From a virus: DNA of 36,260 bases. The stretch is from IMG/VR virus record IMGVR_UViG_3300045738_002452, positions 1 to 36,260 of that record. One strand, given 5' to 3'. This document shows positions 1-36,260 of this stretch, piece after piece (position 1 is the first letter of the stretch; every line of letters begins with the position of its first letter). The notes under the pieces were generated by a model. The model worked only from the letters and a program-made list of their open reading frames with translations, searched no databases and was not told the DNA's origin. A program made the translations under genes and the position numbers.

Positions 1-483
1 TTAACTGATTTTAAGGGGTTTTGCGCGAATTGAGTTTTGGGTGATTGTGCTTAGATCGCTGGGGCTAAATCGCCAACCATCCGCACTATGAAAGATTACG
101 TTATAGCACCACTCACTACAGAACGATTTGGCGTGTGCTTGTGGTGATAGAAACACCACTCCCAATGCACCAAGTGTGTCGTAACGATGACGCCTGGTAC
201 GCATGTAATAACTCAAGACATTGTGTGATTGGAGGTTGTCAATCGCTTGTAAGTCCCATCTATCGCTTGGCAAGCTCATTACCTTATGTCTGACGCCGCC
301 ATCTCTAATAGATGCGCTATAGCAATCATAGCGCCCATCAGATCTGAGTATAGCAATCTCACAATGACTATATACGCCCTTAGTTAAAAGGCGTATTAAA
401 GCATCTTGAAAGCTATTATAAAAGGCCTTTAAAGAGCGATCGCTAGGAACACGTTTACCTTTATAACTTGCCAGATAAATCAT
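1..483 (-). CDS. Permuted papain-like (YiiX/NlpC-P60 type) cysteine peptidase, distal late gene
   Basis: A 160-residue protein, the last gene of the late transcript in the window. The N-terminal segment 'YSHCEIAI' places a histidine at about residue 40 and a glutamate at 42. A cysteine follows near the C-terminus in 'SFCSEWCYNV' (C122, E124). His before Cys, with a C-S-E motif, is the arrangement of circularly permuted NlpC/P60-type peptidases of the YiiX/YaeF kind. Family members hydrolyse amide bonds in cell wall or lipid-linked substrates; the substrate here is unknown. No signal peptide or membrane segment is visible. The start overlaps the end of the upstream gene by 4 bases (ATGA-type coupling). 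Its place after the tail-fibre genes suggests a structural or ejection-related wall enzyme rather than the main endolysin, which lies near 28 kb. The peptidase call is by motif; the role is inference. Confidence 0.62.
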   Translation of the reverse strand: MIYLASYKGKRVPSDRSLKAFYNSFQDALIRLLTKGVYSHCEIAILRSDGRYDCYSASIRDGGVRHKVMSLPSDRWDLQAIDNLQSHNVLSYYMRTRRHRYDTLGALGVVFLSPQAHAKSFCSEWCYNVIFHSADGWRFSPSDLSTITQNSIRAKPLKIS

Positions 484-1094
484 AACTGCTCAGCAACGGT
501 AGCAATCTGCTGCAAAATACTATCTCGATGAGCATTAACGTCTTCTAAAGCAGTTAGATTATCAGCAGCTAGTTTCTGCATACGTAGTTTACCTAGCTCA
601 TCTAATGCTGCATCTAATTTCTGCGCGTCAGCTATAACGCTATCAGCCGCTTCCTTTGGTGTCATGCCAGTGGGTTCAGCGACAGCTTGTATTTGCGGAG
701 GTACATCACCCTCATAATTAGCAGCGATAAACTCTTTGGCTTGCTTCTCACGTAGCGCATACTCACGCACAAAGGGGTTAAACTTACCGTAAATAGCAGC
801 TACAGCATTATCAATAGCATCTTTTGCCTCTTGTTTAGCTGTCTGTAGTGCTTGTAGCTGTCGTGCCTCATCAATTATCCAGCCATCCTCTGTGAGTACA
901 GCAAACTCGTTAGGTGGTGCTTGGTTTGTGATAATCTTGCCGTCAGTCCAAGCAGGTGCGTTACTGTACTGCGCATGGATATCGTCATCGATGCTGAAGT
1001 AAGCTGTACCGTCATCGGTGGGGTGAAAGCCTAAACTTGGGTCTAAATAGCCGAGGACTTGATAGCTGTTAGGGTTGTAGTTTACTAAGTACAT
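480..1094 (-). CDS. Tail fibre/tip accessory protein
   Basis: A 204-residue protein. The N-terminal ~90 residues ('MYLVNYNPNSYQVLGYLD...EFAVLTEDGWIIDEA') look like a compact beta domain as found in small tail-fibre or fibre-assembly proteins. The C-terminal half (about residues 75-204) is rich in Ala, Gln, Lys and Glu and predicted helical, with Leu-containing heptads at the very end. I do not recognise a specific family. It is the first gene after a rho-independent hairpin (1116-1160), with a good ribosome binding site (AGGAGAG) just before the ATG, and it overlaps the next gene by 4 bases. The role in fibre assembly or tip structure is inferred from position behind the J gene. Confidence 0.6.
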   Translation of the reverse strand: MYLVNYNPNSYQVLGYLDPSLGFHPTDDGTAYFSIDDDIHAQYSNAPAWTDGKIITNQAPPNEFAVLTEDGWIIDEARQLQALQTAKQEAKDAIDNAVAAIYGKFNPFVREYALREKQAKEFIAANYEGDVPPQIQAVAEPTGMTPKEAADSVIADAQKLDAALDELGKLRMQKLAADNLTALEDVNAHRDSILQQIATVAEQL

Positions 1095-1115
1095 TTTCTC
1101 TCCTAATTTTAGATA

Positions 1116-1160
1116 ATAAAAAAACCGCCATAGTTAGCTTTCTAAACCACCTATGCGGTG
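1116..1160 (-). terminator. Rho-independent terminator-like hairpin after the 200-residue tail gene
   Basis: On the minus strand an ACCGC-ATAG arm (1151-1159) pairs with CTATGGCGGT (1124-1133) with one bulged base. An inner TTAG/CTAA stem sits within the loop, and a run of seven T follows. It separates the tail-tip genes from the last two genes, so those two may be expressed at a lower level. Confidence 0.7.
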
Positions 1161-1171
1161 AGGAAGGTGTT

Positions 1172-1774
1172 TTATGAAACGCTAGTCGCGTCCAGAACTA
1201 TAAATTTATAATTAAAGTCATTGCTTACTCTGCTATCTCTGTTATTAAAATCAAAATCTAATTCGAACCTGCCACTAGCGTCTGCTATGATTTTTAATTT
1301 GCCTGAAACACGATATTGCCTGTCTATTAAAACCATGACGGGTTTACCATACTGTTTCTTGAACACTGGATAAATGCCTGAATTAATCCCGTCATGGTAG
1401 TAATTGCCTTCTACGATGTCTATTGCTTTTATGGGATCATAGCTGGAATTATATTCTATATCACCGTTGCTGTTATAAATCTCTATCCCAGAATTAACGG
1501 ACGTAAGTCCACCAGTATTTACTCTATGTAAAATCTTAAACCATCTAGAGTCACTTGAGTAATTGGAAAGTTTAGTAAAGTTCCACGTATCAGCGTAAGC
1601 CCTTTCTAAAGTAGCGCCACTTGTCTGTAATATCTTAAATACACCTTGCCAGTTCCCTACGTTCCCTGAATTTACCTCACTTGCTGATCTGGGTTCTGAT
1701 AAAAAAGCAGCATCTAAGTCTTTGCCTAATTGTAGTACTTCAGTGTCTGTATATATTTCTACGCCTGCGCCCAT
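1172..1774 (-). CDS. Hypothetical tail-tip/fibre-associated protein
   Basis: A 200-residue protein with no recognised family. It has few cysteines, is rich in Asn, Ser, Tyr and Asp, and alternates short hydrophobic and polar stretches, as expected for a beta-rich virion or adhesin domain. The C-terminal part ('KPVMVLIDRQYRVSGKLKIIADASGRFELDFDFN') reads as consecutive beta strands. The start codon directly follows the stop codon of the upstream gene (TAA then ATG), which indicates translational coupling. The position immediately behind J and its 134-residue partner, and before a terminator, supports a receptor-binding or tip-accessory role. That role is inference only. Confidence 0.55.
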   Translation of the reverse strand: MGAGVEIYTDTEVLQLGKDLDAAFLSEPRSASEVNSGNVGNWQGVFKILQTSGATLERAYADTWNFTKLSNYSSDSRWFKILHRVNTGGLTSVNSGIEIYNSNGDIEYNSSYDPIKAIDIVEGNYYHDGINSGIYPVFKKQYGKPVMVLIDRQYRVSGKLKIIADASGRFELDFDFNNRDSRVSNDFNYKFIVLDATSVS

Positions 1775-2179
1775 TTAATAAACTCCATAAACGATATGAT
1801 AAGAATCAGTGTTATTGTTATGACTATCCGCTAATCTCATAGTAACTCTTGGTATGGGGTTGCCTTGATTATTGATGTAATAATCTCTTACCACACTAAC
1901 CCTGCCATGACCTGTTTTAGCACTAGCATCCCAATTAAAGAACCAAAAAAATTCGCCTTCCTCTAGACCTCCGTGATAATCTACGTCCTCTAGTTTGCTA
2001 TTACTTCTACACCACAAACTACCTAGAATTTTCATAACCCTGTCATTTGTGTCTAGTGTAAGTTTGCCATTCTCATCCCAAACCTGTAAACCTTGCGGCA
2101 CATCGACCTCCTTTTGTTCTTCCTTTCCGCCAAAAAAGCGGCGAATGGCATTAATAATATTTTTAAAAAATGTAAGCAT
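1775..2179 (-). CDS. Small tail-tip protein downstream of J
   Basis: A 134-residue protein. The chosen ATG overlaps the stop codon of J (TAATG), with a G-rich Shine-Dalgarno (GGGGGTG) upstream; an in-frame GTG six bases earlier is an alternative. The N-terminus is amphipathic and basic ('MLTFFKNIINAIRRFFGG'). It is followed by 'QGLQVWDENGKLTLDTNDRVMKILGSLW', a pattern I associate with small tail proteins encoded next to lambda-type J genes. The rest is beta-rich with several aromatic residues ('GEFFWFFNWD'). It probably sits at the tail tip. The family assignment is from memory of the pattern and is moderate at best. Confidence 0.58.
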   Translation of the reverse strand: MLTFFKNIINAIRRFFGGKEEQKEVDVPQGLQVWDENGKLTLDTNDRVMKILGSLWCRSNSKLEDVDYHGGLEEGEFFWFFNWDASAKTGHGRVSVVRDYYINNQGNPIPRVTMRLADSHNNNTDSYHIVYGVY

Positions 2180-5100
2180 TACCACACCCCCAGTCTAACC
2201 CGTATCTGCCCTGAGTCGTCATACACCTCAATCTTTTCATCAGTGATCTTCAGTCCAACATTACCCGCGCTACTTTGAATAGTCGTGTTGCCAAACCTAT
2301 CAACCTTAAAGCGGTTGTTAATGTTTAATTCGCCGCCGTTGATGAATGGGGCTGTAATCGTTTGATTAGCTTTGAGGTGCTTACCTAGTATCGTGCCGTC
2401 AGCGATTAGATCACCGTTCACGGCCACTTGATCGTTTACTACCGTAAGCATTGGTTTGACAGTGCTATCACCAGCGTCTTTGACGACACCGAATTTGTCT
2501 GCCATGACGATGACTTGGCTTTCTGCTGTGGTCTCGTTCGCCATTGCGCCCACGGCAATACCTGCAAGCGCTCGCTTACCGCCAGCAATGGCTTGGGTCT
2601 TGATGGTGTGGGTGGATTGGGCTGTATCTTTTGTGACCGAGGTGCTTTGCAGCGTTGTGATCTTACCCTCGGCGGTGTTAATCCGTGACAAAGCCTGATT
2701 GTTAACGATCGTTTGGGCGCTATCTTTGCTCGCTGTGGTCTCTTTAAACTCAGTCAGATCTGATGAGACGATATCAATACTAGCTGCCACGTCTTCAGGC
2801 GCGGGTGTCCAGTCGGTGGCTTTGGTGCCTTTTTCGACTTTCCAGTTCTGGTAGTTACCACGTCCGCTATACTCAGCGGACATAACCATATAAACCGCGT
2901 TAGCAGGCGTAGTAATTGTTCTAGGTTTATCTAAATATCCACTTTTAAATTCCCCAGAAATATAAACTTTATCTGCTGTGTAGTAGGCAATTCTAAGATT
3001 AAAAAAGGCTGAACCAAAGGTAGATAGTGTGTATCTTGCATTGGATTCTACTTTGATATGGGTCGAATTGGCGTGAGCGTTGGTAGGCTCTATTGCCCCT
3101 GTTTCAGGGATAACGTAGCTGTTGAAAGTTAAGTCTTTTATGATTAGTAGGTTACGCCCACCAATCTCTAAGCTCTCAACTTGTAGCTCAGCATGGGCTT
3201 TGGCGGCAGTCTCAGCAGCATCGGCTTTATTCTTAGCATCCGCTTTGGCAGCGCTGATGGCTTGTGATTTGGCGGTGGTCGCGGCGTCCTGCCATTCGCT
3301 TTGCAATGCTGTCCTGGCAAGGCTTGATACTTCGGTTTTAGAGGCTTTGGTGCTTTGCAGGGACGTAATGCTACTCTCAGCGTTATTAATCCGAGACAGG
3401 GCTTGGTTGTTGACGATCGTTTGGGCGCTGTCTTTGCTTGCTGTGGTCTCTTTAAACGAGGTTAGCTCTGATGAGACGACATCAATAGCAGCATCGACAT
3501 CTTCAGGCGCTGGGGTCCAGTCCGTGGCTTTGTTGCCTTTTTCAAGCTTTAGATATTTTGTATGGATTTTAAAATTAAGAGGTAGAAATGTTTTAGTACC
3601 GATCATTATGTCAGCATTATCAACGGTATAATCTGACTTAAATACAACTTTAATAATTTGAAAATCATCAGTTAAACTATTAACGACTGTGTCTGTTACG
3701 TCCAACAACCTATTAGTCATACCATTGGTGTTATACATAATAGCGGTATAGCTTAATTCTAAAGGTGCTGATGCTCTAATGTAGATGCTTAAAGTATACG
3801 TTTGACCTTTTATAATACTAGTGTTTTCACCATCTCTGATTCTGAATGCTGTCTTCTGATTTGATTCACTTACCATCATATTAGTAATTAAATATCCTGC
3901 ATCGGACACTGTAGACTCGCTGTGAGGATATACATCTACAAAACCATTAGACCAATCGCTATATTTTAATAGGTTACGTCCACCAATCTCTAAGCTCTCA
4001 ACTTGTAGCTCAGCATGGGCTTTGGCGGCAGTCTCAGCAGCATCGGCTTTATTCTTAGCATCCGCTTTGGCAGCTGTAAGCTTAGCATTAGCGTCATTGA
4101 TCGCTCGTTGCTCTTCAGCTGTCACGAGCCCGTCAGCATAAGCTTTGTCGGTGACGCTCTTAGCCGCTACTTTCTGAGTGGCGTAAGTCTGTGCAGCAGC
4201 TTTAGCGGCGTCGGCTTTGGTTTGGGCGTCTGTCTTAGCACTGGCTAACGCGGCATCGGCTTTGGCTTTAGCGTCTGCTGTGGCGGCGCTGATGGCTTGT
4301 GATTTGGCGGTGGTCGCGGCGTCCTGCCATTCGCTTTGCAATGCTGTCCTGGCAAGGCTTGATACTTCGGTTTTAGAGGCTTTGGTGCTTTGCAGGGACG
4401 TAATGCTACTCTCAGCGTTATTAATCCGAGACAGGGCTTGGTTGTTGACGATCGTTTGGGCGCTGTCTTTGCTTGCTGTGGTCTCTTTAAACGAGGTTAG
4501 CTCTGATGAGACGACATCAATAGCAGCATCGACATCTTCAGGCGCTGGGGTCCAGTCCGTGGCTTTGTTGCCTTTTTCAAGCTTTAGATATTTTGTATGG
4601 ATTTTAAAATTAAGAGGTAGAAATGTTTTAGTACCGATCATTATGTCAGCATTATCAACGGTATAATCTGACTTAAATACAACTTTAATAATTTGAAAAT
4701 CATCAGTTAAACTATTAACGACTGTGTCTGTTACGTCCAACAACCTATTAGTCATACCATTGGTGTTATACATAATAGCGGTATAGCTTAATTCTAAAGG
4801 TGCTGATGCTCTAATGTAGATGCTTAAAGTATACGTTTGACCTTTTATAATACTAGTGTTTTCACCATCTCTGATTCTGAATGCTGTCTTCTGATTTGAT
4901 TCACTTACCATCATATTAGTAATTAAATATCCTGCATCGGACACTGTAGACTCGCTGTGAGGATATACATCTACAAAACCATTAGACCAATCGCTATATT
5001 TTAATAGGTTACGTCCACCAATCTCTAAGCTCTCAACTTGTAGCTCAGCATGGGCTTTGGCGGCAGTCTCAGCAGCATCGGCTTTATTCTTAGCATCCGC

Positions 5101-8100
5101 TTTGGCAGCTGTAAGCTTAGCATTAGCGTCATTGATCGCTCGTTGCTCTTCAGCTGTCACGAGCCCGTCAGCATAAGCTTTGTCGGTGACGCTCTTAGCC
5201 GCTACTTTCTGAGTGGCGTAAGTCTGTGCAGCAGCTTTAGCGGCGTCGGCTTTGGTTTGGGCGTCTGTCTTAGCACTGGCTAACGCGGCATCGGCTTTGG
5301 CTTTAGCGTCCGTAGCAGCAGCAGTGATTGCTTGGGTCTTAGCAGTAGTCGCTGCGTCTTGCCATTCGCTTTGCAATGCTGTCCTGGCAAGGCTTGATAC
5401 TTCGGTTTTAGAGGCTTTGGTGCTTTGCAGGGACGTAATGCTACTCTCAGCGTTATTAATCCGAGACAGAGCTTGAGTATTAACGATCGTTTGGGCGCTA
5501 TCTTTGCTCGCTGTGGTCTCTTTAAACTCAGTCAGATCTGATGAGACGACATCGATACTAGCGGTCACATCTTCAGGGGCGGGTGTCCAGTCGGTGGCTT
5601 TGGTGCCGCGCTCAATCTTCCAGTTCTGATAGTTGCCACGGTTCTTATGCTCAGCGGACATAACCAAGTAAGCGGCATTATCAGGCGTAGTTATTATTTT
5701 AGGTTTGAGTAAATACCCGCTATCAAATGACCCTGATATATAGGCTTTATCTACCGTGTAATGAGCAATTCTGAGATTATAAAACCCTAATACGCCGGTA
5801 GATAGTGTGTATCTTGCATTGGATTCTACTTTTATATATGCCGAATTAGCATGTGCATTGGTAGGCTCTATTGCCCCTGTTTCAGGGACGACGTAGCTGT
5901 TAAAAGTTAAGTCTTTTATAACCAGTAGGTTGCGTGCGCCAATCTCAAGGTTATTAACCTTATCATCCGCATAGTTTTTCCATTCGCTTTGAAGCGCGGT
6001 ACGTGCAAGGCTTGATACTTCGGTTTTGCTCGCTTTAGTAAATTGTAAGTCGGTGATGCTGGTCTTATTGCCACCAACTTGGCTCGCTAGAGTTTGACGG
6101 GCAGTTGCTTCAGCCGTATCGCCTGCAATACGCGCGGTACGTTCTATCTCCAAGCCTGAAGTTAACTCGCCTTGCTTAGCAGTTATCGTCGTTAATTGCT
6201 GAGCTTGCTGGTCATTAACGCCAGAGACTTCAGTGATTTGTGTGCCAAGCTCCTGAGCTTTGGCAATCAGTGCATTGGTTTGTTTTGTGTCTTGAGCGGC
6301 TATCGCTTGTGTGCGAGCGTTGGCCTCCGCTTGCACAGCATTGGCACGAGCCGTAGCCTCAGCTTGTAGAGCATTAGCGCGGGCAGTAGCTTCAGCGGCC
6401 ACTTTGTTGACTGCATCGATATTAGCGGTGCTGACAGCTTGGTTTTTAGCCGTATCGATATCATTTTGCAAGCTATCGATCAGTGATTGAGCCAGCTCAG
6501 TTTGAGTGATTTGACCATTAATACTGGCGACTATCTGCGAGGTATCACTACTACATTGACCGCTGATGGTAACCCAATTGCCAGTATTGCCTTGATCATC
6601 GACCAGACGTAACCAAAAATGGTGGGTTTCTAACAGCTTAACGCCATTTTGGGTAAATGTGTCAGTCGGATAAGATAAAGTAGCCACCTTGCTTGCAGTC
6701 GCTATATCAGCCGTTTGGCTGCGATAAATCTCAATCTTAGCTTTATTAATGACGGTAGCAGGGTTCGTCCAGTCGAGCTTGATAGCAAACAGCTCAGGCG
6801 TGGCTTTTAACCCGTTGATGTCATAGTCGATTGACCATTCTTTAATAACGGCCTCTGTCAGCTCACCATTGGCGGATTTACCACGGATTTCAGCTCTATA
6901 ATCACCATTTGATAGGCCTTTGAGTTTAATCTCAGCGGTGTCTTGCGTGTAGCTGTTATACAGTTCGCCGTCTTTGTATATCTTGATAAAATACTGAGTA
7001 GTGTTTGTGCCTTCCCAAGATACGACAAGCTCATCACCGTCTTTTGAGACAGTCCCGTAGCTCACTTGTGGCTTGTGCTTAGTGGCAGTGTCGTCTTGCT
7101 CAAAAGTTACACCTCGGTCAACCACAGCTTCTTTGTTTTCGTCATGCTGCACGGCGCTGATGGTGTAAGTACCGTCATCCTCAGCGATGCTTAAAGCGCG
7201 GAATAAGCGCGGTTTTACATCTGTTTTAGTCGCACTAAAGACGCCTAATTGCTCGATACCGACAGGGCTATCTACTAGCGTGATGGTATTGTCATTAGTA
7301 GCTGTGACATTGATGGTTTTGCTCTGACCATTAGCATAATAGCGAATGCTGCTGATGTCGCTCATAGCACGGTCAACCGTGATAATGTTGCCACTGACAG
7401 ACAGCACGCGGCCGCCAATCATATCGCCGGCATAATCATTATCTGCAATCTCAATGATGTCAAACGGTAGATGACGGATACCCTCACGTCCGACACTAAA
7501 GCTGACCATTTGGCGTTCGCGGATAGAGGTCTCAATCATTCCTTTGCCCACGCGCGCGGCCTGGCCACGGCTAGTACACCCAAAGGCGGTGATTTGCTTA
7601 ACATTGAGGCCATAGCGCTTGATGGCCTCATCATTTGCCACGTACTCAGTCTTAGTCGCGAAGTTGTCAGTTTTGTCATTGTATTTGACGTGAACAGCCG
7701 TAAAGATAGTCTTTTGCGCGGCTCCAGAGTAGGCAAACATACCGTCAACTACGTTGGCATTGCTATAAGTAGCGGTAGGGTCTTTTTTAGCATCTTGCAA
7801 TGCGGTGACCATCTGCCCGTCCCACACGGCGATGCCACGAAATACGCTCGCTAGGTCGTCAAGCAATGCCTTGGCGTCTCTTGGCTCGCTTAGATACGCA
7901 TTACACGTAAAGCGCGGCTCTTCACCGCCAAAGCCATCAGGGACGATTTGGTCACAGTATTTAGCGATTTGATAAAGTGACCACTTATCACAGCCGAACT
8001 CGCCAAGGCGGTCACCCAGACCATAGCGCTTGTCAGTCACTAGATCATAAAACACCCACGCTGGGTTATCAGACCAAGCGGTTTTAAACTCACCAAGCCA

Positions 8101-8868
8101 AACGCCCTCATAGGTGCGCGTAATAGGGTCATAGTTGCTCGGTACTTTAATCTGTGTCCACTTATTACGATACGTGCGCGTAGGGATTTTGCCGCCAAAC
8201 TGTGCTGAATCGATCTCAAGTCCAACGACGACAGAGTTAGGATAGCTAAACTTCGCATCAATGGACTCTACATAGCTGACCCAATGCGTCTCATTACTGA
8301 CTTTATCAGTCGTGCTGTCTGGCGTATTGCGCTGCACACTGATGTTAAATGGCACGTCTGGCAGGTCAGTAAGCATAACATCTTGATGATAGGCAGAGGT
8401 AGTTTTACCAGAGATAGTAACGGGGTAGCTTTTACCGCCACACATGACGGTAAGAGATACAGAGCCGCCCACGCGGTCGCCCTTATCTGTCATCGTAACC
8501 AGTGACCCAAGCGCCAACGTCACTCGTACGCTATCGACCAGCGGATCAGTAATAGTGCGCGTAATAGGCGTGGCCGCTTTAACCTCAGTACCAACAGCTA
8601 CGATTTTATCTGTGCTATCAAATCCTGCCAGATAGTCTTGATTGTGCGTACCTGGTAATGCAGCCACACGAATGCCAGTGAAGTTATAGCTGCCGTCGCT
8701 ATTTTGGATGGGTGTGTTGTCTAAGTAGATGTTTTTAAATGTCACATCCGTACCTGCCACGCCTTCGCATAGCAAATCAATGATTTTGAGCCTTTGCGCT
8801 GACTCTAGTGTATTTGGCTTCTCAATCGGCGTATGTCCGCCGCCGCCGCCTTTGCCGCCTCCACCCAT
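2179..8868 (-). CDS. J: Giant host-specificity / tip attachment protein J
   Basis: A 2,229-residue protein, about twice the length of lambda J. The glycine-rich start ('MGGGGKGGGGGHTPIEKPNTLES'), the following 'RLKIIDLLCEGVAGT' and the first ~600 residues match the conserved core of J-type tip attachment proteins. Residues about 600-780 look like fibronectin-III-type strands ('VSWEGTNTTQYFIKIYKDGELYNSY'). Residues about 780-970 form Ala-rich coiled coil. Four 'LEIG(G/A)RNLL...KATDWTPAPED' modules then follow, starting near residues 973, 1285, 1630 and 1905, separated by Ala/Lys/Asp-rich helical linkers. The middle two modules are near-identical copies (see the repeat entry). The last ~200 residues resemble the conserved C-terminus of this protein type ('MVMADKFGVVKDAG...KPMLTVVNDQVAVNGDLIADGTI'). 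J forms the tail tip and contacts the receptor. It starts at the stop codon of the tail assembly gene upstream. Confidence 0.93.
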   Translation of the reverse strand: MGGGGKGGGGGHTPIEKPNTLESAQRLKIIDLLCEGVAGTDVTFKNIYLDNTPIQNSDGSYNFTGIRVAALPGTHNQDYLAGFDSTDKIVAVGTEVKAATPITRTITDPLVDSVRVTLALGSLVTMTDKGDRVGGSVSLTVMCGGKSYPVTISGKTTSAYHQDVMLTDLPDVPFNISVQRNTPDSTTDKVSNETHWVSYVESIDAKFSYPNSVVVGLEIDSAQFGGKIPTRTYRNKWTQIKVPSNYDPITRTYEGVWLGEFKTAWSDNPAWVFYDLVTDKRYGLGDRLGEFGCDKWSLYQIAKYCDQIVPDGFGGEEPRFTCNAYLSEPRDAKALLDDLASVFRGIAVWDGQMVTALQDAKKDPTATYSNANVVDGMFAYSGAAQKTIFTAVHVKYNDKTDNFATKTEYVANDEAIKRYGLNVKQITAFGCTSRGQAARVGKGMIETSIRERQMVSFSVGREGIRHLPFDIIEIADNDYAGDMIGGRVLSVSGNIITVDRAMSDISSIRYYANGQSKTINVTATNDNTITLVDSPVGIEQLGVFSATKTDVKPRLFRALSIAEDDGTYTISAVQHDENKEAVVDRGVTFEQDDTATKHKPQVSYGTVSKDGDELVVSWEGTNTTQYFIKIYKDGELYNSYTQDTAEIKLKGLSNGDYRAEIRGKSANGELTEAVIKEWSIDYDINGLKATPELFAIKLDWTNPATVINKAKIEIYRSQTADIATASKVATLSYPTDTFTQNGVKLLETHHFWLRLVDDQGNTGNWVTISGQCSSDTSQIVASINGQITQTELAQSLIDSLQNDIDTAKNQAVSTANIDAVNKVAAEATARANALQAEATARANAVQAEANARTQAIAAQDTKQTNALIAKAQELGTQITEVSGVNDQQAQQLTTITAKQGELTSGLEIERTARIAGDTAEATARQTLASQVGGNKTSITDLQFTKASKTEVSSLARTALQSEWKNYADDKVNNLEIGARNLLVIKDLTFNSYVVPETGAIEPTNAHANSAYIKVESNARYTLSTGVLGFYNLRIAHYTVDKAYISGSFDSGYLLKPKIITTPDNAAYLVMSAEHKNRGNYQNWKIERGTKATDWTPAPEDVTASIDVVSSDLTEFKETTASKDSAQTIVNTQALSRINNAESSITSLQSTKASKTEVSSLARTALQSEWQDAATTAKTQAITAAATDAKAKADAALASAKTDAQTKADAAKAAAQTYATQKVAAKSVTDKAYADGLVTAEEQRAINDANAKLTAAKADAKNKADAAETAAKAHAELQVESLEIGGRNLLKYSDWSNGFVDVYPHSESTVSDAGYLITNMMVSESNQKTAFRIRDGENTSIIKGQTYTLSIYIRASAPLELSYTAIMYNTNGMTNRLLDVTDTVVNSLTDDFQIIKVVFKSDYTVDNADIMIGTKTFLPLNFKIHTKYLKLEKGNKATDWTPAPEDVDAAIDVVSSELTSFKETTASKDSAQTIVNNQALSRINNAESSITSLQSTKASKTEVSSLARTALQSEWQDAATTAKSQAISAATADAKAKADAALASAKTDAQTKADAAKAAAQTYATQKVAAKSVTDKAYADGLVTAEEQRAINDANAKLTAAKADAKNKADAAETAAKAHAELQVESLEIGGRNLLKYSDWSNGFVDVYPHSESTVSDAGYLITNMMVSESNQKTAFRIRDGENTSIIKGQTYTLSIYIRASAPLELSYTAIMYNTNGMTNRLLDVTDTVVNSLTDDFQIIKVVFKSDYTVDNADIMIGTKTFLPLNFKIHTKYLKLEKGNKATDWTPAPEDVDAAIDVVSSELTSFKETTASKDSAQTIVNNQALSRINNAESSITSLQSTKASKTEVSSLARTALQSEWQDAATTAKSQAISAAKADAKNKADAAETAAKAHAELQVESLEIGGRNLLIIKDLTFNSYVIPETGAIEPTNAHANSTHIKVESNARYTLSTFGSAFFNLRIAYYTADKVYISGEFKSGYLDKPRTITTPANAVYMVMSAEYSGRGNYQNWKVEKGTKATDWTPAPEDVAASIDIVSSDLTEFKETTASKDSAQTIVNNQALSRINTAEGKITTLQSTSVTKDTAQSTHTIKTQAIAGGKRALAGIAVGAMANETTAESQVIVMADKFGVVKDAGDSTVKPMLTVVNDQVAVNGDLIADGTILGKHLKANQTITAPFINGGELNINNRFKVDRFGNTTIQSSAGNVGLKITDEKIEVYDDSGQIRVRLGVW
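3251..5310. repeat. In-frame tandem duplication inside J, period 1,035 bp
   Basis: The stretch 3251-4275 recurs at 4286-5310 with the same spacing of 1,035 bp (345 codons) and no difference in the parts I compared base by base. The translated modules are likewise identical. Identity breaks down just outside these limits. The duplicated unit contains one 'GGRNLLKYSDW...KATDWTPAPED' module and its helical linker, about residues 1187-1873 of J. Near-identity including silent positions means the duplication or gene conversion is recent. Confidence 0.93.
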
Positions 8869-9578
8869 TAATCTACCCTTACTGTATAGTTAGTTGCTAT
8901 TACGCTATCGTCATTTGTATCTAAGTTATAATTTTCAAAAGGTACTGGCACATGATAATCACGAGTTTGTACCAGCTCAGCCGCAGGTTTTGCTTGCACG
9001 TCACCGCTGACTTTATAGCTCTCAATTGACTGGGATATGACCTTGCTGCCGATCATGATGTCACCATAAGCCACGGGCACACATGAGCCTTGCGCTGTGT
9101 TGTTGCCGAGGCTACTAAAAGATGACGAGCGTGATTTGTCCGTATTACTAGTATCGCCAAAGCTGGGCTGTTTGGTCAGCATTTGCGCCACGCCGCCAAG
9201 TACCATACCGATACCCGCCGTGAGTAATCCTGTTGAGAATGCGCCCATAGCGGCCAGTGAGGCACCGCCTGTAAAAAAGGCGGCACCAATCATGGCCGCA
9301 CCTAAGATAATCTGGCCATACTTACCAGCGCCAGCGACTTCTGGCACAATGTGGATAACGTCGTTATCGTTTAAATCACGGTGAAAGTCGGTGTCGATGC
9401 TGTCATCGGTCACATCCCGTTTGGCAACACGGACAAAGTAACCACCATCCGCGATACGCCTTTGTAGTCCATCAATTTGGCTAAACAAGGCGCGCATGGC
9501 CTCGCTGGTGGTTGCCACGTGCAAGTCAAAGCGCGCGCCAAAATCCGTTAAATCGCCGTATAGTCTTACGATTGCCAT
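8868..9578 (-). CDS. I: Tail assembly protein, lambda gpI-like
   Basis: A 236-residue protein between K and J, the place and size of lambda gpI. The N-terminus ('MAIVRLYGDLTDFGARFDLHVATTSEAMRALFSQIDGLQRRI') fits a ubiquitin-like beta-grasp domain as in gpI homologues. It is followed by 'DDSIDTDFHRDLNDNDVIHIVPEVAGAG'. A central Gly/Ala-rich hydrophobic region (about residues 88-135) could form two membrane-like helices. Residues from about 150 ('NTAQGSCVPVAYGDIMIGSKVISQSI') match the conserved C-terminal motif of the family. The role is in assembly of the tail tip around J. Its start overlaps the K stop and its stop overlaps the J start, so the three are translationally coupled. Confidence 0.85.
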   Translation of the reverse strand: MAIVRLYGDLTDFGARFDLHVATTSEAMRALFSQIDGLQRRIADGGYFVRVAKRDVTDDSIDTDFHRDLNDNDVIHIVPEVAGAGKYGQIILGAAMIGAAFFTGGASLAAMGAFSTGLLTAGIGMVLGGVAQMLTKQPSFGDTSNTDKSRSSSFSSLGNNTAQGSCVPVAYGDIMIGSKVISQSIESYKVSGDVQAKPAAELVQTRDYHVPVPFENYNLDTNDDSVIATNYTVRVD

Positions 9579-10285
9579 TATCTCGTTGCCTCCAAATCAT
9601 TGGCGATAGCGGTCATCATTGCTGGCTGCCAGTCTTGATGTCGCCAGACCGAGTGCATAGACTTATGCCAAACGTCGCAAAAACCCTCACGCCGTGAAAG
9701 TCCGCCGTAGGGATGGTGTAGCACTTGCTCATCACCCAAATAGATACTAGCGTGATTAGCGTTGCCACGGATTGACGTTAAGATCACATCGCCAGGCTGC
9801 ATATCCGCCAGATCAATCTGATAAAACCCTGACTTCGGAAAGTTGACGATAAAGGCGTTATCAGCAATCTCTTGGGCTTCACCTTTGCGCTCATACTTCA
9901 TGAGCTTAATGCCGCACAGCATATAAGCATCTTCTACTAGCGAGTAACAATCACGCTTGCCATAATCAAAAGTACGACCACGCAATAATGGCGCGTAGCG
10001 ATATTGCAGTACTCGCCATTGATCAGCGAAAAAGGCCAGCCACCAATCACAACGCATCTTGTGTTGAGCTTGACGGTCTGCACCGCTTAAGTAGCGCTGA
10101 CCTTGCGGGTGCGAATGCACGACAGCATCAGCAGGCTGCCAAGCGTCTGGGCTTATACGAAAAGTCTCGCTTGGGTCATCGGCAACGTTGTCACAGGGGA
10201 TATAAGCGTCATTGACGATTAGGCCGCAAGACTCGTTAGGGTAAGCTTGCTTAGCATGATTGATGATTTGATGCGCTAAACTCAT
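9578..10285 (-). CDS. K: Tail tip peptidase, lambda gpK-like (JAMM + NlpC/P60)
   Basis: A 235-residue, two-domain protein. The N-terminal domain has a complete JAMM metal site: E18 in 'NESCGL', then H57-S-H59, seven residues, S67, two residues, D70 ('HSHPQGQRYLSGAD'). The C-terminal domain is NlpC/P60: C113 in 'YGKRDCYSLVEDAY' and H178 in 'GNANHASIYLGD', with 'MQPGDVILT' before it. Such proteins join the tail tip and are thought to act on peptidoglycan during DNA entry. Gene order L-K-I-J is the lambda order. It overlaps L by 4 bases and the tail assembly gene by one. Confidence 0.92.
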   Translation of the reverse strand: MSLAHQIINHAKQAYPNESCGLIVNDAYIPCDNVADDPSETFRISPDAWQPADAVVHSHPQGQRYLSGADRQAQHKMRCDWWLAFFADQWRVLQYRYAPLLRGRTFDYGKRDCYSLVEDAYMLCGIKLMKYERKGEAQEIADNAFIVNFPKSGFYQIDLADMQPGDVILTSIRGNANHASIYLGDEQVLHHPYGGLSRREGFCDVWHKSMHSVWRHQDWQPAMMTAIANDLEATR

Positions 10286-10983
10286 AACTTATCAACTCCC
10301 ACAAAGCCACCAAAGGGCAAAACCGCTTTACGGCCAAATCTAGCACGGCAACCTTGCAAGCACTTACTACATTTATCTTTTGTCATATCACTGGTAGGCT
10401 GATCGTACTCGTCGGCTACCGCATGGCCGGTATAGCCACAGCCATCACCTCTATACACCCAGTTGCACGTATTAGCCACAATGATACGCCGAGGCAGCAC
10501 AGCGCCGTCAGTCTCACTGGGCACGGCCAACTCAAAAGTAGCGCTTTGATTGTTAAGCGCTGAGTAGCGCTCAATGACGTACCGTGATACTAATTGCTGG
10601 TTTGGGTCTGCATTGACGTTACCACCGGTAAAGTTACTAGCGTCTAAATGCTGGGCGTAGACTTGGCGACGGGTCACAATCGCGCCGACGCCGCCTTGGT
10701 AGTCCTCGATGACCGCGGTCACGAGGCCGTAGAGGTTAGACAGCGTGATATTGGGGCGATTGCTTGCCCCCGTGCCTTTTAGCTCAAAGCCGTCTGCTTG
10801 TATCGGGTACGGCTGATATGGCACGCCTTGCCAAATAATGGACTGACCCAGCTCATTGGTTTGATTACAAAAATGAAAGACCTCACCACCAAATTTGGTC
10901 AAGTCGATATCAAACAAGTCGAGCAATACATCTTGCTCAAGCTTGGTGATGGCTTGGCTTTGCTTTGGGGTTAACTCTCTCAT
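10282..10983 (-). CDS. L: Minor tail protein L (Fe-S type)
   Basis: A 233-residue protein matching phage minor tail protein L in length and order. The C-terminal region has cysteines at about 173, 182, 205, 208 and 212 ('NTCNWVYRGDGCGYTG', 'DKCSKCLQGCRARFG'). The four-cysteine cluster is the one known to hold an iron-sulphur cluster in lambda gpL. The closing segment 'RARFGRKAVLPFGGFVGVDKL' is also typical. It acts in building the tail tip between M and K. It overlaps K by 4 bases. Confidence 0.92.
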   Translation of the reverse strand: MRELTPKQSQAITKLEQDVLLDLFDIDLTKFGGEVFHFCNQTNELGQSIIWQGVPYQPYPIQADGFELKGTGASNRPNITLSNLYGLVTAVIEDYQGGVGAIVTRRQVYAQHLDASNFTGGNVNADPNQQLVSRYVIERYSALNNQSATFELAVPSETDGAVLPRRIIVANTCNWVYRGDGCGYTGHAVADEYDQPTSDMTKDKCSKCLQGCRARFGRKAVLPFGGFVGVDKL

Positions 10984-11001
10984 CGTGGTGACTCTTTGTT
11001 T

Positions 11002-11364
11002 TTAAGGATTCGTAGCTGCGGACTCAGTGGCTGCAATATCGACGGACTCAAACCCAAGCTCAATGCTCAAAACATCATCTGCAAATGTCAGTACAAATGC
11101 GTTGACCTTCTTGCCCTGATACATGAATGCGTTAATTTGGCCTTCAGCCCAAGCGGTAATCTCTGCTTGCAGCTTAGAGATACGACCTTTTCGTACATTT
11201 TCCTCTGCTGTAATGACCTCAAAATCGCGGTATTGGTCGTCATAAGCGATACTGATGTTTGCTGCGCCTGCCTTATCCCAAGTGTCTTTGGTGTGATAAA
11301 AGTTCATCAAGACTAGTAATTCATCGACAGTTAGGGTTTTAGGTGTGGTTTTAGGATTGCTCAT
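11002..11364 (-). CDS. Hypothetical tail protein between M and L
   Basis: A 120-residue protein. I start it at the ATG at 11364 because GGAGA lies 5 bases upstream. The open frame extends further, but that part only shadows gene M. It contains a helix-rich first half ('LTVDELLVLMNFYHTKDTWDKAGAANISIAYDDQYRDFEVITAEENVRKGRISKLQAEITAW') and a beta-like end. No family is recognised and there is no signal peptide. The place between M and L in a lambda-type tail cluster suggests a structural or assembly factor for the tip; this is inference. Confidence 0.68.
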   Translation of the reverse strand: MSNPKTTPKTLTVDELLVLMNFYHTKDTWDKAGAANISIAYDDQYRDFEVITAEENVRKGRISKLQAEITAWAEGQINAFMYQGKKVNAFVLTFADDVLSIELGFESVDIAATESAATNP

Positions 11365-11386
11365 AGTTTTCTCCGGTGTTTGATAG

Positions 11387-11716
11387 TTATGCGCGGACTT
11401 GATGCATCGTCCATTGTAGTGACCATTTTGCGCCGCCTTGCGGGCTACGTGAGATACTTTTGGCGATATACTGACGCAATGGCTCATCGCTTGTGACACG
11501 CCATAAAAACGGCGTTACCGTATGCGCATCTAAAAAGGCTTTGATGGTATCGATGGTGGCTTTGGGGCCGACTTTACTGACTTGCCAATGTTCAAGGCGC
11601 GGGGCAAGTCCATTAGGCGCACGCTGAATAAAGCCGTCACCAAATTGCACGGTGCGGACGTCATCGTCAGTGCTGCCTGTGCCCTGCAATGCGATATCAT
11701 AAGTAAATGTATTCAT
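11387..11716 (-). CDS. M: Minor tail protein M
   Basis: A 109-residue protein of the lambda gpM type. 'VQFGDGFIQRAPNGLAPRLEHWQV' matches the conserved 'v.FGDGY.QR...G.N' segment of that family, and 'AFLDAHTVTPFLWRVTSDEPLRQYIAKSISRSP' matches its second half. It connects the tail tip to the tape measure and tube. It is the first gene of the L-K-J group: a terminator and the conserved late element lie upstream, with a 33-bp leader before the ATG. Confidence 0.88.
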   Translation of the reverse strand: MNTFTYDIALQGTGSTDDDVRTVQFGDGFIQRAPNGLAPRLEHWQVSKVGPKATIDTIKAFLDAHTVTPFLWRVTSDEPLRQYIAKSISRSPQGGAKWSLQWTMHQVRA

Positions 11717-11731
11717 GATACTTAGATTAAC

Positions 11732-11772
11732 AGTATGTTTATCAAGCGGTTATTAAAGTGATTTACTGATTT
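11732..11772 (-). promoter_or_regulatory. Putative late promoter upstream of M (conserved element, copy 1)
   Basis: Minus-strand 23-bp element at 11750-11772: AAATCAGTAA, two variable bases (AT here), then CACTTTAATAA. Twelve bases downstream, CATACT (11732-11737) is a plausible -10. The ATG follows the element after 33 bases, exactly as at the protease copy, and the leaders share ACATAyTGyTA at the same offset. There is no consensus -35, consistent with an activator-dependent promoter. Function is inferred. Confidence 0.6.
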
Positions 11773-11780
11773 TTGGACAT

Positions 11781-11816
11781 AAAAAACCCCCTTTAACGGT
11801 TGCTTAAAGGGGGTTT
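11781..11816 (-). terminator. Rho-independent terminator after the secreted-protein gene
   Basis: Perfect 13-bp stem, AAACCCCCTTTAA (11784-11796) with TTAAAGGGGGTTT (11804-11816), a 7-base loop, and a T-run on the minus strand. It ends the tape-measure transcript just before the putative late promoter of M. Confidence 0.9.
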
Positions 11817-11841
11817 GAGTTAGTATCTAAGCATCAAAGCG

Positions 11842-12186
11842 TTATTTCATTTTCGACTTCATACAGTCCAGATAATAGCTGTTGGCAAACTCGTCAGCTG
11901 CTTTGTCTTGGTATTCAGCAGTTGAGTATCTAGGAGCATCATAAGCACGCATGACAATCTCCATCATTAGATTTTTGTGCTTAGCATCTGTGCTTGGATC
12001 ATTGACGAAAACATCCATCATATCTGTTACAGGTACTCCCACTTGTCGATTTTTCATCATTTGTCTAGATAGCTCCATGACAGATCGGCAAACACTATCA
12101 TCAATACCACTCTCTGACGCTTGAGCATACATTGGTGCTGTCATCGTTGCCGATATGACCACCGCTAATAATATTTTCTTAATCAC
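11842..12186 (-). CDS. Small secreted protein (signal peptide), possible moron
   Basis: A 114-residue protein starting with GTG and a GAGGG Shine-Dalgarno. The N-terminus 'MIKKILLAVVISATMTAPMYAQA' is a classical Sec signal peptide with cleavage likely after AQA. The mature part (~91 residues) is mostly helical and polar, with one cysteine near each end ('DDSVCRSVM', 'YLDCMKSKMK') that could form a disulphide. No family is recognised. It interrupts the lambda-type tail order between tape measure and M and is followed at once by a strong terminator. A periplasmic product with no obvious virion role suggests a lysogenic-conversion or superinfection-related gene; this is inference. Confidence 0.72.
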   Translation of the reverse strand: MIKKILLAVVISATMTAPMYAQASESGIDDSVCRSVMELSRQMMKNRQVGVPVTDMMDVFVNDPSTDAKHKNLMMEIVMRAYDAPRYSTAEYQDKAADEFANSYYLDCMKSKMK

Positions 12187-12230
12187 AATACAACCCTCTA
12201 AAAGCCAAATAAATGTCCATAGTACACGAA

Positions 12231-15200
12231 TTATCGAGCTGCTAACATCCCCCCAGGTCGCATCTCATTTTGCAGTGTTTGCAGTACCACCGCTTTTAGC
12301 GAGTCGGCAAGCTGCTTACCATCACGGCTGCTGGTCTGCACATCAGTACTTGTACCCTCATTGCTGATATGTACATCAATCTGCACTTGATTGACCACAC
12401 CTGCCGATTGGCTTGATTGCTGATTACCAAAGACTTGTACGCCAAGCTTGCCATTGGGGCCACGGGTCAGCGGCATAACTGCTTCAGGGCCTGCCTCACC
12501 CATGACGCCAAGGCCGCCTGCATGACGAAACGCCGTCGGTTTATTAAAGATATCGCCATTTGCATAGTACTGAATGCTATGTGTATTAAATGCACCGCCT
12601 TTTGCCAGTGCCAACAGGCCACTACTACCAAACGCGCCACCATCTGCGAACATACCTACGGCTGCTTTTGCCAAACGTAACATAGCGAACTGAATTAGCA
12701 TCTTACTAATGTCTTGTAAGATCGAGCCAGCTAAGTCTTTAAAATTGCCTTTACCTGTGGTGACAAAAGCAGCTAAGCTATCGCCCATCTTATTAAATGC
12801 GCCAGTCGTCGCCTGTGTCATGGTCTCATTGAGACTTTGCGCACCATCGACCAGACTTTGAAACCCTGACTGCATGCCGCCGACCCAATCATTATCCTTG
12901 AGCTGTTGTTGTTGCTCACGCAGGGACACTTGCGCATCACGTAGCGCCATGGTTTGCGCAATCTCTTGATCTAGTAATTGCTTGCCTTTTTCAGACAGAC
13001 CCTGCTTAATCCACTCAGCTTGGTTTAATAGATCACGTTCAAAGCGTAGGCGCTCAATCTCAGATGCCTTTTTGCCGATCAGTGAGGTCTCAAAAGCGTA
13101 GTCGGCCAGTCGTGATTGATTGTCGCCGGCAAAACGCGCCAGGCTATTGGTCTCGTTTGTTTGTGCTTGAGCCACTTTATCTAGTAGCTGCGCTCGAGCA
13201 GTGAGCCATTTTTGACTCTCTTTATCTTGAGCGCTCAGATTTTCTTTGACTTTGATCAGCTCACGGTAGCTATCCAATACGCTGTCTTTGATACCAGTAT
13301 AAGCACCATTTTCTCTGTCATAGTCAAAGCTGGCCAACTGACTATTATCACCAAACAAGGCAATGTCTTTTTTTAGACCGCCCATAGCATTGCTGACATT
13401 TTGTGCTAGATTCAGAGCTTCTTGCACCGCCTCGCTTGCCTTGCCCTTGATACCAAGCGCCAAGCCCTCTGACAGCCATTCGCCAAACTGCTTAAATAAG
13501 CGTGACGGTGAGCGGATGATAAAGAAATTTTTAACCGTATCGCTGACGCTACTGGCCAAGTTTTTGGCGACACTGATTGCGCCACTAATTTTGGCTTTGA
13601 CGCCATTGATTAAGCCCTGTACCGCATCGATGCCGATGTTGTATAGCTTGGACGCAAGACCGCCAAACGCTTTAGCAATGTTAGCCACACCGCCTGTAAC
13701 GATACTAACCGCATTTTTTAGACCACTACCAATGATAGTCACAAAGCCTGCAATGTCGCCACGAGCTAAGGCCTTAATCGCATTAAAAGCCGTTTTAATG
13801 GTGTTTTTAACGAGGTCAAACCCCGTATTAAAGACAGTGGCTATAACGTTAATAGAGGTGCTAAATACCGCCTTGATAACCTCAAAGCCGCTACTGACCA
13901 CACCTTTTATGACATCAAATGAGGTGGTAAAAATGCCCTTGATAGTTGCCCAACCAGCGGTAAATACTGCCGACACCAACCCCATGGTGACTTTGACATT
14001 AGGCGCTAAAAAGTCAAAAGCCGCGCCTGCCCAGTCTTTGACGGTGGTAAATATCTCTTTGATATTGCCAAAAGCTTCTTGTACGGGTGCAGGTAGCGAG
14101 CCGAATACCTCGGCGGCTTTGGCTTTGATGGTGTCCCAGTTACGATAGAGCAGTACGCCCACCGCCACCAAGGCGCCAATTGCCGCTACTGTCAAAAAGA
14201 CGGGACTGGTAACAAGCGCAACAGCAGCACCAAAGCCTGTGGTCACGGCTGTCGCCAATGTACCAATGGCTGTCCAAGCAGCAACCGCACCATTGAATAA
14301 TAAGAACGCACCAGCGGCCGCGCCAATACCACTTGCCAGCGGGATGATAATCTCTTGATTGGCTTCAAAAAAGTCAGTGACTTGCCCGACAGCGTCCCCA
14401 GTTTGTACGGCAAGCTCTTTTAGGCGACTAAATCCATCACCCACTGCTTGTAATGCGACCTGCAACCTCTCGGCATTTTCAGACGTATTTAATGCCTCTG
14501 CCATGCTTGACGCAACATCTTTGACGTTTTGGATGCCATCTGTCAGCATTTGCCATGAGGTCACCGCCTTGCCAGCCACTGATGACAGACCATCTGAAAA
14601 ACTACCAATCCAGCCCATGATCTGCTCTTGATTGTTCTCAAATGCGTCCGCTATAGATAGTAAGGTGGGCATCATGGCCTTAAATGCCGCAACTTTAAAG
14701 CCATCAAACATCTGACCCATCTGGCCAAGCGTACCTCTTATCTTTGCTGCATTCTTCAGGTCTATCTCAGACATAATCATGCCTGCATCACGAGCGCTCT
14801 TACCGATACGGTCAAATTCAGCGCCATTGTTTGCAAGTAGCGGTTGCAATAGCGTCGCATCACTAGCGATGGCCTCTAAGTAAAACACCATCTCTGCTTG
14901 GCTCAGATTAGCCTTTTCTAACCCCGTATAGTACAGCTGGAGAGCGTCAGCGCCTGACAAGTCCTTAAACATATCGGCGGTAATGCCAACTTTGGGCCCG
15001 ACATTTTCAAAAAAGTCTGCCATCGGGCCTGCGCCCGTCTGCATAAAGTCGCCGACTTTGTCGTTAGTGTCTTTTAAGATGTCAGAGAGCATATCTTGCT
15101 CAACGCCATACTGCTTTGCACCCGCCGCCATCTCTTGAAACCTTTGCGTACTGACATTAGCAACGCGTGAGAGCTGCTCAATCTCACGCGCTAAAGACAG

Positions 15201-15458
15201 CTGACTACCTGCGATAAGACCTACAACGCCAGCAAACGCCCCACCAAACATCGTGACCTTGGTAGCCACACTTGCAAGCGTGCTAGCAAGCCCCTTGGCA
15301 CGCTCTCGTAAACGCCCAAAAGTACCGCTGGTGCTACGATCAGCGCGTCTTGAGGCATCATCGACATTATCAAGCCCACGATCCAAGTCATCTAGCGTGC
15401 GTATCGCTGCTGTACCATCGGCTGATATGACCAGACCAAACCTTAACTCTTGACTCAT
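12231..15458 (-). CDS. Tail tape measure protein
   Basis: A 1,075-residue protein, the longest after J. The N-terminal ~60 residues are charged and helical. A short hydrophobic segment follows at about 66-86 ('VTMFGGAFAGVVGLIAGSQ'). The region around 370-450 carries several long hydrophobic helices ('IIPLASGIGAAAGAFLLFNGAVAAW', 'VFLTVAAIGALVAVGVLLYRNW'). Repeated 'F.VIKGV..' stretches follow at about 500-620, then 'IRSPSRLFKQFGEWLSEGLALGI', a signature common in tape measure proteins. The C-terminal part has 'GGLGVMGEAGPEAVMPLTRGPNGKLGV', also typical. It sets tail length and is ejected with DNA. It follows the G/GT chaperone genes, as in lambda, with a terminator hairpin in its leader. Confidence 0.94.
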   Translation of the reverse strand: MSQELRFGLVISADGTAAIRTLDDLDRGLDNVDDASRRADRSTSGTFGRLRERAKGLASTLASVATKVTMFGGAFAGVVGLIAGSQLSLAREIEQLSRVANVSTQRFQEMAAGAKQYGVEQDMLSDILKDTNDKVGDFMQTGAGPMADFFENVGPKVGITADMFKDLSGADALQLYYTGLEKANLSQAEMVFYLEAIASDATLLQPLLANNGAEFDRIGKSARDAGMIMSEIDLKNAAKIRGTLGQMGQMFDGFKVAAFKAMMPTLLSIADAFENNQEQIMGWIGSFSDGLSSVAGKAVTSWQMLTDGIQNVKDVASSMAEALNTSENAERLQVALQAVGDGFSRLKELAVQTGDAVGQVTDFFEANQEIIIPLASGIGAAAGAFLLFNGAVAAWTAIGTLATAVTTGFGAAVALVTSPVFLTVAAIGALVAVGVLLYRNWDTIKAKAAEVFGSLPAPVQEAFGNIKEIFTTVKDWAGAAFDFLAPNVKVTMGLVSAVFTAGWATIKGIFTTSFDVIKGVVSSGFEVIKAVFSTSINVIATVFNTGFDLVKNTIKTAFNAIKALARGDIAGFVTIIGSGLKNAVSIVTGGVANIAKAFGGLASKLYNIGIDAVQGLINGVKAKISGAISVAKNLASSVSDTVKNFFIIRSPSRLFKQFGEWLSEGLALGIKGKASEAVQEALNLAQNVSNAMGGLKKDIALFGDNSQLASFDYDRENGAYTGIKDSVLDSYRELIKVKENLSAQDKESQKWLTARAQLLDKVAQAQTNETNSLARFAGDNQSRLADYAFETSLIGKKASEIERLRFERDLLNQAEWIKQGLSEKGKQLLDQEIAQTMALRDAQVSLREQQQQLKDNDWVGGMQSGFQSLVDGAQSLNETMTQATTGAFNKMGDSLAAFVTTGKGNFKDLAGSILQDISKMLIQFAMLRLAKAAVGMFADGGAFGSSGLLALAKGGAFNTHSIQYYANGDIFNKPTAFRHAGGLGVMGEAGPEAVMPLTRGPNGKLGVQVFGNQQSSQSAGVVNQVQIDVHISNEGTSTDVQTSSRDGKQLADSLKAVVLQTLQNEMRPGGMLAAR

Positions 15459-15477
15459 TACCTACCTCAATTAATAC

Positions 15478-15509
15478 AAAAAGCCCAGTGTTTAAGATAA
15501 ACACTGGGC
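15478..15509 (-). terminator. Hairpin with T-tract before the tape measure gene
   Basis: Perfect 11-bp stem GCCCAGTGTTT (15483-15493) with AAACACTGGGC (15499-15509), a 5-base loop and five T after it on the minus strand. It lies between conserved element copy 2 and the tape measure start, so it can attenuate read-through into the tape measure gene. Confidence 0.85.
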
Positions 15510-15519
15510 CTTCTAAGTA

Positions 15520-15542
15520 TTATTAAAGTGGCTTACTGATTT
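15520..15542 (-). promoter_or_regulatory. Conserved 23-bp late element, copy 2
   Basis: Same element as at 11750, with variable pair GC. It overlaps the end of the tail chaperone T frame: the stop codon TAA is part of the element. A terminator hairpin follows within 11 bases, so here it may regulate rather than start transcription. Confidence 0.5.
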
Positions 15543-15895
15543 GCGCTGGCTGCTAGATGCTCATTGATGGCATTGGCGTAGCCTGAGACTGCTATCCTAA
15601 AGTTAACAAAGTCATCTGGTGTGACGCTGATATCGACGCGGCGTAGCAGTATATCTATCGCTACCCAATCTATGCCCATGACCGTACCGCTATAGGGGTT
15701 GCGAGTCAGTGCTACATAATCAAACAGGGGCAGAATAGGGATAAACTCACGCCAGACCGTCATCACTTCAAACTCAAAATCTTCTTGCTTGGTGGCGACG
15801 CCAAACTCTGCAAAGGCGTCATCGGTGGCTTGTTGTTCCGCTAGGTGGGCATGATAGGCTTGCTCTTGCTCAGCCACATGCCGACCTAGCGCCAT
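15533..15895 (-). CDS. Tail assembly chaperone T part, made as -1 frameshift fusion with G
   Basis: A 120-residue frame that overlaps the end of the G-like gene (TAATG). 'FEFEVMTVWREFIPILPLFDYVALTRNPYSGTVMGIDWVAIDILLRR' resembles small proteins of lambda-type tails encoded right before the tape measure. The -1 frame after the slippery site A AAA AAC runs directly into this frame (codon CTA, then the ATG). The expected product is a fusion of 122 + 1 + 120 = 243 residues, like lambda gpGT. Separate translation from its own ATG is also possible. The T part is expected to recruit tail tube subunits to the tape measure. Confidence 0.82.
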   Translation of the reverse strand: MALGRHVAEQEQAYHAHLAEQQATDDAFAEFGVATKQEDFEFEVMTVWREFIPILPLFDYVALTRNPYSGTVMGIDWVAIDILLRRVDISVTPDDFVNFRIAVSGYANAINEHLAASANQ

Positions 15896-15904
15896 TAGTT
15901 TTTT
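15839..15904 (-). promoter_or_regulatory. Programmed -1 ribosomal frameshift signal (G to GT)
   Basis: The heptamer A AAA AAC (15898-15904) is in the correct zero-frame phase, with TAA immediately after it. Six bases downstream a three-part hairpin begins: CGCTAGGT/ACCTAGCG (15884-15891 with 15839-15846), one C-C mismatch, GGCATG/CATGCC (15877-15882 with 15848-15853), and GGCT/AGCC (15872-15875 with 15857-15860). Spacing and structure fit known -1 signals of phage tail chaperones. Confidence 0.85.
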
Positions 15905-16263
15905 TGATGCAGCTTGTTACCGCCGACACTGTCAAAGTAGCCTTCGATCAATGCTTGACGAAATTCAGAGATAGCGAGGAGCTGACGTTTACTGTCTTCA
16001 TCAAATTCTAAATCTTCGCCGTCTTCACCTTTGATTTGTCCTTTATGCCAGCCGGCTAAGACTTTATCAAAAAATTCGTTTTCGATTTCTTCTTCATGCT
16101 CAGCTTGCGTCGCTTGCACGCGCTCTAATAGATGCACGCGCTCATCATGGGGCAAGCGGTTAAAGTCCACTTTAACAGTCGTTTTCTTATAGCTTCCGTT
16201 ATAAGGCATCTTGATTGTGATTGTCCAAGGATAGGTATCAGCGACATCGCTCAGTTTAAACAT
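15895..16263 (-). CDS. Tail assembly chaperone G
   Basis: A 122-residue protein. An N-terminal beta-rich part ('YPWTITIKMPYNGSYKKTTVKVDFNRLPHDERVHLLERVQ') leads into an acidic helical C-terminus ('EEEIENEFFDKVLAGWHKGQIKGEDGEDLEFDEDSKRQLLAISEFRQALIEGYFDSV'). This is the usual look of phage tail assembly chaperones encoded between tail tube and tape measure. It binds the tape measure before tube polymerisation and is not in the finished virion, by analogy with lambda gpG. The stop codon lies directly after the slippery heptamer described at 15898-15904. Confidence 0.82.
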   Translation of the reverse strand: MFKLSDVADTYPWTITIKMPYNGSYKKTTVKVDFNRLPHDERVHLLERVQATQAEHEEEIENEFFDKVLAGWHKGQIKGEDGEDLEFDEDSKRQLLAISEFRQALIEGYFDSVGGNKLHQKN

Positions 16264-16341
16264 GGCTTTATTCCTAATTTAAGTGATTTTAAAAGGGTTT
16301 TAAATATGACTAAGCCGTGACGATTAACGGCTCAGATGGGT

Positions 16342-17268
16342 CTAACTAAAAGTAATGGTATAAGGTGGATTGCTTGCTGATTGCATGACACTACACTCAA
16401 TCTCATAGCCCAGCGCACCATCCATATCAGTGGCTTTGGGAATATCAATAGCCACCGCAGGATAGTTAAGCTTAATTTTGTGACCAGCGACTGTGCCATG
16501 CTCAATCACTAATGGCATCTCGTCACCGTCCCAGGCTTTTTGGTATAGGTTAATCTCACTCAGCTGCGGCGCACCAACGGCGATCGTGACCATCGGCTTA
16601 CGATCGCTAATCATAGAGGATTGATGATTGACCATATCAAGTGAGGTCACCTCATTACCTGTGGTATGGCTAAAGGTCTTCATGGCATAGTCTTTAGCGC
16701 CCAGCTTAAACACAGGCGTATTGGCAAAATTCACCGCTTTTGGTGTCTGATATCCCTCAATCAAAGTGACCAGATCGGCAGGCTTGGCAATCGGGATGGT
16801 GCCGCCCACCATAGAGATCTCAAACTCCCAGTAACCCAGCTCGCCACTGTTAGCTGACAGTTTGATTTCAGCTTGAGCGCTTTTACCCATGTGAAACTGA
16901 CCATCAAGCAGAAAGGCAACCGTGCCAAAGCTGGTGTCTGTGGTTTCAGGCGTATAGGTCACGGTATCGGCCGCGACGGTCTCAGAGTGACCTGCCATCA
17001 AAAACAGATCACGATACGCGGGCGCAGTGCCAGCCGTGCCGCTACTGGCAAACGCGACTTTGCCTGTGATTTTTACTTTATCCGTGGTGCGGTGCTTTTT
17101 GTTTGCGCCCCAGCGCTCACCGTCCTTTTCTTGCTCGACAGTGTCGCCCTCAAAGCTGATATCGACGTCCTTGGTTTCGACGGGTTTTAGCTGATTATGC
17201 GGTAAATCACCGATACCCCACAGCAGCAGCTTTTTCTTAAATTTACGACTTAATGCAACGTTTGGCAT
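16342..17268 (-). CDS. Major tail tube protein
   Basis: A 308-residue protein. 'PNVALSRKFKKKLLLWGIGDLPHNQLKPVETKDVDISFEGDTVEQEKDGERWG' and 'VKITGKVAFASSGTAGTAPAYRDLFLMAGHSETV' are typical of siphophage tail tube subunits. 'MVGGTIPIAKPADLVTLIEGYQTPKAVNFAN' continues the pattern. The protein polymerises into the tail tube. No tail sheath gene is found next to it, which argues for a non-contractile tail. A GAGCAA ribosome site precedes the ATG. An AGCCGT/ACGGCT hairpin with no T-run lies in the 78-bp gap after it. Confidence 0.85.
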   Translation of the reverse strand: MPNVALSRKFKKKLLLWGIGDLPHNQLKPVETKDVDISFEGDTVEQEKDGERWGANKKHRTTDKVKITGKVAFASSGTAGTAPAYRDLFLMAGHSETVAADTVTYTPETTDTSFGTVAFLLDGQFHMGKSAQAEIKLSANSGELGYWEFEISMVGGTIPIAKPADLVTLIEGYQTPKAVNFANTPVFKLGAKDYAMKTFSHTTGNEVTSLDMVNHQSSMISDRKPMVTIAVGAPQLSEINLYQKAWDGDEMPLVIEHGTVAGHKIKLNYPAVAIDIPKATDMDGALGYEIECSVMQSASNPPYTITFS

Positions 17269-17280
17269 GATTTGCTCCTG

Positions 17281-17727
17281 TTAGCCTTGCTGATTGATTT
17301 TCTGGGTATAGCCCAGCTCATAGATGTCCGCCCATACATGCAAGCTGTCTTTGAGATCGACCAAGCCGCCAGTGACAAAGGTTAGCGGGTCAGTGTCCGC
17401 GCCTTTACTATCGGTGCAGACATAGCCACTGATGGCGCTAAAGACTGCCGCTTGCATGTCTTCCGCGATATCACCGACCGCACTACCGTAAGCGTCACTA
17501 TAGTTACTGCAAATAGTAATAACCTGATAGCGCTCAGTGACGTCTTGGTAGTAGTCGCTGCTAGATTGCGCTTGAGTCTCAAGCTTGATGACATAACAGC
17601 CCTCGGTGGTATTACGGTTTTTTAGCACTTCATCTAACTGTCCGCTGTCGGCAACTTCTACAAACATACGGTCATGTGCTTGGTCATAGTCATTGATACG
17701 CTGGGCGATTTGCTTTCTGATTTGCAT
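17281..17727 (-). CDS. Tail terminator / gp37-like tail completion protein
   Basis: A 148-residue protein starting at the ATG at 17727, where GGAGAG at the end of the upstream gene serves as Shine-Dalgarno; the frame extends further only as overlap. The sequence 'MQIRKQIAQRINDYDQAHDRMFVEVADSGQLDEVLKNRNTTEGCYVIKLETQAQ' followed by 'ERYQVITICSNYSDAYGSAVGDIAEDMQAAVFSAISGY' fits the small proteins that cap the tail or join it to the head (Mu gp37 / DUF1834 or tail-terminator type). It sits between virion morphogenesis G and the tail tube, as expected for such a protein. Confidence 0.7.
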   Translation of the reverse strand: MQIRKQIAQRINDYDQAHDRMFVEVADSGQLDEVLKNRNTTEGCYVIKLETQAQSSSDYYQDVTERYQVITICSNYSDAYGSAVGDIAEDMQAAVFSAISGYVCTDSKGADTDPLTFVTGGLVDLKDSLHVWADIYELGYTQKINQQG

Positions 17728-17728
17728 G

Positions 17729-18139
17729 CTACTCTCCCAGCGCATCTCTGATAAATTGATTGATGGCGTTGGCATCGTTACTACTTATGCCTAGGTATGG
17801 TCTAGTTTGTTGGTGGCGGTTGGCATAGACTTCATTTGAGCCAACTCGCACATCAGTAGCTGATACGTTATAAGTCATTGAATTCAATAGATTGCCCGTA
17901 TATTCCAAAATACCACCGCTTGAGTATTGGCGTTTGCGAGCCGCGTAGTCAGGATCAAGCTCTGCCCAGTCTTCACCTTCAGGCGATTTCTTTTCATCAG
18001 CGATGCGAGATCTCGCACTTTCAGTAAGCTCGTTACCAATGGCGTTTAAAACAGGTCTTAGATCATCTGTATGAGCGCGTAATCTGGCAAAAAGATCTCG
18101 ACAGTCATCCATCCCATTCCACGTTATTGATGTACTCAT
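17729..18139 (-). CDS. G: Phage virion morphogenesis protein (Mu gpG family)
   Basis: A 136-residue protein. The segment 'IGNELTESARSRIADEKKSPEGEDWAELDPDYAARKRQYSSGGILEYTGNLLNSMTYNVSATDVRVGSNEVYANRHQ' is the conserved body of the phage virion morphogenesis family (Mu gpG, P2 gpS-like). It acts in head-tail joining or tail completion. In Mu this gene follows F directly; here it is placed after the gp36-like gene, with a 156-bp non-coding gap before it. Confidence 0.88.
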   Translation of the reverse strand: MSTSITWNGMDDCRDLFARLRAHTDDLRPVLNAIGNELTESARSRIADEKKSPEGEDWAELDPDYAARKRQYSSGGILEYTGNLLNSMTYNVSATDVRVGSNEVYANRHQQTRPYLGISSNDANAINQFIRDALGE

Positions 18140-18295
18140 CTTGACCTCGACTGTGATTAACGCATCAAACCATCTTTAAATCGCTTTAAACCCCGTTTAA
18201 ATTTGTTTAAAGATTGCTTATTGTCCTAACACCGCTTTTTAACTTTAAAACGCCTTAGAACGCATTTAAGAGCGTTCACCGATAAGTAAACAGCA
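18140..18295. other. Central non-coding gap with helically phased TTTAAA boxes; candidate gyrase/bend site
   Basis: A 156-bp stretch without a gene. TTTAAA occurs at 18175, 18185, 18196 and 18206 (steps of 10, 11 and 10 bp) and again at 18244. A GAACGC/GCGTTC stem (8-base loop) lies near 18257-18276. The gap is near the middle of a ~37-kb phage and beside gene G, as is Mu's strong gyrase site. The phased pattern and length suit DNA wrapping. Function is inferred. Confidence 0.4.
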
Positions 18296-18745
18296 TTAAG
18301 TCAAACGACCCATGGTTGTACGAGTAAACTGTCTATCCTCACTGCTGATATCGGCATGATGACTTGGCTGATCATCCGTGGGGTCATCTTCAGGGATGGA
18401 GAGGCCTAGACTGGTCTCACCTTTAGCAAAGCGCTCCAAGTGTTTGGTGGCATCGTCATATAGCTTGTTAGTGCCATTGTCGGACTTGCCTGTATTGCCA
18501 AGTTTGACCTTGAGATAGTACACCGCCAAATCAATGGCGAGGGTCTTGACCAAGGCAGGAACAATAGCAAGCGGTAAGCTGACCCGCTGGCCGATGTAGC
18601 TATCAATGATGCCGATACCGTCTGCTATTGCTGCCTCAGCCACGGGCACATTGATACTGTCGGCACGGGTCTTGGGATTGGTCAGCTCAATGACCGTCTG
18701 CTTACCTAGCCGTAATTCCAAGTCTGCAACCGTGGCATAGCTCAT
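18296..18745 (-). CDS. gp36-like head-tail connector (DUF1320)
   Basis: A 149-residue protein. 'MSYATVADLELRLGKQTVIELTN' and 'VAEAAIADGIGIIDSYIGQRVSLPLAIVPALVKTLAIDLAVYYL' are the hallmarks of the DUF1320 / Mu gp36 family, helical adaptor proteins at the head-tail connector. The C-terminal ~35 residues are acidic and probably flexible. The start overlaps the stop of the gp35-like gene (coupled translation). The non-coding central gap follows it. Confidence 0.9.
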   Translation of the reverse strand: MSYATVADLELRLGKQTVIELTNPKTRADSINVPVAEAAIADGIGIIDSYIGQRVSLPLAIVPALVKTLAIDLAVYYLKVKLGNTGKSDNGTNKLYDDATKHLERFAKGETSLGLSIPEDDPTDDQPSHHADISSEDRQFTRTTMGRLT

Positions 18746-19299
18746 TAGGCGTTACTCTCAGCGTGCTCTTTAACAAGCACGTCCCACGCCGCATCACGCT
18801 CTTTGGCGTTGATCTCGATGCCGAGATCCTGTAGCGCATAAACCGTTGGCTTGTCAGCAGTGACATCTAAATCTAGACCACGAATGGCCTCTACAATCGT
18901 AGTTAGATGATCAACAGGCGCTTCTGGTACCGGAGCGCTCTCAGCTTCACCCGTAGGCGCTTCAGGTAGCGCTGCTGTGCCCGTATCTGCGTATGGGTTA
19001 TGCGTTGGCTCATTTTCCAGTTCATCGACAATAATAAAGGCTGGGTCAGACGCATTAGTGGCATCAGATAGAGTGTCTTCAGATGCCGAATGATCGACAT
19101 TGACAGTGTTATCGCCTGTTTCAACATCGTCAGCTCCTTCTGAAAGCACCTTCACTTGTAAATGGCGATCGGACTCAAGTACTGCCAGCTCATTGTCATC
19201 CACTTCGATTTGTTTGGGCTTGTCTGTAAATTGCATACCGTTCCGAAATCGGCTTTGGCAGCCAGTAGCAATAACAGAGATTAAAAACAGCTTACTCAT
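18745..19299 (-). CDS. gp35-like (HI1506-related) head protein
   Basis: A 184-residue protein. The N-terminal ~50 residues ('LFLISVIATGCQSRFRNGMQFTDKPKQIEVDDNELAVLESDRHLQVKVL') match the small 'fresh beta' domain of the Mu-like gp35/HI1506 proteins. A long acidic, low-complexity middle follows (about 55-125, rich in Glu, Asp, Ala and Pro). The C-terminal segment 'VEAIRGLDLDVTADKPTVYALQDLGIEINAKERDAAWDVLVKEH' is the helical tail seen in relatives. It lies between the major head subunit and gp36, as in Mu. The exact role (head decoration or completion) is not established. Confidence 0.78.
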   Translation of the reverse strand: MSKLFLISVIATGCQSRFRNGMQFTDKPKQIEVDDNELAVLESDRHLQVKVLSEGADDVETGDNTVNVDHSASEDTLSDATNASDPAFIIVDELENEPTHNPYADTGTAALPEAPTGEAESAPVPEAPVDHLTTIVEAIRGLDLDVTADKPTVYALQDLGIEINAKERDAAWDVLVKEHAESNA

Positions 19300-19328
19300 G
19301 ATTACATCCTTTTATAATAAGATTTGGA

Positions 19329-19355
19329 TTAGGCTGCCCGTATCAAGCAGCCTAA
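19329..19355 (-). other. Stem-loop after the major head gene
   Basis: Perfect 9-bp stem TTAGGCTGC (19329-19337) with GCAGCCTAA (19347-19355) and a 9-base loop, 11 bases past the stop codon of the major head gene. No T-run follows, so it looks like an RNA stabiliser or partial attenuator rather than a full terminator. Confidence 0.55.
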
Positions 19356-19366
19356 CCTGAGATGAA

Positions 19367-20278
19367 TTAAACGCGCTGGGTGACCAGCACATCGACCACA
19401 TCTTTGTTGATGTTCGTTTGACCATTGGCTAAGCGATCCGCTTTGACCAGCTCCAACGCTTTAGCACGTAGCGCAGGTGGCACGACAAGCAGGCTTGGCG
19501 TGATATCTAGCTCACGGCCTCCGTCGGCTACTTGTGATTGCATGTGCGCGATCGCCGCGTTTAAAGACTCAGCGGTCAATGGTTTGTTAGACTTATAGGC
19601 CATTTGCCAAAATCCATAACCGACGTTATGACGCGCTCGAGCGCCCCAGCGAAATAGATCAAGCATAAAGACCGACTCATCATCCAGCTTGGTCATAGCG
19701 GTCAGCTCAATTTCTTTACGCTTTTGAAAGATGATGGGCTTGATCACATTGCTGGTGTCGAGCAGGTACCAAGATGGATCACCGCTCACAGCATCATAGT
19801 CTAGATTAGATACCGTAGTGGCCACGCCTGTGCCATCATGATTTGGGTACACAGGATGATCGGTATCAAAAAAGTTTTGACCGTCATAGCACATTTTCTC
19901 ATGGCCTGTTTTTAATGCATCAAATACTAATTTGTCTGGATGCTGACTGGCACGGCGGCCGTGCGCTTGGGCAAGTGGTGTTAACGTGCCTAGATTATCG
20001 TCTTCGATGTCAGTACGCTTTACCGCAATCGTTGATTCGTACAGCTTATTGACGATGCTATAAGCGTGAGTCGTGATATCTTTGAGCACGCGCTCACCGA
20101 TCCACTCACGCATCTCTGGCAGCTCACCAAGCCAGTCATAAGTATTGCTAGCTGTGCTGGACGGTACGACCGTTGCGATCTGAGTGTATTCAGGCTCGAC
20201 GCTATCGAGACCGTTTTGGAAGGTCTTTTTAATCGCCGTATTTAGCGCGGTTAAGGTGGCTGCATTAACTAAAGCCAT
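19367..20278 (-). CDS. T: Major head subunit (Mu gpT-like)
   Basis: A 303-residue protein, the length of Mu gpT. 'NAATLTALNTAIKKTFQNGLDSVEPEYTQIATVVPSSTASNTYDWLGELPEMREWIGERVLKDI' and 'YSIVNKLYESTIAVKRTDIEDDNLG' are strongly typical. The later parts 'CYDGQNFFDTDHPV' and 'PSLLVVPPALRAKALELVKADRLANGQTN' also match the family, which has an HK97-like fold. It forms the capsid shell and follows the protease/scaffold gene. A stem-loop follows its stop codon. Confidence 0.95.
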   Translation of the reverse strand: MALVNAATLTALNTAIKKTFQNGLDSVEPEYTQIATVVPSSTASNTYDWLGELPEMREWIGERVLKDITTHAYSIVNKLYESTIAVKRTDIEDDNLGTLTPLAQAHGRRASQHPDKLVFDALKTGHEKMCYDGQNFFDTDHPVYPNHDGTGVATTVSNLDYDAVSGDPSWYLLDTSNVIKPIIFQKRKEIELTAMTKLDDESVFMLDLFRWGARARHNVGYGFWQMAYKSNKPLTAESLNAAIAHMQSQVADGGRELDITPSLLVVPPALRAKALELVKADRLANGQTNINKDVVDVLVTQRV

Positions 20279-20350
20279 GGCGGTTTTCCTTGTAATTTAT
20301 AAATAAGATTAGATTAAATATCTGCTATTAAGTGCTTAGGGTGCTAGTGC

Positions 20351-20815
20351 TTAGTCTAAGACCACGCCCATTTGCGCTAGGATGCCTTGCTGCTCACTGT
20401 TCAGCTCAGTGTCTTTGCCATCTTTTTGAGCGGGTTTATCAGGCAAGTTGCTATCACCAATGACGGGTGCTTTGGTTGACACAAACTTGTTAAAATCTGC
20501 CAAGCCTTGCTCAGTTGAGCAGTAATTGGCATAAAACGCTTTATCAGCAGGGGCAATCTTTTTCTCACTGATGGCCGCATTGAGCGCCGTCTCTACTGCC
20601 TCGTTGTGCTTTTCAGTTTCAAGCGCTGCAAGCTTAGTGTTAGCGGCATTTAGCTCAGTAACGACTTGGCTATGGGTCGCTTGTGGTACAAAGTGGTTTA
20701 GATCAGGCATTTGTGGATCAGGCTTAGCCGTTTTTAATGCATTGATAGCATTGAGCGCTGTTGCTTGATCAGCATCTGCTGATAGCCCTAAGGCGGCGAG
20801 TAACTCTGGTAGCAT
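20351..20815 (-). CDS. Z: Nested scaffold protein (Mu Z-like), internal start in the protease gene
   Basis: An internal in-frame ATG at 20815 (codon 173 of the protease gene) is preceded by AAAAGGA with a 7-base spacing, stronger than the site before the protease ATG itself. It would give 154 residues: 'MLPELLAALGLSADADQATAL', then a helical, charged region and an acidic end. In Mu the scaffold protein is made in this way from the 3' part of the protease gene. Internal initiation here is inferred from the ribosome site and this precedent. Confidence 0.6.
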   Translation of the reverse strand: MLPELLAALGLSADADQATALNAINALKTAKPDPQMPDLNHFVPQATHSQVVTELNAANTKLAALETEKHNEAVETALNAAISEKKIAPADKAFYANYCSTEQGLADFNKFVSTKAPVIGDSNLPDKPAQKDGKDTELNSEQQGILAQMGVVLD

Positions 20816-21331
20816 GGGATCATCCTTTTCTAGTGGGGTGGTTTGATTGTCTTGCGCCTTATTGAGCGCAGGCACGTATAGGTTGGGCTTATTGGTCAAG
20901 CCGACACTACATAGCGCGTGCACAGCGCCATCTTTAGTGGTGTGAAAGGCGGGGCTGTAGAATTTATAACGCTTATCGTCAATGGACTCTTTACCTAGCG
21001 TATTGAGCTCAAGTAGTCCTAAGATGTGGTCTTGCTCGACTTTGAGCTGAGTTATCCAGCCACTCGCTTGAGTATTAGCAGTGACCTCGCTGGCGTGATC
21101 GTTATCAAGAATAAAGGGCAAGGTAGTGTTTTTAACGACCTGCTCAGGGTCGCTATTGGTCCAGCTACGACCGTCGCGGCCAGTAAACGCACCGATAGGG
21201 ATAAGCGGTAACCAAATCCCGTCATCGGCCTCAATATCAGAGGGTAAGCTACGACAAAGTGTGGTGATAATCGCGTCATTGGCGTCACTCTGACTGGTAC
21301 TGTTAAGCGCGGTATATAAGTGTTTTTTCAT
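20351..21331 (-). CDS. I: Head maturation protease with scaffold domain (Mu gpI-like)
   Basis: A 326-residue protein. The N-terminal ~160 residues form the protease domain: 'IWLPLIPIGAFTGRDGRSWTNSDPEQVV', 'LPFILDNDHAS', 'GWITQLKVEQDHILGLLELNTLGKESIDDKRYKFYSPAF' and 'LCSVGLTNKPNLYVPAL' are conserved in the Mu gp32 family. Residues after 172 are helical and charged, as in scaffold parts. It processes scaffold and head proteins in the prohead. It sits between MuF and the major head subunit; the Mu neighbour G has moved elsewhere. A conserved late element lies 33 bp before the ATG, so this may be the first gene of a separate late transcript. Confidence 0.9.
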   Translation of the reverse strand: MKKHLYTALNSTSQSDANDAIITTLCRSLPSDIEADDGIWLPLIPIGAFTGRDGRSWTNSDPEQVVKNTTLPFILDNDHASEVTANTQASGWITQLKVEQDHILGLLELNTLGKESIDDKRYKFYSPAFHTTKDGAVHALCSVGLTNKPNLYVPALNKAQDNQTTPLEKDDPMLPELLAALGLSADADQATALNAINALKTAKPDPQMPDLNHFVPQATHSQVVTELNAANTKLAALETEKHNEAVETALNAAISEKKIAPADKAFYANYCSTEQGLADFNKFVSTKAPVIGDSNLPDKPAQKDGKDTELNSEQQGILAQMGVVLD

Positions 21332-21346
21332 ATTGCCTAGAGTAGC

Positions 21347-21387
21347 AATATGTATAAGTGTCGGTTATTAAAGTGGTTTACTGATTT
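21347..21387 (-). promoter_or_regulatory. Putative late promoter upstream of the protease gene (conserved element, copy 3)
   Basis: The 23-bp element at 21365-21387 (variable pair AC) is followed after 12 bases by CATATT (21347-21352) as a -10 candidate. The ATG comes 33 bases after the element. This is the same geometry as copy 1 at gene M, with a similar leader (ACATAyTGyTA, then TCTArG). Confidence 0.6.
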
Positions 21388-21401
21388 TTACAGTGGTAGG
21401 C

Positions 21402-21431
21402 TTGCTTGGTGCGGGGTTGATTGGGTATACT
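21402..21431 (+). promoter_or_regulatory. Plus-strand sigma-70-like promoter in the MuF/protease gap
   Basis: TTGCTT (21402-21407), an 18-bp spacer, then TATACT (21426-21431). It faces against all surrounding genes and would transcribe the non-coding island towards the end of the MuF gene. The -35 is weak, so the call is tentative. Confidence 0.35.
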
Positions 21432-21437
21432 AAAACT

Positions 21438-21580
21438 AGTTTCTATGCTGTAGAGCCCAATTCAGGTAGAAGGGATTGTTAACTGCGGTTTTGTATTATT
21501 AAGATGGCGATATTACAAAAATAGGTTAGCAAGTGACGTTGGTTCAAATCCAACCCAGTATAAAAACGCCATCTTTTCTT
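21438..21580 (+). ncRNA. Candidate structured RNA with tRNA T-arm-like hairpin
   Basis: No gene covers 21332-21578. On the plus strand AAGATGGCG (21501-21509) pairs perfectly with CGCCATCTT (21567-21575), which is followed by further T and C bases. Inside lies GTTGG-TTCAAAT-CCAAC (21538-21554), a perfect T-arm of a tRNA. No anticodon arm, and no acceptor stem joined to the T-arm, can be built, so this is not an ordinary tRNA. A promoter-like sequence lies upstream. It may be an antisense or decoy RNA, or a tRNA relic. The boundaries are approximate. Confidence 0.35.
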
Positions 21581-22886
21581 ACAACTTCCCCCATAGCAAA
21601 TCAAATGATTTCAGACTAGACAATTCATCGTCAGACAATGTCGACCCTGTTTTGACCATATTTAATTTAACTTGCTTTTTCTCTCCGTTATTCTCTTTTA
21701 TTTTTACCGCATAATCCACTTTAACCAATACCTTGCCATTGCTGTTTTTATAAACAAAGACAAGAGTATCAAGAGCGCTCTTTTGTCTTTGCTGCTCTTT
21801 GGTCTGTAACAAAATAGCTGTAGGGTTCTGTAGTTCTTCTGGCAAGTTTTGCCACATCTCTATGTCCAAGCGCTTTCCTGATGCTTGCTTACTATCCCTC
21901 AATCCGTGCAATATATCCGCATCACGCACGGCAATAATGTTATGATGCGGCGCTTTGCCCATCTTGGTCAGCTTATCGACCACCTCATCATTGATAATGC
22001 CCACGGCCAGCGTATTGCCATACGCGCGTTTATTGTCAGCGACATCAGTTACCATATCGCGTACCACTTTATCCATCATGGCCTTTTGCGCACTATCACC
22101 CAGTAAGGCGCTCATGGTGGCATTGGCTTGCTTTGGGTTTTGAGTGACGACCTGTGATAGTTTGTCAGTGACCATCTCAAGCGCTTTGTGCTCACGGTGA
22201 CGGCCGACATTATATTCAAACCCTGGACTGATCCCTTTAGGCACTTTATGCTTGCGGCCAGTGGCTTTATTCTCCCAGTCGTGATACTCAATTTTTGGGC
22301 TGTCACTGATGCCGGCCTTTTCAGCTTTGTCAGCGGTCAAGCTCTGTACCCAGCACTTGCAGCCCCAGCCATTCATGGGCATATGCGTCTGCCAAAAAGG
22401 ATCATCGACAGGCAACACTAGACCATCAAAGCGCTTATGCGCAGGGCGGTTCTTGAGGCTTGGGCCCAAACGATAGCGTAGATACGGATGCGTGGCTTTA
22501 TTGGCTTCAAATCGATGCCAGCTCCCCGTGTGATACGATTGCGTCTTGTTGACCTGGTACACTTTTTTGAGGCGTCTATCTGATAGCCGAGTGAGGTCTT
22601 CACCGGTCACTTCATCTTTTTGCGCATAGTTGCCCCAGCCTTCTTCACCGAGCTTTTCTAGCATACCTTTCTTAAAGGTATGAAAAGTTTGCCCTTCAGC
22701 TACGGCGTCAATGACAGACTCATGGATGCTGTTTAATACATCTAGCTCCATGATTTTGGCGACAGTAAACTTGGAGGCATGCTCCTCGGCATAGATTTCC
22801 GACCAGTTGTAGCTGGTCGCCAGCTTTTTGCCCGTGATATAGGCGATGGCCTCATGCGGTATGACTTTAGGGACTTTAAGCGCCAT
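21579..22886 (-). CDS. F: MuF head morphogenesis protein with C-terminal PBECR-like nuclease toxin domain
   Basis: A 435-residue protein. Residues about 30-185 form the phage_Mu_F / SPP1 gp7 domain: 'YAQKDEVTGEDLTRLSDRRLKKVYQVNKTQSYHTGSWHRFEA', 'LRYRLGPSLKNRPAHKRFDGLVLPVDDPFWQTHMPMNGWGCKCWV' with the C176-x-C178 pair. Residues about 290-435 are a separate domain: 'HHNIIAVRDADILHGLRDSKQASGKRLDIEMWQNLPEELQNPTAILLQ' with H327, then beta strands ('DTLVFVYKNSNGKVLVKVDYAV', 'KQVKLNMVKTGSTLS'). This resembles the phage-Barnase-EndoU-ColicinE5/D-RelE-like nuclease (PBECR) domains often fused to MuF. MuF is a minor capsid protein at the portal; the extra domain may enter the host with the DNA. No obvious immunity gene lies next to it. 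Confidence 0.88.
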   Translation of the reverse strand: MALKVPKVIPHEAIAYITGKKLATSYNWSEIYAEEHASKFTVAKIMELDVLNSIHESVIDAVAEGQTFHTFKKGMLEKLGEEGWGNYAQKDEVTGEDLTRLSDRRLKKVYQVNKTQSYHTGSWHRFEANKATHPYLRYRLGPSLKNRPAHKRFDGLVLPVDDPFWQTHMPMNGWGCKCWVQSLTADKAEKAGISDSPKIEYHDWENKATGRKHKVPKGISPGFEYNVGRHREHKALEMVTDKLSQVVTQNPKQANATMSALLGDSAQKAMMDKVVRDMVTDVADNKRAYGNTLAVGIINDEVVDKLTKMGKAPHHNIIAVRDADILHGLRDSKQASGKRLDIEMWQNLPEELQNPTAILLQTKEQQRQKSALDTLVFVYKNSNGKVLVKVDYAVKIKENNGEKKQVKLNMVKTGSTLSDDELSSLKSFDLLWGKL

Positions 22887-24412
22887 TATTTGACCCCATC
22901 AGCAAAGGCTTTGATGCCAGATAATGCCAGCGCATCAGTAATATCACTGCTGTTTAGCTCAGCGCTATTGAGCAATCTCAGCATCTCATCAAAGCTGGTG
23001 GCGGCTTGTAGCTGACTGACCAGCGCTTTGATAGATTGCTCAGTGACATTGATAAAGCCGTCCATATCACCGTCAGCATTGGCGTCATGCAGGCGCTCTT
23101 GCTCATTATTGAGCGCTGTAGACAGCTCTGTCTGAGCGCTTGGCGGTGCTGCTCGGTTAAATTGGGTCGCACCCATACCTTGCGGACTTGCAGCTTGCAA
23201 TAGCTCTTCATCATCCTGTGGGTCAGGGATGCCCAATTTATCTCGGACAAAGTTTTGTGGCACTTTTAAGCCAAGCGGTACCAGTTTAGCCAGACCCTCT
23301 ACCAGTCCCGCGATGTCTTCCGCTTCTGGGACATACAAGACAAACTTAGGATAGACCTTCTGCACACCGTAATTAAAATCAATATAGGGCTTGATCAGCT
23401 GTTGATTGATGGTTGCCGATAGCTGCTTGGCATCCGCCTTGAGCAGATCTATTCGCACCTCATTATGTACCTGTGATTGCGCGTTACTACTGCCGTCATC
23501 AGCAGTCATGGTTTGACCCAGTACGGCTTTGCTGATTTGCTTATCGAGCCAGTTGGCCAAGTTCTCAAACAGACTTTCGCCGCCGGTTGAGTTAGCAGCG
23601 GTTATAAACTCCACTTGCATACTCTCAGGGATGATAGCCGCCGCATCGGTACCGATATTGGCAACCGCTCGCTTGAGCACCGCTTTATCTGGCTCTGATG
23701 CGCCATTGCCATATTTACCGACACGTATTGGCATGCCAAACACTTCACAAAACGCCATCCAGTCGGTCAGCGCGTAAGTCTTACACATATAGCTAAGTGC
23801 TGCCATACGGGCAAGGCCGCCACGGATCGGTATGCCAGCTTTGAGCTTGGGTTGATGTACCACAAACTTATAAGCAGGCAGATGCGGCCCAGCTGTACCG
23901 TCTTCATTACATAGGCGCAGGGTATAGGCGTCGTCATCTGCAAATCTAAAGTAGCGCGGGTCACGCCACACATAGCTGACAGGCTTAAAGCCTTCCCACA
24001 TTACTTCACTGGCCGCAAATCCTTTGCCCAGTCCATCGACCAAGGCACTGATCAAGTCGTCAAACTCAGCCGCTTGTACCAAGTTATTGATATCATCGGC
24101 GATGGTTTGACCAATCTCACTATCATCAGCAGGCTCAACGTGGCGATCTAAGCCTTCAATGGCCAGTTTACGAGTACGCAAGACACTACCGTAGTGCGGC
24201 TCACGCTCTTCCATCTCTTCAGCGAGCGTTAGATAGTCGTAGATATCGCCTTGGTTAGCCGCTGCCAAGATATTGGCAAGCTTGGCAGGATTAAGGCCAC
24301 GGGCGATGCTGTCATCATTCCACGCACGGCGGACGCCTGTGACTGAAGCCGCTGCAACTTCTTGCTCTAATAGCTTTTTGCCAGCTTGGGTTTTTGGATC
24401 TACTTCTTTCAC
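22886..24412 (-). CDS. Portal protein (DUF935, Mu gp29-like)
   Basis: A 508-residue protein of the DUF935 portal family. 'GDIYDYLTLAEEMEEREPHYGSVLRTRKLAIEGLDRHVEPADD', 'GKGFAASEVMWEGFKPVSYVWRDPRYFRFADDD', 'PIRGGLARMAALSYMCKTYALTDWMAFCEVFGMPIRVGKYG' and 'LDKQISKAVLGQTMTADDGSSNAQSQVHNEVR' are diagnostic. It forms the dodecameric ring through which DNA is packaged and ejected. The start overlaps the large terminase gene by 4 bases and the stop shares a base with the MuF start, giving a tightly coupled packaging block. Confidence 0.95.
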   Translation of the reverse strand: MKEVDPKTQAGKKLLEQEVAAASVTGVRRAWNDDSIARGLNPAKLANILAAANQGDIYDYLTLAEEMEEREPHYGSVLRTRKLAIEGLDRHVEPADDSEIGQTIADDINNLVQAAEFDDLISALVDGLGKGFAASEVMWEGFKPVSYVWRDPRYFRFADDDAYTLRLCNEDGTAGPHLPAYKFVVHQPKLKAGIPIRGGLARMAALSYMCKTYALTDWMAFCEVFGMPIRVGKYGNGASEPDKAVLKRAVANIGTDAAAIIPESMQVEFITAANSTGGESLFENLANWLDKQISKAVLGQTMTADDGSSNAQSQVHNEVRIDLLKADAKQLSATINQQLIKPYIDFNYGVQKVYPKFVLYVPEAEDIAGLVEGLAKLVPLGLKVPQNFVRDKLGIPDPQDDEELLQAASPQGMGATQFNRAAPPSAQTELSTALNNEQERLHDANADGDMDGFINVTEQSIKALVSQLQAATSFDEMLRLLNSAELNSSDITDALALSGIKAFADGVK

Positions 24413-26058
24413 AGTACGCCTCTCTTAAACCCGTGGAATTGGGTGTCATCACTTAAATAGGTGGGGTTATCTTTGACGCTCTCGTAGCAGTACTCACGCA
24501 CTTTAGCTTCGATCGTAAACTGGGCATGACGCAGTAGCAGCAGGGATATAGCGGTATCAGCGTGACGCTTGATGCCTTGCCTGTCCTCGGCCGCAGTTGC
24601 CGACGGTATCTTTGGCACGCCTTTGACCACTCTAAAGGCTCGCAAATCTGCCAGCACGCGGTCCGTCTTGGGTATGTTTTTAAACGTGCCATCCTCGAGC
24701 GCAGACTTAAAAGGCGGCGTATGATTGCGATACCACGGATCACTAAAGCTGACCTCATCGATGAGACCGGTTTGCTCCTTTGGGTCCCAGCGGCCGAACT
24801 TATCCGCCGCCGCTTCAGCGAGGAAGCCACCATTACCACGGGCATCAAACGCGCCTCCAGCAAAGTTTGGCAGCCTATCCAAGATATAATCAACGATGAT
24901 TTGCTCTTGCTGCTTGTACGGCATTTTGCCCAGCTCAAGAATAAACTGTATCTCTAAATCTAAGTTGGGCTGCTCAGCGCCGATGCTAAGGGAGGTTAAG
25001 TTACTACTACGGGCAAAATCTTCTCCAGCGTAGTGTTTTAAATTGGGATTTAACCCCTCTAAAAGCGGCTTTAAATGCTCCTCGCACCAGTCATGGATTT
25101 CACTGCGGCGGATATGCTCATCGACCAGACTAAAGGCATCTTTTTTGATCAAGCTAATAACAGGTGTGCCTTTATCCATATTCTTTTCGATCATAGCGCG
25201 GGTCAGCCAGTTACCTGATCCGTGCTTAGGCACACACATATACTCTTCTTGCGCGTCTTCATCGCTTTCTGTGTCGTTCAGTAGGTTTTGTATCCACTGA
25301 CGTTCACCCGCTAGTGTCCACGCGCCACCAGTGACTTGGCACTTACCGAGCACCTGACAGATACGCTGATACAGCCCGTCATTACAAGCATCTTCAATGG
25401 TTGTGGTATGCACCGATCCGCGCTTTTTACCCGCGCGGCAGTCTTTGATATATTCGTTAAAGGGGCTATCATCGCCGTTATGCGTCGAGATAATGCGAAC
25501 TTTACTGCCCCACATCGTCAGCGCCATCGCGGCTTTTAGCACCTCAGCAAAGCGGTCGTGGAACGCTGCTTCATCTATCACGACATTACCCTGCATGCCA
25601 CGCAGGTTTTTGGGACTCGATGACAGCGCTTTGACTTTAAAGCCTGATGCAAAGTAAATAACAAAGACTTGTATATCCTTGTCTTCATCTTCAAAGACAT
25701 CTTCGCAGGTTTCACTGGCGGCATAGCCATAGGCTTTCGCCCACATGGCGACAGCATCGATATACTCTCTCGCCATTTCTTTATTTGACCCGATATAAAA
25801 GGTATCACAGCCACCAGCGAGGCGGCTCATACTGGCATCAAGCGCGTTGTCAGCCGCTTCCGCCCATGTCAGTCCAATCCGGCGAGATTTCTCACCGACT
25901 TTGATTTGGCTATCGTCAGCGATCCATTTTTTTTGATAGACCAGTAATACATCACTTTTATTAAAGCCATCAAAACCATCTAAAAAGCTTTGACACTCAT
26001 TAGATAGCTGGTTTAATGGACGCTCAGCAATAGACGGCTTAGTGAGAGTATCAGTCAT
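24409..26058 (-). CDS. Terminase large subunit (Mu gp28-like)
   Basis: A 549-residue ATPase/nuclease. An adenine-binding/Walker-A-like segment lies at about residues 54-67 ('VGEKSRRIGLTWAE'), Walker B 'NVVIDEAAFH' at about 158-167 and motif III 'STHNGDDSPF' at about 191-200. The RNase-H-type nuclease part has 'AGEDFARSSNLTSL' (D347) and 'FDARGNGGFLAE' (D405). It cuts and translocates DNA into proheads; Mu-type phages package by headful from integrated copies. It overlaps the small terminase by 8 bases and the portal gene by 4. Confidence 0.93.
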   Translation of the reverse strand: MTDTLTKPSIAERPLNQLSNECQSFLDGFDGFNKSDVLLVYQKKWIADDSQIKVGEKSRRIGLTWAEAADNALDASMSRLAGGCDTFYIGSNKEMAREYIDAVAMWAKAYGYAASETCEDVFEDEDKDIQVFVIYFASGFKVKALSSSPKNLRGMQGNVVIDEAAFHDRFAEVLKAAMALTMWGSKVRIISTHNGDDSPFNEYIKDCRAGKKRGSVHTTTIEDACNDGLYQRICQVLGKCQVTGGAWTLAGERQWIQNLLNDTESDEDAQEEYMCVPKHGSGNWLTRAMIEKNMDKGTPVISLIKKDAFSLVDEHIRRSEIHDWCEEHLKPLLEGLNPNLKHYAGEDFARSSNLTSLSIGAEQPNLDLEIQFILELGKMPYKQQEQIIVDYILDRLPNFAGGAFDARGNGGFLAEAAADKFGRWDPKEQTGLIDEVSFSDPWYRNHTPPFKSALEDGTFKNIPKTDRVLADLRAFRVVKGVPKIPSATAAEDRQGIKRHADTAISLLLLRHAQFTIEAKVREYCYESVKDNPTYLSDDTQFHGFKRGVL

Positions 26059-26626
26059 TAGCGATGCCCAAGATTTGATGTTTTATCATCTTGACCGTAT
26101 CAGCAGATAGCCCCGCTTCAGACACCACCTTTTCAGCCGTATCGGCGGCGATCTCGGCAACCTCCTTACGGATTGCTTGCTCACGCTTAAAGCTACTGGT
26201 CTCCGCCTGCTCAACCCGCTGTACGACTAGCGCCAGCTGATTAAGCGCCTTAATATCGACCTCTTTGCCGCTTTCGCCCACGCTCATGGTGGTTTCAAAC
26301 GCCAGCTGCTTGATAAACTCCATCAGCATCTTACCGACGTCACTTTGCGGCGCTTCCCCAAACTGCTTCGTCCAGATCTCTGCCATCTCGCGGCTTTCAC
26401 GGATACGCGCTGACATCTCTTCCATCTTGCTACTGAAGCGATTGAGACCACTACGGCTCAGACAATGCGCCTCACCAAGCCCAGCATCTAACACCAGCTG
26501 ATTGATTTCAGCTAAGATCTTTGCTTGTGATAGCTTTTTATCACGTAGCATGAGGGTTAGCTGGCTTTTGATATCGCTTGGTAGTAGATCCACTTTAGAT
26601 GCACGTCCTCTGGTTTTGTCAGTCAT
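26051..26626 (-). CDS. Terminase small subunit (DUF3486, Mu gp27-like)
   Basis: A 191-residue protein. 'RGRASKVDLLPSDIKSQLTLMLRDKKLSQAKILAEINQLVLDAGL' followed by 'LSRSGLNRFSSKMEEMSARIRESREMAEIWTKQFGEAPQSDVGKMLMEFIKQLAFE' is the signature of DUF3486. The N-terminal ~65 residues form a DNA-binding helical domain and the rest is coiled-coil helix. It recognises the packaging site near the phage left end and hands DNA to the large subunit. Confidence 0.93.
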   Translation of the reverse strand: MTDKTRGRASKVDLLPSDIKSQLTLMLRDKKLSQAKILAEINQLVLDAGLGEAHCLSRSGLNRFSSKMEEMSARIRESREMAEIWTKQFGEAPQSDVGKMLMEFIKQLAFETTMSVGESGKEVDIKALNQLALVVQRVEQAETSSFKREQAIRKEVAEIAADTAEKVVSEAGLSADTVKMIKHQILGIAND

Positions 26627-26641
26627 TGCTAGTCCTATCCT

Positions 26642-26944
26642 TTAATACTGTGGATTAGGCTTGTTGACACCATCGACGACAGATAAGCCATTGGCGACAT
26701 CCAAGCCACGCTGGGTGATGGTCGCCACAAAAAACGCCATGTTGTTTTGGTCAAGACGACTGATCTTGACCAGCCCTTGCTCCTCAAGCCACAGCAGATG
26801 ATTGCGCACCAGATCCATGCTGATACGGTGACCGTACTGCGCCAGACACGTCTGTAATATGTTTTGATTGGCGTCGTTATTACACGCGACCAAGGCTTGC
26901 AGTAGCGCCAAGCGCTGATCGGCTGTGATTACATTGGTCATCAC
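26642..26944 (-). CDS. gp26-like winged-helix phage protein
   Basis: A 100-residue protein. 'ADQRLALLQALVACNNDANQNILQTCLAQYGHRISMDLVRNHLLWLEEQGLVKISRL...FFVATITQRGLDVANG' has the shape of a winged-helix domain and matches the Mu gp26 / VpaChn25_0724-type family by position and pattern. A GTG at 26944 and an ATG at 26941 are adjacent possible starts; GGGG upstream fits the GTG slightly better. It lies just before the small terminase in the usual Mu order, but its function in the family is not known to me. Confidence 0.82.
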   Translation of the reverse strand: MMTNVITADQRLALLQALVACNNDANQNILQTCLAQYGHRISMDLVRNHLLWLEEQGLVKISRLDQNNMAFFVATITQRGLDVANGLSVVDGVNKPNPQY

Positions 26945-27292
26945 TTATTTATCCCCTTTATTAACTTCTTTTTCGACTAGCAGATTGACGAGCCGCGATA
27001 GTCCCTTGATACTGGTACGTAAAGCGCTGGTTTCGCCTCTCATATCACGGATAGCGCCGTTTAACTCAGCGACGTCTTTTGCACTTGGCAGATGTTGCAG
27101 CTCTTGTTCAACATCATCGACACGTCGCTCTACTGCGTCAAACTTGTTATGCAAGTCGTCAAGACCTTCAGTAATAGCTGTTTTACGAGCGTACCTAGTA
27201 TCTAGTATCAAGTAGATGACGGAGCCAATCGTACCGCATACGGTCAGAAACATAGCCCAGTTGCCCGTGATAAAATCTATAATTGGTTGCAC
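26945..27292 (-). CDS. DUF2730 membrane-anchored coiled-coil protein (Mu gp25-like)
   Basis: I place the start at the GTG at 27292, giving 115 residues, because GGGGAG lies 5 bases upstream and this removes a long overlap with the zinc-finger gene. One membrane segment ('WAMFLTVCGTIGSVIYLIL', residues about 12-30) is followed by a long coiled coil ('DDLHNKFDAVERRVDDVEQELQHLPSAKDVAELNGAIRDMRGETSALRTSIKGLSRLVNLLVEKEV'). This is the layout of DUF2730 proteins of Mu-like phages, which sit in the lysis region and may play an Rz- or spanin-related role. No separate spanin pair is seen. Confidence 0.8.
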   Translation of the reverse strand: MQPIIDFITGNWAMFLTVCGTIGSVIYLILDTRYARKTAITEGLDDLHNKFDAVERRVDDVEQELQHLPSAKDVAELNGAIRDMRGETSALRTSIKGLSRLVNLLVEKEVNKGDK

Positions 27293-27306
27293 TGGCTCCC
27301 CTTGTT

Positions 27307-27519
27307 TTATTGTTTTTCGTGCAGTTGCTGACAGCTGATACAGCGTAGCGTCAAGCCTAGTGCCACGCGCGGTGGCTCTACCAGCTCCCCGCAGTCGATG
27401 CACTCATAGTCGCCGTCAGCGTTTTTATTGTGATCAGACACAGCTGGTTTAGGCATCTTTGCAAGTGACTGCTCAATCATGAGCTCTTGATAGGGTTGGG
27501 CGATATCGGCGTTATCCAT
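27307..27519 (-). CDS. TraR/DksA-type C4 zinc-finger protein
   Basis: A 70-residue protein. The C-terminal half 'YECIDCGELVEPPRVALGLTLRCISCQQLHEK' contains C-x2-C, 17 residues, C-x2-C, the TraR/DksA zinc finger. The N-terminal ~30 residues are a short helix ('IAQPYQELMIEQSLAKM'). TraR-like proteins bind RNA polymerase in the secondary channel and can mimic DksA with ppGpp, changing host promoter output. Its place inside the lysis cassette is usual for Mu-like phages. Confidence 0.9.
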   Translation of the reverse strand: MDNADIAQPYQELMIEQSLAKMPKPAVSDHNKNADGDYECIDCGELVEPPRVALGLTLRCISCQQLHEKQ

Positions 27520-27525
27520 GATGAC

Positions 27526-27708
27526 CTACTGCTTATGCTTGTATTTTTTGTTAAAGATAAGCCACGCCGTTGCGCCGAGGGTCATAGCTGCACCGACAAC
27601 TGTTTCTAGCTGCGCGGCATTGAGTACGCCGCTTTGCACGAGGTTAGTGCCCAGTCCAATGAGTGAGTAACGAATAATAGGGAATAAAACACCGTCTTGT
27701 TTTTCCAT
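27526..27708 (-). CDS. Putative holin (small membrane protein)
   Basis: A 60-residue protein. A first amphipathic or membrane segment ('LFPIIRYSLIGLGTNLVQSGVL') and a second hydrophobic helix ('LETVVGAAMTLGATAWLIF') are followed by a basic tail ('NKKYKHKQ'). The size, membrane pattern and position right after the endolysin gene fit a holin, similar to the Pam3-gp28 type. The holin would form lesions in the inner membrane for endolysin release. Confidence 0.75.
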   Translation of the reverse strand: MEKQDGVLFPIIRYSLIGLGTNLVQSGVLNAAQLETVVGAAMTLGATAWLIFNKKYKHKQ

Positions 27709-27777
27709 AAGGATTACCTTTATTGAGTTAAATTGGTGTACTGCGATTTAGCGGATTAGAAATACGCTGCGGTTTAA

Positions 27778-28404
27778 CTAAATTTGATAATGCGGGCTGT
27801 CATGCTCGCCGCGCTCATGCCAACGGTCATCATTGTCCCAGTTTCCACCCCATGTGATATCGATACCCAGCTCGTTACTGGCCTGATACATGGCGGTGGC
27901 CACTTCTTTAAAGGGTTCAATATCGTCCCATTGGTAAGGTGCTGGGAATAAGTCAACTGCATGACCATAGCCATCAGATTTAACGCGATGCTTTGAGCCG
28001 AGTGGGTTGTTGAGCCAAGTGACTTTGCGAGCAGAAGGCTGGGCATACTTAGTGGGTACGCCTTTGGCGCGTAACTGGCTTGCAGTACGGCCTTTACCAT
28101 ATAGCTGATAGCTGCGCTTTATACTGCGGACGCCTTCAATCACTGTAAATGGCGTCGTGGTAATCTCGCTTGCACGGCGTACCACTTTAACTAGATTAGG
28201 ATGCACACCGCCAAGCTTATGATCCCAACCATCTTTCCAGTCGCCAGCCGCAGGCTTGGGCACTTCAATTTCTTTTAGCCCACTATCTGCGACCATTTGA
28301 TTAAAAACCTTTAGTGTCTCTTTGCCTGCAATGCCGTCAGTATCTAAGCTATATCCTAAGCGTTTTAACTTGTGCTGTATTTGCATGACGTACTTATCAC
28401 TCAT
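27778..28404 (-). CDS. Endolysin, M15-type D-Ala-D-Ala / L-Ala-D-Glu peptidase
   Basis: A 208-residue protein. The N-terminal ~45 residues resemble a peptidoglycan-binding repeat ('QHKLKRLGYSLDTDGIAGKETLKVFNQMV'). The catalytic domain has the M15 zinc pattern: H139 in 'SKHRVKSDGYGHAVDL', D151 in the same stretch, and H205 in 'DSPHYQI'. 'FTVIEGVRSIKRSYQLYGKGRTAS' is also typical. It cleaves the peptide of peptidoglycan at lysis. No signal peptide is seen, so it depends on the holin encoded next. A strong terminator and a conserved late element lie upstream. Confidence 0.92.
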   Translation of the reverse strand: MSDKYVMQIQHKLKRLGYSLDTDGIAGKETLKVFNQMVADSGLKEIEVPKPAAGDWKDGWDHKLGGVHPNLVKVVRRASEITTTPFTVIEGVRSIKRSYQLYGKGRTASQLRAKGVPTKYAQPSARKVTWLNNPLGSKHRVKSDGYGHAVDLFPAPYQWDDIEPFKEVATAMYQASNELGIDITWGGNWDNDDRWHERGEHDSPHYQI

Positions 28405-28425
28405 CGTTTGCTCCAGTTATAGACA

Positions 28426-28461
28426 TAAAAAAAACTCTAACTAATGTGTATTAGTTAGAGT
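28426..28461 (-). terminator. Strong rho-independent terminator between HU and endolysin
   Basis: Perfect 12-bp stem ACTCTAACTAAT (28434-28445) with ATTAGTTAGAGT (28450-28461), a 4-base loop, and eight T on the minus strand. It ends the early/middle transcript before the lysis and late genes. Confidence 0.92.
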
Positions 28462-28484
28462 CTATCTAGTAGGGGCTTTTAGTT

Positions 28485-28507
28485 TTATTAAAGTGATTTA
28501 CTGATTT
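28485..28507 (-). promoter_or_regulatory. Conserved 23-bp late element, copy 4
   Basis: Identical in core to copy 1 (variable pair AT), directly after the HU gene and 23 bases before the terminator stem on the minus strand. CCTACT lies near the -10 offset seen at copies 1 and 3, shifted by one base. Whether it starts transcription, or acts on read-through of the terminator, is open. Confidence 0.5.
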
Positions 28508-28518
28508 TTGAGTGGTTG

Positions 28519-28791
28519 TTAATTTACCGCTTCTTTAAAGCCTTTACCGATGCTAAACCGTACTGTATTACGGGCAGGTAAATCTGTTGCAGTGCTGGTA
28601 TGAGGGTTATAGACATAACGCGAGGCAAGTCTAGTCGGCTTAAACGTGCCAAAGCCCACCATAGTGACCATTTCGCCATTTGCCACTGCCTCAATAACCC
28701 CATGCTCAAATGCTTGCAAGGCAGCCTTAGCAGCAAGTTTAGTGATACCAGCGTCGTTTGCCATTTTGTTGATTAAATCTTGCTTATTCAT
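28519..28791 (-). CDS. Phage-encoded HU-family DNA-binding protein
   Basis: A 90-residue protein, the normal HU length. I start it at the ATG at 28791, with AAGGA upstream; the open frame extends beyond but overlaps the previous gene. 'MNKQDLINKMANDAGITKLAAKAALQAFEHGVIEAVANGEMVTMVGFGTF' is the helical body and 'ARNTVRFSIGKGFKEAVN' the end; the beta arms contain 'RYVYNPHTSTATDLPARN'. HU bends DNA, and in Mu host HU is needed to build the transposase-DNA complex. The phage may bring its own copy for transposition or for packaging-time DNA structure. Confidence 0.93.
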   Translation of the reverse strand: MNKQDLINKMANDAGITKLAAKAALQAFEHGVIEAVANGEMVTMVGFGTFKPTRLASRYVYNPHTSTATDLPARNTVRFSIGKGFKEAVN

Positions 28792-28807
28792 AGTTTTATC
28801 CTTCATT

Positions 28808-29194
28808 TTAGTTTGATTGTTTATCACGCTGAAGCAAGGCATCAAACTCAGCCTCAAGCGTTTCGATTAGGCCATACGGCATATCAGCGTGGTTGACTTC
28901 ACATTCAAGCACTTCTACTGATAGCTTCATTGACTCTATAATTTGTTTAAGCTGCGCTCCAGTCAGCTTTAACACAGCATGACCGTCTGCGCTTATTGAC
29001 TGCGATAGCGCTACTATCAGCATCTCTACGCCATTTTGGTTTAGATTAATGCTAGTAATTTGCTCATTTTCCAGCTCGGTACCAACATCCATAATGTCGC
29101 TAACAGATATACGAGTTTCATCGGTAAGCTTATCGACACTTATAGCTTCGGCATGATCACCGTTAGTGACTTGATGCTTATATAATTCCAACAT
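28808..29194 (-). CDS. Hypothetical early/middle protein
   Basis: I prefer the ATG at 29194 (128 residues) because AAAAGGATTAAT, a strong Shine-Dalgarno, precedes it and the leader resembles that of the HU gene; an upstream ATG at 29239 would add 15 residues. The protein is acidic and Leu/Ile-rich, with 'NLNQNGVEMLIVALSQSISADGHAVLKLTGAQLKQIIESMKLSVEVLECEVNHAD' as the core. No family is recognised and there are no membrane segments. It lies between a small unknown gene and HU, in the block that Mu uses for accessory early functions. Confidence 0.72.
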   Translation of the reverse strand: MLELYKHQVTNGDHAEAISVDKLTDETRISVSDIMDVGTELENEQITSINLNQNGVEMLIVALSQSISADGHAVLKLTGAQLKQIIESMKLSVEVLECEVNHADMPYGLIETLEAEFDALLQRDKQSN

Positions 29195-29240
29195 ATTAAT
29201 CCTTTTAGTTTGATTTGTTTGATGAGCAATATCATTCATA

Positions 29241-29513
29241 TTAAAATCCCGTTAAAAAAGCTTTAAGTTTGCTATCTGTCATCGCCATCAAGTGGCCTAA
29301 GATATAGTCATCTAAATAAAAACTGGTACCGACAACTTGATCAGCGCCTTGCGTGTTAATCAAATAAGTATCACCATCCCACCAGACCGTCATATCTATC
29401 TTTGCTAGGCGCTCATTGAGCGGTGTAACTCTAATCGTAAGCTGATAAGCGATAAGTGCGGCCTGTGTTTTTAACGCTTCAATGCTGCTCATCTTTAGTG
29501 GTGAGTGACCCAT
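29241..29513 (-). CDS. Hypothetical small protein
   Basis: A 90-residue protein starting at ATG 29513 with AAAAGG upstream, overlapping the previous gene by 35 bases; an inner ATG at 29492 has a weaker ribosome site. The middle ('RLAKIDMTVWWDGDTYLINTQGADQVVGTSFYLDDYILGHLMAMTD') looks like a small alpha/beta domain. No recognised family. Part of the early/middle accessory block. Confidence 0.62.
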   Translation of the reverse strand: MGHSPLKMSSIEALKTQAALIAYQLTIRVTPLNERLAKIDMTVWWDGDTYLINTQGADQVVGTSFYLDDYILGHLMAMTDSKLKAFLTGF

Positions 29514-29721
29514 GTTTGACGCCTTTTATTTGGCTAAAATCAATCCCTTTTAGCGCCTCAGAGAACGCTTTTCCTATTCTTGCAAACTTACGGCGGAGCA
29601 AGACATCAAATAGCTTGTTTTCTTCATCAGGTTTTAGCTTACGTTGCACACCGCCGATATATATTAGGCTCCCTCGCTGCTCATAAAACGGATAGACTTT
29701 ACGCATTTTGCTGGTTTTCAT
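29479..29721 (-). CDS. Hypothetical small basic protein
   Basis: An 80-residue protein, rich in Lys and Arg ('MKTSKMRKVYPFYEQRGSLIYIGGVQRKLKPDEENKLFDVLLRRKFARIGKAFSEALKG'). Basic charge and helix content would suit a nucleic-acid-binding or host-interaction factor, but no motif is conclusive. It lies behind the DUF3164 gene with a 15-bp gap and overlaps the next gene. Confidence 0.62.
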   Translation of the reverse strand: MKTSKMRKVYPFYEQRGSLIYIGGVQRKLKPDEENKLFDVLLRRKFARIGKAFSEALKGIDFSQIKGVKHGSLTTKDEQH

Positions 29722-29736
29722 AGCTATGTCCTTTCC

Positions 29737-30375
29737 TTATACCTTGCTAAAATCAAGAGCAATTTGCTGATACTTGCCGTGTTCATCACGCTCATAAAAA
29801 CGCATGTACTCAGTACTACTGGTCACTTGCATAGCATCAGCAATGGCCTCCATCGCACGCTCCCACTTTGGATGCTCAAAGTTATGGCGGCGCAAGCCAA
29901 GCACGCGGCTGGTACTCACTTTGCCTTCTTTATCGACCTGAAACGCATCGTTAACTAAAGTCATGATCTCTTTGGCGCTACTGGCTCCCCATTCACTGAT
30001 GCACTCGTGGATCAGGTCTTGAGCCACTTGCAAACGCTCATCAAAGACAATATGGTCTTGTATCGCAATCTTGACTTTATATTTACCATCAAAGCTGGGC
30101 AGCGACACGTTACCTTTTTTACCGCCATACTCTGTGTCATATTCGGCAGCAGAGAGGTCTAAAAAGTCTCTAAAATCGGTAAATAGGGCGGACTTCATTT
30201 CTTGCATTGATTGGCGCATAAGCTTTGCGCTTTGAATCATCTTTTTAACTTGCTCATCACGCAGCAGGTCGATGGGTTTGATTTTGTCAGTCGGCACGTG
30301 ATAGCCTTTTTCATTGACCATAAAGCCATCTTGGACGGCGGGGCTTGCGGGTGTTGCTTGGGTTTGAGCGTTCAT
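29737..30375 (-). CDS. DUF3164 family protein
   Basis: A 212-residue protein. 'ALFTDFRDFLDLSAAEYDTEYGGKKGNVSLPSFDGKYKVKIAIQDHIVFDERLQVAQDLIHECISEW' and 'NDAFQVDKEGKVSTSRVLGLRRHNFEHPKWERAMEAIADAMQVTSSTEYMRFYERDEHGKYQQIALDFS' are the defining parts of DUF3164, common in early regions of transposable phages and also found elsewhere. The biochemical role is not known to me. The N-terminal ~30 residues are Pro/Ala/Gln-rich and variable. Confidence 0.9.
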   Translation of the reverse strand: MNAQTQATPASPAVQDGFMVNEKGYHVPTDKIKPIDLLRDEQVKKMIQSAKLMRQSMQEMKSALFTDFRDFLDLSAAEYDTEYGGKKGNVSLPSFDGKYKVKIAIQDHIVFDERLQVAQDLIHECISEWGASSAKEIMTLVNDAFQVDKEGKVSTSRVLGLRRHNFEHPKWERAMEAIADAMQVTSSTEYMRFYERDEHGKYQQIALDFSKV

Positions 30376-30433
30376 AATGCTATTCCTTTAAATAATTTAA
30401 TTAATACTTTATGCGGGGCATCGATAGCGCTAA

Positions 30434-30718
30434 CTATCCCCAAAACCGAATAATCAGTTGCATCATGAGTACCAATGCCAACAAACTGACCCCAATACGC
30501 AACCAAAAACTTAAGCTCTGGACATCGCGCTTAATCTGCTCAACATCACGCTGATACTCATTACGCTGATGATCAGCACGTAGCCAGTCTTCTACGCTTT
30601 TGGGCTCAGGTTTACCGGGTCTGATATCTGCTATCGTATCGACGACTGTCATACCTGCTAACTCTTTGCCTAGCTCCGTCTTATACGCACCAGGCGGGGT
30701 TGGGTTTCTCTTTGTCAT
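30434..30718 (-). CDS. Small membrane protein, tail-anchored
   Basis: A 94-residue protein. The N-terminal ~55 residues are polar and charged, with a short Pro-rich start. 'YQRDVEQIKRDVQSLSFWL' is an amphipathic helix leading to one C-terminal membrane span ('LRIGVSLLALVLMMQLIIRFW'). There is no signal peptide, so a tail-anchored inner-membrane protein with the soluble part in the cytoplasm is likely. It lies in the middle region after Mor. It could be an exclusion or host-control factor, but no family is recognised. Confidence 0.68.
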   Translation of the reverse strand: MTKRNPTPPGAYKTELGKELAGMTVVDTIADIRPGKPEPKSVEDWLRADHQRNEYQRDVEQIKRDVQSLSFWLRIGVSLLALVLMMQLIIRFWG

Positions 30719-30763
30719 AGTCTTATCCTTTTAAAAGTTGTTTTAAGCGGCTATAAACTGTGT

Positions 30764-31153
30764 TTAAAACAGCTTGGGTTGGTTTTTATCTTGCTCAGAT
30801 TTTTGCACACGCTTGACGATGCTATACACCCACGCCACGCTACAGCCAAACTCTCTAGCCAGTTGCAGGTGGTTACTACCGTCAAACTTTTCATACATTT
30901 TTATATCGCGACTGCTAATTTTCACGCTCAAGGTAATGGGTATGTACACTTGCGTACCGCCCGCCTGTTCTGCAAACGCTAACGCAATATCTATCCCTAG
31001 CTTGTTTGCCGCTTCAGGCGTCATCTCGTAGTGCTTAACGCCAATGTAAGCAACAGTACCCGCTAAGTCTTTGATCAGCTCTGGAGCAGATGCATCAAAC
31101 ACATCGAGCGACACACCCTTTGCACTTACTCCGTCTTTTTTTGCATCCGCCAT
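30764..31153 (-). CDS. mor: Mor-family transcription activator
   Basis: A 129-residue protein, the same length as Mu Mor, when started at ATG 31153 (AAGGA six bases upstream; the frame reaches back to a TTG). 'LIKDLAGTVAYIGVKHYEMTPEAANKLGIDIALAFAEQAGGTQVYIP' is the dimerisation part. 'SSRDIKMYEKFDGSNHLQLAREFGCSVAWVYSIVKRVQKSEQDK' holds the C-terminal helix-turn-helix. Mor activates the middle promoter in Mu and is related to C, which activates the late promoters. I see no second Mor/C-type gene, so this protein may serve both steps. Confidence 0.9.
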   Translation of the reverse strand: MADAKKDGVSAKGVSLDVFDASAPELIKDLAGTVAYIGVKHYEMTPEAANKLGIDIALAFAEQAGGTQVYIPITLSVKISSRDIKMYEKFDGSNHLQLAREFGCSVAWVYSIVKRVQKSEQDKNQPKLF

Positions 31154-31164
31154 AGTCAATCCTT

Positions 31165-31725
31165 CTATTTGTCGTCTTTGGTTTCGTTCTTGATTTTTTC
31201 TAGGCGCAGCTTGTCTTGCTCTCGCTCTTGCCAGCTTTTGAGCGTTTCAATCAGCTGCCACAGCTCACGATCATTAGCAGCAAGCAGATTAAGCAGTAGC
31301 GGCTTATCCCGTTTACTGCGCTCACGGTTGATCATCTTACGGGCAAAGGCATTCAGGCCATTATCGCTACCATCTTTGACAAAGCCTTGCTGATGCATCG
31401 TGATCCACAGCGCTTGGATCTTACCGATCATCGGCTTGTCATCTTTTAGGCCATCACGTAGGCGCGGCGAGTTATCTTTATCAGTAGTGCCTTGATACTT
31501 GCCGCGTTTGACTTCAAAGCCTTTAGAGCGCATCTCATCGATGACCGCATTTAGCTCCGCCAAGGTCATGTTTTTGATACTGCGCTTAGCTTTGCCGCTG
31601 ACGCGCTGGCTGACTTGCTCTAGCATGTCGCGGTAAGTTGCGTCGTCCAGCTTGAGCGCGTGCATACCGGTCTTGATCGTACGCTTGAGCTTGTTTTTAT
31701 AGAGCGTTGTGCTGTTAGTCGTCAT
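31165..31725 (-). CDS. gemA: GemA/gp16-family regulatory protein (DUF1018)
   Basis: A 186-residue protein. 'YKNKLKRTIKTGMHALKLDDATYRDMLEQVSQRVSGKAKRSIKNMTLAELNAVIDEMRSKGF' and 'KIQALWITMHQQGFVKDGSDNGLNAFARKMI' are the DUF1018 pattern of Mu gp16/GemA. GemA of Mu changes host gene expression and DNA topology, but its mechanism is poorly known. The charged C-terminus ('SWQEREQDKLRLEKIKNETKDDK') is variable. It is placed between the B gene and Mor, as in Mu. Confidence 0.88.
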   Translation of the reverse strand: MTTNSTTLYKNKLKRTIKTGMHALKLDDATYRDMLEQVSQRVSGKAKRSIKNMTLAELNAVIDEMRSKGFEVKRGKYQGTTDKDNSPRLRDGLKDDKPMIGKIQALWITMHQQGFVKDGSDNGLNAFARKMINRERSKRDKPLLLNLLAANDRELWQLIETLKSWQEREQDKLRLEKIKNETKDDK

Positions 31726-31728
31726 ACA

Positions 31729-32637
31729 TCACCCCATTTGCTGTTGTGCAGATAAGATAAGCGCCAGTGTGATAGGCTCATTACGGGCGCGGGCAGTCAA
31801 ACCTGCCAGTTGTAGATAGTTGGTCAAGGCACGCAATGAGCCAGCACCTTGACCGATGCTATACAGTGCGGTCATCAGCTTGCTATCAGTCAACTCAAGC
31901 CCCCAGGCAGTTGCTACTGCATCGATGTCTTTTTTGCTGTTTTTTTGCACCGATTGGCGCTTGGCGTTACGGCTCCAAAGCCTTGCAAACTCATGGCGCT
32001 GGTTAAAGCCGCCCTGCATCTGCGTATAGACTTTATCGTTACCGATCAGCATAAAGCCGACCTCGCTGTCTTCTTGCAAGATGCGCAGCTCTTCTAATAC
32101 CTTAAGCGGTAAATGATCGGCTTCATCAATGATCATTAGGCCGCGAGTACCCGCAAGCTTAATCTTGAGCATACGAGACAGTTTGCCGGCGCGTTTGGGC
32201 GCATCGCTAATACCAAGCTCGAGCGCCATCTCATACAGCACTTCATTAATAGTGCAAATGCTAGGGCGAGCGGTGATCATCCAGACGTTATTGTTTGCTT
32301 TAGTGTATTGACGCGCCGCTTGGGTCTTGCCCACACCGCTTGCGCCGTATATCACACCCATCTTTCCGAACATCTTTACAAAGTCGAAGTCAGCAAAGAT
32401 TTTGCTTGCCGTTGGCGTGTCTACAAAGTCAGGAGCCGAGACAAACGTCGCTGTCTTTTGGGTTTGCCCGTCTAGCCATTTTTGCAAAGCCGTCTCTAGC
32501 TTGTCGTTGTCGCCCTTATAAGTGCCTTTGAGGAAACTGGACAAAGCACCACCGCTAAAGCCGCACTCCTTGGCAATTTGAGACTGAGTAAAGTGTTTGT
32601 CGTCAATCAGTTGTTTTATTTGGATTGTTAGTGTCAT
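31729..32637 (-). CDS. B: Transposition target ATPase B (Mu gpB-like)
   Basis: A 302-residue AAA+ ATPase. The N-terminal ~50 residues form a helix-turn-helix ('FTQSQIAKECGFSGGALSSFLKGTY'). Walker A is 'GASGVGKT' (98-105) and Walker B 'GLMIIDEADH' (166-175), with a sensor region 'EVGFMLIGNDKVYTQM' after it. MuB coats target DNA, attracts the transposase complex and gives target immunity. Unlike in Mu, it does not directly follow A: a ~640-bp segment with an unknown gene lies between. A good AAGAGA ribosome site precedes the ATG. Confidence 0.95.
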   Translation of the reverse strand: MTLTIQIKQLIDDKHFTQSQIAKECGFSGGALSSFLKGTYKGDNDKLETALQKWLDGQTQKTATFVSAPDFVDTPTASKIFADFDFVKMFGKMGVIYGASGVGKTQAARQYTKANNNVWMITARPSICTINEVLYEMALELGISDAPKRAGKLSRMLKIKLAGTRGLMIIDEADHLPLKVLEELRILQEDSEVGFMLIGNDKVYTQMQGGFNQRHEFARLWSRNAKRQSVQKNSKKDIDAVATAWGLELTDSKLMTALYSIGQGAGSLRALTNYLQLAGLTARARNEPITLALILSAQQQMG

Positions 32638-32785
32638 AATATTTTCTCTTATCTATTTGAGAGATTTGTCATGCTTAAGTTTTACAATACGCCGCTCACC
32701 GTATCTAGCAGCTTTCAAAATATGTTTTACACCTTTCATGATATGCAGCGCATTGCTTTTGAAAATTGGGGAGATGAGGACTTTC

Positions 32786-33277
32786 TTAATCTGAAAAGAT
32801 GCCTTTTAATTGTAGGTAGCGATGAATTTTACCGATGGGAGCATGCCAACAAAAACGAGATCTTTTCTTTTTGCCTTGCTGATACAACACGGCGCAACAA
32901 GACAAAAAAATGGCAAACTCCTGTCGCTCGTCTTTTGTTAGCTTGCACACGTTGGCGAATGCTTTGCTATTCACAAGAGTTGCAATCTGAGCTTGAAAGT
33001 CTTGAAAATTTTGAGTCTGTATCTGAGATGAAAGAAATTCAAATGTCGGTGCAGTTAGCAGCCGATTGTCATGCAATTTTTGACGGTCTTCTCTTACTGC
33101 CTCCCGAAGCTGACGGTCTCCTAGGTGACATAAATCAGACCCCTTGGTCTTTTTGGCGAAGCATTGTTGCAACCGATTTTGGTCAGCTACTTCTGTCAGA
33201 CATGGTGCTAGAGGACGATCACTATCGCTTGAGAGATTTTTAGTTGCCATCTGAACTGCTTGAGTTACCTTTTTCAT
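32786..33277 (-). CDS. Hypothetical early protein between transposase A and B
   Basis: A 163-residue frame starting at the ATG that overlaps the transposase stop codon (TGATG), with AGAAGGA eight to nine bases upstream, which supports real, coupled translation. The protein is rich in Gln, Lys and Cys (seven cysteines), mostly helical, and ends 'KKKRSRFCWHAPIGKIHRYLQLKGIFSD'. No family is recognised. The opposite strand carries an even longer open frame (32671-33243, 190 residues) with a GAGAG site of its own; I favour the minus frame because of the operon context. In the 148-bp gap between this gene and B I see only a weak 28-codon frame (32653-32739). Confidence 0.6.
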   Translation of the reverse strand: MKKVTQAVQMATKNLSSDSDRPLAPCLTEVADQNRLQQCFAKKTKGSDLCHLGDRQLREAVREDRQKLHDNRLLTAPTFEFLSSQIQTQNFQDFQAQIATLVNSKAFANVCKLTKDERQEFAIFLSCCAVLYQQGKKKRSRFCWHAPIGKIHRYLQLKGIFSD

Positions 33278-35286
33278 CACTTATTTCCTTCTTTTAACAG
33301 TGCCATAGCACGCATAAAGTCATTATCAAATTCATTTTCACTATCAGCATCAGCTTCTACTGCTTGCTTACGCACGGTGTTACCCTCAGTCACCATGATT
33401 TCAGTGATACTTGGTGTCGGCGGTGCGCTGTCATCGCTAGCTTCTGGCATCAGCTCAGCAAGCTCTTTAATACCCATTGCTTGCTGCGCTTTTGCCATTG
33501 CTTTTTCAGATTTGACGTACTGCTTACGTGCCTTATCATGTTCACGACCAGTGGCCTTATCGCCAAACGCCACCTTCTCAGTACAGACTGCTTCAGCGAG
33601 GAACCGACCATCTAAGCTATAGACCCAAACCGTGTCATGTAGGCGCTCAGGGTCAAACTTAACGACCACCTTTTTATGAGTAGAGCCGATCAAGTCCACT
33701 GCCTCATAACGGTTTTTCTGCCCAAAGACTTTACCGCCACATGACAAGCTAAACGTGCCATTAGGTTTTAACGTCACTGCCTCGCTCATTAGCATCAGCA
33801 AGCGCATCTGCTCAGAGGTAGCACGGCGGACGGTGGCATTGGCGTAGTCACGCTCAAATACTTGGCTAAAGCTATAGACGCCTTGGCAGATCTCGGTATC
33901 ACGCTTGACGCGGTTATTCCACAGCTCAATGCCTTGCTCTAATGCGGTGATAAAGTCTTCATAGCTTGCGCCGTCTTTACCGCCATGATAATTATCAGGT
34001 TTGTCCAGCACGTTAGCCCCAGCATGGTGACCCGCAAGCAAAGGATGCTTATCAACTGTCTCACCCAAGCCGCCATGCGAGAATGCACGCTCAATCGGTT
34101 TTGCCTGCCCGTGACCTGTGCCAAACTGTACACTGGTCCAAAACAGCTCAATGCCAAGCAGAGGTATAATCCCCATCGGGTCATCTTCCTTTACTTTGAA
34201 GCGGTAGCGGTTTGGTACGCCGCCTGTCATCCACTTGTTAGCAGCTGCTCTTGTGTTATCGATAGTCAACTTACGTGGTATGCCGTAGCGGCTCACCACA
34301 TCCATCAGCGCTAGCCGAATGGTGTCGCTGTTCTCGCTTAAGTCAGTACGGTAGGCAAGGATCTTGCGAGTGCGGATGTCCTGCCATAGCCACGTTTTCG
34401 GACGGACGATCTCACCGTTATGCCAACGCACAAAGACGTTATGCTGATAGCCATCACCGTTAATCCATTCCATCGCCTCAAGCGATTCCACACTACGTAT
34501 CAAGGCAGGATACATTTCAAACAGTTTATGCTCGCCTTGCCTCAGCAGCACTTGCTGCGTCATGGGTACTTCACGCTCAAGCTTGCGCTTGACGCTAGAT
34601 AGACTCGGTATCGTCCAGTTATGTTCTGTAGCCAAAAGCTTTAGCCGCTCATAGCATGTGCCCATTTGCGGACGCTCAAGGCGCAGATAGTCCGCCTTAA
34701 ATGCCTCCCAAGCGGTCTCATCAAAGTCCGCCTGGCGTGATTTACTTGGCTGATAGTTACCCAGTAGTATCGGTAGCCAGTCGCTACGCACAAAGTTGCG
34801 TACTTTGTAGTACCAGCGCTTCAGCGACCCTGTACTGACATCAGTATCAGCAGCGACAGTCTCAATCGCTTCTACTACGCCCATGCCCGTGTTTACTAAG
34901 TCATCAACCGCAAAACAACCACCCACTTTTTCAGTAGCCCGCGCTTTTTGCTTAGCCGTGGCATCTTCCCAGCCGCTCCAAATCACTTCTGGCAAATAGT
35001 TAGCCTCATTTGGTTTATTGACTAGAGCAGGTTGACTGTCTTTTGCCGCTTTTGCTTGCGCTTTGGCAGCGGCGCGTGCGGCGATGATATGGATTTCGTC
35101 TTGTACTTCTTTGGGCAAACTTTCAAAAGCATATTCGACACCACCGCCGCGCCCAGCTCGTTTTCGAGTTATCCAGCTACCTTTTTTCGCCCACCTAATG
35201 ACATTTGATTTGGAGTTTGGTAAACTTTCCAAATTAAGGGCTGCTAATTCTTGTGCTGTATAGAAATCTTTCATATTAATAACCAT
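33277..35286 (-). CDS. A: Transposase A (Mu gpA-like, DDE)
   Basis: A 669-residue protein, close to MuA's 663. N-terminal winged-helix domain: 'FYTAQELAALNLESLPNSKSNVIRWAKKGSWITRKRAGRGGGVEYAFESLPKEVQDEI' (about 8-65). DDE core: D278 in 'INGDGYQHN', D343 in 'LTIDNTRAA', E399 in 'AKPIERAF'. A beta-barrel and a basic C-terminal part follow, ending in an acidic tail that would bind B. It integrates phage DNA and drives replicative transposition. A second in-frame ATG at 35274 is an alternative start. It is the second gene of the early operon, 16 bp after Ner. Confidence 0.97.
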   Translation of the reverse strand: MVINMKDFYTAQELAALNLESLPNSKSNVIRWAKKGSWITRKRAGRGGGVEYAFESLPKEVQDEIHIIAARAAAKAQAKAAKDSQPALVNKPNEANYLPEVIWSGWEDATAKQKARATEKVGGCFAVDDLVNTGMGVVEAIETVAADTDVSTGSLKRWYYKVRNFVRSDWLPILLGNYQPSKSRQADFDETAWEAFKADYLRLERPQMGTCYERLKLLATEHNWTIPSLSSVKRKLEREVPMTQQVLLRQGEHKLFEMYPALIRSVESLEAMEWINGDGYQHNVFVRWHNGEIVRPKTWLWQDIRTRKILAYRTDLSENSDTIRLALMDVVSRYGIPRKLTIDNTRAAANKWMTGGVPNRYRFKVKEDDPMGIIPLLGIELFWTSVQFGTGHGQAKPIERAFSHGGLGETVDKHPLLAGHHAGANVLDKPDNYHGGKDGASYEDFITALEQGIELWNNRVKRDTEICQGVYSFSQVFERDYANATVRRATSEQMRLLMLMSEAVTLKPNGTFSLSCGGKVFGQKNRYEAVDLIGSTHKKVVVKFDPERLHDTVWVYSLDGRFLAEAVCTEKVAFGDKATGREHDKARKQYVKSEKAMAKAQQAMGIKELAELMPEASDDSAPPTPSITEIMVTEGNTVRKQAVEADADSENEFDNDFMRAMALLKEGNK

Positions 35287-35302
35287 TTTTCTGTTTATTG
35301 GT

Positions 35303-35536
35303 TTATGAACTGTAGCGACTAGGCCATATTTCTTCAGGCTCTACACCAATCGCGTCAGCAATGATTTTTTCAGCCTTGGGATAAGAACGATATAAAGCGT
35401 TACGCAAGTTGTTACGGGAATAACCATTTGCTTCTGATAACGCTGATAAATTAGTACCCTTAGCTTTCAAAGCAGCGCTTATATAAGCTTGGTGCCAGTC
35501 ACATGGCACTTTTTTTACCGCCTTTTGTGTGTGCAT
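35303..35536 (-). CDS. ner: Ner-like negative regulator (Nlp family)
   Basis: A 77-residue protein. 'DWHQAYISAALKAKGTNLSALSEANGYSRNNLRNALYRSYPKAEKIIADAIGVEPEEIWPSRY' lines up throughout with Mu Ner, including the closing 'E.IWPSRY'. Ner binds the operator region and turns down both early and repressor transcription during lytic growth. GGGG lies 7 bases before the ATG. It is the first gene of the leftward early operon, with the promoter at 35567-35595. Confidence 0.95.
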   Translation of the reverse strand: MHTQKAVKKVPCDWHQAYISAALKAKGTNLSALSEANGYSRNNLRNALYRSYPKAEKIIADAIGVEPEEIWPSRYSS

Positions 35537-35566
35537 TCATTAACCCCTTTAAGTAATTGAATTTAC

Positions 35567-35595
35567 ATATTAACCGTTCTATCGGTTGTTGTAAA
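35567..35595 (-). promoter_or_regulatory. Early promoter (leftward)
   Basis: TTTACA (minus strand, 35590-35595), a 17-bp spacer and TAATAT (35567-35572): nearly consensus sigma-70. Operator copy 1 fills the spacer, so a bound repressor would block polymerase. It drives ner, A, the unknown gene, B and onwards. Confidence 0.85.
35572..35587. promoter_or_regulatory. Repressor operator copy 1
   Basis: AACCGTTCTATCGGTT, near-palindrome with AACCG/CGGTT arms. It lies inside the early promoter spacer. A weaker related sequence (AACCGTTTATTAAGTT) lies at 35594-35609, over the -35 element. Confidence 0.75.
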
Positions 35596-35678
35596 CCGTT
35601 TATTAAGTTAAAACAGTTATAAAATTGATTGAAATTCTAGTATTAAAGGTAACTTATTGATTTAAATATAAATTATAT

Positions 35679-35694
35679 AACTGTTCTATCGGTA
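35679..35694. promoter_or_regulatory. Repressor operator copy 2
   Basis: AACTGTTCTATCGGTA, directly after an AT-rich TATATAAC stretch that may be part of the rightward repressor promoter. Confidence 0.7.
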
Positions 35695-35730
35695 TTTTAT
35701 TAACCGAAAATAAAACAGTTATTAAATATT

Positions 35731-35746
35731 AACTGTTCTATAGGTT
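35731..35746. promoter_or_regulatory. Repressor operator copy 3
   Basis: AACTGTTCTATAGGTT, ending 7 bases before the repressor ATG and overlapping its ribosome-binding area. Binding here would give autoregulation. Between copies 2 and 3 an AACCG...CAGTT pair of half-sites (35702-35720) has the same arms with a longer spacer. Confidence 0.7.
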
Positions 35747-35753
35747 GAATACT

Positions 35754-36260
35754 ATGATTAAAGAAATGATTGGCGCTCGTTTGAGATTTGCACGAGAAGA
35801 AGCGGGGTTATCGAGAGATCACGTTATAGCTTTGCCTGAGATAGGAATATCCAGATCAACGTTACAGCAGTGGGAAAGTGGTAATACTGAGGCATCACTC
35901 GAAACGCTTGATAAACTGTCTAAGCTATACGGTGTAAGCCCTGAATACTTGATATTTGGTGACACAGAAGCGCAGACACACCAAGCCCAAGCATCTGACA
36001 TCGCCGCCATAAGCGAGGCACAAGGCATAAGCGTAGAGGACGCTATAGACACGCTCAAGACCATGATACAAGATGCCCAGCCCAAGCTCACAGAAGAAGA
36101 AGCCTTTTTGCTCAAAGAGTTCCGAGCCTTAGATGACGATCAGCGCCGCATGATGCTACGCTTTATCATTGGTGGATTTGATGGGCTTAATAATAACGGT
36201 GGTAATAAAGGTATCTTCAACAGCCCAAAATCAAAAGTAAAAAACAGCTTTAACGAGTAG
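35754..36260 (+). CDS. CI/Cro-type repressor of the prophage
   Basis: A 168-residue protein from ATG 35754; an in-frame TTG at 35745 would add 3 residues but overlaps operator copy 3. The N-terminal ~60 residues are an HTH_3 domain ('RLRFAREEAGLSRDHVIALPEIGISRSTLQQWESGNTEASLETLDKLSKLYGVSPEYLIFG'). The rest is helical and acidic, with 'EAFLLKEFRALDDDQRRMMLRFIIGGFDGL', and has no S24 peptidase motif, so RecA-triggered self-cleavage is unlikely. It is the only convincing plus-strand gene, divergent from Ner, as expected for the maintenance repressor. It differs from the Mu c repressor, whose DNA-binding domain resembles MuA. Confidence 0.9.
   Translation: MIKEMIGARLRFAREEAGLSRDHVIALPEIGISRSTLQQWESGNTEASLETLDKLSKLYGVSPEYLIFGDTEAQTHQAQASDIAAISEAQGISVEDAIDTLKTMIQDAQPKLTEEEAFLLKEFRALDDDQRRMMLRFIIGGFDGLNNNGGNKGIFNSPKSKVKNSFNE

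Follow-up and report, generated by a model that had tools for sequence, protein, structure and literature searches.

The locus studied here raises the question of how two overlapping open reading frames, G and T, are expressed, given that they sit between the major tail protein gene and the tape measure gene of a phage and that the second is in the -1 frame relative to the first. The sequence is IMG/VR record IMGVR_UViG_3300045738_002452, positions 1-36,260, and we refer to this whole stretch of 36,260 nucleotides as the window. Its transposase shares 61% identity with the transposase of Pasteurella phage AFS-2018a and 45% with that of Mu, its capsid protein has its nearest matches among phage records in DMS3/JBD30-type Pseudomonas phages (57%), and its lambda-like tail genes encode tape measure, tail assembly and J-like proteins. 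Judged from these genes, the window phage is a Mu-like transposable phage with the long, flexible tail of a siphovirus. We propose, with a probability of roughly 0.93, that G and T are joined through programmed -1 ribosomal frameshifting at a signal of the type known from lambda G/GT.

Genes G and T in the tail operon

The genes concerned are the following.

16342..17268, minus strand: probable major tail (tube) protein, 308 aa, assigned by position and by weak homology (tblastn) to annotated tail tube proteins of phages RcWaterboi and vB_MaeS-yong1
15895..16263, minus strand: gene G, tail assembly (tape measure) chaperone, 122 aa, ATG to TAA; phrog_569 (E = 1.6e-10) and structure model matches to tape measure chaperones
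15533..15916, minus strand: T reading frame, -1 relative to G, T domain of gpGT; open from 15916 to 15536, stop at 15535-15533; phrog_680 (E = 1.3e-05); dN/dS 0.09 against the close relative L002
12231..15458, minus strand: tape measure protein, 1075 aa; Tape_meas_lam_C (E = 3.4e-19) and phrog_2854 (E = 1.8e-87)

For the AlphaFold model of G (pLDDT 81), matches to tape measure chaperones came from Enterobacter phage Ec_L1 (E = 1.8e-3) and Serratia phage Scapp (E = 4.2e-3), with a TM of about 0.6; in Scapp they are to proteins of 129 aa and 236 aa, which look like a G/GT pair. The matches of the T model are weak (best E 0.1) and include tape measure chaperones of Proteus phage Stubb and Escherichia phage W011D, and the similarity of T to DUF1799 is below the cut-off. 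Neither G nor T gave a meaningful match when their sequences were searched against the PDB, and the same holds for a fold search with G. The phrog_569 family aligns continuously to residues 1-223 of the GT fusion, which suggests that it contains fused G-T proteins. Although phrog_569 and phrog_680 both bear the description tail length tape measure protein, what they match are the chaperones G and T, and this label was probably inherited from the adjacent gene.

The tail operon also contains a strong terminator-like hairpin in the interval that separates T from the tape measure gene (15515-15477, minus strand, an 18-bp stem followed by TTTTTG), which would require antitermination or reduce expression of the tape measure gene. 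The equivalent stretches of two relatives (L084 and L006) have no obvious counterpart of it.

Elements of the candidate signal

In frame, the 3' end of G reads CTG CAT CAA AAA AAC TAA, and the elements at the junction are as follows.

15898..15904, minus strand: slippery heptamer A_AAA_AAC, in phase with G (X_XXY_YYZ); kept in L002 and in 12 further tabulated relatives
15895..15897, minus strand: TAA stop codon of G, immediately 3' of the heptamer; its final A also begins the T ATG (TAATG)
15893..15895, minus strand: possible restart ATG of T, overlapping the G stop; at this place solely in the window and L002
15839..15891, minus strand: predicted hairpin of 53 nt, following the heptamer after a 6-nt spacer (TAATGG); -32.9 kcal/mol, z -5.5
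15891-15884 with 15846-15839, minus strand: basal helix of the hairpin, 8 bp, then a C.C mismatch
15882-15877 with 15853-15848, minus strand: middle helix, 6 bp, from the fold
15875-15872 with 15860-15857, minus strand: apical part, 4 bp plus a 2-bp tip, from the fold

The first-pass annotation of this DNA had read the heptamer as in phase and the G stop as directly next to it, and both readings hold, at 15904-15898 and 15897-15895. The 8+6+4 bp hairpin that it placed six bases after the heptamer is likewise present, with the extra 2-bp tip, although its apical part is mostly lost in L002. A -1 slip would yield a product of 122 + Leu + 120 = 243 residues (G-Leu-T), in agreement with the fusion length given earlier and with the -1 frame entering T exactly.

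To what extent could such an arrangement be fortuitous? In 20 genes of the window phage, comprising 8454 codon pairs, in-phase X_XXY_YYZ heptamers number 23; hence P is ~0.003 for a heptamer in the codon pair that immediately precedes a stop and ~0.016 for one anywhere in the short two-frame overlap. When the hairpin region was recoded synonymously 3000 times, no variant was as stable as the native sequence (mean -14.2 kcal/mol, sd 3.1), and among 8114 coding windows there is one other place that folds better. This place is a very stable hairpin (9320-9235, minus strand, -37.7 kcal/mol, z -3.6) within the tail assembly protein gene (9578-8868), and no heptamer stands directly before it. An Rfam search matched no known RNA family.

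In favor of chance juxtaposition, with the heptamer a random run of A and T not expressed from the signal, the string AAAAAAC is not enriched across the window (9 observed against 8.45 expected). What counts is its position, not the frequency of the string. Heptamer and hairpin are jointly rare, purifying selection acts on T (dN/dS 0.09), whose homologues occupy the same place and frame, and the signal is conserved in relatives, as described below. We rejected chance juxtaposition on account of this conservation, and its probability is close to nil.

Conservation in a close relative

In scans of viral contigs with G, with T and with the GT alignment, the only close contig, and the sole close relative found, was IMG/VR contig 3300029264_000403 (L002), whose G and T are 80% and 89% identical to those of the window. 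Between the window and L002, synonymous divergence reaches 1.0 for G (dN/dS 0.12) and 0.6 for T (dN/dS 0.09). Both G and T thus look like real proteins, and the signal has had time to decay. The stretch CAAAAAAACTAATG is identical in L002 and the window, with the heptamer and the stop kept. Conservation of the basal 14 pairs of the hairpin is 96%; one pair has changed at both bases from G-C to A-U, another has gone from A-U to G-U, and one is lost. Where the window has the C.C mismatch, L002 has an A-U pair, and 4 of the 6 apical pairs are lost. Loss of heptamer or hairpin in close relatives had been named beforehand as an observation that would speak against the signal, and L002 retains the heptamer and the basal stem. 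Hairpin covariation between the window and L002 shows no significance against shuffles, two sequences being too weak for proof. The TAATG overlap is also present in L002, as is the run of seven A (15905-15899) inside which the heptamer sits.

The divergence of the window from its relatives is uneven over 20278-12231. When compared with L002/L004 and L143, the capsid protein is 100%, the probable tail tube protein 98.7% and the tail completion protein 96% identical, whereas the tail-length module is more diverged (T 89%, G 80%, tape measure 75%, the last of these in another contig from the same sample), as if this module were exchanged or evolved faster. Scanning viral contigs for the tape measure protein yielded one weak match and a second fragment, which comes from the same sample.

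Junctions in distant relatives

More distant phages and prophages were reached via the capsid protein, a first genome scan with the GT alignment having returned nothing, and profiles built from the window-family sequences then revealed G/T pairs in viral contigs, phage records and genomes. The clearer matches make up a table of 23 junctions, some rows of which are close kin (L006, L010 and L034; L158 and L159), so that the rows should not be counted as independent events. The table leaves out four weaker T matches, namely L166, with no G in the fetched stretch, and L053, L062 and L167, with heptamers 108, 21 and 27 nt before the G stop, respectively. No further relative turned up among 140 searched genomes from the family to which Pasteurella atlantica belongs.

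All 23 tabulated junctions combine a T in the -1 frame with an in-phase heptamer in G, including some where G is only 16-28% identical. The heptamer is A_AAA_AAC in 14 cases, G_GGA_AAC in 8 and the lambda-type G_GGA_AAG in 1, and it ends 0 nt before the G stop in 16 junctions, 3 nt in 5, 9 nt in 1 and 36 nt in 1. The first-pass remark that tails of this type usually employ other heptamers is true of lambda (G_GGA_AAG), but among the relatives found A_AAA_AAC is the commonest form (14/23). When gpGT is compared with its counterpart in the Pasteurella atlantica prophage L084, the alignment runs through the junction with no gap there. Junctions with A_AAA_AAC mostly have a strong hairpin (z -1.7 to -6.8), whereas most of those with G_GGA_AAC are without one (z between +1.1 and -1.4 in 6/8); this contrast might reflect compensation, or kinship or G+C content, with both of which the trend is confounded.

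In three phage records the GT fusion is probably missing: Vibrio phage vB-Vv-ZX4290 (L160, 1639-2351), Rhodobacter phage RC1 (L147, 2115-2788) and Thiobacimonas phage vB_ThpS-P1 (L148, 4194-4846) have G and T annotated as separate hypothetical proteins, despite an in-phase heptamer directly before the G stop.

The same junctions bear on the only serious rival to frameshifting, in which stop-restart translational coupling at TAATG would yield T as a protein of its own, the heptamer and hairpin being incidental or only tuning the restart. The overlap in the window and L002 agrees with this, but these two are alone among the 23 in having an ATG at the T start. Most relatives are without any start near the beginning of T, which makes frameshifting the natural source of GT, and all of them keep the in-phase heptamer. 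At the usual distance upstream of the T ATG (15895-15893) there is no Shine-Dalgarno-like stretch. Restart thus leaves the conserved heptamer unexplained, including in relatives where the T start is absent, and as the sole mechanism we rejected it for this reason and regard it as very unlikely. The ATG that T has in the window and L002 suggests that some free T could be made, and a mixture of GT from frameshifting and some free T could exist in the window's lineage.

The run of seven A, shared by the window and L002, would also allow RNA polymerase to slip and to produce mRNAs one A longer or two shorter, in which G and T are fused without ribosomal frameshifting. Seven A is a short run for productive transcriptional slippage in bacteria, the homologous junctions with G_GGA_AAC or G_GGA_AAG have no such run, and a hairpin downstream in the coding frame would not be expected. 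We consider polymerase slippage extremely improbable and rejected it, as it is unlikely on seven A and cannot cover the GGGAAAC members.

Ribosomal frameshifting is thus favored by the in-phase heptamer with its adjacent stop, 6-nt spacer and hairpin; by the rarity of heptamer and hairpin; by the retention of the signal in L002 despite a synonymous divergence of 0.6-1.0; and by L084, which combines the lambda heptamer and a stem with the lack of a T start. The pattern in 23 of 23 junctions, the gpGT alignments through the junction, the matches of the G model, the adjacent tape measure gene and the layout in phage Loki (see below) argue in the same direction.

Proposed mechanism

Under the frameshift model, ribosomes translating G would arrive at AAA AAC with the stop codon next and the hairpin ahead. 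Most of them would terminate at TAA and release gpG, while a minority would slip back one base on A_AAA_AAC, both tRNAs re-pairing with AAA AAA. The shifted ribosomes would then read CTA ATG and onward, unwinding the hairpin and completing the 243-residue gpGT. If lambda is a guide, the tape measure protein would be bound by many copies of gpG and few of gpGT, and the T domain would recruit tail tube subunits. We infer the occurrence of slippage, its frequency, a tandem rather than a single slip and the roles of the proteins.

Counting against the frameshift reading, A_AAA_AAC is much less shift-prone in E. coli than A_AAA_AAG (PMC5009743), and the T ATG of the window offers a second possible route to T. 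The tRNA-Asn of E. coli promotes double slips only (PMC5009743), hence the main fusion peptide should be Lys-Asn-Leu-Met. The spanning peptide proposed in the first-pass annotation, Lys-Lys-Leu-Met, is accordingly not expected to be the main one; it would arise from the P-site tRNA slipping alone and should be minor. In lambda the ratio of G to GT is about 30:1 (PMC5009743), and a modest heptamer with a strong hairpin would fit the low level of GT that lambda needs.

A broader view, which we offer tentatively and regard as rather unlikely, is that heptamer, adjacent stop and hairpin form one unit in this tail chaperone family. Slow termination would hold the ribosome on XXXAAAC and set the G:GT ratio, members with A_AAA_AAC would rely on a strong hairpin, several members with G_GGA_AAC would do without it, and TAATG would add a third product, free T, in the window's lineage.

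Comparison with known systems

The G/GT frameshift mechanism is already known from many tailed phages, and the layout of AAAAAAC, stop and hairpin is known from Loki. To these the window adds a well-supported case of G/GT frameshifting from a transposable, Mu-like phage whose tail is of lambda type. The recurrent layout across the tail chaperone family, with A_AAA_AAC or G_GGA_AAC directly before the stop, is a modest family-wide regularity. The family is labelled tape measure protein in a phage protein library and appears as two separate genes in several phage records, so that the practical use lies in correct annotation of the GT fusion.

In lambda, the -1 frameshift between G and GT takes place on G_GGA_AAG (Levin 1993; Xu 2004, 2013, 2014, as reviewed in PMC5009743). 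The window resembles lambda in that a heptamer close to the 3' end of G would direct the -1 shift, in the position of G and T just before the tape measure gene, and in a T domain that a minority of G would carry. It differs in having A_AAA_AAC, a stop directly after the heptamer and an overlapping T ATG, and searches with the window's proteins gave no significant match to the lambda G or T family.

A closer likeness in layout is seen in Acinetobacter phage vB_AbaS_Loki, in which an AAAAAAC adjoins the stop between gp12 and gp13 and a -1 fusion is annotated (PMC5313236). We re-read this junction as TCA AAA AAC TAA with a hairpin 8 nt later. Similar to the window, AAAAAAC stands directly before the TAA of the first chaperone, a hairpin follows and the tape measure gene lies downstream. 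However, the proteins are not recognisably related (no profile match), the head genes are of another type, and an extra gene is found between the chaperones and the tape measure gene. By description, the window is also similar to the Caulobacter phage phiCbK group, where AAAAAAC is the G/T slippery site and Colossus has GGGAAAC (PMC3556154), and to the haloarchaeal virus HCTV-2, which has AAAAAAC, with GGGAAAC in HCTV-1 (PMC5009743); the phiCbK group and HCTV-2 belong to other phage groups, and their sites are predicted.

Homologous proteins are found in L084, a Mu-like prophage of Pasteurella atlantica, which shares with the window G (42%), T (45%), a tail protein (72%), the -1 phase and a downstream hairpin, but has G_GGA_AAG, a stop 9 nt later, a strong predicted stem about 18 nt after the heptamer and a T without a start codon. 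Distant homologues of G and T occur in Rhodobacter phage RC1, Thiobacimonas phage vB_ThpS-P1 and Vibrio phage vB-Vv-ZX4290, where T is in the -1 frame and the heptamer adjoins the G stop. The first two differ from the window in carrying G_GGA_AAC and no notable hairpin (z about 0 to 1), whereas ZX4290 has A_AAA_AAC together with a hairpin.
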